Below, one piece after another: positions 1 to 64,000 of a stretch of DNA of 64,000 nt. The position numbers and the translations under genes are program-made. The notes below the pieces were generated by a model. That model saw only the letters and a program-made list of their open reading frames with translations, did not search any database and was not told where the DNA came from. Source of the DNA: Nitrospirales bacterium LBB_01 (GTDB lineage: Bacteria > Nitrospirota > Thermodesulfovibrionia > Thermodesulfovibrionales > Magnetobacteriaceae); the NCBI GenBank assembly GCA_004376055.2, contig CP049016.1:1054001-1118000 (forward strand), given 5' to 3'. Every line of letters begins with the position of its first letter. The stretch's first letter is position 1.

Positions 1-1429
1 AATCAGTTATCAGCATTGCAAGCCGGTCTATCCCTATACCCTCACCAGCAGCAGGCGGCATTCCGTATTCAAGTGCACGTAAAAAATCCTCATCCATCCA
101 GTGTGCCTCCTCATCTCCGCTCTCTTTGGCCCGCACTTGCTCCATAAATCTCTGTCTTTGGTCAATTGGGTCGTTTAGCTCTGAAAAGGCATTTGCTATC
201 TCGCGTCCCATAACAAAAAGCTCAAACCGCTCAACCAACTCCGGTTTATCCAATCGTCTTTTGGATAGCGGCGATATTTCAACCGGATAATCGGTTATAA
301 AGGTGGGCTGAATTAAATGCGGCTCCACTTTCACTTTAAATATCTCATCTATCACATTTGTATATGAAGCTCCTGTGGGAATATTAAGACTCTCTTTCCT
401 GCCCCACTCGGTGGCTTTTGCGGTATCTCTTAAAATCTCCTCCGGCACTCCTTTTTCTATGAATGAATCAAAGAAAGACACACGCTTCCATGGCGGCGTA
501 AAATCAAGCTCAACCTCTCCAAATTTTATCTTAAGAGCACCAACTACTTTATTTAACGCAAACGAAAACATCTCCTCTGTAAATGACATAAGGAAATTGT
601 AGTCCTTGTATGCGATATAAAACTCAAGCATCGTAAACTCGGGATTGTGCTTTGTAGAGATTCCCTCGTTACGGAAATTCTTGTTTATCTCAAAAATCCG
701 CTCATACCCGCCGACAAGAAGTCTTTTTAGATATAACTCAGGGGCAATTCTCAGGTATAAATCAGTAGAAAGCGCATTATGGTGGGTCTTAAAGGGTTTT
801 GCAGCGGCACCACCGGGAATTGGGTGCATCATAGGTGTTTCTACCTCTATAAAGCCGTGACTTTCAAGGAAATCACGTATCGCTTTCACTAACTTGCTGC
901 GAATAGCAAAGGTTTTTCTTACCTCAGGGTTAACAATTAAATCAACATACCGCTGCCTGTAGCGGATTTCAACGTCTTTGAGCCCATGCCATTTCTCAGG
1001 GAGCGGTCTAAGTGATTTGGAGAGGATTTTAAAATTCAAAACCTCTATGGTCAGCTCATCAGTTTTGGTTTTAAAGAGTCTCCCTGAAACTCCTATAATG
1101 TCGCCAATATCAATTTTTTTGAAAATAAGATAAGTTGTTTCAGATAAAATATTTTTAGCAAAGTATAGTTGAATCTTTTCGTCAGAGCCGTCTTGTAGAT
1201 GTGAAAACGAGACTTTTCCAAAATTTCTTAACGCTATAATGCGTCCGGCAATGCTGCACTCAACACGCTCGGCCTCAAGTTCATCATGTGTTTTTGAGGC
1301 AAACCGCTCAGCAAGCTCCCGTGCCGAATTGACGGGGTTAAAGGTTTCGCTATAAGGCTCAACACCCATAGAGCGAAGCTCCTCCAGCTTTTTCTTTCTT
1401 TGCTCTACAAGTTCGTTTAGCTCTTCCAT
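1..1429 (-). CDS. lysS: Lysyl-tRNA synthetase, class II (3' end cut by window)
   Basis: This enzyme charges tRNA-Lys with lysine in the cytosol. The frame runs from an ATG at 1429 to the window edge, about 476 codons; class II LysRS is usually 490-510 residues, so only the last 20 or so are missing. An N-terminal OB-fold anticodon-binding domain (about residues 55-150) is followed by the class II catalytic core. Motif 2 reads FRNEGIS and motif 3 reads GEGIGIDRLAML near the visible end. The gene diverges from yceD across a 140-bp promoter-bearing gap. The identification rests on continuous similarity to the family and is secure; the absent C-terminus is a window effect, not a truncation. Confidence 0.96.
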   Translation of the reverse strand, partial: MEELNELVEQRKKKLEELRSMGVEPYSETFNPVNSARELAERFASKTHDELEAERVECSIAGRIIALRNFGKVSFSHLQDGSDEKIQLYFAKNILSETTYLIFKKIDIGDIIGVSGRLFKTKTDELTIEVLNFKILSKSLRPLPEKWHGLKDVEIRYRQRYVDLIVNPEVRKTFAIRSKLVKAIRDFLESHGFIEVETPMMHPIPGGAAAKPFKTHHNALSTDLYLRIAPELYLKRLLVGGYERIFEINKNFRNEGISTKHNPEFTMLEFYIAYKDYNFLMSFTEEMFSFALNKVVGALKIKFGEVELDFTPPWKRVSFFDSFIEKGVPEEILRDTAKATEWGRKESLNIPTGASYTNVIDEIFKVKVEPHLIQPTFITDYPVEISPLSKRRLDKPELVERFELFVMGREIANAFSELNDPIDQRQRFMEQVRAKESGDEEAHWMDEDFLRALEYGMPPAAGEGIGIDRLAMLITD

Positions 1430-1502
1430 TCCGTATCAGTTGCCTTTAAGGTTTATTTTTTTATAACTCACAGCTCTATACAGTAACATTTTGCCGTTAA
1501 AC

Positions 1503-1532
1503 TTGACAAGTTTTAATTATTAAAATTATAAT
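1503..1532 (+). promoter_or_regulatory. Sigma-70 promoter of the yceD-rpmF-plsX-fabH operon
   Basis: A consensus -35 TTGACA at 1503-1508 and a consensus -10 TATAAT at 1527-1532 are separated by 18 bp. The predicted transcript start near 1539 leaves a leader of about 30 nt before the yceD ATG. It lies between the divergent lysS and yceD genes. Confidence 0.75.
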
Positions 1533-1569
1533 TCCACTCTACACTAAACAAGTACGTGGAGATTTAGGT

Positions 1570-2079
1570 ATGAAAGTGAAAGTGATGGATATACCAGATG
1601 AGGGTGTGGCCGTTGACATAGACATAATGTTGAGGGTGGATGGGATAGAAACGAAAGGCCCAGTAAGGGGGCATCTTGAGTTACAGAGAAGCGGCACCGA
1701 GGTAATAGTAAATGGTAAGGCAAAGGTGGATTTAGGTTTACAGTGTGGTATGTGTCTTAGTGAATTTACAAGCGAATTGCCGCTTGACCTTAATCTTCTG
1801 TACTGCCCAGAGGGAGCTCCTGTATTAGAGGACAGTGTGGAGCTAAGCACGGGTGAGATGGATGTATGCCTTTACAGTGACGAAGAGATTGATATAGCAC
1901 AAATGTTGAGAGAACAGGTAATTTTAAACGTATCAATCAGTGCAGTTTGTTCAGACAGCTGCCGAGGGCTGTGCCCAGTGTGTGGTGTGAATTTAAACAT
2001 GGAAAGTTGTAATTGCAAAAATACGTCCGGAGAAGGGCGTTTTTTTAAACTAAAAGATTTGTTAATGAAAGCAAATTAA
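1570..2079 (+). CDS. yceD: YceD/DUF177 family protein
   Basis: A 169-residue cytosolic protein of the DUF177 (YceD) family, which sits just upstream of rpmF in many bacteria and has been linked to 23S rRNA accumulation. The central CGMCLSEF segment and the C-terminal CSDSCRGLCPVCGVNLN Cys cluster (about residues 137-155) match the family and could bind a metal. The ATG at 1570 follows a GGAGA ribosome site. It is the first gene of a tight operon with rpmF (12 bp away), plsX and fabH. The family assignment is firm; the molecular role is known only from homologues. Confidence 0.9.
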   Translation: MKVKVMDIPDEGVAVDIDIMLRVDGIETKGPVRGHLELQRSGTEVIVNGKAKVDLGLQCGMCLSEFTSELPLDLNLLYCPEGAPVLEDSVELSTGEMDVCLYSDEEIDIAQMLREQVILNVSISAVCSDSCRGLCPVCGVNLNMESCNCKNTSGEGRFFKLKDLLMKAN

Positions 2080-2091
2080 AAGGAGTAGTAA

Positions 2092-2277
2092 ATGGCTAAT
2101 CCAACATCGCGGCATTCAAAGTCAAGAAGGGACAAAAGGAGGGCTAACTGGAAAGGAACAGCGCCGTCTCTGATACTGTGTCCAGATTGTAAGGCGGTTA
2201 AGTTGCCGCATCGGGTTTGTATGAGCTGCGGTAAGTATAACGGCAAAAGTATCTTAGCAGTGAAAGAGCAAGAATAA
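2092..2277 (+). CDS. rpmF: 50S ribosomal protein L32
   Basis: A 61-residue small ribosomal protein. The N-terminus MANPTSRHSKSRRDKRR is the typical basic L32 leader, and two CxxC pairs (CPDC, CMSC) form the zinc ribbon of the Cys-containing L32 form. An AGGAG site lies just upstream of the ATG. It is positioned between yceD and plsX, the conserved order that ties ribosome and lipid synthesis together. Confidence 0.97.
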   Translation: MANPTSRHSKSRRDKRRANWKGTAPSLILCPDCKAVKLPHRVCMSCGKYNGKSILAVKEQE

Positions 2278-2295
2278 GAAATTTAGAGGAACGTA

Positions 2296-3312
2296 ATGAA
2301 AATAGCCCTGGATGCGATGGGAGGCGATAACGCTCCCGGAGTCAACGTGGACGGAGCGGTGGAGTCAGTTAATGAACTGCCTGACATGCAAATTATATTG
2401 GTTGGTCAGACTGATGTCTTAGAGGCGTTGCTTTCAAAGAAGAAGTACCGCAGTGGAGCAATTGAAATAAGACATGCCTCCGAGGTGGTAAGCATGGATG
2501 ACTCCACAGCCAATGCTTTAAGAAAAAAGAAAGACTCCTCGATACGGGTGGCAATTGAGTTAGTAAAATCAGGCGAGGCACAGGCGGCAGTAAGCGCTGG
2601 GCATTCAGGGGTAGCTATGGCAACCTCGCTTACGATTTTAAAGAAAGCTCCGGGTGTGGACAGACCTGCTATTGCTGTGTTGATGCCAAGAATTAAGGGA
2701 CGTTTTCTTTTGATTGACGCCGGCGCCAATGTTGACTGTAAGCCGATAAACTTACTTCAATTTGCGCTTATGGGCTCTGCCTACTACAAATTGGTTTATA
2801 ATGTGGACTCACCAACAGTAGCACTTCTAAGCATAGGTGAGGAGGACACAAAGGGCAATGAACTAACCAAGGAGGCATTTAAACTTTTAAAATCGGCGAA
2901 AATCAACTTTATCGGCAATATTGAAGGTAAAGATATATTTAAGGGGCTTGCCGATGTGATTGTCTGCGACGGATTTATCGGTAATACGGTGTTAAAAGTA
3001 AGCGAGGGGCTGGCTGAGGCGGTTATTCAAATACTTAAGAATGAAATCTCGGATTTGACATTTGGCAAGCTTGGATTTTTGTGTTTAAGACCTGCATTTA
3101 GGAATTTTAAGAAGCACACCGACTATGACGAAAGCGGCGGGGCTCCACTTTTGGGAATTAACGGCACATGTGTTATCTGCCACGGCAGATCGTCGTCAAA
3201 AGCGATACGAAACGCTTTGAAACTGACATATCAACTTGCTATGCAGGATATAAATAAAATAATATCCGACGATATCGCCTCACAAAATACGATAAGAACT
3301 GAGGGAACTTAA
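2296..3312 (+). CDS. plsX: Phosphate acyltransferase PlsX
   Basis: PlsX converts acyl-ACP plus phosphate to acyl-phosphate, the donor used by PlsY in phospholipid synthesis, and acts peripherally at the inner membrane. The 338-residue length and the N-terminal MKIALDAMGGDNAP signature are typical; SAGHSGVAMA and GANVDCKP are further family blocks. AGAGGAA precedes the ATG. Eighteen bases separate it from rpmF and two bases from fabH, so co-transcription and coupling are likely. Confidence 0.97.
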   Translation: MKIALDAMGGDNAPGVNVDGAVESVNELPDMQIILVGQTDVLEALLSKKKYRSGAIEIRHASEVVSMDDSTANALRKKKDSSIRVAIELVKSGEAQAAVSAGHSGVAMATSLTILKKAPGVDRPAIAVLMPRIKGRFLLIDAGANVDCKPINLLQFALMGSAYYKLVYNVDSPTVALLSIGEEDTKGNELTKEAFKLLKSAKINFIGNIEGKDIFKGLADVIVCDGFIGNTVLKVSEGLAEAVIQILKNEISDLTFGKLGFLCLRPAFRNFKKHTDYDESGGAPLLGINGTCVICHGRSSSKAIRNALKLTYQLAMQDINKIISDDIASQNTIRTEGT

Positions 3313-3314
3313 AT

Positions 3315-4295
3315 TTGCACAATGCAAGGATAATCTCAACAGGCTCATATCTGCCTGAGAAGGTGCTGACAAACAATGATCTTGAGAAAATGGTTGACAC
3401 TTCAGACACGTGGATTGTGGAGCGAACCGGAATACGAGAGCGCAGGATTGCAAGAGATGATGAGACGGCATCGGATATGGCTTATGAGGCTGCAAAGCTG
3501 GCACTTGAGCGAGCTGGTTTAACGGCAGACACTCTTGATATAATCATAGTTGCTACTATTTCAGGCGATATGCCAATACCGGCAACAGCCTGTTATGTAC
3601 AAAAGATGCTTGGAGCCACGAAAGCTGCAGCGTTTGATATAAATGCTGCGTGTTCAGGGTTTATCTTTGGTCTTTCAACCGCTAATGCTTATATAAAGGC
3701 TGGATTATATAACAGGATTCTTTTAATCGGCTCGGAGGTTTTAACAAAATTTACCGACTGGCAGGACAGAAATACGTGTGTTTTATTTGGCGATGGCGCA
3801 GGGGCAGTCATTCTTGAAGGACATGATGGAGAACGTGGAGTGCTTTCGGTTGACATTCACTCCGATGGCACTCTTTCAGATATTTTGCTTTTACCCGGTG
3901 GCGGCTCTAAGCATCCGACCTCGTTTCAGACCATAACGGACAGACTCCACTACATAAAAATGAAAGGCAACGAGACTTTTAAGGTAGCAGTCAGAACCCT
4001 TGAGAAACTTGTGGTTGACGCTCTTGAAAAAAACAGAGTTGACCCAAAAGACCTGGCGCTTTTAATTCCACATCAGGCAAACCTAAGAATAATATCCGCA
4101 ACAGCCAGCCGACTTGGGCTTACAATGGACAGAGTTATGCTGAATCTAAACAAATACGGCAACACATCAGCAGCCTCAATCCCAATAGCTCTTGATGAGG
4201 CGGTTGTAACCGGACGCATAAAAGACGGAGATTATATCCTGCTTGAAGCGTTTGGCGGCGGTCTTACATGGGCATCCGCTTTGATTAAGTGGTAA
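3315..4295 (+). CDS. fabH: 3-oxoacyl-ACP synthase III (FabH)
   Basis: FabH condenses acetyl-CoA with malonyl-ACP to start fatty acid synthesis. The 326-residue protein has the full catalytic triad: Cys in NAACSGFIFGL (about residue 112), His in LIPHQANLR (about 253) and Asn in KYGNTSAAS (about 283). The only suitable start is TTG at 3315, two bases after the plsX stop; the nearby ATG at 3322 is out of frame. The weak start directly behind plsX suggests translational coupling. The gene ends the operon and converges on the sensor kinase gene 38 bp away. Confidence 0.96.
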   Translation: MHNARIISTGSYLPEKVLTNNDLEKMVDTSDTWIVERTGIRERRIARDDETASDMAYEAAKLALERAGLTADTLDIIIVATISGDMPIPATACYVQKMLGATKAAAFDINAACSGFIFGLSTANAYIKAGLYNRILLIGSEVLTKFTDWQDRNTCVLFGDGAGAVILEGHDGERGVLSVDIHSDGTLSDILLLPGGGSKHPTSFQTITDRLHYIKMKGNETFKVAVRTLEKLVVDALEKNRVDPKDLALLIPHQANLRIISATASRLGLTMDRVMLNLNKYGNTSAASIPIALDEAVVTGRIKDGDYILLEAFGGGLTWASALIKW

Positions 4296-4333
4296 AGCTA
4301 AGTGAGAGGGTAAAGCCCTTGCCCTCAATTTAA

Positions 4334-5689
4334 TTAAATACTCTTAGGCAATTTTACACTGAAGGCAGTACCTACCCCTACGCTTGATTGAAACGACACC
4401 TCGCCGTTTAGCACCTCGGCAAGTTCTTTAACTATTGCAAGCCCAACCCCCATGCCGCCTGATTGCTTGCTGCGGTAGTAGCGGTTATAAATCAGCGGTT
4501 TTTCACTATCTGAAATTCCCCTGCCAGTATCTTTGACTGTTACACTAAGCTCATCCCACGATACTTCATAAGAAACCGTTACGCCACCCGTGTCTGTAAA
4601 TTTAACGGCATTTGAAAGGAGATTATGAAAAATAATTGAGAGTTTTTCTTTGTCTCCCATTATTTTTATATCGTCGTCTGCATTGGATAATGTAATGGAA
4701 ATACCCTTTTTATCGGCTTGTGCCACAAATGGTTCAATCATATCTGTGAGAAATGGTGCAATTAAAATTTCCTCATAAACAGGTTTCTTAAAAAAAGTCT
4801 CCTCTGTTTTAGCAGCATTCTCTATGCCCTGAACAAGCGAGGTCAGCCTTTCCACCTCTAAAGCGATAACATTAAGACACTTTGCAGGGCTTTCGGCAAC
4901 GCCATCAACTGCTGCCTCCACGTTTGCTCTCATCGCAGTAAGCGGGGTTCTCAGTTCATGGGCTATGCTTGACATGATTTGTTTTCTCTGCTCATCCTCA
5001 CGCCGGAGAGCTGAGGCCATGAAATTAAAAGCACTGGCCAGATCGCCTATTTCGTCTTTTGTTGAAACAGGAATGCTCACATTGAATTCGCCGCTGCCTA
5101 TTTTTGTCGTTGCTGCAATAAGCCGCTTAAGGGGTTTTGAAAGATATACGCTAAAAAGCACCGAAAGAATAATAGCGCCACCTCCGGCTATTAAAAAAGA
5201 TATTAATAAAAAATACTTGCCTCGTGTTTTAAACAAGCGTTCCTTTAAGGCTGCGTATCCGTAACCTGTAATCGCACTTATCTGCACAGTTGCAACAAGA
5301 TTGCCATCTACTTTTATCGGGTAGTCTTTGTAGTGCTCAGCCTTTTTCCCTGTTTTTAAAATGTCTTCCATGTTTTGAGTCATCACACTATGAGGTCCAC
5401 TAAAAACACTCTTTACGTCCATCACTACATTATCGTCTTTATCTAAAATTTCCACGTAAAGTCCCAGCATAAGCCCCCAGTGTACGGCATCATACAGAAG
5501 ACTTCCACACTTATTTCCCTCCGTCTCGTACGCATCCTGAACTGTTGAAAGCACCCACGAAATGTTTTGAGTTTCGCTTGCCGCTACATAGTCGTTAAAG
5601 TCTTTTGTAATTAACCACTTGAAAATCAGATTTGAAATCAGAGCGGTTATTATTACAGCGCTAAAGGATAAAAACAGCTTAGTCCGCAT
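4334..5689 (-). CDS. HAMP-domain sensor histidine kinase
   Basis: A 451-residue inner-membrane kinase. Transmembrane segments lie at about residues 5-27 and 159-182 and enclose a periplasmic sensor of about 130 residues with no recognised fold. A HAMP linker follows, then the HisKA box SIAHELRTPLTAMR with His about 244, and the ATPase boxes NLLSNAVKF, DTGRGIS and GMGVGLAIV. Its start overlaps the response regulator stop by 11 bp, so it is the third gene of a cytochrome c / regulator / kinase operon. The signal is unknown; the redox and Met-rich neighbours suggest metal or envelope redox stress, which is inference. Confidence 0.93.
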   Translation of the reverse strand: MRTKLFLSFSAVIITALISNLIFKWLITKDFNDYVAASETQNISWVLSTVQDAYETEGNKCGSLLYDAVHWGLMLGLYVEILDKDDNVVMDVKSVFSGPHSVMTQNMEDILKTGKKAEHYKDYPIKVDGNLVATVQISAITGYGYAALKERLFKTRGKYFLLISFLIAGGGAIILSVLFSVYLSKPLKRLIAATTKIGSGEFNVSIPVSTKDEIGDLASAFNFMASALRREDEQRKQIMSSIAHELRTPLTAMRANVEAAVDGVAESPAKCLNVIALEVERLTSLVQGIENAAKTEETFFKKPVYEEILIAPFLTDMIEPFVAQADKKGISITLSNADDDIKIMGDKEKLSIIFHNLLSNAVKFTDTGGVTVSYEVSWDELSVTVKDTGRGISDSEKPLIYNRYYRSKQSGGMGVGLAIVKELAEVLNGEVSFQSSVGVGTAFSVKLPKSI

Positions 5690-6359
5690 CTCTTACTCCT
5701 GTAAAGCAATAGCCCTCGGCATAGACGGTTTTTATAAAAACTGGATTTTTGTTGTCATCACCAAGTTTACGTCTGAGGTTTTTAACGTGCGCATCCACTG
5801 CCCTGTCTGAGCCTTCAAAATCATATCCCTGCACACGACTTAACAGCTGCTCCCGGCTGAGCACTCTACCGGGGTGCTCAGTCAGCGCTGAGAGTATTCT
5901 GAACTCGGTGTGAGTTAAGGTTAAAACAGTGCCGTTTAAACTTGCCGTTTGCATATCAATGACAAGCGCTCCATTATTGTATGATGCTGTGCTGCTTTTA
6001 TTCCCTGAACGCCTAAGAAGCGAACCTATCCTTGCCATAAATTCCCGCGGACTAAATGGTTTTATAACGTAGTCGTCCGCTCCGGATTTAAAACCCTTCA
6101 AAATATCCTTTTCATAGCTTTTAGCAGTCAGCATTATTATTGGAATGTCTGAATTTTCCCTTATTCTAACTGCTATGTCTTCTCCGTCCATATCGGGAAG
6201 CATAAGGTCTAAAATTATTAAATCAGGACTGCTACTCATCATATTAAGGCCATCAGAGCCGGTTTGGGCATACAACGCCTCATAGCCCTCTTTTTTAAGA
6301 TACATGATTACGACATCGGCTATGTTTTTTTCGTCTTCTATCAGTAAGATTTTTTTCAT
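5679..6359 (-). CDS. OmpR/PhoB-family response regulator
   Basis: A 226-residue two-domain regulator. The receiver domain has the acidic pair EDE near the start, the phospho-acceptor Asp in LIILDLMLPDMDG (about residue 52) and the conserved Lys in YVIKPFSP. The C-terminal winged helix (about residues 130-226) is of OmpR/PhoB type, including the block HVKNLRRKLGD. Such proteins bind direct repeats with about 11-bp spacing, and exactly such boxes occur three times within 1.2 kb upstream (6915, 6966, 7500). It is the obvious candidate to bind them; the pairing is inferred from position. Confidence 0.94.
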   Translation of the reverse strand: MKKILLIEDEKNIADVVIMYLKKEGYEALYAQTGSDGLNMMSSSPDLIILDLMLPDMDGEDIAVRIRENSDIPIIMLTAKSYEKDILKGFKSGADDYVIKPFSPREFMARIGSLLRRSGNKSSTASYNNGALVIDMQTASLNGTVLTLTHTEFRILSALTEHPGRVLSREQLLSRVQGYDFEGSDRAVDAHVKNLRRKLGDDNKNPVFIKTVYAEGYCFTGVRDAD

Positions 6360-6399
6360 TTAGGAGTTTATCAACTATATTATAATAAAGACAAGAAAT

Positions 6400-6843
6400 T
6401 TATTTCCCTGTGCCGAAGCCCTTTACTATATGAACCAATTTCCATATGTCCAGTGAGGCAAGAGTCCCCTTCCATGCAGGCATACCGGCAGCTTTTGAGC
6501 CATGTGAGATTAAATTATAAATTTCACCCTCTGTACTGCCATGCCTGAATCTTCCGGCTGTAAAATCAGCGGCTGTCATAGTTTCACCGTCGCCGTTGCC
6601 GCTTTTGCCATGACATGCTGCACAATTGGCTGCATATAGTGACTTGCCCTCCTCCAAAACGGCAACAGTTAGCTCTACAGGGTTTTTTTGATTTTGATAC
6701 TTTTTATGGCTATGTGAACCACTTTGATGACCATCTGAGTTATCCTCATGAGCAAACGCAAAGACGGTTAACATCAAACTCAGATTCAACGCTGCGACAA
6801 CTGTAATCAATACCATTTTCCTGAAATTTTTCATAAACTGCAT
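6400..6843 (-). CDS. Monohaem c-type cytochrome
   Basis: A 147-residue secreted or membrane-anchored cytochrome. A hydrophobic signal segment (about residues 10-30) is followed by a His-rich stretch (HEDNSDGHQSGSHSHKK), then one haem site CAACHGKSGNGDG at about residue 73 and a probable axial Met in AAGMPAWKGTL. It belongs to the small class I cytochromes used in periplasmic electron transfer. The His-rich linker could bind metal. It is the first gene of the operon with the regulator (40 bp gap) and kinase, and a TTCA-repeat box lies 72 bp upstream. Confidence 0.92.
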   Translation of the reverse strand: MQFMKNFRKMVLITVVAALNLSLMLTVFAFAHEDNSDGHQSGSHSHKKYQNQKNPVELTVAVLEEGKSLYAANCAACHGKSGNGDGETMTAADFTAGRFRHGSTEGEIYNLISHGSKAAGMPAWKGTLASLDIWKLVHIVKGFGTGK

Positions 6844-6914
6844 ACCCCCTCATTTTTTACGATTTCTGCAAGAAATGTCTGTCTCAACACAAACTACATT
6901 CTATTATAAGAAAT

Positions 6915-6934
6915 AATTGTGAATAAATTATGAA
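6915..6934 (-). promoter_or_regulatory. TTCA(N7)TTCA box upstream of cytochrome c operon
   Basis: On the minus strand the site reads TTCATAATTTATTCACAATT, two TTCA half-sites 11 bp apart. A TATAAT lies shortly downstream toward the cytochrome gene. The same 20-bp box recurs at 6966 and 7500 facing the other way. Confidence 0.6.
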
Positions 6935-6965
6935 TTTGCGGTCTCCTAAAAAGAAAGTAATTTTA

Positions 6966-6985
6966 TTCATATTTCCTTCACAATT
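6966..6985 (+). promoter_or_regulatory. TTCA(N7)TTCA box upstream of lipoprotein gene
   Basis: Reads TTCATATTTCCTTCACAATT. It is followed 12 bp after TTCACA by a TATAAG -10-like element. It matches the boxes at 6915 and 7500 in 17 or more of 20 positions. It ends 105 bp upstream of the lipoprotein ATG. Confidence 0.6.
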
Positions 6986-7090
6986 GAATGTTAGTATAAG
7001 TCATTGCCTAAGGAGAAGGGGTAATAAATATGTTATAGGCTCTGCTGACTTATCAGTTGTTTTGTAAATAAAAAAATGGAGGGGGTTTCA

Positions 7091-7438
7091 ATGAAAAATG
7101 TTAATTCACTAAGGTTGTTTCTGTTAGCAATAACTGTAGCAACTCTAATGGTAGGAGGATGTGCGGGGTTAGAGCAGGCACATCATGGATATTTTATGAA
7201 GGGAAGTATATTAGAAAAAACGGGGGATGATGTGTATCTTTGTATCGGAACTAAAGATGGCACGAAGGTTGGCCAGGAGTTGGATGTGTATAGAAGTAAA
7301 AGATCTAACACTAAGAGTAGAGATTGGGAGCGTGTGTTTACAGGGAAAGTAAAAATTACGGAAATTGTTGATGAACATTTTGCAAAAGGTAAGGTTATAT
7401 CAGGAACTGTGAAGGAAAATGATATAGCCGAATTGTGA
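7091..7438 (+). CDS. Small putative lipoprotein
   Basis: A protein of 115 residues from the ATG at 7091, which is preceded by a strong GGAGGG site; an upstream in-frame ATG at 7076 overlaps that site and is less likely. The N-terminus is a signal peptide ending in the lipobox VGGC, so the mature form starts at Cys and should be membrane-anchored. The remaining 90 residues resemble a small beta-barrel (VGQELDVYR, GKVKITEIV, GKVISGTVKENDIAEL), similar in pattern to the extended-loop domains of other envelope lipoproteins. Its function is unknown. The upstream TTCA box suggests control by the neighbouring two-component system. Confidence 0.8.
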   Translation: MKNVNSLRLFLLAITVATLMVGGCAGLEQAHHGYFMKGSILEKTGDDVYLCIGTKDGTKVGQELDVYRSKRSNTKSRDWERVFTGKVKITEIVDEHFAKGKVISGTVKENDIAEL

Positions 7439-7461
7439 TGATGTTTTTAAGTAAATATCAA

Positions 7462-7486
7462 TACCCCACCGTTTTGCGGTGGGGTA
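7462..7486 (+). terminator. Hairpin downstream of the lipoprotein gene
   Basis: A 10-bp perfect stem (TACCCCACCG paired with CGGTGGGGTA) with a TTTTG loop begins 24 bp after the lipoprotein stop. No U-tract follows, so it may be a weak terminator or an mRNA-end stabiliser. Confidence 0.5.
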
Positions 7487-7499
7487 CTACAACATGAAA

Positions 7500-7519
7500 T
7501 TCATATTTTATTCACAATT
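7500..7519 (+). promoter_or_regulatory. TTCA(N7)TTCA box upstream of Met/Gly-rich peptide
   Basis: Reads TTCATATTTTATTCACAATT. Beyond the box the similarity to the 6966 site continues (TTG..TGTTAG.AT.AAG), which suggests that the two promoters share a core as well as an operator. Confidence 0.6.
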
Positions 7520-7569
7520 GTGTGTTAGCATTAAGGCATAGACTAAATCAAAAAAAGGAGGGAAAACAA

Positions 7570-7839
7570 ATGAGAGTTTCTAAAAACAGATTCCTTATAC
7601 TTTTGTTACTGATGATTTTAGTCCTGTCTCTGTGTGTCTATGGTAACAGTATTGCAATGATGGGCGGCGGCTGTTCTCAAGGCAATGGCGGAGGCATGGG
7701 TCAAGGCGGAGGTATGATGGGTAACGGTGGCGGTATGGGCAACGGTATGGGTCAAGGAATGGGCGGCGGTATGGGACATCAACCCCTGCCTGATAATAGA
7801 ACAGGTTCAGATATGGGAAATGGTTCTCACTTACACTAA
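7570..7839 (+). CDS. Secreted Met/Gly-rich peptide
   Basis: An 89-residue protein from the ATG at 7570, which follows an AGGAGGG site. A signal peptide (about residues 1-30) precedes a low-complexity mature part built from GMGQGGGMM-like repeats, with one Cys, many Met and a His-containing tail (GSHLH). I recognise no named family. Met-rich exported peptides often bind Cu(I) or similar soft metals, so metal handling is a reasonable inference. It is monocistronic, with its own TTCA box and a hairpin downstream. Confidence 0.75.
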   Translation: MRVSKNRFLILLLLMILVLSLCVYGNSIAMMGGGCSQGNGGGMGQGGGMMGNGGGMGNGMGQGMGGGMGHQPLPDNRTGSDMGNGSHLH

Positions 7840-7870
7840 TCGGTTGCTAACATTGATGAGTTTCCATAGT

Positions 7871-7908
7871 TCCCCGCTGGAGCAGAGTAAATGACTCTCC
7901 AACGGGGA
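7871..7908 (+). terminator. Hairpin after the Met/Gly-rich gene
   Basis: An inverted repeat pairs TCCCCGCTGGAG with CTCCAACGGGGA around a 14-nt loop, with one internal mismatch. It lies in the convergent gap between this gene and the radical SAM gene. A clear U-tract is absent. Confidence 0.45.
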
Positions 7909-7924
7909 TTACCTTTAACTAAAC

Positions 7925-9226
7925 TCAGAGTGCCCAGTCGTAGTCTTCCTCTTCTACAACTTTTTCCTGTTTAGATATGTAGTATGCGGGGTCATATATT
8001 TTTAAGCCAAGCTCAATAGCTCTTGCGTCATCAGTGCCAAAAATGGAGGCGTAGTCGCCGTGAAATCCATCACAAATCTCCTGCACTGAGCATCGTTTAC
8101 ACTTATCAGAATAACAATAATCGCACTGGCTTGTTCTAACCAGCGCATTTTCCCTATAAAAATTCTCTTCACGGACTCCTTTGCCAAGTTTTTGCTTGAC
8201 TGTGTTTACGACAAAACTTACATCCCGATAAAGCGCCTCTATTGGAGCACGTGTGCCGGGATATGTCCGTATTAACTTCTGAATGGCGTCTGTAGCAAAC
8301 TTGAGTGCAACCGGAAACTGCATGGTTTCAAGAGATATTGTTCTGCGGTCGATTGGCTTTGTCAGTTCCCCGTCTCTCATTCTTTGAGGTTTTAACGCTG
8401 TCCACGACCATGAGACATAGTCCCATTCATGCAGGTCATAGGGGTTCTGTTGAAAATTATAGATGTTTTTTCTGTGCCTTTCCTCAGCTAAACACATCGG
8501 TAAGTACCGGACGTTACACTCTATCCCAACATCCTCAAGAAAGTCCATTACCGGCGTAAGATATGACTTTACATCTGTATAGTTTGCCACATTTCCAGCC
8601 GACAGCTTGTCACTATTATGCTGGTCTTCAAACGGATTAAATGTTATGAAGTTTACCACACGCGCTCCTGTGCTATGGGCAAGCTCAGAAATAGCCATAA
8701 GCTCCGGCAGTGTTGTCTTGCTTAACACACAGTTAAATCTAAACGGAATGCCCTCGGCTATGATGTTTTCCAGCGCCTTCATCTGCTTTTTACTTGCCCC
8801 TTTTACGCCTACCAATGAATCGTAGTTATCGCCTAACCCATGCACACTGATAAGCAGGTCTCTTACCCCTGCCGCCTTTAAATCACTGCATCGGCTCCGA
8901 TTGGAAAGCAATATCGCATTAGTTATGAGAGTTGGCAAAAGCCCGATAGTGCGGCAGTGTTGGGTAAGCTCCAGGATTTCTTTGTACAACGTTGGCTCTC
9001 CGCCCTGAATATCTATCGCATTGTTATGGTAAAAATCAAAAAGACAAGAGCATATTGCCTTTGCCTTTTCAAGTGTCATGAAAGGATGCTCTTTGTGCGA
9101 CGCCGATTCTATTCTTTCAAGAAAATAACAGAATTGACAGCGCAAATTGCATGTCTGCCCAAGCCACATCACTGCCCTTCTGTTTAACACCCGTTTCTGT
9201 GTTTTTTTATAACCGGCTGTGTTCAT
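7925..9226 (-). CDS. Radical SAM protein with C-terminal Cys cluster
   Basis: A 433-residue iron-sulfur enzyme. The N-terminal CNLRCQFC (Cys 26, 30 and 33) is the radical SAM CxxxCxxC site, and the GGEPTLY block that binds SAM follows at about residue 95. The C-terminal segment CDYCYSDKCKRCSVQEIC resembles SPASM/twitch-type auxiliary cluster motifs. The substrate is unknown. It is the last gene of a three-gene set: the ETR1-like kinase and the GT2 glycosyltransferase overlap by 1 bp, and this gene starts 33 bp after the glycosyltransferase. A role in modifying a surface glycan or peptide is inferred from that context only. Confidence 0.88.
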   Translation of the reverse strand: MNTAGYKKTQKRVLNRRAVMWLGQTCNLRCQFCYFLERIESASHKEHPFMTLEKAKAICSCLFDFYHNNAIDIQGGEPTLYKEILELTQHCRTIGLLPTLITNAILLSNRSRCSDLKAAGVRDLLISVHGLGDNYDSLVGVKGASKKQMKALENIIAEGIPFRFNCVLSKTTLPELMAISELAHSTGARVVNFITFNPFEDQHNSDKLSAGNVANYTDVKSYLTPVMDFLEDVGIECNVRYLPMCLAEERHRKNIYNFQQNPYDLHEWDYVSWSWTALKPQRMRDGELTKPIDRRTISLETMQFPVALKFATDAIQKLIRTYPGTRAPIEALYRDVSFVVNTVKQKLGKGVREENFYRENALVRTSQCDYCYSDKCKRCSVQEICDGFHGDYASIFGTDDARAIELGLKIYDPAYYISKQEKVVEEEDYDWAL

Positions 9227-9259
9227 CCTCTGTCCTAAACAATACTTTACTACTATGAC

Positions 9260-10234
9260 TTAATTTCTGTAAATATAAAAATATATTTTCTTTAACCATT
9301 TAAGTGAGCCGATTTGCTTTCTTAGTCTGTCTGAGCCGCTTTCGCCTATAATTAATCGTATCGCTATTATAAGTATATCGTTAAACATGAAAGGATATAC
9401 ACTCATGCCTTTTAGCATCATCACAAGACCTTTTGCGTAATGCTTCTGACAGACACATCTATCTGCATTAAGCATAAACACTTTTGATAGCCTCTTTTTA
9501 AATTGGACTGAGGGGACACTGTGCCGGTATTTTTCTATCACGGCGGCCTCATCAGTGACCATCCTGTCAACGTGTTTTGAGATATTGCCCTCGTGAACTC
9601 TTATGTTTACGAGAGCCTTTTGAGTGCCGGCTATTTCATAGTGTTTTAGTATCCTAAGCCATAGGTCATAGTCCTCGGGACCTTTAAGTGACTCATCAAA
9701 AACGCCGCATTTTTCAAACACAATGCGTTTTGCCAGCACAGTAGATGGCATTATGAAATTAATCGTACTAAAGAGCCGCTGAAAAGTGACCGGTTGCATG
9801 TCCTCATATCTTGCGGCATTTCTGTTTACATCCAGCACACCGGTATCGCTAAATGTGTTGTAGTCGCAAAAGACCATCCCAATATCGTCTGACATATAAA
9901 GAACGTCAAGCAGCGCTTTTAACATATCGGCGTTATAATAGTCATCGGCATCACAAAAGGCAATGCAGTCTCCGGTAGCATGAGAAAGTCCTGTGTTTCT
10001 TGCTGCCGAGGGGCCTCTGTTTTTTTGATAAATATACTTAATTACGCCTTTTCCAACTAACGGCGCTAACACCTCTTTGGTATCGTCTGTGGAGCCGTCG
10101 TCAATGACCAGAATTTCAATGTTTTTGTAGGTCTGACCTATTACGCCGTCAACGGCTTTGCGCACGTATTTACTGCGGTTATATGTGGGGATTATAACAG
10201 AGACTTTTACAGCATCTCTGTCGTTATCAAACAT
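9260..10234 (-). CDS. Family 2 glycosyltransferase
   Basis: A 324-residue GT-A fold enzyme. It shows VSVIIPTYNRSKYV at the start, the nucleotide-sugar block VIDDGSTDDT, and the metal-binding FCDADDYY (DxD) at about residue 95. A C-terminal basic helix could associate with the membrane. The start ATG shares one base with the TGA of the upstream kinase gene (TGATG), a sign of translational coupling. The donor and acceptor sugars cannot be told from sequence; envelope polysaccharide synthesis is likely. Confidence 0.9.
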   Translation of the reverse strand: MFDNDRDAVKVSVIIPTYNRSKYVRKAVDGVIGQTYKNIEILVIDDGSTDDTKEVLAPLVGKGVIKYIYQKNRGPSAARNTGLSHATGDCIAFCDADDYYNADMLKALLDVLYMSDDIGMVFCDYNTFSDTGVLDVNRNAARYEDMQPVTFQRLFSTINFIMPSTVLAKRIVFEKCGVFDESLKGPEDYDLWLRILKHYEIAGTQKALVNIRVHEGNISKHVDRMVTDEAAVIEKYRHSVPSVQFKKRLSKVFMLNADRCVCQKHYAKGLVMMLKGMSVYPFMFNDILIIAIRLIIGESGSDRLRKQIGSLKWLKKIYFYIYRN

Positions 10235-11418
10235 CAGGTTGTACCATCGAGTGTATTTAAAACTATCTCAAACTCAGCACCTTCATTGACATTATGAACC
10301 GTTAAACTGCCGCCCATATTTGTCTCAATTATTGTTTTTGACATATAAAGCCCAATTCCTGTTCCCTCATGTTCTTTTGTTGTGAAATAAGGCTCAAAAA
10401 TTTTACCTATCACATCATCTGGAATTCCGCCGCCATTGTCTTTTACTAAAATTATAATTTTGGAGTTATCTTCGCTGTTTTTGATGTTAACCTCTATATG
10501 TCCCTTAATACTGTTATCCATTTTCTTTTTTGAAACAACAGCTTCTTTGGCATTATTTAAAATATTGAGTACCACTTGTTTAAACTCATTGGGATACCCA
10601 TCTGTAAGCAGTAACGCATCCTGTTCAGCACTAATAGAAACAACTACATTGTGTCTGTTATAAATGTGTATGAACATTGACAGCAGTTCTTCTATGGCTG
10701 ACTTCACATCAAATTTAGTTTTCTTTTTGGATGGTATGAAAAAATTTCTGAAATCATCAATTGTTTTTGCCATAAATTCTATTTGCTGCATCGTAGAACC
10801 TACTACATCATCGATGTATATATCATCAAGTTCGCCGTGTACATAAGCATCCTTAATGTCCTGAACGTTTAAAGTAACAGCGTTCAAAGGCTGCTTCCAC
10901 TGATGAGAAATTATTCCTATCATTTCACCCATAGAAGCCATCTTGGATTGTTGAATCAGCATTGCTTCACTTTCTATCAGTTTATCTACCGCTTTTTTCC
11001 GTTCTCTCATCTCTTTTTCTAAAGATCTATTTAATTCTTTTGTCTCCTCCAACGCTTTAGACAAGCTCGGCATAGAAATAGCTTGGGGAATAAGCGGAAT
11101 AAGATAGAATACGGTGATAATCGATACAAAGGCTGTGATTGCTTTAACTACTCCTTCAAGCCAGTAAGCAGGAACATATACAGTAAATGCAGAGAGCAAA
11201 TGCGTTGTTCCACAGGCAAAGATAAAGAGTCCAAACAGGATGAATACTGTTAAAAATACCATGTCACGCCTTTTATAAATAAAATAAAACAGCGCAATTG
11301 GGATTGAATAATAAGCAACGGCTGTAACTATATCGGATATTACATGTAATAATATAAGACCTGGCTCCCATAAGTAACAAAACCCGTGAGCCATATAACC
11401 ACTCGCACCATGATCCAT
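10234..11418 (-). CDS. Ethylene-receptor-like (ETR1-type) histidine kinase
   Basis: A 394-residue kinase. Residues 10-110 form three membrane helices that match the ETR1 ethylene-binding domain: VISDIVTAVAYYSIP carries the conserved Asp of helix 1, and FACGTTHLLSAF carries the Cys/His pair that holds Cu(I) in ETR1. A short coiled coil follows, then a HisKA-type box with ISHQWKQPLNAV and an HATPase domain (DNGGGIPDD, GTGIGLYMSK). It lacks a receiver domain. Bacterial ethylene-binding domains are known, for example in cyanobacteria, so copper or ethylene binding is plausible but unproven. Its kinase module is nearly the same as that of the broken kinase at 11748. It overlaps the GT2 gene by 1 bp. 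Confidence 0.9.
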   Translation of the reverse strand: MDHGASGYMAHGFCYLWEPGLILLHVISDIVTAVAYYSIPIALFYFIYKRRDMVFLTVFILFGLFIFACGTTHLLSAFTVYVPAYWLEGVVKAITAFVSIITVFYLIPLIPQAISMPSLSKALEETKELNRSLEKEMRERKKAVDKLIESEAMLIQQSKMASMGEMIGIISHQWKQPLNAVTLNVQDIKDAYVHGELDDIYIDDVVGSTMQQIEFMAKTIDDFRNFFIPSKKKTKFDVKSAIEELLSMFIHIYNRHNVVVSISAEQDALLLTDGYPNEFKQVVLNILNNAKEAVVSKKKMDNSIKGHIEVNIKNSEDNSKIIILVKDNGGGIPDDVIGKIFEPYFTTKEHEGTGIGLYMSKTIIETNMGGSLTVHNVNEGAEFEIVLNTLDGTT

Positions 11419-11464
11419 TATATCTTATTGTATAACAACTATTAAGAACAATGTCAAGACAGCG

Positions 11465-11681
11465 CAGGGCAAACGCATTAGAAAAAAAAGCAGCAAAAGA
11501 CTTCTCTGTTGCAAGGCAGAATTTTTAGAGAAAAGGACTGGATTCCCGCTCGGAGGCGGGAATGACAAGGAAGGATATGTCTTTTTTTTGTCATTCCTGC
11601 GCAGGCAGGAATCCAGTTTTTTAGCGAAGCTACACTGCATTGGCAATATATTATTATTTCCTGTGAAATGCGTTTGCCCTG
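11465..11681. mobile_element. 217-bp MITE-like element with perfect TIRs and target duplication
   Basis: This non-coding element fills most of the 329-bp gap between two kinase genes. Its ends are perfect 15-bp inverted repeats (CAGGGCAAACGCATT at 11465-11479, complement at 11667-11681). It is flanked by a 10-bp direct repeat CAAGACAGCG at 11455-11464 and 11682-11691, which looks like a target duplication. The core holds the GGATTCCCGC...GCGGGAATGACA hairpin and the GTCATTCCTGC...GCAGGAATCC hairpin shared with the elements at 26394, 50234 and 61459, although those have different ends. No transposase is encoded. Confidence 0.7.
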
Positions 11682-11747
11682 CAAGACAGCGTGGCAATTA
11701 CCTTCTTTATTATAGGTAAAAAGTCACTGTTGTGAATCCACTGAATA

Positions 11748-12866
11748 CTATGTTTCCATTGCTGCCAAACTTATAACAAACTCAGCGCCGCCATCAACAT
11801 TATGAACCGTTAAACTGCCGCCCATATTTGTCTCAATTATGGTTTTTGACATGTAAAGACCAATTCCCGTACCTTCTGTGCCTTTAGTTGTAAAGTAGGG
11901 CTCAAATATATTATCTATCACATCATCGGCAATTCCGCCGCCGTAGTCTTTAAGTGAAATAATAACTTTCGATTTGTCTTCATTATTTGCAATGTTGATT
12001 TCTATGACTCCACTTATGCTGATGTCAGAATTGCGCCTTGATTTTATAGCATCTTTTGAGTTATTCATAATATTAAGTACAACCTGCTTGAACTCGTTGG
12101 GGTAGCCTTCTGTTAAGAGCAATGTATCAGGTTGAACAGTTAAGGTAACATCTACATCATGCCTATGGTAAATATGAATAAACATTGAAAGCAGTTCTTC
12201 TATGGCTGATTTTACGTCAAACTTAACTTTTCTTTTAGACGGTATGAAAAAATTTCTGAAATCATCAATAGTTTTTGCCATAAATTCAATCTGCCTCATC
12301 GTAGAATCCACAGTTTCACTGATATATTTATCGTCAAGCTCACCGTGAATGTAAGCCTCTTTAAAGTCCTGAACATTTAGTGTAACGGCATTCAACGGCT
12401 GCTTCCACTGGTGAGCAATAAGGCCTATCATCTCACCCATAGACGCCATCTTAGATTGCTGCATCAGCATTTGTTCCTTCTGTCTGTGCTTTGTAGTCTC
12501 CTCTTTAACCATCGACTTTAGGCTTTCATTGAAATCTTGCAGCAGCACGGTTTTTTCTTTTAACTCCTCCGCTATGCGCTTTCGTTCGGTTATTTGTACC
12601 AATAATGGTTTAAACACAAAGAAGTACAAAACTGGATAAAGCAAAAGCACTAAAATGAAGCTGTCGGCAAAGTTGAGAAACATCTCTGACGATATAATCT
12701 CGTTCTTTTTTGCATTGTCTAACAGCACCATGATAAGAAATTCTGAAATAAATACAGTTGCTATTGTAGTAACAAACAGGTAGATTGACATGTGCTTCCG
12801 TTGCTCTAAATGTGCCTCTAAAGTTTGTGAAACAGTAAATTCTTTTTTATTTTTTAAATATACAAA
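11748..12866 (-). pseudogene. C-terminal part of IS3-split sensor histidine kinase
   Basis: This is the 372-codon 3' part of a kinase gene cut by IS3; the 5' part is at 14181-14789. Two membrane segments (IYLFVTTIATVFISEFLIM and a second at FILVLLLYPVLYFFVF) lead to a coiled coil, a HisKA-type box (IAHQWKQPLNAV) and an HATPase domain (GTGIGLYMSK). Removing the IS and one copy of the 3-bp CAG target repeat restores an unbroken 575-codon frame. A TTG inside the IS end (12884) opens a frame into this part, so a membrane kinase fragment could still be made. Its kinase module is a close paralogue of the ETR1-like kinase, with a 44-bp identical DNA run (10289-10332 and 11797-11840). Confidence 0.85.
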
Positions 12867-12936
12867 CAGTATAGTGGATCCCAAATATGAGACAATCAGT
12901 TAAGATAGAGCTGGTTGTAATGAATGGGAGGATAAA

Positions 12937-13230
12937 ATGAAAAACAGACGGAAGTTTGGCAAAGAGTACAAAGCAAAAGTAGCAATAGAAGCGCTCAAAG
13001 GTCAGAGGACAGCCAATGAGATAGCGCAGGAATTTGATATTCATGTGAACCAGGTGAATGAATGGAAAAAGCATTTAGTAGAAGGGGCGTCAACGTTATT
13101 TAATGGAGTGCAAGAAAATTCTCAGGCGGCATATGAATCAGAGCGAGAGCGGTTATATAGTCAAATAGGGAAGTTGCAAGTAGAAGTGGACTGGCTAAAA
13201 AAAAAGAGCCTGTTACTTGCGCAACGGTAA
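12937..13230 (+). CDS. IS3 OrfA (HTH protein)
   Basis: A 97-residue protein with an N-terminal helix-turn-helix (FGKEYKAKVAIEALKGQRT) that recognises the IS ends, and a C-terminal leucine-zipper-like segment for multimerisation. Near its end the run A9G (13197-13206) provides an A AAA AAG slippery site; a -1 shift there enters the orfB frame at GAG CCT GTT and yields the OrfAB transposase. OrfA alone generally regulates transposition. Confidence 0.93.
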   Translation: MKNRRKFGKEYKAKVAIEALKGQRTANEIAQEFDIHVNQVNEWKKHLVEGASTLFNGVQENSQAAYESERERLYSQIGKLQVEVDWLKKKSLLLAQR

Positions 13231-13244
13231 GTGAGAAACGAGCG

Positions 13245-14072
13245 ATGATAGAGCCAGCAAATAAGGAATTGAGTATTCGTCAGCAGTGTAACCTGCTAAG
13301 CCTTCCACGCTCCAGTTATTATCGTCAGGCAGTACCGGAGAGCGAGGAGAATTTGAAGGTGATGAGGGCAATAGATGAGCAGTACACAATGCATCCATGG
13401 TATGGAAGCCGCACAATGGTTTACATTCTTTTCCGAGCAGGATATAAAGTAAATCGCAAGCGAGTAAAGCGTTTGATGATGTTGATGGGTCTTGTATCTA
13501 TAGCACCCAGAAAAAGAACGACAGTACGGAATAAGCAACATAAAGTTTACCCTTATCTACTGCGATTATTAGATATTACTATCATCAACCAAGTCTGGTG
13601 CAGTGATATAACGTATATTCGAATGAGACATGGCTTTGTGTATCTGACAGCAGTAATGGACTGGTATAGCCGCTATGTGCTGTCATGGGAGGTGTCAGTG
13701 ACAATGGATGATGGTTTTTGCGTAAGTAGCCTTGAGCGAGCCCTTAGGCTCTATGGCAGTCCTGAGATATTCAACACAGATCAAGGCAGCCAGTATACAG
13801 GGGCAGCGTTTATCAATGTGCTTCAGAGCAATGGGATTCGGATAAGTATGGATGGCAGAGGACGGGCTATGGATAATATCATGATTGAGCGGCTGTGGCG
13901 CAGTGTCAAGTATGAGGAGGTTTATATAAAAGATTATGAAACTGTTGATGAGTTGATTAAAGCGCTAAGGAGCTATTTTGATTTTTATAACAATGAGCGT
14001 CCGCATTCTACGCTTAGAGGCAAAACACCTGCCGAGGTTTATAAAAGCTCTGATTTTGCGATGGCGGCGTAA
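13245..14072 (+). CDS. IS3 OrfB, DDE transposase catalytic part
   Basis: A 275-residue rve-type integrase core. The DDE residues are visible in WCSDITYIRM, NTDQGSQYTG and the Glu of MIERLWRSVKYEE. An N-terminal HTH_21 region precedes the core. The functional product is probably the OrfAB fusion, since the open frame continues upstream of the ATG to the frameshift site. The frame is intact, so the element may be active. Confidence 0.95.
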   Translation: MIEPANKELSIRQQCNLLSLPRSSYYRQAVPESEENLKVMRAIDEQYTMHPWYGSRTMVYILFRAGYKVNRKRVKRLMMLMGLVSIAPRKRTTVRNKQHKVYPYLLRLLDITIINQVWCSDITYIRMRHGFVYLTAVMDWYSRYVLSWEVSVTMDDGFCVSSLERALRLYGSPEIFNTDQGSQYTGAAFINVLQSNGIRISMDGRGRAMDNIMIERLWRSVKYEEVYIKDYETVDELIKALRSYFDFYNNERPHSTLRGKTPAEVYKSSDFAMAA

Positions 14073-14180
14073 GGATGCATTACCCTATCCCTTACCCTTA
14101 TACTAACAGACTAAATACCCTCTTAGAGGGCTATACCTTAAGTCCACTAAAAAGTGGTCTTGACAATGGGGTCCACTATA

Positions 14181-14789
14181 CAGTGACATCGCCATAAAAA
14201 TAATAGACAGGATAATAACCATAATGGATGAACGTGATACCAAACTTGAGAGCAACGCCTTTTTCTGTGTTATATCGTAGTAAATCTCAAATGCTCCGAC
14301 AAACCTGTTATCTTTCATAACTGGGATGTATGTCTCAACAACATCTAACTTTATAATTTTATTCTCTAATGATTTAGTCTCTTTAGGTACGACTTTAGTG
14401 TATTTTTGCCCTTTGGCTACGATTTGTTGAAAGTAGGTATTTTTGTTTACATCTCCGATATCCTCTGCATCTGAAGAGTACAGAACCTCGCCATCGGGAG
14501 CATAAATTTTGAGTTCTATAATCTTAAATTCCACCTGCATAGTCTGCAAATTCTTAATAAACCCCTCAGAGATGTCATTTTTGTTAATTTTACCTAAAGT
14601 TACAGGAAGCATAGAGGATAAATAATTGGCTACTCTTAGTGCCTCATCTTCAGTATTATTCTTAAGTAGTTCATCAAAAGATGGGTATAAAAAAGCAAGG
14701 TTATACACTGGAAATGCAATTGCAACAATCAGGGAGATAACCAACAATAAGCCGGTTGCTCTTTGGTTAGTGGCGCTTGATGTCTCCAT
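14181..14789 (-). pseudogene. N-terminal part of IS3-split sensor histidine kinase
   Basis: This holds 203 codons from the ATG at 14789 (preceded by GGAGGAA) to the IS3 edge; the frame then runs into IS sequence and stops at 14103. A first membrane helix (about residues 12-32), a periplasmic Cache-like sensor (LKIYAPDGEVLYSSD, YIPVMKDNRFVGAFEIYYD) and the start of a second helix (MVIILSIIFMAMSL) are present. The missing membrane segments, HisKA and ATPase domains are at 11748-12866. As it stands the product would be an anchored sensor with no output domain. Confidence 0.88.
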
Positions 14790-14936
14790 ATATATTCCTC
14801 CAGGCTACGTTCATTAGCACGGTTACACCCCTACTATACCATTTTTCTTCACACCAACACAATACAAAACCACTATTGAAAAATTTAGTTGATGTCGTTT
14901 AGAATAGGAGAATGTGAAAATGGGAGGTAAAAGTCT

Positions 14937-15101
14937 ATGTGGCAGTGTCCGGCAGCTAATTGTGGTTATATATATAACCCGGCAAAGGGTGACAAGAAGG
15001 GAAAGATACCATCTGGTACAAAATTTGAGGATTTACCGGAGGACTGGAAATGCCCGTTGTGCGGGGTAGGCAAAAAATTCTTTAAACATGTAGAACCTTA
15101 A
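14937..15101 (+). CDS. Rubredoxin (CX4C variant)
   Basis: A 54-residue iron protein. The Fe ligands are in [11 protein letters not shown] and CPLCGVGKK. The first pair is spaced CX4C instead of the usual CX2C, a variant also described for a second rubredoxin type in Desulfovibrio. It serves as a one-electron carrier, often to oxygen- or superoxide-reducing enzymes; the same arm encodes a hemerythrin. GGGAGG lies 7 bp before the ATG. It is monocistronic. Confidence 0.93.
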
Positions 15102-15228
15102 AGCAATATTTAACTTTCCACAGTTATGACACCTTTGGGTCAATTAAGACGCTCACATTTAAAATGGTATTCGGAATGCTCTTTATCGTAATTATAAGAG
15201 CAGTTTAATAAAATGCAGTCATCTCGTG

Positions 15229-15234
15229 TATAAT
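15229..15234 (+). promoter_or_regulatory. -10 box for a probably leaderless nuclease mRNA
   Basis: A perfect TATAAT ends only 7 nt before the GTG start of the nuclease gene, so transcription would begin at or next to the start codon. There is no ribosome-binding site in the gap. No good -35 box is seen. Confidence 0.5.
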
Positions 15235-15241
15235 ATGAACT

Positions 15242-15859
15242 GTGGCAAAGAAAAAGGGCAAAGGAAATTTTCTTAGAAGGGTAGTTTATTTATTAATAAT
15301 AGCTGTTTTGATTTACGTAACGATTTTTGGTTTTTATCCGCGGTACAAAAAGCAAATTCCCACACTCGTTAGAAAAATTCCGTACTTAGAGAAGATATAC
15401 AAACCTGCCGGCACTCCGATAAAAGCCCGCGTGGTGAGAGTGTATGACGGTGACACTGTTGTGGTTGCGCCATTAGAGGGAAACAAGCGCTTTATTTGCC
15501 GACTTTATGGGATTGACGCTCCTGAGGTCTCCAACATGTCACAGAAAGGACAGCCTTATGCCGTTGAGTCTTTGCAGGAGTTAAAAAAGTTAGTTTCTGG
15601 ATACACAGTTGAAGTTACCACAACAGGGGATAGCTCCTATAACCGGGAGATATGTCTGATTACCCGAGATGGACTTGACATAAACCTTGAGATGGTAAAA
15701 AGAGGCTACGCATGGGCATACGTTAAATACCTTAAGAAGGAGGACTCAGGCAGGTACGTCGATGCTAAAATTGCAGCTAGTGAAAAGAAACTCGGACTGT
15801 GGCGGCAAAAAGCCCCTGAGCCTCCGTGGGAATTCAGAAAGAGACATGAATTCAAATAA
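15242..15859 (+). CDS. Membrane-anchored thermonuclease-like (SNase) protein
   Basis: A 205-residue protein. A basic N-terminus and a single membrane helix (VVYLLIIAVLIYVTIFGFY) precede an SNase OB-fold domain (about residues 58-200). Key blocks are VRVYDGDTVVV (Ca-binding Asp), CRLYGIDAPE (first catalytic Arg) and YNREICLI (second Arg). It probably cleaves DNA or RNA outside the cytoplasmic membrane. GTG is the only reasonable start and sits directly behind a -10 box, implying a leaderless message. Confidence 0.9.
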   Translation: MAKKKGKGNFLRRVVYLLIIAVLIYVTIFGFYPRYKKQIPTLVRKIPYLEKIYKPAGTPIKARVVRVYDGDTVVVAPLEGNKRFICRLYGIDAPEVSNMSQKGQPYAVESLQELKKLVSGYTVEVTTTGDSSYNREICLITRDGLDINLEMVKRGYAWAYVKYLKKEDSGRYVDAKIAASEKKLGLWRQKAPEPPWEFRKRHEFK

Positions 15860-16034
15860 AAGGAGTTTTTATTTCAAAGGGTTTAAAAAAGCTGGTGACG
15901 GTACATATGCACTTTGACTTAATGATGGACTTTATATATAATACACTACAGGATGAATGATTTCATTGCGTGTGATATGGATATAATTAAGATGCTTAAA
16001 ATTACTGAGCTAAGTCTTGTGTTTAAGGAAGAAG

Positions 16035-16889
16035 ATGGAAGATAGCCAAAAACAGATGTTTGAGATGGTGGAAAGTATGCCGGCTTTCCCTAAGAGCGTT
16101 CACCGGATTATTGAGTTAACCTCAAATATAAACTGTAATCCCAAGGAACTTGTGGAGGTTATCGAACATGACCCTGTATTGATACTTAATATACTTAAGC
16201 TCGTAAACTCGGCAAGTTTTGGGCTTTCTCAAAAAATAACATCTATAAACCATGCCGTTGTCTATATCGGACTTAATACGGTGAAAAACCTTGCAATAAT
16301 TACCTCTACTTTGGGTGTGTTACCTCGCAGAAACAAGGCTGGTTTTGATATTGATAAGTTTCTCCTGCACTGTTTATCGGTCGCAACAATAACCAAACTT
16401 CTTGCCAAAAAATCAGGGGTTGCAGACAATGTAATTTTTGATTATTTTTTGGCAGGTATGCTGCATGATATTGGCAAAATTGTTTTTGCTCAATATCTCC
16501 CGGATAAGTTTAAGCAGGCTCTTGACATGGCAAAAGAGGAGGGGATTACTCTGTATAATGCCGAACAAAAGGTAATAGGCTATAATCATGCTTATATAGG
16601 CTCGATGCTTGCCAAGAAATGGAAGCTTCCTGCCGCACTGGTTGACTGCATAAGCCGGCATCACAGTCTTACAGAGGAAGGGACAGAGAGTTCAGAGTTT
16701 ACAGACTTCGTGTTTATGGCCAATCAGATAACAAAGCAGCTTAGTATAGGTTTTGGCGGAGAGATTTTACTGGATACTATCCCAAAAAGAATTTTTGATC
16801 GTTTTGGCACGGATTTGCCTGCAATTATTACCTCTTTTGAAAATCTTGACAGCGAAATAGAGAAAGCCCAGTCTTTCATCAAAGCATGA
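16035..16889 (+). CDS. HDOD-domain signalling protein
   Basis: A 284-residue protein from the ATG at 16035 (AAGGAAGAAG just upstream); an in-frame TTG at 16017 is an alternative. The HDOD fold covers about residues 10-210, with FPKSVHRIIELT, NSASFGLSQKITSI and MLHDIGKIVFAQYLP as family blocks. HDOD proteins are HD-related but usually lack hydrolase activity and act in signalling, often beside c-di-GMP or chemotaxis systems. It lies 7 bp upstream of the MBL-fold gene, so the two are probably co-transcribed. Confidence 0.9.
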   Translation: MEDSQKQMFEMVESMPAFPKSVHRIIELTSNINCNPKELVEVIEHDPVLILNILKLVNSASFGLSQKITSINHAVVYIGLNTVKNLAIITSTLGVLPRRNKAGFDIDKFLLHCLSVATITKLLAKKSGVADNVIFDYFLAGMLHDIGKIVFAQYLPDKFKQALDMAKEEGITLYNAEQKVIGYNHAYIGSMLAKKWKLPAALVDCISRHHSLTEEGTESSEFTDFVFMANQITKQLSIGFGGEILLDTIPKRIFDRFGTDLPAIITSFENLDSEIEKAQSFIKA

Positions 16890-16896
16890 GTAACGA

Positions 16897-17784
16897 ATGA
16901 GGATACGGTTTTGGGGAGTTAGAGGTTCAATTGCCTCTCCTGGGCCTAAAACCGTTAAGTATGGCGGTAATACAACCTGTATAGAGGTGGAAACAGACGA
17001 GGGTGACCATATAGTTTTAGATGCAGGAACTGGCATTGCTCCACTGTCATTTACATATTTATCTAAACTACCTTTGAGTTGTTCTATTTTTATAACACAT
17101 ACGCATTGGGATCACATTCAGGGGCTTCCGTTTTTTGTGCCGATTTTCATACCTAATAATAAAATAGACATATATGGGGCATTTGATCCGATATCCCGTA
17201 AGTCTGTGAAAGATATAATGTCCACCCAGATGGAATATTGTTTCTTTCCTGTCCGTGAAGCGGAACTTAAAGCAGAAATCAATTATCACACTTTAGTAGA
17301 AAAACAAACTGTTACAGTTGGCTCTGCTAAAATAACAAACATTCTGATGAATCATCCGGTTCTTAACTATGGCTACAGAATAGAAAGTAATGGTAAAGCC
17401 ATGTTTTTTACAGGTGATAACGAGCCTCTTTATAATATATACGAGCCTGGGGATGATTACTTCGCTGAATATGAAAATCTTATATCCTTCAAAAACGGGC
17501 AGATGTATGATATCATACGTGGAGTGGACGTTCTGATAGCCGACGCTGCATATACCGAGGATGAATACAAAATAAAAAGAGGCTGGGGACATGGCACCAT
17601 TAAGAGCACTATAGCAATGGCAAAGGCGGCAGAGGTTAAGAGTTTATACATGACACATCACGAACCTACACGAGGTGACGACAATCTGGAGCAATTATAT
17701 CAGGATGCTCTCAAGCAATATCCATTATCCTCCGGAACACCGCCGTTTTTCCTGGCTCAGGAGGGCCATGAAATCATACTATAG
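16897..17784 (+). CDS. Metallo-beta-lactamase-fold hydrolase
   Basis: A 295-residue MBL-fold enzyme that starts MRIRFWGVRGSIASPG, a signature of the PhnP-like/response-regulator-associated MBL group. Metal ligands lie in THTHWDHIQGLPFF (HxHxDH), in MNHPVLNYGYR, in FTGDNEP and in MTHHEP. The substrate is not predictable; homologues act on cyclic phosphodiesters. The stop overlaps the first GTG of the next reading frame, which places it in an operon with the HDOD and nitroreductase genes. Confidence 0.9.
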   Translation: MRIRFWGVRGSIASPGPKTVKYGGNTTCIEVETDEGDHIVLDAGTGIAPLSFTYLSKLPLSCSIFITHTHWDHIQGLPFFVPIFIPNNKIDIYGAFDPISRKSVKDIMSTQMEYCFFPVREAELKAEINYHTLVEKQTVTVGSAKITNILMNHPVLNYGYRIESNGKAMFFTGDNEPLYNIYEPGDDYFAEYENLISFKNGQMYDIIRGVDVLIADAAYTEDEYKIKRGWGHGTIKSTIAMAKAAEVKSLYMTHHEPTRGDDNLEQLYQDALKQYPLSSGTPPFFLAQEGHEIIL

Positions 17785-17870
17785 TGACTGACATGAAAGT
17801 ACAAGTGAATCTGGATGGTGTTCAGGTTGGAATTGGAAATGAAAGTTTTTTTTGCAAAGGGGAGCATAAT

Positions 17871-18695
17871 ATGACGGAGTTTTCAGTTAATAAAGAACGA
17901 TGTATCAAGTGCGGTGAGTGTATAGAAGATTGTGTAATGAATATTATTGCATTTGAAAGCGAATATCCTGCAATCATTCAAGGAAAGGAAAGCGAATGTA
18001 TTCAGTGTGAGCATTGTTTTGCGGTTTGCAGTGAAGGAGCAGTCAGCATTTTAGGTCTTAATCCGGACAATGCGACCAAACTTGAAGGAAATCTGCCTGA
18101 AACCAGTAAGCTTGAGGTACTTATGAAGGGACGGCGGGCTGTGAGACGATATTTGAAGGAGCCTATACCGTGGGAGACTATAAGTGGTCTGTTGGATGTC
18201 GTAGTAAATTCACCGACAGGTAGAAATACAAGACAGAATCTTTTTACAGTTGTTAGTGACCCTCTTGTTATGGACAAAATAAGAGAGGAAACAATGTCAG
18301 GAATCCGCAGAGCAGTTGCAAACAATGCCATCCCCCAGGGATTTGAATTCTACTCTTTCGTAGTTGACGCCTGGGATGCAGGCAAAGACATTATTTTCCG
18401 TGGTGCACCACACATGCTTGCCGTATCAGCTCCAAAAGACGCCCCTTGTCCTGAGGCAGACACTCTCATAGCGCTTACATATTTTGAGTTGTTGGCACAA
18501 AGCATGGGAATAGGCACACTTTGGAATGGTCTTTTAAAATGGGCTGTTACTGCTATTGTGCCGGAGCTTAGAAAGAAAATAGGAATTCCAGAAGACCATC
18601 ATATAGGGTATTTCATGGTATTTGGCAGACCTGCTGTACGCTATTACCGCACTGTTCAGAGAGGGCCTGCAATGATAAATAGGGTTATAATCTGA
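17871..18695 (+). CDS. Ferredoxin-nitroreductase fusion
   Basis: A 274-residue protein from the ATG at 17871, chosen for its GGGGAG site; an upstream GTG at 17784 would add 29 residues of no family likeness. Two [4Fe-4S] sites (CIKCGECIEDC and CIQCEHCFAVC) occupy the first 60 residues. An FMN-dependent nitroreductase domain follows (RRAVRRYLKEPIPW, NSPTGRNTRQN). It should pass electrons from the clusters to FMN to reduce an unknown substrate in the cytosol. Confidence 0.9.
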   Translation: MTEFSVNKERCIKCGECIEDCVMNIIAFESEYPAIIQGKESECIQCEHCFAVCSEGAVSILGLNPDNATKLEGNLPETSKLEVLMKGRRAVRRYLKEPIPWETISGLLDVVVNSPTGRNTRQNLFTVVSDPLVMDKIREETMSGIRRAVANNAIPQGFEFYSFVVDAWDAGKDIIFRGAPHMLAVSAPKDAPCPEADTLIALTYFELLAQSMGIGTLWNGLLKWAVTAIVPELRKKIGIPEDHHIGYFMVFGRPAVRYYRTVQRGPAMINRVII

Positions 18696-18855
18696 CTCCC
18701 ATAAAGTTGGCTTTAAGACCATCCAAAGTCTCTTTATCTATGCCACTCCGATTCTATGCTTATCGGTCAACTACATCACACTGCCAAAAAAACTGGTGAC
18801 GGTATTTTTAGGGTTCTTGGAGAGCTAACATATTGATTTATAACGATAAAAACAG

Positions 18856-18942
18856 CGGAGAGGGGGGGATTCGAACCCCCGGTGGAGTCACCCCCACAAC
18901 GATTTTCGAGACCGCCGCCTTAAACCGCTCGGCAACCTCTCC
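18856..18942 (-). tRNA. tRNA-Ser (anticodon CGA)
   Basis: An 87-nt class II tRNA. The acceptor stem pairs GGAGAGG with CCTCTCC, the anticodon loop CTCGAAA gives anticodon CGA, a long variable arm (TGTGGGGGTGACTCCACC) is typical for Ser, and GGTTCGAAT marks the T arm. CCA is not encoded. Its first 23 nt lie inside the 3' end of tadA. Confidence 0.95.
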
Positions 18943-19408
18943 TTAACAACTCAAAAAATTCTTTCAATAGTATCGTACATTCCCTCTGTAAAATGCCAGA
19001 GGTAACAATTACTCTGTGATTTAATCTAACATCATTTAGTAGATTATAGAGCGAATTAACTGCACCTGCCTTTGTATCAACTGAGCCATACACCAGACGG
19101 CTTATGCGGGAATTTAATATTGCCCCAGCACACATTACACAGGGCTCCTTTGTCACATAAAGTGTTAAGCCCTTAAGTCTCCAGTCTCCAGTTATCCTGC
19201 ACGCTTCCCTGATTGCTAAGGTTTCAGCATGGGCAGTAGGATCTCCTAACTGCTCCTTTATATTATGTGCTCTTGAAATTATTGTGCCATTACTACTGAC
19301 TATCACAGCCCCTACAGGCACATCCCCGGATTCTAATGCAAGGGACGCCTCCTTAAGCGCTTCACCCATGTAACACTCATCATCCGTACAGAGTACACCT
19401 CCAGACAT
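18920..19408 (-). CDS. tadA: tRNA-adenosine deaminase TadA
   Basis: TadA converts A34 of tRNA-Arg(ACG) to inosine. The 162-residue protein has the zinc deaminase motifs HAE in DPTAHAETLAI (catalytic Glu) and PCxxC in KEPCVMCAGAIL. The last codons (LLRRGCRAV, stop TAA) are read from the 5' end of the tRNA-Ser(CGA) gene, so the two genes share 23 bp and probably one transcript. The start lies 9 bp after the caspase-like gene stop, on the same strand. Confidence 0.94.
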   Translation of the reverse strand: MSGGVLCTDDECYMGEALKEASLALESGDVPVGAVIVSSNGTIISRAHNIKEQLGDPTAHAETLAIREACRITGDWRLKGLTLYVTKEPCVMCAGAILNSRISRLVYGSVDTKAGAVNSLYNLLNDVRLNHRVIVTSGILQRECTILLKEFFELLRRGCRAV

Positions 19409-19417
19409 ACTCAGATG

Positions 19418-20863
19418 TCAGTTGCCGCTAAGGTTTTTAAATGTGCCAAGTTCATTTACAACATTGGTAGTTTTCTGAGAGTTATTTTTATCAGGAGTTG
19501 GCGTAGGTTCAGGTTTTGACGTACTTTCATCCGTAGGTAAATAATTTGCCTTTGCTTTGTTATCTCCGCTAAGGTTTTTAAATGTGCCAAGTTCATCTAT
19601 TGCATTGGTAGTTTTCTGTGAGTTATCCTTATTAGGAGTTGGCGTAGGTTCAGGTTTTGACCTGCTTTCATCCGTAGGTGTATTTGTTGCCCTTGTGCTA
19701 TACTTTAATTTCTCAAACAGATCCTTCACCTCATCCATAATTACCTTAGCCTCAACTGAGGAGGAACCCTCCTCTGAAAAAACATCATTAAACCTTGTCA
19801 AGGCAGTTATTTTATTATCCACATTGGATTCGGTTTGTAAATAGGACTTAAGTTCACTGAATGCACTCTTCATCTCCTCAAGTTTTTTTGCATTTTGAGC
19901 TTCCACCTCACGCTGCCGTTTTAAGTCATCCAGACTGAACTTGCCTGTTTTTTTTGACGGAGAATCGCCGCTGGTTGGTATTGTGGCAACAGCTACCTCT
20001 TCTTTCACTTTAAAAACAAAATCACCTTTATCAAGTTTGGGATTTCTGATTTTACCGTATTGTGGGTGCTGTGTACCCTTAGAGTAATTAGTGACGGTGT
20101 TTTGTAAATACTCCCCCAATGCTGTGCCGGTTATATAGCCGTCTTTGTCAGCGGCTGCACCCTCTAAAGCTGCCTTAAATTGCTCCAGAAAGATACTCTT
20201 ATCAGGCACGGGCTCATCTGCTGCTCCTGAGGTGATAAATTGACGCACAGGTTTTGAGGCTTTATAAGAAATAATTTCAGGCACTGCTCTTGACATATCA
20301 AAAATAGAACCCGAAAAACAACTGTCAAAAAGAAATAACGCATGCTTAGCATCAATTCTTTTAGCATAAGACTCTATTTGCTGCATATCTACAGCTTTTG
20401 CTAAAAAACCCGATCTGTCTTTATCCGGTCTGGGTGCGTCAACCGGTACAATGTAACCCATATCATCGCCATAAGACTTCTTTACTGTATGCCCATGGCC
20501 AGCAAAATAAAATAGCAGCCTGTTATCGGGTTTTGAACCATATTTTTGAATGAAATCGTCAAAAGCCATTAAAAGTTTGTCTCTGCTGGGATTGATGACG
20601 GTAACGACTTCAAATCCTTGCTCGGTCAAAAGCGTAGTAACAACCTCCACGTCATTGATAACGCCAGGTAATTTAGGCCAACCAGCCTGATACGCAGAAA
20701 CACCAATTACAAGAGCATGACTTTCACCGTAAAGGTTTACTTCTTTTCCACTATTGTCTTTAATCTTGATAGCTGCGCCTCTGTCAGCACCCCCCACCAT
20801 AGAAACTATAGCTATAAGTATTAAACACACAACTGCCGTAAATATCCTAAACTGCCCACTCAT
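19418..20863 (-). CDS. Secreted caspase-like (C14) peptidase with tandem C-terminal repeats
   Basis: A 481-residue protein from the ATG at 20863 (AAGGGGGA site); an upstream frame adds 18 unlikely residues. A signal peptide (about residues 5-25) precedes a caspase/metacaspase fold with the catalytic His in FYFAGHGH and the Cys in LFDSCFSGS. A charged helical region follows. The tail holds two tandem copies of a unit of about 44 residues: PTDESxSKPEPTPTP, a linker, then ELGTFKNLSG. The Pro-rich repeats could span the cell wall or bind a partner. The substrate is unknown. tadA follows 9 bp downstream. Confidence 0.88.
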   Translation of the reverse strand: MSGQFRIFTAVVCLILIAIVSMVGGADRGAAIKIKDNSGKEVNLYGESHALVIGVSAYQAGWPKLPGVINDVEVVTTLLTEQGFEVVTVINPSRDKLLMAFDDFIQKYGSKPDNRLLFYFAGHGHTVKKSYGDDMGYIVPVDAPRPDKDRSGFLAKAVDMQQIESYAKRIDAKHALFLFDSCFSGSIFDMSRAVPEIISYKASKPVRQFITSGAADEPVPDKSIFLEQFKAALEGAAADKDGYITGTALGEYLQNTVTNYSKGTQHPQYGKIRNPKLDKGDFVFKVKEEVAVATIPTSGDSPSKKTGKFSLDDLKRQREVEAQNAKKLEEMKSAFSELKSYLQTESNVDNKITALTRFNDVFSEEGSSSVEAKVIMDEVKDLFEKLKYSTRATNTPTDESRSKPEPTPTPNKDNSQKTTNAIDELGTFKNLSGDNKAKANYLPTDESTSKPEPTPTPDKNNSQKTTNVVNELGTFKNLSGN

Positions 20864-21120
20864 AAATTCCCCCTTAAACACACAATTGCTTAATAAAACG
20901 CCAAACCCTTGCGCCAAGCATCAAAGGAGACACTGAAACTGGCCGTTGCTTATATTACCATAAAAGATAGTGACCCACCTCCAGGAACAATCGTACTGGC
21001 CACACCCTCACACCCCCACAACCCTTCCCACTTCTTAACAAAAAAAACTGTTACCAAAACGCATCAAGACTATGTTATATATCACATCACTATTTTAGAT
21101 TCATTTGATAAATTTACGCT

Positions 21121-22104
21121 TTATGGAATATTATCCCTGTATTTCAGTGGATAAATTTCTTCTCCCACCTGTTTCTTGGTCACATCGTCCTCAACTGTTG
21201 CATTGTCAGCAGATTCAGTCTTCTTGACAAGATTCACACGTTTTGCCGTTACAGCAGATTTGTAAACCGTATCATCAGAGATATCATATATTCCTAAGGA
21301 TGTAATCCGATAGATGCGATTTACAATATAATCAGAAACCCACAAATCACCATCAACCCAAACCAGGTCTGACGGCCTCTTAATAAGGGAGGGCAAATCA
21401 GCTCTTTGTACAATTTTCCCGGACTTAATATCCAGTTTTACCAGATCAACCTTTGCACAATCACTATACGATGCGGTTTTGCAGGAGTTGTGCCCCAGCA
21501 CCCAGAGACCTGGCTTAGCGCAGTCCCATGACACACCGGTGGGGTCTTTGACCGGCGAGAAAAACTCCTCTGTCACTTTGCCGGTAGCGGGTGAGATTTT
21601 ATAGATTTTCGAAGTACCCGAATCAGCAACCCACAGAAATTCTCCGTCAAAAGCTAATCCGTTTGGTTTATCGCCTGGGGAATAAAGGGTCCTTACGATG
21701 CTGTTATTTTGCATGCTGAGTTTAAAGATTTCTTTACTCAGAGAGTCGGCAATCCACAGATACCCGTTTTCACAGCAGTCACCCTCCCATGCAAGACCGC
21801 AGATGTTTACAAATTTAGGAATTGGCACTGGAAACTTTTCAAGCATAAAATTTAAAATTCTCGTTTTGCTGAAATCCTCAACGGGAAGCAAGTCGAGAAA
21901 ACGTATATTGTAGTAAATAGATCTGTCCCCTATAATGAAATCCCTGCCATTCCACGTAATAGCATTTGGCCCCCATCCCCTGTCGTCAAAAGGTGTAAAC
22001 GTAGGCGTATCGGAGTACCAAACACATCCAAAAATAAACAGCTGCAGAAATAAAACCGCTAACACTACAGTCCTGACAGCCTTTGCGCTAAAAAGATGTC
22101 TCAT
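21121..22104 (-). CDS. Beta-propeller (NHL/SMP-30-like) lipoprotein
   Basis: A 327-residue exported protein. The signal peptide ends in FIFGC, a lipobox-like site. The body carries repeated propeller strands: GLAWEGDC, YLWIADSLSKEIFKL, PNGLAFDGEFLWVADS, KIYKISPATGKV, DLVWVDGDLWVSDYIVNRIYRI. These resemble NHL or SMP-30 blades. Several Cys in the propeller may form disulfides. No catalytic role is evident. It lies 126 bp downstream of the HU gene on the same strand. Confidence 0.8.
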   Translation of the reverse strand: MRHLFSAKAVRTVVLAVLFLQLFIFGCVWYSDTPTFTPFDDRGWGPNAITWNGRDFIIGDRSIYYNIRFLDLLPVEDFSKTRILNFMLEKFPVPIPKFVNICGLAWEGDCCENGYLWIADSLSKEIFKLSMQNNSIVRTLYSPGDKPNGLAFDGEFLWVADSGTSKIYKISPATGKVTEEFFSPVKDPTGVSWDCAKPGLWVLGHNSCKTASYSDCAKVDLVKLDIKSGKIVQRADLPSLIKRPSDLVWVDGDLWVSDYIVNRIYRITSLGIYDISDDTVYKSAVTAKRVNLVKKTESADNATVEDDVTKKQVGEEIYPLKYRDNIP

Positions 22105-22230
22105 TTTTATCTCCCAGATAAAATCTCACAAAACAACGACCACCGCCAAAAAAACAGACCAGCCATCACAACCCAACCATGCAAAGACTGCCTGTCATAA
22201 CTACCCCGCTGCGCTATAATTGCCATAAAA

Positions 22231-22509
22231 CTACTTACTATTTACAGCATCCTTAAAAGCCTTACCAGGAACAAATCTGGGAACTTTAGCCTCAGGTATA
22301 TTAAGTGTTGCCCCTGTCCTAGGGTTACGTCCCTCTCTTGCCTTTCTTGTAGATACGGAAAACGTACCGAAACCTATAAAGGTGACCTTCTGTCCACTTT
22401 TAAGTGCGTTGATAATAGCATTTGTTGTAGAGTCAAGAGCTTTAGCGGACTCTGCCTTAGTAAGCCCCGCCTCCTTTGCAATCTGGTCAATCAATTCTGC
22501 CTTTGTCAT
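22231..22509 (-). CDS. hup: HU-family DNA-binding protein
   Basis: A 92-residue nucleoid protein that bends and compacts DNA. It carries the conserved HU pattern: MTKAELIDQIAKEAGLTK, the FIGFGTFSV turn and the DNA-binding arm RKAREGRNPRTGATLNIP. An AGGAGGAAG site precedes the ATG and a strong promoter lies 70 bp upstream. Its presence in both arms doubles the dose of a nucleoid protein. Confidence 0.97.
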   Translation of the reverse strand: MTKAELIDQIAKEAGLTKAESAKALDSTTNAIINALKSGQKVTFIGFGTFSVSTRKAREGRNPRTGATLNIPEAKVPRFVPGKAFKDAVNSK

Positions 22510-22577
22510 TAACTTCTTCCTCCTTTGTTTGTGGTATATGCCACGCTGACCTGAACACTCAGGCGCTACACGGAGAG

Positions 22578-22606
22578 ATTATAACAAAGGTTATTGCATT
22601 TTGCAA
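22578..22606 (-). promoter_or_regulatory. Sigma-70 promoter of HU gene
   Basis: On the minus strand TTGCAA and TATAAT are separated by exactly 17 bp. The -35 lies within the palindrome TTGCAAAATGCAA, a possible operator. Confidence 0.7.
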
Positions 22607-22654
22607 TAAAAAAATTATAAAATTTAATTATTTTAAAAAATAAAATAAAAAAGG

Positions 22655-23278
22655 TTGAAAATTGTGTTGAATAACAGCATTAAAAAAGAGAAGATAACTA
22701 TTATGGCATTTGGAGACAGCCTGACTGTTGGTTTTCAGTCGCCTACGTATGAAGCGCCGTGGTATGTTGAAACTCCTTATGCCGATTTTTTAAAAGAAAA
22801 AGTACACTTTAAAGCTGAGTTTATAGTAAGAGGAATAAGCGGTGAGCTGACCTCTGATATGCTGGAACGCTTTGACCGGGATGTTTTAGAGATGCGGCCA
22901 GATTATGTTGTTATTTTAGGCGGCACTAATGATCTTGGCTGGGGTGTATCCATTAGTGAAATAATGGAAAATCTCAGCACTATGTATCAAAAAAGTAAAA
23001 ATGGCAGTATAATTCCTGTGGCTGTAACTGTGCCGTCCATAAGGGGATTTGACTCTGCAATAGCTCCACGAGTGGAGCTTAACTCTCTGATAATGCAAAG
23101 GTCAAAGGGCATGAATTTCCCCTGTATAGATATTTTTAGCGCAACCTCTGAAAAGGACACACTTGCTCTTGCTGTTCAATATTCCAATGATGGACTGCAT
23201 CTTTCTACGGAGGGGTATAAAATGATTGCTGAGTTATTGTATGATGATGTATTCAGGCATATAGACAGTGAGGTTTAG
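22655..23278 (+). CDS. SGNH/GDSL-family hydrolase
   Basis: A 207-residue esterase-like protein. The SGNH blocks are complete: FGDSLTVGF (nucleophile Ser), a Gly in RGISGELTSD, GGTNDLGWG (Asn) and NDGLHLSTEGY (Asp and His). No signal peptide is seen, so it may be cytosolic. The start is uncertain: TTG at 22655 has AAAAGG upstream, and GTG at 22664 is possible. It diverges from HU. Confidence 0.9.
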   Translation: MKIVLNNSIKKEKITIMAFGDSLTVGFQSPTYEAPWYVETPYADFLKEKVHFKAEFIVRGISGELTSDMLERFDRDVLEMRPDYVVILGGTNDLGWGVSISEIMENLSTMYQKSKNGSIIPVAVTVPSIRGFDSAIAPRVELNSLIMQRSKGMNFPCIDIFSATSEKDTLALAVQYSNDGLHLSTEGYKMIAELLYDDVFRHIDSEV

Positions 23279-23377
23279 CAGAGACGCTCCGGTGCCGGGT
23301 GAGCGGCGAAAGCTTAGTAGAATGGTCGTTTCTTAGATTGTACTGCGATGAAACTAATATAATGTGGAGGTTTAAAG

Positions 23378-23779
23378 GTGGAAATATACTGGGATGAGAG
23401 TCTGTCAACAGGAGTAGATACAATTGATAAGCAACATAAGGAGATTATAGCGAGAATTAACGCCCTATTATCTATGTCGGATGAGGAAAAAGAGGGAGAG
23501 TTAGATAAAATTTTGAGGTTTTTCGGCGGATATGTCATAGATCACTTTAACACTGAAGAGGCTATCATGATAAAACACAAATATCCTCAGTACGATGAAC
23601 ACAAAGGTGAGCACATGAAGTTTCTTAAAAGTTATTCGTCGCTTAAGAGACTCTTTGAAAAAGAGGGCGCCACTGAGCTAATAATAACTGCTACACAGAA
23701 TCAGGCTGTTGACTGGCTCATTAAGCATATCATGAATACGGATCAGAAAATGGCTGATTTTATAAGAAACAAGATATAA
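23378..23779 (+). CDS. Bacteriohemerythrin
   Basis: A 133-residue non-haem di-iron oxygen-binding protein. All ligand blocks are present: DKQHKE, HFNTEE, YPQYDEHKGEH and WLIKHIMNTD. The GTG start follows TGGAGGTTTAAAG. Such proteins store, deliver or sense oxygen in microaerobic bacteria, which fits the neighbouring rubredoxin. Confidence 0.95.
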   Translation: MEIYWDESLSTGVDTIDKQHKEIIARINALLSMSDEEKEGELDKILRFFGGYVIDHFNTEEAIMIKHKYPQYDEHKGEHMKFLKSYSSLKRLFEKEGATELIITATQNQAVDWLIKHIMNTDQKMADFIRNKI

Positions 23780-23847
23780 TCACTGATTTTCATATTGGAA
23801 AGGATTTTAACCTCAGATAGACACAGATAATAACTTGATCTGTGGTT

Positions 23848-26271
23848 CTATCCTTTTAGTCTAAACGCAAAAAAACGCATCCAATCCAGTCCCCAATTGA
23901 AAAGCCGCTTACCTCTGCTAACATCTGGGGCGGCAGACCCTGTATCGTCATAATATACAAATTCGACAAAATCCGGTAGCCCCGCCTTACTTGGCCATCT
24001 CCACCTTGGTTTGTAACCTGTTTCCTTAAACAGAGTTTTACCCTGAAAAAACATTCTGCACTTATTTCTGCCGCATCGGGCATTTTCTATTGCCTGTCTT
24101 AGCGCCTCAATCACCATCTCACAGCTTATCGCATCTATGCAATGACACACATTATACTTACAATCCCAGTTGCAGTCGTAACACACAAGGGGAACACTGA
24201 CTGTCGTAGTAGATTTGTTGTAAGGAAAAAAACGGCCGACATGTGCCCCACCTAGTACCACCACAGTGGGCACTCCCAGAGCGCAAGACATGTGTGCTCC
24301 GGCTGAGTCCGCACCAAAGTAAACAAGGCATCTGCTTAACAGTGCAGCGCACTGTCTAAGTGTGGTTTTGCCTGAAAGATCAAAGAATCTTACGTTAAAA
24401 TCGGCTCCGGTTTTTTTCAAAATCACATCAACATCCTCTCCTCCAAGGATAACAACATCAAAGTCTTTAAAATGATTGAGAGCTAAGTGGTAGTATTTAT
24501 AAATCTTTCCCGGATGGGAGGCGCCGGGAAACAGCGCAATCGTTGTAGAGCTTTTTAGTCCGTTTTCTGAAAAAAATCTGTCAGCGTAAGCCATGTCCTC
24601 ATCTCTGAGGTATATGGCTGGTTTAATGGCATTAGGTGTAAGGCCAAGGGCCTGTAAAAACTCCTCATGCCGCATGGGCTCAGAAAAAACTGTTCCACAT
24701 CGTTTTACTAACTTTGTATAGAGCTGATTATTTTCTTTCTTTAACTCCGGCGTCATTTTATTTACAAGGTCGCCATCATAACCTATTGTTACAGTTGCTC
24801 CGCTTTGCAGTGTAAAAATATCCGACAGCGGCTCACGTGAATAGACTGAGTTAATGGCCATGTCTGCGCCCAGTAAGCGGAGCTTTTGTATAACCTCAGT
24901 TTGGTATGCAATATCTAAGTATGCCCTTTGTTTGTCAAATGAAATAACTTTGTCAACAAACGGGCAGCTTTCGTATAACTCAGCAACATGGCTTTGGCAA
25001 AGGACTGTAATATACGCATTACAAAAAAACCCTTGTTTGATTTCTCTAAGCATACCCATAGACAAAATACAATCCCCTATGGCGTCTATCCGAACCCAGA
25101 GGATATGTTGTGGCTGCTTTCCTAATACTTCTTTTTTAACAGAAACATCGTAACTGCTGAGTCTGTCTTTAAGAAAATAGAGATTATTGAGCGCTCTCAA
25201 TTTTACATCAGAAACGTTGACTCGTTGTTTTGCTTTAAGCTCATCGTAATGTGTATCAACTTTTCGGATAGCATCCAAAAATTTGCCTTCAATTATGTCA
25301 TCGGCAGTTATTAGAAGTGCTCCTCCAACATCCTCTGTAAGTTCAACCAATTTGCCAGCCCTTTGAAAAGTTACTGGCAGCGTGTCAGCTAACATGCCAA
25401 ACACAGTAAAATGGTATCTGAAAGACACGGTTATTCGGCAGAAAGAGAGCAAAGCTATCATCTCCTGCGGAGTAAAGTAGAAATTGGGCACTATGACGGC
25501 AGCATTTTTCATTCTTTTAGAGATAGATATAGCTGCGGCTCTGTCAAAATACTTTTCATCTCGTGTTTCATTACAGAAAAACACAACCTGCCACCCCATC
25601 TTTTCTAACATATAGTCAAATGTCTCAGCCATGCGCTGTCTGAGCGCATTGTTTAAGCATGAGTTGACTGCGTTTACGCCAAGAATTGGAATATCAGGAT
25701 TTACGCCGATAGATTGTAGTAAACCCCTTGCCCAGCCGTTATCTGTGCTGTTATAGGGCGTAAGCCATGCTAAATCCGCCGCACTTACCACATTTTTAGA
25801 AGGAACACCGAGGTTTAACAGATTTTCCCTGCTTGTTTTTGACCTCACTGACCATGTATATATTGAATTAAGAAAACCCTGGTTAAAAAGTTCACATGCC
25901 TGTGGAGTTATTAATCTGTCAACGCCCACTCCTACGGCATGAACCGGAATTCCGTTTTCTAAACAAAAAATATGTTTATTACCGAGCTCTCCTAATGGCC
26001 AACTTAGAGATTCGGACTCAGTGACAACGGTTGTTCCGATGAGCAGTACCATGTCGGCCTCTTTGCAAAGGGTATGGCAGAGCGTTTCATCTCTGAAATC
26101 CACAAATTCATAACACGAAGGAAAAATTCTTAGAGCCTCTTCGTTTTTATCCCAGACCTCAATGGTTGTACCCTCCTGCAGTTTATAAAGCGATAAAAAC
26201 CCGTTCATCATCGCCTCATCACCGATGTTGCCAGCTCCAAGACCGGTAAACGAAACGTGTATTTTTTTCAT
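23848..26271 (-). CDS. Polysaccharide pyruvyltransferase-GT9 heptosyltransferase fusion
   Basis: An 807-residue, two-domain enzyme. Residues about 1-320 match the polysaccharide pyruvyltransferase (CsaB/WcaK) family, starting with GLGAGNIGDEAMMNGFL. Residues about 390-740 match the GT9 heptosyltransferase fold (WVRIDAIGDCILSMGML, FPGASHPGKIYKYY, GADSAGAHMSCALGVP). A Cys-rich stretch (VCYDCNWDCKYNVCHC) follows near the C-terminus. The fusion suggests addition of a sugar and its pyruvylation on one surface glycan. I know no closely named homologue with this layout. Confidence 0.85.
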   Translation of the reverse strand: MKKIHVSFTGLGAGNIGDEAMMNGFLSLYKLQEGTTIEVWDKNEEALRIFPSCYEFVDFRDETLCHTLCKEADMVLLIGTTVVTESESLSWPLGELGNKHIFCLENGIPVHAVGVGVDRLITPQACELFNQGFLNSIYTWSVRSKTSRENLLNLGVPSKNVVSAADLAWLTPYNSTDNGWARGLLQSIGVNPDIPILGVNAVNSCLNNALRQRMAETFDYMLEKMGWQVVFFCNETRDEKYFDRAAAISISKRMKNAAVIVPNFYFTPQEMIALLSFCRITVSFRYHFTVFGMLADTLPVTFQRAGKLVELTEDVGGALLITADDIIEGKFLDAIRKVDTHYDELKAKQRVNVSDVKLRALNNLYFLKDRLSSYDVSVKKEVLGKQPQHILWVRIDAIGDCILSMGMLREIKQGFFCNAYITVLCQSHVAELYESCPFVDKVISFDKQRAYLDIAYQTEVIQKLRLLGADMAINSVYSREPLSDIFTLQSGATVTIGYDGDLVNKMTPELKKENNQLYTKLVKRCGTVFSEPMRHEEFLQALGLTPNAIKPAIYLRDEDMAYADRFFSENGLKSSTTIALFPGASHPGKIYKYYHLALNHFKDFDVVILGGEDVDVILKKTGADFNVRFFDLSGKTTLRQCAALLSRCLVYFGADSAGAHMSCALGVPTVVVLGGAHVGRFFPYNKSTTTVSVPLVCYDCNWDCKYNVCHCIDAISCEMVIEALRQAIENARCGRNKCRMFFQGKTLFKETGYKPRWRWPSKAGLPDFVEFVYYDDTGSAAPDVSRGKRLFNWGLDWMRFFAFRLKG

Positions 26272-26393
26272 ATCGGGATTAACTCTAACACCATACCTTT
26301 AATTATAATAGACGTTGCCAAGTGGTTTAGTAAACTTTTCATGTATATACGGTTCAGACAACCGAGGAAAAGCTGAGCTGGATTATAACAAAA

Positions 26394-26581
26394 AATGCTT
26401 ATTGAGTTAACTCCGGCAGATGGTGTTTTGTCAGCAAATGATATATTTAAAAGAACTGGATTCCCGCTCGGAGGCGGGAATGACAAAGGAGGGAATGCTT
26501 TTCCTGTCATTTTTTTTCTTGTCATTCCTGCGAAAGCAGGAATCCATTTTTTATTAACGGAGTTAACTGCATAGGCAATTA
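26394..26581. mobile_element. 188-bp MITE/REP-like element, left-arm copy
   Basis: This is the main content of the 364-bp gap between the fusion gene and the CheY-like gene. The ends form an imperfect inverted repeat of about 22 bp containing AGTTAACTCCG. Inside are the shared hairpins ATTCCCGC..GCGGGAAT and ATTCCTGCGAAAGCAGGAAT. The right end (GGCAATTA) is exactly where the inverted duplication stops. Confidence 0.7.
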
Positions 26582-26635
26582 ACAAAATTATAGACACAAT
26601 AAAAACAGACAATTTAGACTGTCGTTGACATACTC

Positions 26636-27037
26636 TTAATTTTTAGATATACCGTATTTTTCAAGGATGATTGTTAACCGTTGCAGATCTATAGGCTTTG
26701 TAAGGTAATCGTTACAACCGCTGCCGTAGAAAGTGTCAGAGATTTCCTTTGTGGAATCCAGCGCTGTAGTCATTACAATCTTGACCCCATTTTCTGGTGT
26801 AACTCCTATGCTTTTTTCTTTTTCACGGATATTCTTTAACGCTTTTAAGCCGTCAATTTCAGGCATCATAATGTCAAGACAAATTAAATCATAAGGCTCA
26901 TTTTCTTCTAAGGCAAAATTGAAAGCCTCGATCGCTTCAGAACCGTTCACTGTAACATCCACATCCCCATAGCCATCTAAAAACCGCTGCAACATTGTGC
27001 GACTTGTAAAATCATCCTCTGCTACTAATATTCTCAT
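26636..27037 (-). CDS. Single-domain CheY-like response regulator
   Basis: A 133-residue receiver from the ATG at 27037, which follows GGAGGG; a TTG at 27046 overlaps that site. Acidic residues in AEDD, the phospho-acceptor Asp in LICLDIMMPEIDGL and the Lys in YLTKPIDLQ are intact. There is no output domain, so it should act by protein contact, probably with the divergent hybrid kinase 199 bp away. Both genes are in the spacer and occur once. Confidence 0.93.
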   Translation of the reverse strand: MRILVAEDDFTSRTMLQRFLDGYGDVDVTVNGSEAIEAFNFALEENEPYDLICLDIMMPEIDGLKALKNIREKEKSIGVTPENGVKIVMTTALDSTKEISDTFYGSGCNDYLTKPIDLQRLTIILEKYGISKN

Positions 27038-27223
27038 ACCCTCCAACCCCCTTAAATCTAATTTAAGTGCCGCTTAATCTTATAGCTGTAAGAGCAGGTA
27101 GTCCCGCGTAAGCAGATTATGACATATAATTCATAATAAAGAAAACAATCATTCTTGTGCTTTTTGTAGTAAAAGTGCTACGTTAGTAGCCGTGTTTGTG
27201 ATATTAGTAAACGATAGTTTAAG

Positions 27224-29761
27224 GTGGACTTGCTGATGATAGAAGCGCATGAGAGTTGTGAGCTTCTTGAGGCAATTGCAGATAACGTCCATGCGGTCAT
27301 ATACCTTAAGGACACAAGCTGCAGATATCTGATGGTTAACCGACGCTTTGAGTATCTGTTCAAAAAATCAAAAGAGGATGTTTCGGGTAAGACTGATAGC
27401 GAAATTTTTGACTCCCACTACGGAGAGCCGTTCCATGCCGATGACTTGAGGGTTATTGAAAGCGGCAGCCAGATTGAAACTGAAGATATCATACATCACC
27501 CACAGGGTGTCAACACCTATCTGACCACAAGGTTCCCACTATTTAATAAATCAAGGGTCGTATATGCAGTGTGCGGCATTTCCGTTGATATAACTGGGAG
27601 AAAACAAGTGGAGGAGGAACGAATCCGCTCAGGTATTACATTAGAGGGTACAAGCAAGATAAAGAGCGCTTTTTTAGCCAATATGAGTCATGAAATCCGT
27701 ACCCCTTTAAATGGTATCATTGGAATGACCGAACTTGTCCTTGATACCAACCTTGACTCAGAACAGAGAGAGTATCTGATGATGGTTAAAAACTCCTCTG
27801 GTTATTTGCTTGGCATTTTAAACAGCATTCTTGATTTTTCCAGGATAGAAGCGGGCAGAATTGAAATTGATGAGGTCAATTTTGACCTTGTCTCAACAAT
27901 AAGCGATATTATTGAGCCGTTTGTAGTGCAGGCTTTAAAAAAAGGGATAAAACTAAGCACTGAGATTTCAAAGGATGTTCCGGTGTCGCTCAAAGGAGAT
28001 GTCGGACGGTTAAAGCAGGTGTTTGTCAACCTGATAGGGAACGCTCTGAAGTTTACTGAAAACGGTAAAATAGAGTTAAAAGTCGGTGTTGCTCCTGCAA
28101 CATTTGGCAAGAGGATTTTCCCGCCGGTATCAAACACAGAGACGCGTCTTCTATTTTCTGTTTCAGATACAGGAATAGGTATTCCAAAGGAAAAATTTGA
28201 GTTAATATTTGACAGTTTTACGCAGGGCGAGGTTTTTATGACCAAAAAGTACGAGGGAACGGGACTTGGGCTTGCGATAGTGAAAAAGGTTTTATATATG
28301 TTGGGCGGCGATATATGGGTGGAAAGTGAGCCGGGCAAAGGCAGCACATTTTATTTTACGGCGCGATTTTCACTGCATAAAACAGCGCCTTTAACGCTCC
28401 CTCAGATAGAAAAATCCGAGGTTAAAAGCAGACGCATACTTGTAGTTGACAGTAATCCGTCCTCTATGTTGGGGCTTTCAGAGATGATAAAAAGCGATGG
28501 ATTTATTGTTGAAACGGCGCCAAACGGTCAGAGCGCTATCAGTATGCTTAGCAAACCTGGGGCAGGGTTTGACGGAATCGTTTTAGATTTTCAACTTATA
28601 GATATAGATGGATTTGATTTTGCAAGGAAAATAAAATCAGAGCTTGGTCTCAACTCGCTTAAGATAATAATGCTTGTGTCTGCGGGATTAAAAGGTGATG
28701 CGACTGTGTGCCGTGAAATCGGAGTGTCCGGGTATTTGGTTAAACCAATTTATAAATCCGATTTAGTTGAGGTGTTGAGTCTTGCAATAGAAAGAGGCGA
28801 TAATCCGGCTGCGCAGCTTTTAACGCGCCACACGGTGAGGGAGTTACGAGGGCCTCAGAATATTTTGGTAGCTGAGGACAATATAGTAAACCAAACTCTT
28901 GCCGTCAGACTTCTGCAAAAAAGGGGATATACTCCGCATGTAGCAGGAAATGGGCACGAGGTTTTAGACCTATTGGAAAAACAAAGTTTTGATATTATTC
29001 TTATGGATGTAGAGATGCCTGAGATGGACGGCTTAGAGGCAACGCGCTACATTAGAAGGATAAAGGACGCTAAGATAAATGCTGGAATCCCCATTATTGC
29101 CATGACAGCCCACGCACTCAAAGGTGACATGGAGCTTTGTCTGGCTGCCGGAATGGATGACTACATCTCAAAACCGCTCAGAGCGGAGGATTTATATACG
29201 CTGATTGAAAAATACACTGGCGTTGGGCATAACGATGCACAGATACAGGAAATTCAGACAAAGTCACAGGAAATACAGGTAAAACCAGAGCCGCCTGTGT
29301 TAAGAACTGCCACAGTGTCAGAGAAACTTTCTGTTTCCTTGCAGCAGCTTATGGCAACACAGCAGCCCTCAACGAGAACCTCCGCTAAGTCATTGTACAT
29401 AAAAGAGACCCTGGAGCGTCTTGAATTTGATGAGGAAACTCTAAGAGATATTTGGACTACATTTGTAAGTGATGTGCCAAAACAGATGGCATATCTGACA
29501 GAATTATACGACAACGGAGACATATCAGGGCTTCAAAAGCAAGTGCGTTTGATTAAAGATATGTCTGTAAAAATAGGCGCTACAGCCCTTAAGAGCGAGT
29601 CTTTCAGGATGGAGCTGGCTCTTAGAAAAATCAGCACAGATTTCACTGATGCAGAGAGAATAACGGTTTTAAATTTCATAGAGAGACTAAAAATTGAACT
29701 TGATATAGTTATAAGAGATATTAAAACAAACCTTGCAAAACCCGCAGGCACAATAGCTTAA
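27224..29761 (+). CDS. Hybrid histidine kinase (PAS-HisKA-HATPase-REC-REC-Hpt-like)
   Basis: An 845-residue cytosolic kinase. A PAS domain (about residues 12-125) leads to HisKA (MSHEIRTPLNGIIGM, His156), an HATPase domain (NLIGNALKF, DTGIGIP, GTGLGLAIV) and two receivers. The first receiver has the Asp in VLDFQLIDIDG and the second in LMDVEMPEMDG; both have a conserved Lys. A C-terminal helical domain (about residues 735-830) looks like Hpt, but the AHxLKG motif is replaced by VRLIKD, so the phospho-His is missing. The start is GTG at 27224 or ATG at 27236. Phosphate may leave by the neighbouring CheY-like protein. Confidence 0.92.
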   Translation: MDLLMIEAHESCELLEAIADNVHAVIYLKDTSCRYLMVNRRFEYLFKKSKEDVSGKTDSEIFDSHYGEPFHADDLRVIESGSQIETEDIIHHPQGVNTYLTTRFPLFNKSRVVYAVCGISVDITGRKQVEEERIRSGITLEGTSKIKSAFLANMSHEIRTPLNGIIGMTELVLDTNLDSEQREYLMMVKNSSGYLLGILNSILDFSRIEAGRIEIDEVNFDLVSTISDIIEPFVVQALKKGIKLSTEISKDVPVSLKGDVGRLKQVFVNLIGNALKFTENGKIELKVGVAPATFGKRIFPPVSNTETRLLFSVSDTGIGIPKEKFELIFDSFTQGEVFMTKKYEGTGLGLAIVKKVLYMLGGDIWVESEPGKGSTFYFTARFSLHKTAPLTLPQIEKSEVKSRRILVVDSNPSSMLGLSEMIKSDGFIVETAPNGQSAISMLSKPGAGFDGIVLDFQLIDIDGFDFARKIKSELGLNSLKIIMLVSAGLKGDATVCREIGVSGYLVKPIYKSDLVEVLSLAIERGDNPAAQLLTRHTVRELRGPQNILVAEDNIVNQTLAVRLLQKRGYTPHVAGNGHEVLDLLEKQSFDIILMDVEMPEMDGLEATRYIRRIKDAKINAGIPIIAMTAHALKGDMELCLAAGMDDYISKPLRAEDLYTLIEKYTGVGHNDAQIQEIQTKSQEIQVKPEPPVLRTATVSEKLSVSLQQLMATQQPSTRTSAKSLYIKETLERLEFDEETLRDIWTTFVSDVPKQMAYLTELYDNGDISGLQKQVRLIKDMSVKIGATALKSESFRMELALRKISTDFTDAERITVLNFIERLKIELDIVIRDIKTNLAKPAGTIA

Positions 29762-29870
29762 ACGCTATAACTGTTTGTTCTTAAAAGGATTTTTCATCCG
29801 CAGATTACGCAGATTTTCACAGCGTTAATATTTTTTCAATGTTCCGTTTTAACACCGTAATGCTGTCTAC

Positions 29871-29986
29871 ATAACTTTTTAGTATTGACTTAATCAAACT
29901 CCATATTGTAACATTGATATATTCTAATATTAGAATATATCAATGTTACAATATGGAGTTTGATTAAGTCAATACTAAAAAGTTAT
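29871..29986. repeat. Perfect 116-bp palindrome without loop
   Basis: Bases 29871-29928 are the exact reverse complement of 29929-29986, with the centre at AATATT and no spacer. The next outer pair (29870/29987) mismatches. The last base is the first base of the right arm. It lies 109 bp after the hybrid kinase stop and, with the MITE copy, fills the 534-bp gap 29762-30295. Long perfect palindromes are usually unstable, so it should be young or protected, or a product of assembly. Confidence 0.95.
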
Positions 29987-30173
29987 AATTGCCTATGCAG
30001 TTAACTCCGTTAATAAAAAATGGATTCCTGCTTTCGCAGGAATGACAAGAAAAAAAATGACAGGAAAAGCATTCCCTCCTTTGTCATTCCCGCCTCCGAG
30101 CGGGAATCCAGTTCTTTTAAATATATCATTTGCTGACAAAACACCATCTGCCGGAGTTAACTCAATAAGCATT
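29986..30173. mobile_element. MITE/REP-like element, right-arm copy
   Basis: Exact mirror of the element at 26394-26581. Its outer end is at the duplication boundary, directly against the palindrome. Confidence 0.7.
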
Positions 30174-30295
30174 TTTTGTTATAATCCAGCTCAGCTTTTC
30201 CTCGGTTGTCTGAACCGTATATACATGAAAAGTTTACTAAACCACTTGGCAACGTCTATTATAATTAAAGGTATGGTGTTAGAGTTAATCCCGAT

Positions 30296-32719
30296 ATGAA
30301 AAAAATACACGTTTCGTTTACCGGTCTTGGAGCTGGCAACATCGGTGATGAGGCGATGATGAACGGGTTTTTATCGCTTTATAAACTGCAGGAGGGTACA
30401 ACCATTGAGGTCTGGGATAAAAACGAAGAGGCTCTAAGAATTTTTCCTTCGTGTTATGAATTTGTGGATTTCAGAGATGAAACGCTCTGCCATACCCTTT
30501 GCAAAGAGGCCGACATGGTACTGCTCATCGGAACAACCGTTGTCACTGAGTCCGAATCTCTAAGTTGGCCATTAGGAGAGCTCGGTAATAAACATATTTT
30601 TTGTTTAGAAAACGGAATTCCGGTTCATGCCGTAGGAGTGGGCGTTGACAGATTAATAACTCCACAGGCATGTGAACTTTTTAACCAGGGTTTTCTTAAT
30701 TCAATATATACATGGTCAGTGAGGTCAAAAACAAGCAGGGAAAATCTGTTAAACCTCGGTGTTCCTTCTAAAAATGTGGTAAGTGCGGCGGATTTAGCAT
30801 GGCTTACGCCCTATAACAGCACAGATAACGGCTGGGCAAGGGGTTTACTACAATCTATCGGCGTAAATCCTGATATTCCAATTCTTGGCGTAAACGCAGT
30901 CAACTCATGCTTAAACAATGCGCTCAGACAGCGCATGGCTGAGACATTTGACTATATGTTAGAAAAGATGGGGTGGCAGGTTGTGTTTTTCTGTAATGAA
31001 ACACGAGATGAAAAGTATTTTGACAGAGCCGCAGCTATATCTATCTCTAAAAGAATGAAAAATGCTGCCGTCATAGTGCCCAATTTCTACTTTACTCCGC
31101 AGGAGATGATAGCTTTGCTCTCTTTCTGCCGAATAACCGTGTCTTTCAGATACCATTTTACTGTGTTTGGCATGTTAGCTGACACGCTGCCAGTAACTTT
31201 TCAAAGGGCTGGCAAATTGGTTGAACTTACAGAGGATGTTGGAGGAGCACTTCTAATAACTGCCGATGACATAATTGAAGGCAAATTTTTGGATGCTATC
31301 CGAAAAGTTGATACACATTACGATGAGCTTAAAGCAAAACAACGAGTCAACGTTTCTGATGTAAAATTGAGAGCGCTCAATAATCTCTATTTTCTTAAAG
31401 ACAGACTCAGCAGTTACGATGTTTCTGTTAAAAAAGAAGTATTAGGAAAGCAGCCACAACATATCCTCTGGGTTCGGATAGACGCCATAGGGGATTGTAT
31501 TTTGTCTATGGGTATGCTTAGAGAAATCAAACAAGGGTTTTTTTGTAATGCGTATATTACAGTCCTTTGCCAAAGCCATGTTGCTGAGTTATACGAAAGC
31601 TGCCCGTTTGTTGACAAAGTTATTTCATTTGACAAACAAAGGGCATACTTAGATATTGCATACCAAACTGAGGTTATACAAAAGCTCCGCTTACTGGGCG
31701 CAGACATGGCCATTAACTCAGTCTATTCACGTGAGCCGCTGTCGGATATTTTTACACTGCAAAGCGGAGCAACTGTAACAATAGGTTATGATGGCGACCT
31801 TGTAAATAAAATGACGCCGGAGTTAAAGAAAGAAAATAATCAGCTCTATACAAAGTTAGTAAAACGATGTGGAACAGTTTTTTCTGAGCCCATGCGGCAT
31901 GAGGAGTTTTTACAGGCCCTTGGCCTTACACCTAATGCCATTAAACCAGCCATATACCTCAGAGATGAGGACATGGCTTACGCTGACAGATTTTTTTCAG
32001 AAAACGGACTAAAAAGCTCTACAACGATTGCGCTGTTTCCCGGCGCCTCCCATCCGGGAAAGATTTATAAATACTACCACTTAGCTCTCAATCATTTTAA
32101 AGACTTTGATGTTGTTATCCTTGGAGGAGAGGATGTTGATGTGATTTTGAAAAAAACCGGAGCCGATTTTAACGTAAGATTCTTTGATCTTTCAGGCAAA
32201 ACCACACTTAGACAGTGCGCTGCACTGTTAAGCAGATGCCTTGTTTACTTTGGTGCGGACTCAGCCGGAGCACACATGTCTTGCGCTCTGGGAGTGCCCA
32301 CTGTGGTGGTACTAGGTGGGGCACATGTCGGCCGTTTTTTTCCTTACAACAAATCTACTACGACAGTCAGTGTTCCCCTTGTGTGTTACGACTGCAACTG
32401 GGATTGTAAGTATAATGTGTGTCATTGCATAGATGCGATAAGCTGTGAGATGGTGATTGAGGCGCTAAGACAGGCAATAGAAAATGCCCGATGCGGCAGA
32501 AATAAGTGCAGAATGTTTTTTCAGGGTAAAACTCTGTTTAAGGAAACAGGTTACAAACCAAGGTGGAGATGGCCAAGTAAGGCGGGGCTACCGGATTTTG
32601 TCGAATTTGTATATTATGACGATACAGGGTCTGCCGCCCCAGATGTTAGCAGAGGTAAGCGGCTTTTCAATTGGGGACTGGATTGGATGCGTTTTTTTGC
32701 GTTTAGACTAAAAGGATAG
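30296..32719 (+). CDS. Pyruvyltransferase-GT9 fusion (second copy)
   Basis: The 807 residues are identical to the product of 23848-26271: pyruvyltransferase domain first (GLGAGNIGDEAMMNG), GT9 heptosyltransferase domain second. The upstream sequence, including 122 bp before the MITE copy, is also the same, so it should be expressed like its twin unless the nearby palindrome interferes. Confidence 0.85.
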   Translation: MKKIHVSFTGLGAGNIGDEAMMNGFLSLYKLQEGTTIEVWDKNEEALRIFPSCYEFVDFRDETLCHTLCKEADMVLLIGTTVVTESESLSWPLGELGNKHIFCLENGIPVHAVGVGVDRLITPQACELFNQGFLNSIYTWSVRSKTSRENLLNLGVPSKNVVSAADLAWLTPYNSTDNGWARGLLQSIGVNPDIPILGVNAVNSCLNNALRQRMAETFDYMLEKMGWQVVFFCNETRDEKYFDRAAAISISKRMKNAAVIVPNFYFTPQEMIALLSFCRITVSFRYHFTVFGMLADTLPVTFQRAGKLVELTEDVGGALLITADDIIEGKFLDAIRKVDTHYDELKAKQRVNVSDVKLRALNNLYFLKDRLSSYDVSVKKEVLGKQPQHILWVRIDAIGDCILSMGMLREIKQGFFCNAYITVLCQSHVAELYESCPFVDKVISFDKQRAYLDIAYQTEVIQKLRLLGADMAINSVYSREPLSDIFTLQSGATVTIGYDGDLVNKMTPELKKENNQLYTKLVKRCGTVFSEPMRHEEFLQALGLTPNAIKPAIYLRDEDMAYADRFFSENGLKSSTTIALFPGASHPGKIYKYYHLALNHFKDFDVVILGGEDVDVILKKTGADFNVRFFDLSGKTTLRQCAALLSRCLVYFGADSAGAHMSCALGVPTVVVLGGAHVGRFFPYNKSTTTVSVPLVCYDCNWDCKYNVCHCIDAISCEMVIEALRQAIENARCGRNKCRMFFQGKTLFKETGYKPRWRWPSKAGLPDFVEFVYYDDTGSAAPDVSRGKRLFNWGLDWMRFFAFRLKG

Positions 32720-32787
32720 AACCACAGATCAAGTTATTATCTGTGTCTATCTGAGGTTAAAATCCTTTCCAATATGAAAATCAGTGA

Positions 32788-33189
32788 TTATATCTTGTTT
32801 CTTATAAAATCAGCCATTTTCTGATCCGTATTCATGATATGCTTAATGAGCCAGTCAACAGCCTGATTCTGTGTAGCAGTTATTATTAGCTCAGTGGCGC
32901 CCTCTTTTTCAAAGAGTCTCTTAAGCGACGAATAACTTTTAAGAAACTTCATGTGCTCACCTTTGTGTTCATCGTACTGAGGATATTTGTGTTTTATCAT
33001 GATAGCCTCTTCAGTGTTAAAGTGATCTATGACATATCCGCCGAAAAACCTCAAAATTTTATCTAACTCTCCCTCTTTTTCCTCATCCGACATAGATAAT
33101 AGGGCGTTAATTCTCGCTATAATCTCCTTATGTTGCTTATCAATTGTATCTACTCCTGTTGACAGACTCTCATCCCAGTATATTTCCAC
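32788..33189 (-). CDS. Bacteriohemerythrin (second copy)
   Basis: The 133 residues are identical to those of 23378-23779, with all di-iron ligand blocks (DKQHKE, HFNTEE, EHKGEH, KHIMNTD) and the same GTG start and ribosome site. The intact copy doubles the gene dose. Confidence 0.95.
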   Translation of the reverse strand: MEIYWDESLSTGVDTIDKQHKEIIARINALLSMSDEEKEGELDKILRFFGGYVIDHFNTEEAIMIKHKYPQYDEHKGEHMKFLKSYSSLKRLFEKEGATELIITATQNQAVDWLIKHIMNTDQKMADFIRNKI

Positions 33190-33288
33190 CTTTAAACCTC
33201 CACATTATATTAGTTTCATCGCAGTACAATCTAAGAAACGACCATTCTACTAAGCTTTCGCCGCTCACCCGGCACCGGAGCGTCTCTG

Positions 33289-33912
33289 CTAAACCTCACT
33301 GTCTATATGCCTGAATACATCATCATACAATAACTCAGCAATCATTTTATACCCCTCCGTAGAAAGATGCAGTCCATCATTGGAATATTGAACAGCAAGA
33401 GCAAGTGTGTCCTTTTCAGAGGTTGCGCTAAAAATATCTATACAGGGGAAATTCATGCCCTTTGACCTTTGCATTATCAGAGAGTTAAGCTCCACTCGTG
33501 GAGCTATTGCAGAGTCAAATCCCCTTATGGACGGCACAGTTACAGCCACAGGAATTATACTGCCATTTTTACTTTTTTGATACATAGTGCTGAGATTTTC
33601 CATTATTTCACTAATGGATACACCCCAGCCAAGATCATTAGTGCCGCCTAAAATAACAACATAATCTGGCCGCATCTCTAAAACATCCCGGTCAAAGCGT
33701 TCCAGCATATCAGAGGTCAGCTCACCGCTTATTCCTCTTACTATAAACTCAGCTTTAAAGTGTACTTTTTCTTTTAAAAAATCGGCATAAGGAGTTTCAA
33801 CATACCACGGCGCTTCATACGTAGGCGACTGAAAACCAACAGTCAGGCTGTCTCCAAATGCCATAATAGTTATCTTCTCTTTTTTAATGCTGTTATTCAA
33901 CACAATTTTCAA
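33289..33912 (-). CDS. SGNH/GDSL-family hydrolase (second copy)
   Basis: The 207 residues are identical to those of 22655-23278; Ser (FGDSL), Asn (GGTND) and Asp/His (DGLH) are intact. It has the same uncertain TTG/GTG start and diverges from the second HU gene. Confidence 0.9.
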   Translation of the reverse strand: MKIVLNNSIKKEKITIMAFGDSLTVGFQSPTYEAPWYVETPYADFLKEKVHFKAEFIVRGISGELTSDMLERFDRDVLEMRPDYVVILGGTNDLGWGVSISEIMENLSTMYQKSKNGSIIPVAVTVPSIRGFDSAIAPRVELNSLIMQRSKGMNFPCIDIFSATSEKDTLALAVQYSNDGLHLSTEGYKMIAELLYDDVFRHIDSEV

Positions 33913-33960
33913 CCTTTTTTATTTTATTTTTTAAAATAATTAAATTTTATAATTTTTTTA

Positions 33961-33989
33961 TTGCAAAATGCAATAACCTTTGTTATAAT
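33961..33989 (+). promoter_or_regulatory. Sigma-70 promoter of HU gene (second copy)
   Basis: TTGCAA at 33961-33966 and TATAAT at 33984-33989 with 17-bp spacing, mirror of 22578-22606. Confidence 0.7.
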
Positions 33990-34057
33990 CTCTCCGTGTA
34001 GCGCCTGAGTGTTCAGGTCAGCGTGGCATATACCACAAACAAAGGAGGAAGAAGTTA

Positions 34058-34336
34058 ATGACAAAGGCAGAATTGATTGACCAGATTGCAAAGGAGGCGG
34101 GGCTTACTAAGGCAGAGTCCGCTAAAGCTCTTGACTCTACAACAAATGCTATTATCAACGCACTTAAAAGTGGACAGAAGGTCACCTTTATAGGTTTCGG
34201 TACGTTTTCCGTATCTACAAGAAAGGCAAGAGAGGGACGTAACCCTAGGACAGGGGCAACACTTAATATACCTGAGGCTAAAGTTCCCAGATTTGTTCCT
34301 GGTAAGGCTTTTAAGGATGCTGTAAATAGTAAGTAG
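34058..34336 (+). CDS. hup: HU-family DNA-binding protein (second copy)
   Basis: The 92 residues are identical to those of 22231-22509, with the same promoter and AGGAGGAAG ribosome site. Both copies appear functional. Confidence 0.97.
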   Translation: MTKAELIDQIAKEAGLTKAESAKALDSTTNAIINALKSGQKVTFIGFGTFSVSTRKAREGRNPRTGATLNIPEAKVPRFVPGKAFKDAVNSK

Positions 34337-34462
34337 TTTTATGGCAATTATAGCGCAGCGGGGTAGTTATGACAGGCAGTCTTTGCATGGTTGGGTTGTG
34401 ATGGCTGGTCTGTTTTTTTGGCGGTGGTCGTTGTTTTGTGAGATTTTATCTGGGAGATAAAA

Positions 34463-35446
34463 ATGAGACATCTTTTTAGCGCAAAGGCTGTCAGGACTGT
34501 AGTGTTAGCGGTTTTATTTCTGCAGCTGTTTATTTTTGGATGTGTTTGGTACTCCGATACGCCTACGTTTACACCTTTTGACGACAGGGGATGGGGGCCA
34601 AATGCTATTACGTGGAATGGCAGGGATTTCATTATAGGGGACAGATCTATTTACTACAATATACGTTTTCTCGACTTGCTTCCCGTTGAGGATTTCAGCA
34701 AAACGAGAATTTTAAATTTTATGCTTGAAAAGTTTCCAGTGCCAATTCCTAAATTTGTAAACATCTGCGGTCTTGCATGGGAGGGTGACTGCTGTGAAAA
34801 CGGGTATCTGTGGATTGCCGACTCTCTGAGTAAAGAAATCTTTAAACTCAGCATGCAAAATAACAGCATCGTAAGGACCCTTTATTCCCCAGGCGATAAA
34901 CCAAACGGATTAGCTTTTGACGGAGAATTTCTGTGGGTTGCTGATTCGGGTACTTCGAAAATCTATAAAATCTCACCCGCTACCGGCAAAGTGACAGAGG
35001 AGTTTTTCTCGCCGGTCAAAGACCCCACCGGTGTGTCATGGGACTGCGCTAAGCCAGGTCTCTGGGTGCTGGGGCACAACTCCTGCAAAACCGCATCGTA
35101 TAGTGATTGTGCAAAGGTTGATCTGGTAAAACTGGATATTAAGTCCGGGAAAATTGTACAAAGAGCTGATTTGCCCTCCCTTATTAAGAGGCCGTCAGAC
35201 CTGGTTTGGGTTGATGGTGATTTGTGGGTTTCTGATTATATTGTAAATCGCATCTATCGGATTACATCCTTAGGAATATATGATATCTCTGATGATACGG
35301 TTTACAAATCTGCTGTAACGGCAAAACGTGTGAATCTTGTCAAGAAGACTGAATCTGCTGACAATGCAACAGTTGAGGACGATGTGACCAAGAAACAGGT
35401 GGGAGAAGAAATTTATCCACTGAAATACAGGGATAATATTCCATAA
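34463..35446 (+). CDS. Beta-propeller lipoprotein (second copy)
   Basis: The 327 residues are identical to those of 21121-22104, including the lipobox-like FIFGC and the repeated propeller blades (LWIADS, LWVADS, LWVSDY). Confidence 0.8.
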   Translation: MRHLFSAKAVRTVVLAVLFLQLFIFGCVWYSDTPTFTPFDDRGWGPNAITWNGRDFIIGDRSIYYNIRFLDLLPVEDFSKTRILNFMLEKFPVPIPKFVNICGLAWEGDCCENGYLWIADSLSKEIFKLSMQNNSIVRTLYSPGDKPNGLAFDGEFLWVADSGTSKIYKISPATGKVTEEFFSPVKDPTGVSWDCAKPGLWVLGHNSCKTASYSDCAKVDLVKLDIKSGKIVQRADLPSLIKRPSDLVWVDGDLWVSDYIVNRIYRITSLGIYDISDDTVYKSAVTAKRVNLVKKTESADNATVEDDVTKKQVGEEIYPLKYRDNIP

Positions 35447-35703
35447 AGCGTAAATTTATCAAATGAATCTAAAATAGTGATGTGATATATAACATAGTCT
35501 TGATGCGTTTTGGTAACAGTTTTTTTTGTTAAGAAGTGGGAAGGGTTGTGGGGGTGTGAGGGTGTGGCCAGTACGATTGTTCCTGGAGGTGGGTCACTAT
35601 CTTTTATGGTAATATAAGCAACGGCCAGTTTCAGTGTCTCCTTTGATGCTTGGCGCAAGGGTTTGGCGTTTTATTAAGCAATTGTGTGTTTAAGGGGGAA
35701 TTT

Positions 35704-37149
35704 ATGAGTGGGCAGTTTAGGATATTTACGGCAGTTGTGTGTTTAATACTTATAGCTATAGTTTCTATGGTGGGGGGTGCTGACAGAGGCGCAGCTATCA
35801 AGATTAAAGACAATAGTGGAAAAGAAGTAAACCTTTACGGTGAAAGTCATGCTCTTGTAATTGGTGTTTCTGCGTATCAGGCTGGTTGGCCTAAATTACC
35901 TGGCGTTATCAATGACGTGGAGGTTGTTACTACGCTTTTGACCGAGCAAGGATTTGAAGTCGTTACCGTCATCAATCCCAGCAGAGACAAACTTTTAATG
36001 GCTTTTGACGATTTCATTCAAAAATATGGTTCAAAACCCGATAACAGGCTGCTATTTTATTTTGCTGGCCATGGGCATACAGTAAAGAAGTCTTATGGCG
36101 ATGATATGGGTTACATTGTACCGGTTGACGCACCCAGACCGGATAAAGACAGATCGGGTTTTTTAGCAAAAGCTGTAGATATGCAGCAAATAGAGTCTTA
36201 TGCTAAAAGAATTGATGCTAAGCATGCGTTATTTCTTTTTGACAGTTGTTTTTCGGGTTCTATTTTTGATATGTCAAGAGCAGTGCCTGAAATTATTTCT
36301 TATAAAGCCTCAAAACCTGTGCGTCAATTTATCACCTCAGGAGCAGCAGATGAGCCCGTGCCTGATAAGAGTATCTTTCTGGAGCAATTTAAGGCAGCTT
36401 TAGAGGGTGCAGCCGCTGACAAAGACGGCTATATAACCGGCACAGCATTGGGGGAGTATTTACAAAACACCGTCACTAATTACTCTAAGGGTACACAGCA
36501 CCCACAATACGGTAAAATCAGAAATCCCAAACTTGATAAAGGTGATTTTGTTTTTAAAGTGAAAGAAGAGGTAGCTGTTGCCACAATACCAACCAGCGGC
36601 GATTCTCCGTCAAAAAAAACAGGCAAGTTCAGTCTGGATGACTTAAAACGGCAGCGTGAGGTGGAAGCTCAAAATGCAAAAAAACTTGAGGAGATGAAGA
36701 GTGCATTCAGTGAACTTAAGTCCTATTTACAAACCGAATCCAATGTGGATAATAAAATAACTGCCTTGACAAGGTTTAATGATGTTTTTTCAGAGGAGGG
36801 TTCCTCCTCAGTTGAGGCTAAGGTAATTATGGATGAGGTGAAGGATCTGTTTGAGAAATTAAAGTATAGCACAAGGGCAACAAATACACCTACGGATGAA
36901 AGCAGGTCAAAACCTGAACCTACGCCAACTCCTAATAAGGATAACTCACAGAAAACTACCAATGCAATAGATGAACTTGGCACATTTAAAAACCTTAGCG
37001 GAGATAACAAAGCAAAGGCAAATTATTTACCTACGGATGAAAGTACGTCAAAACCTGAACCTACGCCAACTCCTGATAAAAATAACTCTCAGAAAACTAC
37101 CAATGTTGTAAATGAACTTGGCACATTTAAAAACCTTAGCGGCAACTGA
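35704..37149 (+). CDS. Caspase-like peptidase with tandem repeats (second copy)
   Basis: The 481 residues are identical to those of 19418-20863: signal peptide, His in AGHGH, Cys in DSCFSGS, and two C-terminal repeats of about 44 residues. Even the internal repeats, which are prone to slippage, have not diverged between copies, which argues for a very recent duplication or an artefact. Confidence 0.88.
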   Translation: MSGQFRIFTAVVCLILIAIVSMVGGADRGAAIKIKDNSGKEVNLYGESHALVIGVSAYQAGWPKLPGVINDVEVVTTLLTEQGFEVVTVINPSRDKLLMAFDDFIQKYGSKPDNRLLFYFAGHGHTVKKSYGDDMGYIVPVDAPRPDKDRSGFLAKAVDMQQIESYAKRIDAKHALFLFDSCFSGSIFDMSRAVPEIISYKASKPVRQFITSGAADEPVPDKSIFLEQFKAALEGAAADKDGYITGTALGEYLQNTVTNYSKGTQHPQYGKIRNPKLDKGDFVFKVKEEVAVATIPTSGDSPSKKTGKFSLDDLKRQREVEAQNAKKLEEMKSAFSELKSYLQTESNVDNKITALTRFNDVFSEEGSSSVEAKVIMDEVKDLFEKLKYSTRATNTPTDESRSKPEPTPTPNKDNSQKTTNAIDELGTFKNLSGDNKAKANYLPTDESTSKPEPTPTPDKNNSQKTTNVVNELGTFKNLSGN

Positions 37150-37158
37150 CATCTGAGT

Positions 37159-37647
37159 ATGTCTGGAGGTGTACTCTGTACGGATGATGAGTGTTACATG
37201 GGTGAAGCGCTTAAGGAGGCGTCCCTTGCATTAGAATCCGGGGATGTGCCTGTAGGGGCTGTGATAGTCAGTAGTAATGGCACAATAATTTCAAGAGCAC
37301 ATAATATAAAGGAGCAGTTAGGAGATCCTACTGCCCATGCTGAAACCTTAGCAATCAGGGAAGCGTGCAGGATAACTGGAGACTGGAGACTTAAGGGCTT
37401 AACACTTTATGTGACAAAGGAGCCCTGTGTAATGTGTGCTGGGGCAATATTAAATTCCCGCATAAGCCGTCTGGTGTATGGCTCAGTTGATACAAAGGCA
37501 GGTGCAGTTAATTCGCTCTATAATCTACTAAATGATGTTAGATTAAATCACAGAGTAATTGTTACCTCTGGCATTTTACAGAGGGAATGTACGATACTAT
37601 TGAAAGAATTTTTTGAGTTGTTAAGGAGAGGTTGCCGAGCGGTTTAA
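37159..37647 (+). CDS. tadA: tRNA-adenosine deaminase TadA (second copy)
   Basis: The 162 residues are identical to those of 18920-19408, with HAE and PCxxC zinc motifs. The 3' end again overlaps tRNA-Ser(CGA) by 23 bp. Confidence 0.94.
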   Translation: MSGGVLCTDDECYMGEALKEASLALESGDVPVGAVIVSSNGTIISRAHNIKEQLGDPTAHAETLAIREACRITGDWRLKGLTLYVTKEPCVMCAGAILNSRISRLVYGSVDTKAGAVNSLYNLLNDVRLNHRVIVTSGILQRECTILLKEFFELLRRGCRAV

Positions 37648-37711
37648 GGCGGCGGTCTCGAAAATCGTTGTGGGGGTGACTCCACCGGGGGTTCGAATCC
37701 CCCCCTCTCCG
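37625..37711 (+). tRNA. tRNA-Ser (anticodon CGA), second copy
   Basis: Exact mirror of 18856-18942, with a 7-bp acceptor stem, anticodon CGA and a long variable arm. Two identical genes now serve the UCG codon. Confidence 0.95.
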
Positions 37712-37871
37712 CTGTTTTTATCGTTATAAATCAATATGTTAGCTCTCCAAGAACCCTAAAAATACCGTCACCAGTTTTTTTGGCAGTGTGATGTAGTTGA
37801 CCGATAAGCATAGAATCGGAGTGGCATAGATAAAGAGACTTTGGATGGTCTTAAAGCCAACTTTATGGGAG

Positions 37872-38696
37872 TCAGATTATAACCCTATTTATCATTGCAG
37901 GCCCTCTCTGAACAGTGCGGTAATAGCGTACAGCAGGTCTGCCAAATACCATGAAATACCCTATATGATGGTCTTCTGGAATTCCTATTTTCTTTCTAAG
38001 CTCCGGCACAATAGCAGTAACAGCCCATTTTAAAAGACCATTCCAAAGTGTGCCTATTCCCATGCTTTGTGCCAACAACTCAAAATATGTAAGCGCTATG
38101 AGAGTGTCTGCCTCAGGACAAGGGGCGTCTTTTGGAGCTGATACGGCAAGCATGTGTGGTGCACCACGGAAAATAATGTCTTTGCCTGCATCCCAGGCGT
38201 CAACTACGAAAGAGTAGAATTCAAATCCCTGGGGGATGGCATTGTTTGCAACTGCTCTGCGGATTCCTGACATTGTTTCCTCTCTTATTTTGTCCATAAC
38301 AAGAGGGTCACTAACAACTGTAAAAAGATTCTGTCTTGTATTTCTACCTGTCGGTGAATTTACTACGACATCCAACAGACCACTTATAGTCTCCCACGGT
38401 ATAGGCTCCTTCAAATATCGTCTCACAGCCCGCCGTCCCTTCATAAGTACCTCAAGCTTACTGGTTTCAGGCAGATTTCCTTCAAGTTTGGTCGCATTGT
38501 CCGGATTAAGACCTAAAATGCTGACTGCTCCTTCACTGCAAACCGCAAAACAATGCTCACACTGAATACATTCGCTTTCCTTTCCTTGAATGATTGCAGG
38601 ATATTCGCTTTCAAATGCAATAATATTCATTACACAATCTTCTATACACTCACCGCACTTGATACATCGTTCTTTATTAACTGAAAACTCCGTCAT
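37872..38696 (-). CDS. Ferredoxin-nitroreductase fusion (second copy)
   Basis: The 274 residues are identical to those of 17871-18695, with two CxxCxxCxxxC cluster sites and the FMN nitroreductase domain. The ATG at 38696 has the same GGGGAG site. Confidence 0.9.
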   Translation of the reverse strand: MTEFSVNKERCIKCGECIEDCVMNIIAFESEYPAIIQGKESECIQCEHCFAVCSEGAVSILGLNPDNATKLEGNLPETSKLEVLMKGRRAVRRYLKEPIPWETISGLLDVVVNSPTGRNTRQNLFTVVSDPLVMDKIREETMSGIRRAVANNAIPQGFEFYSFVVDAWDAGKDIIFRGAPHMLAVSAPKDAPCPEADTLIALTYFELLAQSMGIGTLWNGLLKWAVTAIVPELRKKIGIPEDHHIGYFMVFGRPAVRYYRTVQRGPAMINRVII

Positions 38697-38782
38697 ATTA
38701 TGCTCCCCTTTGCAAAAAAAACTTTCATTTCCAATTCCAACCTGAACACCATCCAGATTCACTTGTACTTTCATGTCAGTCA

Positions 38783-39670
38783 CTATAGTATGATTTCATG
38801 GCCCTCCTGAGCCAGGAAAAACGGCGGTGTTCCGGAGGATAATGGATATTGCTTGAGAGCATCCTGATATAATTGCTCCAGATTGTCGTCACCTCGTGTA
38901 GGTTCGTGATGTGTCATGTATAAACTCTTAACCTCTGCCGCCTTTGCCATTGCTATAGTGCTCTTAATGGTGCCATGTCCCCAGCCTCTTTTTATTTTGT
39001 ATTCATCCTCGGTATATGCAGCGTCGGCTATCAGAACGTCCACTCCACGTATGATATCATACATCTGCCCGTTTTTGAAGGATATAAGATTTTCATATTC
39101 AGCGAAGTAATCATCCCCAGGCTCGTATATATTATAAAGAGGCTCGTTATCACCTGTAAAAAACATGGCTTTACCATTACTTTCTATTCTGTAGCCATAG
39201 TTAAGAACCGGATGATTCATCAGAATGTTTGTTATTTTAGCAGAGCCAACTGTAACAGTTTGTTTTTCTACTAAAGTGTGATAATTGATTTCTGCTTTAA
39301 GTTCCGCTTCACGGACAGGAAAGAAACAATATTCCATCTGGGTGGACATTATATCTTTCACAGACTTACGGGATATCGGATCAAATGCCCCATATATGTC
39401 TATTTTATTATTAGGTATGAAAATCGGCACAAAAAACGGAAGCCCCTGAATGTGATCCCAATGCGTATGTGTTATAAAAATAGAACAACTCAAAGGTAGT
39501 TTAGATAAATATGTAAATGACAGTGGAGCAATGCCAGTTCCTGCATCTAAAACTATATGGTCACCCTCGTCTGTTTCCACCTCTATACAGGTTGTATTAC
39601 CGCCATACTTAACGGTTTTAGGCCCAGGAGAGGCAATTGAACCTCTAACTCCCCAAAACCGTATCCTCAT
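38783..39670 (-). CDS. Metallo-beta-lactamase-fold hydrolase (second copy)
   Basis: The 295 residues are identical to those of 16897-17784, with the HxHxDH metal site in THTHWDH. It follows the HDOD gene by 7 bp as in the left arm. Confidence 0.9.
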   Translation of the reverse strand: MRIRFWGVRGSIASPGPKTVKYGGNTTCIEVETDEGDHIVLDAGTGIAPLSFTYLSKLPLSCSIFITHTHWDHIQGLPFFVPIFIPNNKIDIYGAFDPISRKSVKDIMSTQMEYCFFPVREAELKAEINYHTLVEKQTVTVGSAKITNILMNHPVLNYGYRIESNGKAMFFTGDNEPLYNIYEPGDDYFAEYENLISFKNGQMYDIIRGVDVLIADAAYTEDEYKIKRGWGHGTIKSTIAMAKAAEVKSLYMTHHEPTRGDDNLEQLYQDALKQYPLSSGTPPFFLAQEGHEIIL

Positions 39671-39677
39671 TCGTTAC

Positions 39678-40532
39678 TCATGCTTTGATGAAAGACTGGG
39701 CTTTCTCTATTTCGCTGTCAAGATTTTCAAAAGAGGTAATAATTGCAGGCAAATCCGTGCCAAAACGATCAAAAATTCTTTTTGGGATAGTATCCAGTAA
39801 AATCTCTCCGCCAAAACCTATACTAAGCTGCTTTGTTATCTGATTGGCCATAAACACGAAGTCTGTAAACTCTGAACTCTCTGTCCCTTCCTCTGTAAGA
39901 CTGTGATGCCGGCTTATGCAGTCAACCAGTGCGGCAGGAAGCTTCCATTTCTTGGCAAGCATCGAGCCTATATAAGCATGATTATAGCCTATTACCTTTT
40001 GTTCGGCATTATACAGAGTAATCCCCTCCTCTTTTGCCATGTCAAGAGCCTGCTTAAACTTATCCGGGAGATATTGAGCAAAAACAATTTTGCCAATATC
40101 ATGCAGCATACCTGCCAAAAAATAATCAAAAATTACATTGTCTGCAACCCCTGATTTTTTGGCAAGAAGTTTGGTTATTGTTGCGACCGATAAACAGTGC
40201 AGGAGAAACTTATCAATATCAAAACCAGCCTTGTTTCTGCGAGGTAACACACCCAAAGTAGAGGTAATTATTGCAAGGTTTTTCACCGTATTAAGTCCGA
40301 TATAGACAACGGCATGGTTTATAGATGTTATTTTTTGAGAAAGCCCAAAACTTGCCGAGTTTACGAGCTTAAGTATATTAAGTATCAATACAGGGTCATG
40401 TTCGATAACCTCCACAAGTTCCTTGGGATTACAGTTTATATTTGAGGTTAACTCAATAATCCGGTGAACGCTCTTAGGGAAAGCCGGCATACTTTCCACC
40501 ATCTCAAACATCTGTTTTTGGCTATCTTCCAT
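39678..40532 (-). CDS. HDOD-domain signalling protein (second copy)
   Basis: The 284 residues are identical to those of 16035-16889, including MLHDIGKIVF. The ATG at 40532 is preferred over the TTG at 40550 for the same reason. Confidence 0.9.
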   Translation of the reverse strand: MEDSQKQMFEMVESMPAFPKSVHRIIELTSNINCNPKELVEVIEHDPVLILNILKLVNSASFGLSQKITSINHAVVYIGLNTVKNLAIITSTLGVLPRRNKAGFDIDKFLLHCLSVATITKLLAKKSGVADNVIFDYFLAGMLHDIGKIVFAQYLPDKFKQALDMAKEEGITLYNAEQKVIGYNHAYIGSMLAKKWKLPAALVDCISRHHSLTEEGTESSEFTDFVFMANQITKQLSIGFGGEILLDTIPKRIFDRFGTDLPAIITSFENLDSEIEKAQSFIKA

Positions 40533-40707
40533 CTTCTTCCTTAAACACAAGACTTAGCTCAGTAATTTTAAGCATCTTAATTATATCCATATCACACGCA
40601 ATGAAATCATTCATCCTGTAGTGTATTATATATAAAGTCCATCATTAAGTCAAAGTGCATATGTACCGTCACCAGCTTTTTTAAACCCTTTGAAATAAAA
40701 ACTCCTT

Positions 40708-41325
40708 TTATTTGAATTCATGTCTCTTTCTGAATTCCCACGGAGGCTCAGGGGCTTTTTGCCGCCACAGTCCGAGTTTCTTTTCACTAGCTGCAATTTT
40801 AGCATCGACGTACCTGCCTGAGTCCTCCTTCTTAAGGTATTTAACGTATGCCCATGCGTAGCCTCTTTTTACCATCTCAAGGTTTATGTCAAGTCCATCT
40901 CGGGTAATCAGACATATCTCCCGGTTATAGGAGCTATCCCCTGTTGTGGTAACTTCAACTGTGTATCCAGAAACTAACTTTTTTAACTCCTGCAAAGACT
41001 CAACGGCATAAGGCTGTCCTTTCTGTGACATGTTGGAGACCTCAGGAGCGTCAATCCCATAAAGTCGGCAAATAAAGCGCTTGTTTCCCTCTAATGGCGC
41101 AACCACAACAGTGTCACCGTCATACACTCTCACCACGCGGGCTTTTATCGGAGTGCCGGCAGGTTTGTATATCTTCTCTAAGTACGGAATTTTTCTAACG
41201 AGTGTGGGAATTTGCTTTTTGTACCGCGGATAAAAACCAAAAATCGTTACGTAAATCAAAACAGCTATTATTAATAAATAAACTACCCTTCTAAGAAAAT
41301 TTCCTTTGCCCTTTTTCTTTGCCAC
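40708..41325 (-). CDS. Membrane-anchored thermonuclease-like protein (second copy)
   Basis: The 205 residues are identical to those of 15242-15859: one membrane helix and an SNase domain with DGDT, RLYGIDAPE and YNRE. It has the same GTG start and the same close -10 box (41333-41338), so it too is probably leaderless. Confidence 0.9.
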   Translation of the reverse strand: MAKKKGKGNFLRRVVYLLIIAVLIYVTIFGFYPRYKKQIPTLVRKIPYLEKIYKPAGTPIKARVVRVYDGDTVVVAPLEGNKRFICRLYGIDAPEVSNMSQKGQPYAVESLQELKKLVSGYTVEVTTTGDSSYNREICLITRDGLDINLEMVKRGYAWAYVKYLKKEDSGRYVDAKIAASEKKLGLWRQKAPEPPWEFRKRHEFK

Positions 41326-41332
41326 AGTTCAT

Positions 41333-41338
41333 ATTATA
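41333..41338 (-). promoter_or_regulatory. -10 box for leaderless nuclease mRNA (second copy)
   Basis: TATAAT on the minus strand, 7 nt before the GTG at 41325; mirror of 15229-15234. Confidence 0.5.
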
Positions 41339-41465
41339 CACGAGATGACTGCATTTTATTAAACTGCTCTTATAATTACGATAAAGAGCATTCCGAATAC
41401 CATTTTAAATGTGAGCGTCTTAATTGACCCAAAGGTGTCATAACTGTGGAAAGTTAAATATTGCT

Positions 41466-41630
41466 TTAAGGTTCTACATGTTTAAAGAATTTTTTGCCTA
41501 CCCCGCACAACGGGCATTTCCAGTCCTCCGGTAAATCCTCAAATTTTGTACCAGATGGTATCTTTCCCTTCTTGTCACCCTTTGCCGGGTTATATATATA
41601 ACCACAATTAGCTGCCGGACACTGCCACAT
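41466..41630 (-). CDS. Rubredoxin, CX4C variant (second copy)
   Basis: The 54 residues are identical to those of 14937-15101, with CPAANCGY and CPLCGV as iron ligands and the same GGGAGG site. Confidence 0.93.
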
Positions 41631-41777
41631 AGACTTTTACCTCCCATTTTCACATTCTCCTATTCTAAACGACATCAACTAAATTTTTCAATAGTGGTTT
41701 TGTATTGTGTTGGTGTGAAGAAAAATGGTATAGTAGGGGTGTAACCGTGCTAATGAACGTAGCCTGGAGGAATATAT

Positions 41778-42386
41778 ATGGAGACATCAAGCGCCACTAA
41801 CCAAAGAGCAACCGGCTTATTGTTGGTTATCTCCCTGATTGTTGCAATTGCATTTCCAGTGTATAACCTTGCTTTTTTATACCCATCTTTTGATGAACTA
41901 CTTAAGAATAATACTGAAGATGAGGCACTAAGAGTAGCCAATTATTTATCCTCTATGCTTCCTGTAACTTTAGGTAAAATTAACAAAAATGACATCTCTG
42001 AGGGGTTTATTAAGAATTTGCAGACTATGCAGGTGGAATTTAAGATTATAGAACTCAAAATTTATGCTCCCGATGGCGAGGTTCTGTACTCTTCAGATGC
42101 AGAGGATATCGGAGATGTAAACAAAAATACCTACTTTCAACAAATCGTAGCCAAAGGGCAAAAATACACTAAAGTCGTACCTAAAGAGACTAAATCATTA
42201 GAGAATAAAATTATAAAGTTAGATGTTGTTGAGACATACATCCCAGTTATGAAAGATAACAGGTTTGTCGGAGCATTTGAGATTTACTACGATATAACAC
42301 AGAAAAAGGCGTTGCTCTCAAGTTTGGTATCACGTTCATCCATTATGGTTATTATCCTGTCTATTATTTTTATGGCGATGTCACTG
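41778..42386 (+). pseudogene. N-terminal part of split sensor kinase (second copy)
   Basis: The 203 codons are identical to 14181-14789 and end at the IS3 edge. Unlike in the left arm, no kinase 3' part lies beyond the IS, so this copy is an orphan and cannot be repaired by IS excision. Confidence 0.9.
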
Positions 42387-42494
42387 TATAGTGGACCCCA
42401 TTGTCAAGACCACTTTTTAGTGGACTTAAGGTATAGCCCTCTAAGAGGGTATTTAGTCTGTTAGTATAAGGGTAAGGGATAGGGTAATGCATCC

Positions 42495-43322
42495 TTACGC
42501 CGCCATCGCAAAATCAGAGCTTTTATAAACCTCGGCAGGTGTTTTGCCTCTAAGCGTAGAATGCGGACGCTCATTGTTATAAAAATCAAAATAGCTCCTT
42601 AGCGCTTTAATCAACTCATCAACAGTTTCATAATCTTTTATATAAACCTCCTCATACTTGACACTGCGCCACAGCCGCTCAATCATGATATTATCCATAG
42701 CCCGTCCTCTGCCATCCATACTTATCCGAATCCCATTGCTCTGAAGCACATTGATAAACGCTGCCCCTGTATACTGGCTGCCTTGATCTGTGTTGAATAT
42801 CTCAGGACTGCCATAGAGCCTAAGGGCTCGCTCAAGGCTACTTACGCAAAAACCATCATCCATTGTCACTGACACCTCCCATGACAGCACATAGCGGCTA
42901 TACCAGTCCATTACTGCTGTCAGATACACAAAGCCATGTCTCATTCGAATATACGTTATATCACTGCACCAGACTTGGTTGATGATAGTAATATCTAATA
43001 ATCGCAGTAGATAAGGGTAAACTTTATGTTGCTTATTCCGTACTGTCGTTCTTTTTCTGGGTGCTATAGATACAAGACCCATCAACATCATCAAACGCTT
43101 TACTCGCTTGCGATTTACTTTATATCCTGCTCGGAAAAGAATGTAAACCATTGTGCGGCTTCCATACCATGGATGCATTGTGTACTGCTCATCTATTGCC
43201 CTCATCACCTTCAAATTCTCCTCGCTCTCCGGTACTGCCTGACGATAATAACTGGAGCGTGGAAGGCTTAGCAGGTTACACTGCTGACGAATACTCAATT
43301 CCTTATTTGCTGGCTCTATCAT
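42495..43322 (-). CDS. IS3 OrfB, DDE transposase (right copy)
   Basis: The 275 residues are identical to those of 13245-14072, with DDE residues in SDITYI, TDQGSQ and ERLWRS. The intact frame is expected to be joined to OrfA by the -1 frameshift. Confidence 0.95.
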   Translation of the reverse strand: MIEPANKELSIRQQCNLLSLPRSSYYRQAVPESEENLKVMRAIDEQYTMHPWYGSRTMVYILFRAGYKVNRKRVKRLMMLMGLVSIAPRKRTTVRNKQHKVYPYLLRLLDITIINQVWCSDITYIRMRHGFVYLTAVMDWYSRYVLSWEVSVTMDDGFCVSSLERALRLYGSPEIFNTDQGSQYTGAAFINVLQSNGIRISMDGRGRAMDNIMIERLWRSVKYEEVYIKDYETVDELIKALRSYFDFYNNERPHSTLRGKTPAEVYKSSDFAMAA

Positions 43323-43336
43323 CGCTCGTTTCTCAC

Positions 43337-43630
43337 TTACCGTTGCGCAAGTAACAGGCTCTTTTTTTTTAGCCAGTCCACTTCTACTTGCAACTTCCCT
43401 ATTTGACTATATAACCGCTCTCGCTCTGATTCATATGCCGCCTGAGAATTTTCTTGCACTCCATTAAATAACGTTGACGCCCCTTCTACTAAATGCTTTT
43501 TCCATTCATTCACCTGGTTCACATGAATATCAAATTCCTGCGCTATCTCATTGGCTGTCCTCTGACCTTTGAGCGCTTCTATTGCTACTTTTGCTTTGTA
43601 CTCTTTGCCAAACTTCCGTCTGTTTTTCAT
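43337..43630 (-). CDS. IS3 OrfA (right copy)
   Basis: The 97 residues are identical to those of 12937-13230, including the A9G slippery run near the end. Confidence 0.93.
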   Translation of the reverse strand: MKNRRKFGKEYKAKVAIEALKGQRTANEIAQEFDIHVNQVNEWKKHLVEGASTLFNGVQENSQAAYESERERLYSQIGKLQVEVDWLKKKSLLLAQR

Positions 43631-43697
43631 TTTATCCTCCCATTCATTACAACCAGCTCTATCTTAACTGATTGTCTCATATTTGGGATCCACTATA

Positions 43698-43775
43698 TAT
43701 CGCAGGTCGTACACCCTGTTGCTCATGTCCATGGGAGGCAGGAATCTCAACAAGGTAAATATCCCCAAATTCCAC
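43698..43775 (-). pseudogene. MazF/PemK-like toxin, 5' fragment cut by IS3
   Basis: A frame opens at the GTG at 43775, which overlaps the antitoxin stop (TAGTGG), and gives VEFGDIYLVEIP, then HGHEQQGVRPAI, the conserved MazF/PemK N-terminal strand and loop. After 26 codons it enters the IS3 end and stops at 43677. The remaining 80 or so residues of a normal toxin are absent from the window. The toxin is therefore dead here. Confidence 0.85.
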
Positions 43776-43984
43776 TACAATGCAGCCTCATAATCATTTA
43801 ACGCCTCATCGCTTAATACATCCCATTCATCAAATTCTCTTCTGAGTGAAAAATCAGCATCTCTTTGTGCGGCTATACTCCGTTTAAAGATATGAATAAG
43901 ATTAAGAATGTTTTGCATCTGCTCATCAGGCATATCTTGAAGCTCTTTAAGAATCTCCTCTGTAAACCTGACCTGTGTCTGCAC
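43775..43984 (-). CDS. Antitoxin of a MazF-type pair (orphaned)
   Basis: A 69-residue protein whose C-terminal FDEWDVLSDEALNDYE resembles antitoxins paired with PemK/MazF toxins. The start is GTG at 43984 behind GGAGGTGG. The toxin gene overlaps its stop by one base, as is usual for such operons, but that toxin is truncated by IS3. The protein now has no partner here. The family name is inferred from the toxin remnant and the C-terminal motif. Confidence 0.75.
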   Translation of the reverse strand: MQTQVRFTEEILKELQDMPDEQMQNILNLIHIFKRSIAAQRDADFSLRREFDEWDVLSDEALNDYEAAL

Positions 43985-44050
43985 TTGCCACCTCCACTCT
44001 GATATCCACTATTGTAACTCATCTAATAATTATTTATCCACTCGTTTGAG

Positions 44051-44072
44051 TTTTAAAAGGACTGGATTTCCG
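44051..44072. repeat. Partial MITE/REP core
   Basis: TTTTAAAAGGACTGGATTTCCG matches the left core of the repeat family (one base changed) but the rest of the element is missing. It lies in the 132-bp gap between the antitoxin and TPR-MBL genes. Confidence 0.45.
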
Positions 44073-44116
44073 CAGTGCATGTGGTCGCTGCCCCCTCCGG
44101 CAAATAAAAACTCAGC

Positions 44117-46090
44117 CTATTTAACCCTGTCGTTATATTCTCGTGTAAGCACCTGTGCAAGGTTACTCTCAGTAAAATCGCCTTTTGTATTATAATAATG
44201 TAATGACGAATCCTCAAGAAGCATCACAACCCCAACATCTGTGGCAGTTATATATCCTTTCTCATAATGTTTAAATCCGGAGTTATTCGTTTTTTTTATA
44301 TTTATTTTTGTAATCGCCTCTATCTTGTTTTTATCAAAATTATATTTTAAACCTCTATCTTCCGGTAAAAATATCGTTTCTTTAAAAATCTTACTATAAA
44401 TTTCAGCAAATTCTTTTCTTGTGTATTTCATCTCTTCACCAAACTCAGAAATGATACAAAGCTCAGGTTTTAAAACCTGAATAAGCCTGCCAAGACCAAG
44501 CCTTCCTAAATGGTTATCATAAAAATGCTCAAACGTTCGATTCTTTTTATAGTTATTCTCGTCCAATTCTATACCACCCAAATGTGCAAGCAATATGATA
44601 GGAGTGTCTTTATACTTTTCTGCCAGTTTGGTATATTCTTCTTCTATTTCATCACTCCAGCCAGTATCACCCGTATAAACCAAAACTTTGCCATTAATCT
44701 CTATTACAAAACCGATAGAATGTCTGTCTGAGATTATATCTTTATGCTTTGCCCTGATTGCTATTATATTTATGTCTTCTTTGGTCTTTGAGTTTCTTTC
44801 TTTTTTCAAAGTTTTTTCATCGTTTTCTTCAATTAGATGAATGTTAAAATTCATTTTTGAACTTAAGTCAAGCATACCTAAGAATTTTTTATTTACGCTT
44901 TGTGAAATATAAAAATTAAGAACTTTTCTTTTTTCATGTTCTATGAATTTTTCCTCTATTTCCTTTTCAGAGATGGCTTCTTGACTCACACCTTTAGATT
45001 TTGCGAGTTCCGCCCTTATTGTGTCCTCACTTTTGTAATCTTTCAACCCTTTCAAATTTTTATTATACGTATGTAAAAGTGTAATTATAGATTCCAAATC
45101 AGATGTATGATCATTATGTGCGTGACTTATTAAGACATAGTCAATCTCAGTGAACTTGTGGTTTGCTCCTTTAAAATTATCTATAAAATTAAACCCGGGA
45201 TCAATTACAATCCCTGTATTCTTTATTTTTAAAAAATATCCGCCGCCTTTGCTTATATAGTAATTATCGGCAATTATCGGTGTGTAAGAATTCCATCTAC
45301 GTAACACCTGCAAATAATTATTGTCCACATCCTCTGGAGGGTCTTTGAGAAATCTTAGAAATTCCTTTTGCTCCTTCAGTATTTCATCTTCGTAGTCTGC
45401 GGTTTTTTCTAAAATCAGAACTAAAGGGTCAGTTTCGTCAGGTTTGCCTTTTTTAGTTTCCTCAGTTTTAGTTCGTACATCTAATACACCTTCAATTTCT
45501 GTCAGATATTTATCCATAATCGAAATATAAAACTGATCTTTTTCTGTTTCAAATAATTCTTTAGCTCGTCTAAAGGCGTTTATTGCTTCGTGGTAATTTT
45601 GGGTTTCATAAAACACTAAAGCAAGATTGTAGTGTGCGCCCGCATATCTATCATCCAGTGCAATGGCTTTTTTGTAGCACTTTTCAGCCTCCTCATAGTT
45701 TTTTAGGTCAGAATAAACATTCCCAAGCCCGATCCATGGGGCCGCAAATTTATCATCCAGTGCAATGGATTTTCTGTAGCACTTTTCAGCCTCGTCATAT
45801 TTTTTTAGGTCATAATAAGCATATCCGAGTCCATGATTTGAAAATGAAAACTCGCTATCTAATTTTAACGATGCTTTAAAAGAAGCTATTGCATCTTCAT
45901 AGGATTTTTGTAAATTAAGTATCATTCCCTCAAAAAACAACTTATATTTTTTAAGGCTGTCATCATGAGCGTTTTCTACTTCATTGATTAATCCATTAAA
46001 GAAAGAAATTCTATCATCTATTTTTGTTATGAACTTGGATTCTTCTAAATACCGCTTACGTATTTCTTCTTCAGTAATCTTTTCAGCCAT
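44117..46090 (-). CDS. TPR-metallo-beta-lactamase fusion protein
   Basis: A 657-residue protein from the ATG at 46090 (GGGAGGAG site); an upstream frame adds five residues. Three clear TPR units (about residues 80-195, with near-identical YDEAEKCYRKSIALDD and YEEAEKCYKKAIALDD) are followed by a charged linker. An MBL domain (about residues 280-610) then shows YVLISHAHNDHTSD as the HxHxDH site, VYTGDTGWSDE and LLAHLGG. A long insertion rich in Lys/Glu separates the first and later metal motifs. The TPR part likely binds a protein partner. The substrate is unknown. It lies beside a broken toxin-antitoxin pair. Confidence 0.85.
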   Translation of the reverse strand: MAEKITEEEIRKRYLEESKFITKIDDRISFFNGLINEVENAHDDSLKKYKLFFEGMILNLQKSYEDAIASFKASLKLDSEFSFSNHGLGYAYYDLKKYDEAEKCYRKSIALDDKFAAPWIGLGNVYSDLKNYEEAEKCYKKAIALDDRYAGAHYNLALVFYETQNYHEAINAFRRAKELFETEKDQFYISIMDKYLTEIEGVLDVRTKTEETKKGKPDETDPLVLILEKTADYEDEILKEQKEFLRFLKDPPEDVDNNYLQVLRRWNSYTPIIADNYYISKGGGYFLKIKNTGIVIDPGFNFIDNFKGANHKFTEIDYVLISHAHNDHTSDLESIITLLHTYNKNLKGLKDYKSEDTIRAELAKSKGVSQEAISEKEIEEKFIEHEKRKVLNFYISQSVNKKFLGMLDLSSKMNFNIHLIEENDEKTLKKERNSKTKEDINIIAIRAKHKDIISDRHSIGFVIEINGKVLVYTGDTGWSDEIEEEYTKLAEKYKDTPIILLAHLGGIELDENNYKKNRTFEHFYDNHLGRLGLGRLIQVLKPELCIISEFGEEMKYTRKEFAEIYSKIFKETIFLPEDRGLKYNFDKNKIEAITKINIKKTNNSGFKHYEKGYITATDVGVVMLLEDSSLHYYNTKGDFTESNLAQVLTREYNDRVK

Positions 46091-46195
46091 CGCTGCTCCT
46101 CCCAAGTGTTATTCAAAAACAGTGTTTCCGATATTAAAAATGAATTTGTTCCCTAATATATGAATATTTTAGCAGAAAGTCAATAGTCTGTATAA

Positions 46196-46855
46196 CTAAC
46201 CTCTTGGATTTTTGGCAATAGTCTCATCAACAGCCTCGTAAACTGTGTCATTGAGGATGTCGTAACCAGAGAGTTTGCCGTAAAACACGGCTCCAGTGTC
46301 TATCACGACTGCATGCTTATACTTATGTACATTCTTGTGCGGGGTATGTCCTACTACGACTCTTTTGCCGTGATAGATGGCATAGTTCCGTTCCCAAAGC
46401 AGAGATTTAGGAGTTGCCGTTGCAACGGTATCTCCTATAGGAATTCCTCCATGTACAAAGACAAAATCCTCTGTTTCGTAATAAAACTCAAGGGATTGAA
46501 CAAAAGGAACGAGTGCGCTTTGGGCAGTTTCATAGTTACCGTAACTTTGGATAGTGCTGATTCCTCCGTTTATAAACCATAGTTGCACATTGTTTGTAGT
46601 TCTGAGTTTAAAGGCTTCAAGGGCAAGGTATTCGTGATTGCCGGCAAGTAAAACAATCTGCTGCGGGTATTTTGTTTTCAGTTCTGATACATAACTGACC
46701 ACTTTATTGCTGTCAGGACCTCGGTCTATATAGTCCCCTATGAATATCAACTGATCCGACTCAGGGTTAAAACATATCACATTTTCCACAAGCTCCACTG
46801 TTACCTCGTAGCAGCCATGAATGTCCCCTATTGCTATTTGTCTTTTAAAGCCCAC
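46196..46855 (-). CDS. PPP-type metallophosphatase
   Basis: A 219-residue calcineurin-like phosphatase. The metal motifs are GDIHGCY, GDYIDRGPDS, GNHEYLA, HGGIPIGD and GHTPHKN, all typical of the bacterial PrpA/ApaH-like Ser/Thr phosphatases. It may dephosphorylate proteins or dinucleotide polyphosphates. It lies 44 bp after the membrane glycosyltransferase gene and may share its transcript. Confidence 0.92.
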   Translation of the reverse strand: MGFKRQIAIGDIHGCYEVTVELVENVICFNPESDQLIFIGDYIDRGPDSNKVVSYVSELKTKYPQQIVLLAGNHEYLALEAFKLRTTNNVQLWFINGGISTIQSYGNYETAQSALVPFVQSLEFYYETEDFVFVHGGIPIGDTVATATPKSLLWERNYAIYHGKRVVVGHTPHKNVHKYKHAVVIDTGAVFYGKLSGYDILNDTVYEAVDETIAKNPRG

Positions 46856-46899
46856 GACTTATGTTATATAAATAACATATTATTTTGCAATCTGGAATT

Positions 46900-48564
46900 T
46901 TACCGCCTTGGATGGTATATGACAAATTCAGATTTTTGATTTATGTGCTGTAATAATAAATCAGCATAAACTGAAACCTCATAATTCAAATCAAGATTTT
47001 TTTTGTTTTTTACAAACGAGTTTAGTTTATCCTTGCCATCTGAGACTTTTGATTTGTATAAAATAATCAAATCAAATTTCTTCTCCGATATTTGATTGTC
47101 AATATAATCAAGAAATTTTTCATTTAAGCTATGAAAATCTTGCGGGAATAATTTTTTCATTGTTGGATTATTAGGCATTATGCTGTCACGGTAATATGTG
47201 AACCCTGAATCATAAACCGTTTTTCCGCTGCTGATTGCGCTTATGCTAAAAGGCGCTGCTACCAGAACATTTTCACTTTCATGTATAAGTGCATTGTACA
47301 GTTTCCACTGTTTCTCTATGGCTTCTGACCGAAATATTGCGGATATATCAAAAGAAAGAATATACGCATGAGACGTCATATATATATACATACAGTAGCA
47401 ATAGCTGGTATAAACGCTTAGAAACAGGAGGAGCAGCGCTGTAGTTTTTAGTTTACTGTTGTTGATTGTCAGTGTAAGTGTAAATATTAGGAAAAAGGGC
47501 AGAAAAAGCTGGAAAAAATATGTCATCCATGCACCGTCACTGCCGCCCAACTTAAACACCAACACAGCCAAAGATGTTAAAGCACAGTACGCAAACAGAG
47601 GCATTTCTTTTGAAAAAAAAGGCTCTTTTATTGTTTTTATGTTAATTTTAATATCTCTGTAATAACTCATGATTTTATTGCTATTAATTTTAAAATTCAG
47701 AATTACCATCAGCAACAGGAATAAAACAAGTCCTGCCGAGTGATTTGAAAAATGTCGGAGTTGAAGCAAGGCATAATTCAGGCGGTAACTGTTTATATTA
47801 ATTTGAAGAAATAAGCAATCGTAGAAATACGACTCATAGTATTTATTTACAAAAATTGCCGACAATAATAAGGTAATAAAAAAGAGTAACAGACATTTAA
47901 CCCCTTTTTCTTTAGAAATGTAGAAAAACACATAAGATATTATTATTAAAACTCCTAAAACAAAATATACCTTTGTGTAGAAACTTAAAATCCCAATAAA
48001 GACACTCAGTACGAGACTTTTCGTAGAGTAGGTACAACGCCATGGGATATAGATGCTTAGTAAAAACAAAAACATCCCAAGACTGTCGGGTCTTGAAAGA
48101 GAGGTCATTGAATAAATCAGCGATACGTACTGTATAATCAGTGCTCCAAATATGTAGAGGAGTTTAATTTTTAAGCGAATCATTATCAAAACAACGATTA
48201 GACATGAAAGAAAGATAAAGACTCCGGTTGTGAATCTATGAGCAAGTAAGAGTAATTTATCACGGTGGACGCCTATGGCAGCAAACAATTTGTAAAATGG
48301 AATTACTGCATAATTATACATAATGCCATACACGTTCATATACATTGGTTGATTGGCAAAATCGTACGGATTCCCACCCCGTAGAATTAAATCTGTGGAA
48401 AGCACCATGCCACCTTCTCTAAGTTCCAACTGGTGAGGGTACATTATAAGACTGATGTGATATTTTAACAGTCTATACAATAAGATGGTAAGGATTATTA
48501 CAAAGGCAAACGTTACGGCATTAAGAAGAAAAACCTTGTCCCTTGTTGTAAAGTATTTAGACAT
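46900..48564 (-). CDS. Multi-pass membrane glycosyltransferase-like protein (GT-C fold)
   Basis: A 554-residue protein from the ATG at 48564 with TTGAGG just upstream. About ten hydrophobic helices are visible. The first periplasmic loop has ELREGGMVLSTDLILRGGNPYD, an acidic and glycine-rich pattern common in GT-C mannosyl/arabinosyl-type transferases. The C-terminal 150 residues are a soluble periplasmic domain. It probably moves a sugar from a polyprenyl carrier. It lies 18 bp after rpoD, an unusual partner. Confidence 0.7.
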   Translation of the reverse strand: MSKYFTTRDKVFLLNAVTFAFVIILTILLYRLLKYHISLIMYPHQLELREGGMVLSTDLILRGGNPYDFANQPMYMNVYGIMYNYAVIPFYKLFAAIGVHRDKLLLLAHRFTTGVFIFLSCLIVVLIMIRLKIKLLYIFGALIIQYVSLIYSMTSLSRPDSLGMFLFLLSIYIPWRCTYSTKSLVLSVFIGILSFYTKVYFVLGVLIIISYVFFYISKEKGVKCLLLFFITLLLSAIFVNKYYESYFYDCLFLQININSYRLNYALLQLRHFSNHSAGLVLFLLLMVILNFKINSNKIMSYYRDIKINIKTIKEPFFSKEMPLFAYCALTSLAVLVFKLGGSDGAWMTYFFQLFLPFFLIFTLTLTINNSKLKTTALLLLFLSVYTSYCYCMYIYMTSHAYILSFDISAIFRSEAIEKQWKLYNALIHESENVLVAAPFSISAISSGKTVYDSGFTYYRDSIMPNNPTMKKLFPQDFHSLNEKFLDYIDNQISEKKFDLIILYKSKVSDGKDKLNSFVKNKKNLDLNYEVSVYADLLLQHINQKSEFVIYHPRR

Positions 48565-48582
48565 CCTCAATTGTCAGCAACA

Positions 48583-49992
48583 TCAGGACGTTAAAATCTT
48601 AAGCGCTCTTAGTCTGCTTGGATGTTTTAACTTTCTCAGCGCTTTAGCCTCAATCTGTCTGACCCGCTCCCTTGTTATAGAAAGATGCCTGCCGACCTCT
48701 TCTAACGTGTGGTCTCTGTCAACGCCAATACCAAAGCGCATCCTTATAACTTTCTCCTCTTTAGCGGAAAGAGTTCTCAACACTTTTTGAACATACTCAG
48801 AGGCCTCGCTTTTTTCGGCATCAGTAAACGGAGAAGGACTGTTTTTATCTCCGATAAAGTCTTCAAGCTCTGTGTCTTCGTCCCCAACCGGAGTTTGAAG
48901 CGCAATTGGGTCCTGAATGGCTCTAAAAACCTCCTCAACTTTTTTAAGCGGCACTTCAAGCTTTTGAGCAATTTCCTCATTTGTCGGCTCTCGCCCCAAC
49001 AACTGTGTTATCTCTCGTGACACCTTTGTGACACGGTTATAAAACTCCATCATGTGAACGGGTACGCGTATTGTCTTTGTTTGATCAATAAGCGCCCTCG
49101 TTATAGCCTGACGAATCCACCATGTGGCATAAGTGCTGAATTTGAAACCTTTTTCATATTTAAACTTATCGACGGCTTTCATAAGCCCAATGTTGCCCTC
49201 CTGAATTAAATCAAGAAGAGGAAGTCCTCTGCCCACATAGTTTTTAGCAATGTTTACGACAAGCCGCAGGTTTCTTGTAATAAGCTCGTTCTTTGCTTTG
49301 CTTACCAACTCATGAGCGCGTGAGAGCCGTTCCCAGTGCTTTTTAAAGAGGTCTATCTTAATGCCCATCTCATTTTCCATTCTTTTGCACTCACCGATTA
49401 TCTCTTTAAGTGTCTGCTCATGCTCAGCTCCCTCAAACTGCTTTGCGGCGACAAGCCGCTTTATTTCCTTAAGTGAGCCGTATGTGTTTATCGTGTTTTC
49501 AAGAATTCGGACGCCCTCGGAAATTTCCTCAAGACGTTCAAGTGTCATCTTAAGCGCCTCCTCTGCCCGTTCATCTTCAAGGAGAGTGTCGTCGCTAAGG
49601 TCAAGACCATCTTCAAACTTCTTAAAAAGAGGAAGCGACACTACAATTTCTTTGATAATTTCACGCCCCTCTTCAAGACTTTTTGCAAGTTCTGTCTCCT
49701 CATCTTTGCTTAGTATGGAGATATCACCCATTGAGTGAAAATATGCCTGTACGAGGTCTTCAGTCTTTTCGTATCCTTCAACCTCCTCCTCAGCCTCTAT
49801 CATGGCGGCAGCCCGCTCCTGATCGACGACCTTCACTCCCATATCCTGCAGAAGGTCCATCAAGTCTTCTATCTCATCCGGTGAAAAATACTCCGAGGGC
49901 AACGCATCATTTATCTCGTCAAACGTCAACGTACCGCGCTTTTTGCCTATGCTTATTATCTCTTCAAATATGTCCTTTTCCTTCATTGTCAT
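48583..49992 (-). CDS. rpoD: Primary sigma factor RpoD
   Basis: This 469-residue sigma-70 directs RNA polymerase to housekeeping promoters. Region 1.1 is present (LTFDEINDALPSEYFSPDE), then 1.2 (EDLVQAYFHSMGDI), region 2 (NLRLVVNIAKNYVGRG, GFKFSTYATWWIRQAI), region 3 and region 4 with the HTH HLSITRERVRQIEAKALRKL. It is shorter than E. coli RpoD because the non-conserved insert is small. The ATG at 49992 follows GGAGAG; an in-frame ATG two codons later is also possible. It is single-copy and outside the duplication. Confidence 0.96.
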   Translation of the reverse strand: MTMKEKDIFEEIISIGKKRGTLTFDEINDALPSEYFSPDEIEDLMDLLQDMGVKVVDQERAAAMIEAEEEVEGYEKTEDLVQAYFHSMGDISILSKDEETELAKSLEEGREIIKEIVVSLPLFKKFEDGLDLSDDTLLEDERAEEALKMTLERLEEISEGVRILENTINTYGSLKEIKRLVAAKQFEGAEHEQTLKEIIGECKRMENEMGIKIDLFKKHWERLSRAHELVSKAKNELITRNLRLVVNIAKNYVGRGLPLLDLIQEGNIGLMKAVDKFKYEKGFKFSTYATWWIRQAITRALIDQTKTIRVPVHMMEFYNRVTKVSREITQLLGREPTNEEIAQKLEVPLKKVEEVFRAIQDPIALQTPVGDEDTELEDFIGDKNSPSPFTDAEKSEASEYVQKVLRTLSAKEEKVIRMRFGIGVDRDHTLEEVGRHLSITRERVRQIEAKALRKLKHPSRLRALKILTS

Positions 49993-50233
49993 TGCTCTCC
50001 AATATTTTCAGGATGATTTTCTTTAGGGACGCCGCCCAGGCCTACTCTTTAATCCTCATCAACCGTCTAAATGCCTTATTGCCTCCTATAAAACTCTCTT
50101 TTATCGCAAACACAAACTCTCATTATAGCATAATAATAAAAAAATTTCACAAACATTTTATATATCGGTAATTTTTTTTAAGGATTAAGGCAAGATTGCA
50201 AAGAAATATAAGTTGAAGGCACAAATAAATTAA

Positions 50234-50468
50234 AATACTTATCGTGTTAACTCCGGCAGATGGTGTTCTGTCAGTTAATGGCACATAAAAAAGGACTGGA
50301 TTCCCGCTCGGGGGCGGGAATGACAAAGGAGTAGGCTGGAATGACAAAAGGAGAGTACTCTTCTTTTGTCTGTTATTCCTTTACAGGGGAATCCCCTTTA
50401 GGGGAGTGTCATTCCTGCGAAAGCAGGAATCCAGTTTTTTATAAACAGAGTTAATTACAAAAGCAAAT
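50234..50468. mobile_element. MITE/REP-like element (235 bp, expanded core)
   Basis: This lies in the 498-bp gap between rpoD and the PseI-like gene. The left end shares GTTAACTCCGGCAGATGGTG with the element at 26394, and the right end has the related AGAGTTAATTAC. Between the two shared hairpins is an extra insertion containing a further hairpin (AGGGGAATCCCCTTTAGGGG). The rest of the gap has AT-rich upstream sequence of rpoD with no clear gene. Confidence 0.65.
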
Positions 50469-50490
50469 AAATTAAATTTTAAGAAAAATA

Positions 50491-51543
50491 TCAATCTTCA
50501 ACAATATCCCAGCTAAGCGGTGTGCCTCTTTTAATATCTACTTTTGCCCGCTTTGTGAGTATCTCGGTTAAATATTTTGGCGGAAGCCCATAGGCCGGTC
50601 TTATGGATTGTACATTTTCCGTTGTAAATGCCTCGTGAGCGCGCATATCTTTGACGACAAACAGTGAGCGCGCATGTTCACGGCTTTTTTTAACGGCTGA
50701 GGAAATATCGTATGTTACGTTACCAAGCGCTGCCTCCGTCTCCCTTATGCCGTTAACCATACGGCGAAATGCCTCAGGGTCAAGCGAAAACGCCGAATCA
50801 GGCCCACCCAGTGCTTTATCCAATATGAAATGTTTCTCTATTATATGTGCTCCTAAGGCTGTTGCTGCTATCGGCGCACTTATGCCTGGTGTGTGGTCAG
50901 ATAGCCCCGTTACTGTGTTTAGGGTTTCTCTTAAATGTTGGATGGTTTTTAAATTTATCTCGCTATACGGAGTTGGGTAAACGCTTGAACACTTAAGGAA
51001 CGCTATTTTGTCATTTCCAGCCTTTTTACAGGACTGATGTGCCTCCACTATCTCATCAAATGTTGCAACACCGGTTGAGATTATTACCGGCTTTCCTTTA
51101 CTTGCAACGTATTCAATTAGAGGCAAATCTGTAATCTCAAAGGATGCTATCTTATAAGCCGGCACGTTTAGGTTTTCAAGAAAATCCACCGATGTCTTAT
51201 CAAACGGTGAAGAAAACCAGATGAGACCAACATCCAGCGCTTTTTTCACTAATTGCGGGAACCACTCCCACGGGGTAAATGCCTCCGAGTATAGCTCATG
51301 CAGAGTTTTACCATCCCAGATGGTTCCCTGCTTAATCTTGAAGTAGTCATTGCAGCAGTCTAAAGTGATTGTGTCGGATTTATATGTTTGAAATTTCACC
51401 GCATCAGCGCCAACATCTTTTACCGCCTCTATGGTTTTAAGTGCAATATCAAGGTCTTGTCTGTGGTTAGCCGATAGCTCTGCCACGATAAAGACGGGGT
51501 CGCCTGCCCCAACACTTCTGCCGCTTATGGTTATATGCTGCAT
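50491..51543 (-). CDS. Pseudaminic/sialic acid synthase (PseI/NeuB-like)
   Basis: A 350-residue enzyme that condenses PEP with a modified hexose to form a nonulosonic acid. The TIM barrel domain (about residues 1-270) shows FIVAELSANH, AVKFQTYKSDT, WFSSPFDKTSVD and ISTGVATFDEI, and the C-terminal SAF domain starts near SLFVVKDM. ELSANHRQ and the FDKTSVD wording favour PseI over NeuB. The product would decorate flagellin, LPS or capsule. A HAD phosphatase lies 6 bp upstream in the same direction and may remove the 9-phosphate or a related group. Confidence 0.9.
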   Translation of the reverse strand: MQHITISGRSVGAGDPVFIVAELSANHRQDLDIALKTIEAVKDVGADAVKFQTYKSDTITLDCCNDYFKIKQGTIWDGKTLHELYSEAFTPWEWFPQLVKKALDVGLIWFSSPFDKTSVDFLENLNVPAYKIASFEITDLPLIEYVASKGKPVIISTGVATFDEIVEAHQSCKKAGNDKIAFLKCSSVYPTPYSEINLKTIQHLRETLNTVTGLSDHTPGISAPIAATALGAHIIEKHFILDKALGGPDSAFSLDPEAFRRMVNGIRETEAALGNVTYDISSAVKKSREHARSLFVVKDMRAHEAFTTENVQSIRPAYGLPPKYLTEILTKRAKVDIKRGTPLSWDIVED

Positions 51544-51549
51544 AATAGT

Positions 51550-52242
51550 TTAACGGAAATACTCCGTAAGACTTCTTATGATAACACGGTGTCCATTAGA
51601 TTTTACAGGTGCAATTTCTGGATTTATGAGGTTTTCGTCATCTCTTACTATCTGAATCCCTTGTATGCCACATGCCTCAGCTCCGATAAAATCCTTTGTC
51701 GGATTATCGCCAACATACACACACCCAGAGGATGAGCTTAAACCGAGGATGTTAAGCGCAATCTGAAAAGGTACATGCGATGGTTTCCAGTAATTAGCAC
51801 CGAGACTATCTGTGTAAATTATTACATCAAACAAGGGCTGAATCTTAAGTGCGTTAACCTTATTTTGCTGTACAGAGGTCATTCCATCGGTAATGACGGC
51901 TGTCTTTACGCCGGAATTACGCAGTTTTTTAATTACCGGCACCACATCATCATAGAGCTGGATGTCAGGCTTATGGTTTCTGTATAGGTAGAGGAGCGTA
52001 AGCACATTTTCACAGCTTAATTTACCGATTTCATAAAGGATATTGTCAAACACCTTACCGCGCCCGTCAGATTTTAGAATTTCAAGCATCCGGCTGAATA
52101 TGAAATCACTGTCCTCAGAAAACTCCCTGCCTAAGTACTCTGCGACAACCCTAAAACCGCTCCTTACGAACATCATCTCAGGATAGAGAGTGTCGTCAAT
52201 ATCAAAAATTGCCGCTTTGTAAAAATCCATACGCATGAGCAT
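51550..52242 (-). CDS. HAD-superfamily hydrolase
   Basis: A 230-residue phosphatase. Motif I is IFDIDDTLYP, motif II has TDGMTS, a Lys lies in YWKPSHVPF and motif III is VYVGDNPTKDF. It has an alpha-helical cap like the NANP-phosphatase and YjjG types. Three in-frame ATGs lie within the first 15 bp, so the start is uncertain by a few residues. It immediately precedes the PseI-like gene, which suggests a step in nonulosonic acid synthesis. Confidence 0.88.
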   Translation of the reverse strand: MLMRMDFYKAAIFDIDDTLYPEMMFVRSGFRVVAEYLGREFSEDSDFIFSRMLEILKSDGRGKVFDNILYEIGKLSCENVLTLLYLYRNHKPDIQLYDDVVPVIKKLRNSGVKTAVITDGMTSVQQNKVNALKIQPLFDVIIYTDSLGANYWKPSHVPFQIALNILGLSSSSGCVYVGDNPTKDFIGAEACGIQGIQIVRDDENLINPEIAPVKSNGHRVIIRSLTEYFR

Positions 52243-52302
52243 TTTAGTTTGTTTTTTTATCTAAGTCAAGGTTTTCTAAGAAAGTGTGTATGCAATATAT
52301 GC

Positions 52303-52308
52303 TATAAT
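52303..52308 (+). promoter_or_regulatory. Extended -10 box for a probably leaderless mRNA
   Basis: TGCTATAAT is an extended -10; TATAAT ends 5 nt before the GTG at 52314, so the transcript would start at or next to the start codon. Confidence 0.55.
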
Positions 52309-52313
52309 AAGGT

Positions 52314-53675
52314 GTGCCTATAGTAAATAAAGCAACTCCAATTAGAAATTTTCTTTATGTTATGCTATTTGTGGGAATGCTTGCCACTATAATCTGCGGC
52401 TCTGATACTTTCTGTAGTGCTCTGGAGGGTGCCACTGACAGCTCAGTAATTTATACGAACGTTTATTCTAATGGCAGCGGTAACGTGCTGATAAAAATTA
52501 CATCTCCTGCAACTACCCGTTACACAGAAGGGGCGCCTGTCATTATCTATATTCCTGCCACTGATATGGAACCAGTTACTTTTTCTGACAATACATATAT
52601 TAACAGCCTTGGGTTTATTACGGTTGAGTTTTTGTGGCCCGATCATACAACAAATATAGAAGGTATAGATGTTACGAGTGAAGGGGTTTTTGATTATGGA
52701 GGCCAAAACACAATTTTGGCATTAAGAGACGTAGTTCTTTTTATTCTTGGAGTAACTAAAAATACTGACGGCTTCTATATTAGCGATATTCTATCCGTTA
52801 CACCCCTTTTAAGTGATGTCGGTATTTATGCTTATTCCCACACAGGGATGGAGGCCACTAATCTTTTGGCACGGCATGGCTCTGCTATAAAAAATCTGGC
52901 ATATTTGGTTACGATGGAATCTCCAACTGAGGATAAGATGTTTGCCATGGAGGTTGGCAATTACGATTACCAGGGTATCCCCACTTATAATCCTTATTAC
53001 AATTATCCGAACAACTATGGTTCTAATGGTTTAAATCTGGATTATACGACCCTTGGCTGGTGTGTTGACGTGAATCTTTACCCAGAGGGACGCCCATGTT
53101 TTAACTCTAAGACTTCTAATCCTTTTGTTCTTAGTAGTGAGTTTCAAACCATGTTTGGAAAACGAGTATATTCAGCGCCTTTAACTGATGCTCTTTATAA
53201 AAACGTCTTTATTTCAGGGCAATGGCCTCTTGATGTGGCTACCCCGGATGAGGCAGCGCTATTGTGGTCTTATAGGTCGGTCAGTCGTTTGTATCCACTA
53301 TTAGTTTCAATGAATCTGGAAACTAAGATAATGCTTGTTTTCACTGCCCACGACCATGTTCAGACAGCAAAAGACAAACCACACATACATCAGGCTTACG
53401 ATGGATTTCATAAGACGGCAGGTTTATGGGTAAGATTAAACCCTGATAGTTCCTACATGAAGCTCACCGACTCATCCCTGAATACATCCCAGATACCCGA
53501 TAATGACGCAAACACGGAACCCACAGACTGGCAATTCTCAGAGTTCTGGGGATATTCCACATCGGTCACAACCTTCAACCATAAAAAACCATTTGCCGCT
53601 ATACTGGAAATGGCCGACCGGGTTTATATGAATGATTGGAGTAACAATCTCCAGGATGTTCTTGTAAACTATTAA
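52314..53675 (+). CDS. Secreted protein of unknown function, alpha/beta-hydrolase-like
   Basis: A 453-residue protein with an N-terminal signal segment (about residues 12-35). I recognise no named family. The segment IYAYSHTGMEATNLLARHG looks like a nucleophile elbow (Ser-His-Thr-Gly), and LVFTAHDHVQ plus KPHIHQAYDGFH would supply Asp and His in late positions, as in alpha/beta hydrolases. It is rich in Tyr and Asn. GTG is the only upstream start and sits behind an extended -10, so the message is probably leaderless. It is oriented against the flanking sugar genes, and its stop abuts the ATP-grasp stop with no gap. Confidence 0.75.
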   Translation: MPIVNKATPIRNFLYVMLFVGMLATIICGSDTFCSALEGATDSSVIYTNVYSNGSGNVLIKITSPATTRYTEGAPVIIYIPATDMEPVTFSDNTYINSLGFITVEFLWPDHTTNIEGIDVTSEGVFDYGGQNTILALRDVVLFILGVTKNTDGFYISDILSVTPLLSDVGIYAYSHTGMEATNLLARHGSAIKNLAYLVTMESPTEDKMFAMEVGNYDYQGIPTYNPYYNYPNNYGSNGLNLDYTTLGWCVDVNLYPEGRPCFNSKTSNPFVLSSEFQTMFGKRVYSAPLTDALYKNVFISGQWPLDVATPDEAALLWSYRSVSRLYPLLVSMNLETKIMLVFTAHDHVQTAKDKPHIHQAYDGFHKTAGLWVRLNPDSSYMKLTDSSLNTSQIPDNDANTEPTDWQFSEFWGYSTSVTTFNHKKPFAAILEMADRVYMNDWSNNLQDVLVNY

Positions 53676-54650
53676 TCAACTGCATAAATCCTTTTCCTTC
53701 ATGTATAACTCACCGGTGTATCTGAGCATGTAGAGGTTATCGGTAAAGTTGAGCTTATGAGGGTCAATTGTGCCGCCTTTCAGGAGTTTTATCATATAGC
53801 GTGGTGTGTCGGCGCCTGCCTCTATGCTTAGAGCCGCACCGCCGCCATATCGTGGGTTTACCTCTATAAAAAGTACTCTGCCTTTCTCTAAAAAACACTG
53901 TATCGTGTTATGTCCAATAAGGTTGAGTTCTTTCGCAAGTCGTGTTGACTCAGCGATTATTCTTTGGTCTAAATGAGTTTTAGAGACGTACGACTCTCCG
54001 CCAAAAACCATAATCCGCACCCTTGGCACTACCGATATGACATTGCCCAATAAGTCTGAAAACAGGTCAATCGTATATTCAGGGGCTTTAATATACTTTT
54101 GAATTATAAAATCATCGCCGGCTATCGCAATAAACATCCGAAGCTCACTCAGCGATTTGATTTTTGCGATATTTGCTCCACCCTTACCACGAATTGGTTT
54201 AACAAAAACCGGAAAAGCAATTTTATTGGGTGTTTCGTTGATTGTGGCGGCATCATAAGTAAGTGGAGTGTTAAAGCCGTGCTGGTTACAAAATTCAATA
54301 AACATTTTCTTATCCTGACAGATGTCAATGGTTGTTGGCGAAGCTGTCATGATAGAAATTCCCTCTTTTTGGAATTCGTCTTTAACCTTAGAAAAAATTG
54401 GAAGCTCCTCATCCCTTGTTGGAATGACAAGACTGATTTGATTTGCTTTACACAGCGATAACAGAGAACTGATAAACGCTGGGTCTGAGTCCTTTAGACA
54501 AAGCGAATGCTTATCGGCAAAGTAAAGCGCTGGCGCATTAGGGCTAATATCAACGGCATAAACCAGTCCTCCACCCTCAAGAGCAAGTGCTTTCTGAAAA
54601 GCCTTAATGAGCCAGACTTTTTTTGAAGCGCTTGTTATCAGAACATTCAC
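53676..54650 (-). CDS. ATP-grasp ligase (carbamoyl-phosphate-synthase-like)
   Basis: A 324-residue protein. The N-terminal pre-ATP-grasp domain is MNVLITSASKKVWLIKAF; the ATP-grasp core shows FVKPIRGKGGANIAKI and FIEVNPRYGGGAALS (Mg-binding Glu/Asn). It probably joins a carboxylate to an amine or another nucleophile during surface-sugar or small-molecule synthesis. The start overlaps the epimerase stop by 4 bp, so the two work as a pair. Confidence 0.85.
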   Translation of the reverse strand: MNVLITSASKKVWLIKAFQKALALEGGGLVYAVDISPNAPALYFADKHSLCLKDSDPAFISSLLSLCKANQISLVIPTRDEELPIFSKVKDEFQKEGISIMTASPTTIDICQDKKMFIEFCNQHGFNTPLTYDAATINETPNKIAFPVFVKPIRGKGGANIAKIKSLSELRMFIAIAGDDFIIQKYIKAPEYTIDLFSDLLGNVISVVPRVRIMVFGGESYVSKTHLDQRIIAESTRLAKELNLIGHNTIQCFLEKGRVLFIEVNPRYGGGAALSIEAGADTPRYMIKLLKGGTIDPHKLNFTDNLYMLRYTGELYMKEKDLCS

Positions 54651-55612
54651 AAAATTCCTCTTTCGTATTCTATAATGTGCCGTATGCCTTCTTGTATGGA
54701 TGTCTCAGGCTCCCAGCCCGTGAGGTTACGTAACACAATTATATCGGCCGTGCTTGCCTCATACTGTTCAACCTGTCCCATGTCTTTTGATTGTTTTACA
54801 GAAATTAGTGAAGACAGCGCAGTAATAACCTCTCCGATGGATGTACTTATGCCACATCCAAGATTAACAATGCCGCAGCTCTCCTCAGACAGATACAAGT
54901 TATAAAGTCCAAGAGCCACATCCCGTGCATATATAAAATCAAATCTGTTTTGACGATTATACACCTGAATTTCTTCATTTCTGAGCGCTGCTCTGACCCA
55001 TCTTGAGACAATATCCCTTGAACCCTTGCCATAAACCCGATATATTCTTGCATTTACAATACGCAGCTCAGGCGCTATGTATTCTTTTAGAAATTCAAGT
55101 TCTTTTTCGGTATAAAATTTTGAGGCGCCTGTTATATTTCTTGGATTTACATGGCTCTCTTCATTTAAGGGCACTGGGGCCTGCTGATGCTCACACATAT
55201 ATAGCTCCGGTGAATAAATCAGATATGAGGATGCAAAAACAAAACTCTTGAGTGATGGTATTTCTCTTACAATATCAACCACTCGGTGGCTAAGAAGCGT
55301 ATTTTCATTCCAGTTAATGTTCCAAAACTGCGGGGATTCCTTTGAACGTTCAAACACGGCGGCAAGGTGAAATATTGCAGAGGGTTTAAAATCAATCAGC
55401 TGCTCTAAGGAATCTTTTGATAGGTCTTTTATCAGGTGAGTAAGGTTTGGATTATTCAGTGACAGAAGCTCAACTTTTTCATCAGGCAGCGGGTTTTTAT
55501 CAACGGATAGAACAGTGAAATTATTGTTTAATAGGATTGACAGGAGTTCACATCCTATGACTCCTGCCCCTCCTGTAACAAGCACACGTCTATTATGTCC
55601 GCTTTCTTTCAC
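54647..55612 (-). CDS. NAD-dependent sugar epimerase/dehydratase
   Basis: A 321-residue extended SDR. The Rossmann motif is VTGGAGVIGCELL; the active-site Tyr/Lys pair lies in ASKFYTEKELEFL; DFIYARDVALGLYNL is a substrate-lobe block. The substrate is a nucleotide sugar of unknown identity. The start is GTG at 55612. It is coupled to the ATP-grasp gene by a 4-bp overlap. Confidence 0.88.
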   Translation of the reverse strand: MKESGHNRRVLVTGGAGVIGCELLSILLNNNFTVLSVDKNPLPDEKVELLSLNNPNLTHLIKDLSKDSLEQLIDFKPSAIFHLAAVFERSKESPQFWNINWNENTLLSHRVVDIVREIPSLKSFVFASSYLIYSPELYMCEHQQAPVPLNEESHVNPRNITGASKFYTEKELEFLKEYIAPELRIVNARIYRVYGKGSRDIVSRWVRAALRNEEIQVYNRQNRFDFIYARDVALGLYNLYLSEESCGIVNLGCGISTSIGEVITALSSLISVKQSKDMGQVEQYEASTADIIVLRNLTGWEPETSIQEGIRHIIEYERGIL

Positions 55613-55767
55613 AACTATGTGTTATTTCGGCATTTTGATAAGAGTTGTTTAGCCCAAATAAAGCTAAACACTAAAGATTCATAATTATTTTGCCGAAGGA
55701 GCTAATAGTTGACGGGGGTTGTGGGATTTTATTATTAAAGCTGTTTTAAAAAAGTGGGGGAAATAAC

Positions 55768-56859
55768 ATGGAGATAGCATCGTCAAATATCAATCTGAGT
55801 TCAAAATCATCTACAATGGAAAAATATGAACATACTGAGAGTCTGTCTTTTTGGTCTGGTAGTGGAGCAAACGGCATAGCAATTCGTCCAACTAATCAAC
55901 AACCTGCAAAAGACACTGTCACTCTTTCTACAGAGAGCCTGTCACTTCTGGATGCAAAGAAGAGTTCTGTCAACAAAAATGAGCAGGTTGATAATAATCT
56001 TGACCCAAGTTTATCAGGTGATCTTAAATACCTAATTCTCAAACTCATTCTTGAGAAAATGACCGGTAAAAAAATTGACATATCAAACATAGCTGATGCT
56101 GCCAATGGAAATCAACCGCAGGACTCAGCAGCCAACAAAATTCAGCAACCGCAGAGCAGTCCCACCCCTGTAACACAGCAACCACAGCAGAATTGGGCAC
56201 TTAGTTACACATCACACGATGTACACCAAGAAAGGCAGGACTACGCCTTTAATGCTCAAGGAATCATAAAAACACAAGATGGGCAGGATATTAAATTCTC
56301 TATTGGCGTAAACATGAGTTATGAACATTCATCGGAAAGCTCTGTGTCATTATCTGCAGGAAATGTCAAACTAAGCGACCCGCTCGTGATAAACTTCGGA
56401 GGCAACGCTTCTGATCTAACCGGAGGAACGTTTAATTTTGACCTTAACTCTAACGGTAAGGACGTAAAAATGCCGATGACAGGCTCAGGGAGCGGTTTTC
56501 TCGCTTTAGATTTAAACAATGACGGTGTGATAAACAATGGAAAAGAGCTATTTGGCCCTGCAACCGGAAATGGTTTTTCTGAACTTTCTGCGTATGATGA
56601 AGATAAAAATAAGTGGATAGATGAAAAAGATTCTGTTTTTAATAAGTTGTCGGTGTTGAGAAAATCTCAAAATGGGGACACTGTTTTAAGCAGTTTAAAA
56701 GACAGCGGAGTGGCAGCAATCTACCTTGACAGCATAGGCGGACATTTTAATTATAAGGATGGAGCAGGCAATTTGCTCGGGAAATTGGCAAGTATGGGTT
56801 TATACACAAAAAATGATGGTACTGTCGGCACAATAGAGCAGGTTGACATGCACACGTAA
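55768..56859 (+). CDS. EF-hand-like calcium-binding protein
   Basis: A 363-residue protein. The N-terminal half is low-complexity and Ser/Gln-rich. The C-terminal half has two EF-hand-type loops, DLNNDGVINNGKELF and DEDKNKWIDEKDSVF, in the layout seen in many uncharacterised bacterial proteins next to flagellar genes. There is no signal peptide. GGGGGAAATAAC precedes the ATG. Calcium binding is likely; its role near fliW is unknown. Confidence 0.8.
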   Translation: MEIASSNINLSSKSSTMEKYEHTESLSFWSGSGANGIAIRPTNQQPAKDTVTLSTESLSLLDAKKSSVNKNEQVDNNLDPSLSGDLKYLILKLILEKMTGKKIDISNIADAANGNQPQDSAANKIQQPQSSPTPVTQQPQQNWALSYTSHDVHQERQDYAFNAQGIIKTQDGQDIKFSIGVNMSYEHSSESSVSLSAGNVKLSDPLVINFGGNASDLTGGTFNFDLNSNGKDVKMPMTGSGSGFLALDLNNDGVINNGKELFGPATGNGFSELSAYDEDKNKWIDEKDSVFNKLSVLRKSQNGDTVLSSLKDSGVAAIYLDSIGGHFNYKDGAGNLLGKLASMGLYTKNDGTVGTIEQVDMHT

Positions 56860-57071
56860 CCCTAAAGTTTCTGAAAGTTTTTACCGAATAGATATACGGC
56901 GGATGGGGAGGGGAAATTTTTGGGTAAGGGGGGGAATTTATGGATTTAGGAGGTACTTGACATAATATGTTATAATATGCGTATATAATCAGAGATTAAG
57001 CTTGTGTTGGTTATGTACAAAATGTTAGAATTATTATACAGGTATTGTACTACAGAACTTATGGAGGCATA

Positions 57072-57512
57072 ATGAAGCTCAGTACAACGAGGTTTGGTGC
57101 AGTTGAGGTTGAGGACAACAGGATAATCAGTTTTCCCAGGGGTCTGATAGGTTTTAAAGACTTAACGAGGTATTGCGTATTGCCCCACAAGGAGCCAATA
57201 AAGTGGCTTCACTCTGTTGATGATCCTGATGTGGCCTTTATGGTGTCAAATCCGTTTGAATTTTTCCCTGACTACTCTTTCAAAGTAGAAGATTTTGTTG
57301 AGGAATACCTGGGCTGTTATGGTGTCGAGAACGTCTTAGTGTTTGTAATTTTAACAGTTACCGATAACAAACTGTATGTTAATTTGAAATCACCGATAAT
57401 AATAAATACGTCAAATATGAAGGGTGCTCACTTAGTGTTAAGTGACGATTCAATACCGGTCAGAACATTAGTGACGTCTCCGGTTGCCACACAACAGTCA
57501 GTTCATTGCTGA
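57072..57512 (+). CDS. fliW: Flagellar assembly factor FliW
   Basis: FliW binds flagellin and CsrA and so couples flagellin synthesis to export. The 146-residue protein from the ATG at 57072 (GGAGGC site) has the family blocks FGAVEVEDNRIISFPRGLIG, FMVSNPFEFFPDY and LNLKSPIIIN-like VNLKSPIIIN. The upstream frame from 57045 lacks a ribosome site. csrA, its usual partner, is not in the window. A TTGACA at 56957 with AT-rich -10 candidates lies about 110 bp upstream. Confidence 0.94.
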   Translation: MKLSTTRFGAVEVEDNRIISFPRGLIGFKDLTRYCVLPHKEPIKWLHSVDDPDVAFMVSNPFEFFPDYSFKVEDFVEEYLGCYGVENVLVFVILTVTDNKLYVNLKSPIIINTSNMKGAHLVLSDDSIPVRTLVTSPVATQQSVHC

Positions 57513-57571
57513 TTTAAGGCAGCGCTTAGTAAATAACCCTTAGCATCACAGAGGGGTGGGGGGTGGTGAGC

Positions 57572-58402
57572 ATGGGTGTGGATGGTGTAGGTTACACAAG
57601 CTACGGAGCCCTTAGATACTCCACCGTGCGAGGTTTAGAAGACCCAGGCAGCGGAACCTCTACAAGTAGTAATACAAAAGACAGTACCACGGGCACAGAC
57701 AGCTCTTCTCAATTCGCAAATACCCAAGGTCAGAGCAACGGCGAGGTTAAAGATAAGGTAACAATAGGGGGCAGCAAGGGTGCGCAAAGCAAAGAGCAAC
57801 AGGCACAAACAGACCGTGAAGTCCAGAAGTTAAAGCAAAGAGATCAGGATGTAAGAGCACACGAATTAGCCCATCAGTCTGTAGGCGGGCGTTATGCCGG
57901 AGCGCCGCACTATGAGTATCAAACCGGCCCGGACGGTAAAAAGTATGCAGTAGGGGGCGAGGTTTCAATAGATACATCCAGTGAGAAAGACCCCGAGGCA
58001 ACAGTACAAAAAATGAGGCAGGTGAGAGCCTCAGCGCTTGCCCCAGCAGATCCCTCGGCACAGGATATGAAAGTAGCATCAGAGGCCTCGCAAAAAGAGG
58101 CTGCTGCTCAGGGGGAGGTTGCCAAAGAAAAATCTGGCTCTTCTGGAAAAACAGCGGATGGCAGTGGACAAAATAAAAGCGCAGATGGCGCCAACAAGAG
58201 CGATAAAGACAGCACTCAGACACAAGGAAACGTTACCCTGCCAGGCGAGAACACCGGAGCTGAAAACTCTAAAAGAGCCAACGAATCCACTCAGCCTAAT
58301 AAAAATGCTGCCAACAATGTTTCTGCTAATACAGCCGTAACTGCCTATACTCAACACACATCAGGAATACAGAGAAGCTCTAAAATTTCTGTTTACGCTT
58401 AG
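57572..58402 (+). CDS. SprA-family putative metalloprotease
   Basis: A 276-residue protein from the ATG at 57572 behind a GGGGTGGGGGGT stretch; GTGs at 57563 and 57566 are alternatives. The central segment RDQDVRAHELAHQSVGG carries an HExxH-like HELAH zinc motif of the SprA-related family (PF12118), followed by GKKYAVGGEVSID and RQVRASALAPADPS. The ends are low-complexity, rich in Ser, Asn and Lys. No signal peptide is seen. It lies 60 bp after fliW. Confidence 0.85.
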   Translation: MGVDGVGYTSYGALRYSTVRGLEDPGSGTSTSSNTKDSTTGTDSSSQFANTQGQSNGEVKDKVTIGGSKGAQSKEQQAQTDREVQKLKQRDQDVRAHELAHQSVGGRYAGAPHYEYQTGPDGKKYAVGGEVSIDTSSEKDPEATVQKMRQVRASALAPADPSAQDMKVASEASQKEAAAQGEVAKEKSGSSGKTADGSGQNKSADGANKSDKDSTQTQGNVTLPGENTGAENSKRANESTQPNKNAANNVSANTAVTAYTQHTSGIQRSSKISVYA

Positions 58403-58434
58403 ATTTACAATCTTTATATTACAGCGGTTTGTCG

Positions 58435-58929
58435 TCAAGAGGGGTGGTTTTGGTGGTGACCGTTTTTGATGTCAATGTATAGCCATATAAATAGAGTTTT
58501 CAGTAGTTTTTCGATAGAGTCAACAATTTTGTCGCACGAGCACTCTATCATGGCGTTAACTGTTGATGCGTTAAATTCTCCGGCATTTCTTACATCAGTT
58601 CTGATGCCGACTATTTTTTGTTTTTGCTGCTTGTTTTTAGTGAAATAACCAACCTCCCAAGCTGTTCCGTCATCCACCTGACTTCCGTCTAAGACTGCTA
58701 CCAATATATCCACATCATCAAGATGACCCCTGCAGCGATTGAAGATTTCATACTTTGCATTGTCGCCTAAAGTGCATATCTCTTTATAGCTTATCAGCTC
58801 CTGGGGGTTTATTATGTTGATATCAAGCCCCTTATCATCGGCAAATCTTTTGATATAACCCTTTATAAGATTTACCCACCTGCGCTCTGCTTTAGAAAAC
58901 AAAGGGCCTGCCAAATATATAGTTTTCAA
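58435..58929 (-). CDS. Nucleoside 2-deoxyribosyltransferase-like protein
   Basis: A 164-residue protein of the N-deoxyribosyltransferase fold: IYLAGPLFS at the start, VDILVAVLDGSQVDDGTAWEVGYF with the catalytic Glu, and a C-terminal helix. The family moves deoxyribose between bases or hydrolyses nucleoside monophosphates. It is monocistronic and divergent from the cytochrome gene. Confidence 0.88.
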   Translation of the reverse strand: MKTIYLAGPLFSKAERRWVNLIKGYIKRFADDKGLDINIINPQELISYKEICTLGDNAKYEIFNRCRGHLDDVDILVAVLDGSQVDDGTAWEVGYFTKNKQQKQKIVGIRTDVRNAGEFNASTVNAMIECSCDKIVDSIEKLLKTLFIWLYIDIKNGHHQNHPS

Positions 58930-59055
58930 AATGATTTTCTCACTATCGTATCCTGATTGCCACTGTCTATCTTATTCGGCTGAAAATCGTAAAATCTTAA
59001 TAGGCTAAACTATCGTCTTGACCACAGCGTCAATAAAAATTTACAGTAGTTAATC

Positions 59056-61002
59056 ATGACTGATTTTAAGGTTGGTTTCATTCGTTATTTTATAAGTAAA
59101 AAATCTGTGCTTATTTTCATAGTAATTGTGGCTGCCGTGTTGTCTCCATTTGTGTATAAATCGTGGACTAATACCTCTACAGGGTGCATAAGCTGTCACG
59201 GAAATAAGAGCGTAATGGAGAAATCGGGGTATCCCTTCTTTTATGTTACAAATGAGATGGCACAGCGCCAAAGTAAACATCCGTTTGTTGAGTGCCGCAG
59301 CTGTCACCTGGGTAACGGCAGGGCAAAAGATAAAGACACGGCTCATAAGGGTATGCTAAAGGCGCTTTTTGTCTCCGAAGACGGCTGTCTTATTAAAAGA
59401 GACGATATATTTAAGGGATCCCTTTTACCCCACGGAGATGATAAAATCTACGAGTTGCTTCCTAAAGTGGAAGCCGGGGATAAATCAGTTGTCCCCTTTG
59501 AATTAAGAAATCTCCTCTGGCATGACAGAAATCCTGAAACCCTGAACTTTGACCCAAAAATTGCCAAACAGACCTGCGGCGCTCCATCCTGTCACCCTGA
59601 GGAATTAAAACAGTTTAAACACTCTGTGATGGGTAGAAACCTCCGCCAGCGTACTATGAAAACGTGGGTTGGCTCCTACGGGCCGCATAACTGCGGGCCG
59701 TCCTTTGCAGACACGCCGCCGGTTGAGGTGCTTGAAAACGCTGGTTTTGACTATAAAAATACTAAAGAAATTGCTGAAAATCTTAACGTGCCGTTTAGTA
59801 AGCATCAGGCAGAGGATAAACAGAAGTTTTGTAACGTCTGCCATGTCGGATGTCTTGACTGCCACTATACTCCAAACTCAAAGGAGGGAGTCCATTCCTT
59901 TAACAAATCGCCAAAGTCCGAGACCTGCGCAGGCTCAGGGAGAGGCACAAGTATATGCCATCCGGGAGCTATGCAGTCACGCCGAGGTGAGACCTACATC
60001 GGCGGCGATTATTCTATACCTACTGGAATGAAGCCAGATGTCCACTATGCGCGTGGTATTCACTGCATCAGCTGCCACCCCACAGGGGAAAAAGGCATGG
60101 GCGACATGGAACGCAAGGCGACGTGTCAGGACTGCCACATTGACATTGAAAACGCCCACGCACGCAGTATTCATAAAAAATTGGACTGTAGCTCTTGTCA
60201 TATAAGTGAGCTTCGCGGTTATCAAATCACTATATGGGGGCCTGGTAAAATCGCAGGCCAAAAGAATCCATTTAAGAAATATTCGCTCTACTATGGCATT
60301 CAAAGCCCGCCTATAATTATGAAAGACGAAAAGGGTATATGGCGTCCTTATAAGGTGTGGCCCCATAGTGTGGGAAATATTAAAAATACAGTGCTGGCAT
60401 CTAAGTCTGTCATGTACCGGTGGCCTAATGGTGAGACTAATGACGCATATTTTATAAACGGCACATTTGACAATTTAACTGCCAATAACAAACATCTCTT
60501 GTGGATACAGTTTGATCAGGCTGCACATCCCTTTGGTAAAGCAAGAGAGTGTTCCTCTTGTCACGATCATGCTCAAAAATCCAATTCAACGTGGGAGTTT
60601 TTTGATGACGAGGGAGCATATTCGTTTACTGGTTCTCACACTATCAGGGCTGATGAGACTGGCCTCAGAATTGAGGACATGAAAAACACATCTCCTATTG
60701 AATTGATGGAGGGGGCCAAGCTTGAAGACTTTGCATCGTGGATTTTTCTTAAGGACAAGTGGCAAATGCCAGGAGATTTCTCTGTTAAGGCGGATGCTGA
60801 GAGTTACGCAAAATATCTGAAAATATCGGGAAAAAACGGAGAGAAAATAAAAGTTTTAACAAAAACCTACGATAGACTTGATAATATCACACGAAAACAT
60901 GTAAAATCAGCTGTGGGTGTTGCCTTGCATAATCCTGAAGAGTCGGCAGCACTTGATGGTTTACTACACGGAGGGTTCAATGAAAAGAGTAGCCGTAACT
61001 GA
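59056..61002 (+). CDS. Membrane-anchored multihaem c-type cytochrome
   Basis: A 648-residue protein with one N-terminal membrane helix (about residues 18-36). Eight canonical CXXCH haem sites are visible: CISCH (44), CRSCH, CNVCH, CLDCH, CISCH, CQDCH, CSSCH and CSSCH. Two further sites have unusual spacing: CGAPSCH (CX4CH, residue 174) and a CX9CH at residue 291, so up to ten haems. It faces the periplasm and should move electrons between the quinone pool or periplasm and an unknown acceptor. The last 23 bp overlap the cyclic-nucleotide-binding gene. Confidence 0.9.
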   Translation: MTDFKVGFIRYFISKKSVLIFIVIVAAVLSPFVYKSWTNTSTGCISCHGNKSVMEKSGYPFFYVTNEMAQRQSKHPFVECRSCHLGNGRAKDKDTAHKGMLKALFVSEDGCLIKRDDIFKGSLLPHGDDKIYELLPKVEAGDKSVVPFELRNLLWHDRNPETLNFDPKIAKQTCGAPSCHPEELKQFKHSVMGRNLRQRTMKTWVGSYGPHNCGPSFADTPPVEVLENAGFDYKNTKEIAENLNVPFSKHQAEDKQKFCNVCHVGCLDCHYTPNSKEGVHSFNKSPKSETCAGSGRGTSICHPGAMQSRRGETYIGGDYSIPTGMKPDVHYARGIHCISCHPTGEKGMGDMERKATCQDCHIDIENAHARSIHKKLDCSSCHISELRGYQITIWGPGKIAGQKNPFKKYSLYYGIQSPPIIMKDEKGIWRPYKVWPHSVGNIKNTVLASKSVMYRWPNGETNDAYFINGTFDNLTANNKHLLWIQFDQAAHPFGKARECSSCHDHAQKSNSTWEFFDDEGAYSFTGSHTIRADETGLRIEDMKNTSPIELMEGAKLEDFASWIFLKDKWQMPGDFSVKADAESYAKYLKISGKNGEKIKVLTKTYDRLDNITRKHVKSAVGVALHNPEESAALDGLLHGGFNEKSSRN

Positions 61003-61375
61003 AACATACGAGGACGGACAACCAATAATTAAACAAGGGACACACGGGGAGGGAACATATGTGATTCTTTCCGGTTCTGTTGCAATTAAAATGAAAGTAG
61101 ATGCGGTAGATTTAGTAGTAGCAACTTTAAACAAAGGCGACATATTTGGTCACATGAGTTTTATAGACAAACAGCCCCGCTCGGCTACAGCTGTTTCAAT
61201 AGGACAGACAAAAGTTGGTATTTTTGATATGGATTATCTTGAAAATGAGATAAATAAAACATCTGAGGATTTTAGAATGATTATAAAAGCATTGACTGAA
61301 AGGCTTAGGGAAACAACGTCAAAACTGGTCAGTTTAACTGCTAAATACTATCAACTTACTGGTAAGACCGAGTAA
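60980..61375 (+). CDS. Cyclic-nucleotide-binding-domain protein
   Basis: A 131-residue single-domain protein from the ATG at 60980 (GGAGGG site inside the cytochrome gene); a longer frame from 60917 lacks a site. The cNMP fold shows GTHGEGTYVILSGSVAI and GDIFGHMSFIDKQPRSATA, the phosphate-binding cassette with Arg in its usual place. There is no HTH, so it is not a CRP-type regulator by itself. Translational coupling suggests that it controls or assists the cytochrome. Confidence 0.88.
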   Translation: MKRVAVTETYEDGQPIIKQGTHGEGTYVILSGSVAIKMKVDAVDLVVATLNKGDIFGHMSFIDKQPRSATAVSIGQTKVGIFDMDYLENEINKTSEDFRMIIKALTERLRETTSKLVSLTAKYYQLTGKTE

Positions 61376-61458
61376 TATCTCTGAGCACTTTAAACACAAT
61401 TTAAGAGTCGTAATAAGGAATTTTAACCACTAAAATCACGAAATTAAAAAAAAATTAT

Positions 61459-61653
61459 AATGCTTATTGATTTAACTCCTGTAGATTTTTTTCAGTCAGC
61501 AAATGATACAGTTAAAAGGACTGGATTCCCGCTCGTAGGCGGGAATGACAAAGGGGGGCCATTTCTTTTTTCTTGTCATTCCTTTTTTTCTTGTCATTCC
61601 TGCGAAGGCAGGAATCCATTTTTTTGTTTGCGGAGCTAACTGCATAGGCAATA
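61459..61653. mobile_element. MITE/REP-like element (195 bp)
   Basis: This is the main content of the 423-bp gap 61376-61798. The ends AATGCTTATTGATTTAACTCC and GGAGCTAACTGCATAGGCAA are related inverted repeats, like those of the element at 26394. Inside are the GGATTCCCGC and GTCATTCCTGC hairpins; GTCATTCCT is doubled. The rest of the gap is AT-rich leader of the M23 gene. Confidence 0.65.
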
Positions 61654-61798
61654 AAATAAAATAAGGCTTACAGTTTACTTTTGTTTGCTCTTATGTTATT
61701 ATGCGTTAGTTCATAAATGCAGAGCCGTCCGAGCCTGTGAGGTGTTTGTTTTAGCCATGTAGGCGGCAATTGTATGAGCAAGGGGGTATTTATAGATT

Positions 61799-62641
61799 AT
61801 GTCAGGTATTAAGAGAAGCATAAAGCGGTTATTCAGCCCGATAACGATAATGATTGTTCCCCATGATGCTGAAAAGACATATCATTTTAAGATGCCCTCT
61901 ATCGGTATCCTGATTCTTTGTGGTTTCTGGTTTTCCTTTACCGCCTATATGATAAATGTGGGTGTGACAACAAAAAAGTATAACGATTTAAAAGATAAAG
62001 CTGATTATTATTACACACAGTTTGTAGAGGTAAGGTCAACCATAAGTTCCATTAAAAAAGCTGAGTCGCAGTTAAAGACCATGTTGAGCCACAACAAGGG
62101 CAAAGAGGACTTATTTAAAAACTTTGAACAAGCTGATTCCGGTTCCGTAAATATAGAGCTTATAAGGCAGCAGATTGAGGAGTCAGTTAACACAGTGGCA
62201 GAGTTGAAAGAATACCTTAAAGAGCAGAAGGATGTTTTTTACTCAACACCTACAGGGCTTCCCGGCGGAGATGGCAGGATAAGTTCAGATTTTGGCTGGA
62301 GAACACATCCGCGCAGCGGCAGGAGTGAGTATCACACCGGAGTTGATTTGCCGATGTCATCTGGTTCAGCCGTCAAAGCAACAGCCGATGGCATTGTAGT
62401 GTTTGCTGACTGGAGCGCCGGCAACGGGCGGCTCGTCATTTTAGAACACGGCTTTGGTTTTACTACCTGTTATGCCCATAACAGTGAGATAGCCGTTAAG
62501 GTTGGACAACAGGTAAAAAGAGGCGATGTGATAGCCTATTCCGGCTCATCTGGTAACTCCACCGGTCCGCACGTCCACTACGAAATTTGGAAAGACAATG
62601 TCCCGATAGACCCGCAGCCATTCTTGCATAAGGACACCTAA
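61799..62641 (+). CDS. M23-family peptidoglycan endopeptidase
   Basis: A 280-residue protein with one N-terminal membrane helix (GILILCGFWFSFTAYMI), a coiled coil (about residues 60-145) and a C-terminal LytM/M23 domain. Zinc ligands lie in YHTGVDLP and HVHYEIWKD; GNSTGPHVHYE is typical. It faces the periplasm and cuts peptide cross-links. Bactofilin genes follow 3 bp downstream, the same pairing as in Helicobacter and other curved bacteria, so a role in cell shape is likely. Confidence 0.92.
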   Translation: MSGIKRSIKRLFSPITIMIVPHDAEKTYHFKMPSIGILILCGFWFSFTAYMINVGVTTKKYNDLKDKADYYYTQFVEVRSTISSIKKAESQLKTMLSHNKGKEDLFKNFEQADSGSVNIELIRQQIEESVNTVAELKEYLKEQKDVFYSTPTGLPGGDGRISSDFGWRTHPRSGRSEYHTGVDLPMSSGSAVKATADGIVVFADWSAGNGRLVILEHGFGFTTCYAHNSEIAVKVGQQVKRGDVIAYSGSSGNSTGPHVHYEIWKDNVPIDPQPFLHKDT

Positions 62642-62644
62642 CCC

Positions 62645-63031
62645 ATGTTTACTAAAAAGCAAGACAGGATTGAGACTCTGATAGGCGTAAACTCAGAGAT
62701 AAAGGGGGTTATAACATTAAAGGGAACCCTTCGCGTGGATGGTTATTTTGAGGGTAACGTGAAAGCAGATTGGGTAATAGTTGGAGAGAAGGGCCATATA
62801 AAGGGTGACATGACTGCCAACGGCGTTGTCGTGGGAGGCTTTGCCGAGGGCAATATACACGCCTCTGAATACATAGAGATAATGTCAAAGGGCAGGGTGC
62901 TTGGGGATGTGTTTACCCAAAAACTTGCTATTATGGAGGGAGGGCTTTTTGAAGGCCACTCTAAGATGCACACAAGCAGCAAGACGGAAAAAGAAGTATC
63001 CGTGGAAATAAGAACTCAGATAGAGCGGTGA
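62645..63031 (+). CDS. Bactofilin (first)
   Basis: A 128-residue cytoskeletal protein with a right-handed beta-helix core (about residues 15-110): TLRVDGYFEGNVKADWVIVG, then GDMTANGVVVGGFAEGNI. Bactofilins polymerise without nucleotide and scaffold wall enzymes. It is flanked 3 bp upstream by M23 and overlaps the next bactofilin by 4 bp. Confidence 0.93.
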   Translation: MFTKKQDRIETLIGVNSEIKGVITLKGTLRVDGYFEGNVKADWVIVGEKGHIKGDMTANGVVVGGFAEGNIHASEYIEIMSKGRVLGDVFTQKLAIMEGGLFEGHSKMHTSSKTEKEVSVEIRTQIER

Positions 63032-63405
63032 AAAACGCTCCGCAAATAGACGGATTTATCGGCGCAGGTGTTGTTTTAAGCGGCAGACTGGTTTTTGAAG
63101 GCACACTCAGAATTGACGGTAAGTTTCAGGGTGAAATTGACTCATCAGGGACCCTTGTAGTAGGGGAGGGCGCCTTCATAGATTCTATGAGCATAAATGT
63201 TGATATAGCTTTGATTTCCGGTGAGGTAAGGGGTGTGGTTGAGGCTAAAACCAAAGTAGAGCTTCACTCAAGGAGCAGAGTGTATGGGGATATAAAGACG
63301 CCAGTGTTGGTCGTTTACAAAGGGGCTTTTTTTGAAGGTTATTGTGAAATGTCTAAGTACAGGCAGACACCCTCCAATCAGGTTGCCATAGAGATAGAGG
63401 GATAA
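63028..63405 (+). CDS. Bactofilin (second)
   Basis: A 125-residue paralogue of the preceding gene product, with GTLRIDGKFQGEIDSSGTLV and SGEVRGVVEAKTKVEL as beta-helix repeats. The start is GTG at 63028 inside the first bactofilin's stop (GTGA overlap), which means coupled synthesis, perhaps of a mixed filament. Confidence 0.92.
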   Translation: MKNAPQIDGFIGAGVVLSGRLVFEGTLRIDGKFQGEIDSSGTLVVGEGAFIDSMSINVDIALISGEVRGVVEAKTKVELHSRSRVYGDIKTPVLVVYKGAFFEGYCEMSKYRQTPSNQVAIEIEG

Positions 63406-63450
63406 TTGCAAACATCTTTTATGACATTTTTATGACAGTTAGTTGTTTTA

Positions 63451-64000
63451 ATGAAAATCAGACAAACCATAACTTTAATATATTTTAAAGACAAAAGCGG
63501 CAAAGCTTTGACATTGAAGCTTCGTTCGTGGCTGTTTAAGTCTCTTGTGATTTTTGCTTTGTGTCTTTTTGCGCTGTCGGTGTTTGCTATTTACTCTGCT
63601 TATAAGCTTAAAAAAGAAAATAACAATATTCTTGTTGAGTTAGAAGCTACTGACAGAGAAAACAGGAATATTAAAGCAACAATGAAAGAAGCAGAAGCTA
63701 AACAGTCTGTCACTGTAGAACATGTTAAGAAACCAGAGGCTGTAGCTGAAAAACCCGCTCAGAGTGTTTCCACTGAAGTGCAAGACATAAATTCAGGGTT
63801 AATAGCGTTAGAAAATATAACGGCAAGACGGTCTAACCGTGGCGATGTTCTTTTGATTTCTCTTGATTTGGTAAAGGCACAAGCCTCCAATGCAAAACTC
63901 TCCGGATATGTTTTTTTAGTTTGGAAAGTATCGGACAAGTACCAAAGTCTCCCTGAATCTGAGGAAATAAAAAATGGTAATCCAACGGACTATAAAGAAG
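63451..64000 (+). CDS. Membrane protein with coiled coil (3' end cut by window)
   Basis: A frame of 183 codons runs from the ATG at 63451 to the window edge without a stop. A basic N-terminus is followed by one membrane helix (SLVIFALCLFALSVFAIYS), a coiled coil (KLKKENNNILVELEATDREN) and a possible folded periplasmic domain. I do not recognise the family. It lies 45 bp after the second bactofilin; membrane partners of bactofilins and M23 enzymes often look like this. Confidence 0.75.
   Translation, partial: MKIRQTITLIYFKDKSGKALTLKLRSWLFKSLVIFALCLFALSVFAIYSAYKLKKENNNILVELEATDRENRNIKATMKEAEAKQSVTVEHVKKPEAVAEKPAQSVSTEVQDINSGLIALENITARRSNRGDVLLISLDLVKAQASNAKLSGYVFLVWKVSDKYQSLPESEEIKNGNPTDYKE

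Follow-up and report, generated by a model that had tools for sequence, protein, structure and literature searches.

An ethylene-receptor-type, predicted Cu(I)-dependent sensor kinase of apparently mosaic make-up beside a glycosyltransferase and radical SAM gene pair in Nitrospirales bacterium LBB_01

In the genome of Nitrospirales bacterium LBB_01, a histidine kinase gene runs directly into a glycosyltransferase gene. A sequence-only reading of this locus had proposed that the kinase is an ETR1-like sensor of the ethylene or copper type and that it is tied to modification of the cell surface. Does the kinase carry such a sensor, and is the sensor tied to its neighbors? We addressed both questions in a 64,000-nucleotide stretch of contig CP049016.1 (the window). 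The kinase gene (10234-11418, minus strand; ATG start, TGA stop), identified from its ORF and Pfam matches, encodes 394 amino acids. Its product is very probably a genuine membrane sensor kinase with a complete ethylene-binding domain, as in plants and cyanobacteria. With good confidence, we regard it as an ethylene-receptor-type bacterial sensor kinase, predicted to depend on Cu(I), of mosaic make-up and with a local, recent link to the genes for a family 2 glycosyltransferase (GT2) and a radical SAM protein.

The Pfam ETR1_N profile (PF25487) matches residues 21-115 (11074-11358, minus strand) with an E-value of 3.2e-35 and 120.7 bits, against a cut-off of 27. The match covers positions 2-96 of the 97 in the profile and is thus full length as well as significant; the E-value excludes chance. 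It is the only ETR1_N domain above the cut-off in the whole 3.27 Mb genome, which is a single contig, and no such domain exceeds the cut-off in any of 14 control genomes. NCBIfam searches of all proteins returned generic names only, below the cut-off.

The residues expected of an ethylene receptor are present within this domain. The sequence-only reading had recognized the helix 1 Asp of ETR1 in a VISD motif and the copper-binding Cys/His pair in an ACGTTH motif. Both assignments hold: VISD occupies residues 26-29 with the Asp at D29, ACGTTH occupies residues 68-73 with C69 and H73, and the motifs lie in predicted helices 19-49 and 56-79, respectively. All seven ethylene-binding residues of the ETR1 literature are kept at a constant +4 offset and with no gap, as D29, Y36, I39, P40, I66, C69, and H73. 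Y36 matches Y32, which we take to be the seventh ETR1 residue of the set. The other six are D25, I35, P36, I62, C65, and H69 in ETR1 numbering (PMC6586836, PMC11819568, and PMC12643061). K92 is also kept and is the counterpart of the ETR1 output lysine, K91. Among 50 homologues drawn from many phyla, Y36, I39, C69, and H73 never vary, and D29 (47/50), I66 (49/50), P40 (42/50), and K92 (44/50) are nearly or largely invariant. Together, the profile match and the full set of copper and ethylene residues point to an ETR1-type sensor, as had been proposed.

AlphaFold2, supplied with an alignment of homologues, predicts three long sensor helices (residues 19-49, 56-79, and 85-115) with a mean pLDDT of 87.6 and values mostly above 90 within the helices. 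This agrees with the three N-terminal helices of the earlier reading, as expected of the membrane helices of such a receptor. That reading had also suggested a structural comparison with ETR1: the three-helix model is confident, but a fold search with it gave no match at E <= 0.001, as is expected when there is no solved ETR1 membrane domain to match. A sequence search of the PDB likewise found no match for the sensor, and for the full protein it found kinase cores only. For the whole kinase, prediction from the single sequence gave a poor model (pLDDT 48.6), which we did not use.

Downstream of the sensor (residues ~19-115), the predicted helices and our reading of the conserved boxes give a coiled-coil linker (residues 116-158), an H-box with His172, and N, G1, F, and G2 boxes at residues 277, 327, 340, and 352. 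A Pfam HATPase_c domain spans residues 276-387 (E-value 1.2e-19). The phosphoacceptor histidine, H172, and the four further boxes of a functional two-component kinase are all intact. The gene adjoins another kinase gene and the GT2 gene, with no cognate response regulator beside it; an adjacent response regulator accompanies 22 of 66 parsed ETR1_N genes, which makes the arrangement common and not obligatory.

The protein is closest in plan to the characterized bacterial receptors. AzoEtr1 of Azospirillum brasilense has the same residues and binds ethylene with high affinity (PMC11819568). The two share an N-terminal ethylene-binding domain, a histidine kinase output, and identical spacing of the key residues (D to C, 40; C to H, 4; H to K, 19; in AzoEtr1, D35, C75, H79, and K98), but neither the PAS domain of AzoEtr1 nor its neighboring response regulator gene has a counterpart here. 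SynEtr1 (slr1212) of Synechocystis also joins a three-helix ethylene-binding domain to a histidine kinase; it additionally senses light and signals to the response regulator slr1213 (PMC6682694 and PMC6508509), whereas here the transmitter is bare and no regulator gene lies alongside. Arabidopsis ETR1 has the ethylene-binding residues at constant spacing and the output lysine in helix 3, but it differs in having GAF and receiver domains, in its N-terminal disulfide cysteines C4 and C6 (here, an HGxC motif lies near the N terminus), and in a loop between helices 2 and 3 that is longer by 3 residues than the loop here.

We then consider the neighbors. The kinase stop codon (10236-10234) and the ATG of the GT2 gene (10234-10232) overlap by one base in the sequence TGATG, just as the sequence-only reading had noted. 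The GT2 gene (9260-10234, minus strand) encodes 324 amino acids and is followed after 33 bp, again as noted, by a gene for a radical SAM protein of 433 amino acids (7925-9226, minus strand), with a CxxxCxxC motif and a C-terminal cysteine cluster that looks SPASM-like by eye. Because the overlap leaves no space in front of the GT2 gene for a separate promoter, cotranscription with the kinase is likely in this genome. Promoter and terminator scans performed at chance level, and there is no Rfam family within 7000-16000. In a genome of the same class (G209), the radical SAM orthologue (58% identity) lies among genes read by eye as GT2, flippase-like, sulfotransferase-like, and GT9-like. This polysaccharide setting supports, from gene content, the view that GT2 and radical SAM form a surface-polysaccharide modification module; the pair is conserved in relatives and is found with polysaccharide genes. 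The kinase gene is probably on one transcript with these two genes, whose products may modify a surface glycan. One cluster of that genome (L185, 5126-9776) contains two radical SAM and two GT2 genes and is a possible functional setting for the pair in the window.

Relatives keep the pair and not the sensor. One genome of the same genus (G002) retains GT2 (83%) and radical SAM (90%), again separated by 33 bp, together with the nuclease gene beyond. The interval between GT2 and the nuclease holds, by eye, a PAS-containing hybrid kinase, a stand-alone receiver, and a receiver-HD-GYP protein in place of the two kinases of the window. A second genome of the genus (G003) has the same cassette across contigs, with GT2 split over two of them and both genes of the pair kept at 84-89%. 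Over the two genomes, identity is 83-84% for the intact part of GT2 and 89-90% for radical SAM, the receptor kinase is absent, and the signaling cassette lies 17 bp upstream of the same GT2. The one full-length receptor orthologue within the family (Nitrospirae nDJH5bin4, G017) adjoins genes named by eye as VOC and YkgJ-like, opposite an unrelated gene. Among 80 ETR1_N loci, searched over up to 8 kb on each side, a GT2 occurs at one (L082, the record of this same orthologue), and a radical SAM gene of the type in the window occurs at none. Since relatives pair GT2 and radical SAM with another cassette, and since the orthologue and the 80-locus survey show receptors with other neighbors, the overlap of receptor and GT2 genes is specific to this genome and is not conserved in relatives; sensor, GT2, and radical SAM do not stay together across relatives as an operon. 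Of the proposed tie to surface modification, probable cotranscription with GT2 in this genome survives, and a conserved functional unit does not.

It is therefore unlikely that the locus is a dedicated circuit in which an ethylene- or copper-responsive kinase controls GT2 and radical SAM so as to remodel the cell surface. The one-base overlap on the same strand, the placement of a signaling cassette 17 bp upstream of the same GT2 in relatives, and the glycan cluster around the radical SAM orthologue are all consistent with such a circuit, and the ethylene receptors of Synechocystis and Azospirillum do alter the cell surface or biofilm (PMC6682694 and PMC11819568). However, genomes of the same genus have the pair without the kinase, the orthologue lies elsewhere, and 79 of the 80 ETR1_N loci have no GT2 nearby. 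Moreover, sharing an operon with other genes is not enough for a kinase to regulate them, and this unit has no response regulator. As a speculative idea with somewhat more room, the site upstream of the conserved pair may be a sensor-exchange site, where recombination swaps inputs onto one surface-modifying output: it holds a cassette of hybrid kinase, receiver, and HD-GYP protein (c-di-GMP type) in two members of the genus and the ethylene-receptor kinase here. If so, the transmitter of the latter would have been retailored from the neighboring kinase.

The same sensor residues bear on what is sensed. That the domain responds to copper itself, or to another Cu(I) ligand such as CO, acetylene, or another olefin, and not to ethylene seems improbable to us: I39, P40, and I66, which matter for ethylene beyond the copper ligands, are kept too, and characterized bacterial members with the same residues bind ethylene. 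Nevertheless, the copper ligands are the most conserved part of the domain, ligand preference is not set by residues alone, and the records of relatives are environmental metagenome bins and not plant isolates. The genome encodes a CopA-type Cu ATPase; such ATPases are near-universal. On the preferred reading as an ethylene-type receptor, C69 and H73 of a homodimer, with D29 close by, would hold Cu(I) within the membrane, and ethylene would bind the copper. The ensuing change would travel along helix 3 (K92) and on through the coiled coil so that autophosphorylation of H172 changes and, by analogy, decreases. Phosphate would then pass to a response regulator that we place elsewhere in the genome, since none is adjacent to the kinase. 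An ethylene-type sensor in a lineage not associated with plants would suggest ethylene or a similar Cu(I) ligand as a signal for such environmental bacteria.

The kinase itself looks, from its sequence, like a mosaic. Its closest receptor relative is the G017 orthologue (61% identity overall; L004, L053, and L082), which is alike in architecture and length. Identity to this orthologue is 71% over residues 1-115 and 66% over the linker segment 116-144, where no sampled paralogue exceeds 43%. Over residues 175-394, identity to the orthologue is only 52%, against 74% to the adjacent kinase, and the orthologue is more distant than 28 of the 29 sampled paralogues; it also differs in its neighbors and has no GT2 overlap. 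The drop between halves gives a Fisher p of 3e-4 in a contingency test for which the paralogues were chosen as top matches of this kinase. At the DNA level, the kinase and its sister are 77% identical over about 700 bp, and the genome holds about 89 matches to this transmitter. A transmitter tree, in which 17 of 29 branches are open, lacks the support needed to position the two ETR1 kinases, so the mosaic call rests on the segment identities. The pattern is most simply read as exchange or conversion with the neighboring kinase, although the G017 gene could instead have evolved fast or undergone a replacement. We favor the mosaic, in which an inherited ethylene sensor and linker would sit on a transmitter from the large paralogous stock of the lineage, probably through exchange with the adjacent kinase or conversion from it. 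It would show clearly, on a small scale, an ethylene sensor carried by a transmitter of the lineage's own stock.

The surroundings of the kinase are mobile. The sister kinase (11748-12884, minus strand), with its about 74% identical transmitter, had a different, dCache-type sensor that has been cut off by an IS3-type element (12875-14180, plus strand; OrfA 12937-13230, OrfB 13245-14072) with a repeated CAG at its ends. The severed sensor part (14103-14789, minus strand), whose last residues run into the element, matches Pfam dCache_3 below the cut-off (E-value 7e-4). About 25 near-identical full copies of the element are present in the genome, suggesting a recent burst. Between the two kinases lies a MITE-like element of 217 bp (11465-11681, plus strand) with 16-bp perfect terminal inverted repeats, flanked on both sides by the 10-bp repeat CAAGACAGCG; about 14 further near-identical copies occur in this genome and mostly fragments in relatives. 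It is very improbable that such elements have stranded the kinase in a volatile locus as an idle or decaying copy: the split paralogue, the MITE just upstream, and the absence of the receptor from same-genus genomes would fit, but the ORF is intact and every sensor residue and all kinase boxes are conserved.

In its wider setting, the kinase is well preserved but an ordinary addition to a known family: bacterial ethylene receptors have been described from cyanobacteria and Azospirillum and across many phyla. What it contributes is an intact, compact kinase with no PAS or GAF domain from a lineage not associated with plants; none of the papers searched discusses ethylene receptors in Nitrospirota. 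The 80 ETR1_N loci in named genomes come from Nitrospirota, Proteobacteria, Cyanobacteria, Planctomycetes, Acidobacteria, Bacteroidetes, and others. The domain occurs in 14 of 395 genomes of the phylum sample, and a receptor orthologue in none of the three other genomes of the genus, a patchy pattern that fits gain and loss in this lineage of a broad receptor family.

Several related proteins were seen along the way. Two weak ETR1_N matches elsewhere in the genome, which carry an HGxNEW motif and lack the Asp, Cys, and His, were not accepted as ethylene sensors. A separate membrane sensor family (L002, L003, L006, and L011), distantly ETR1_N-like and without Asp, Cys, or His, has an HGxNEWxD motif and recurs in the family. 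In L079, a degenerate ETR1_N receptor, Asn replaces Asp and both copper ligands, Cys and His, are gone, but a kinase-like ATPase domain is retained. Five short Nitrospirota proteins of about 200-280 amino acids (L069, L070, L073, L074, and L080) consist of ETR1_N and a coiled coil with no kinase domain; these kinase-less ethylene-type sensors end in a shared GRExRMIELKxEIN-like motif.
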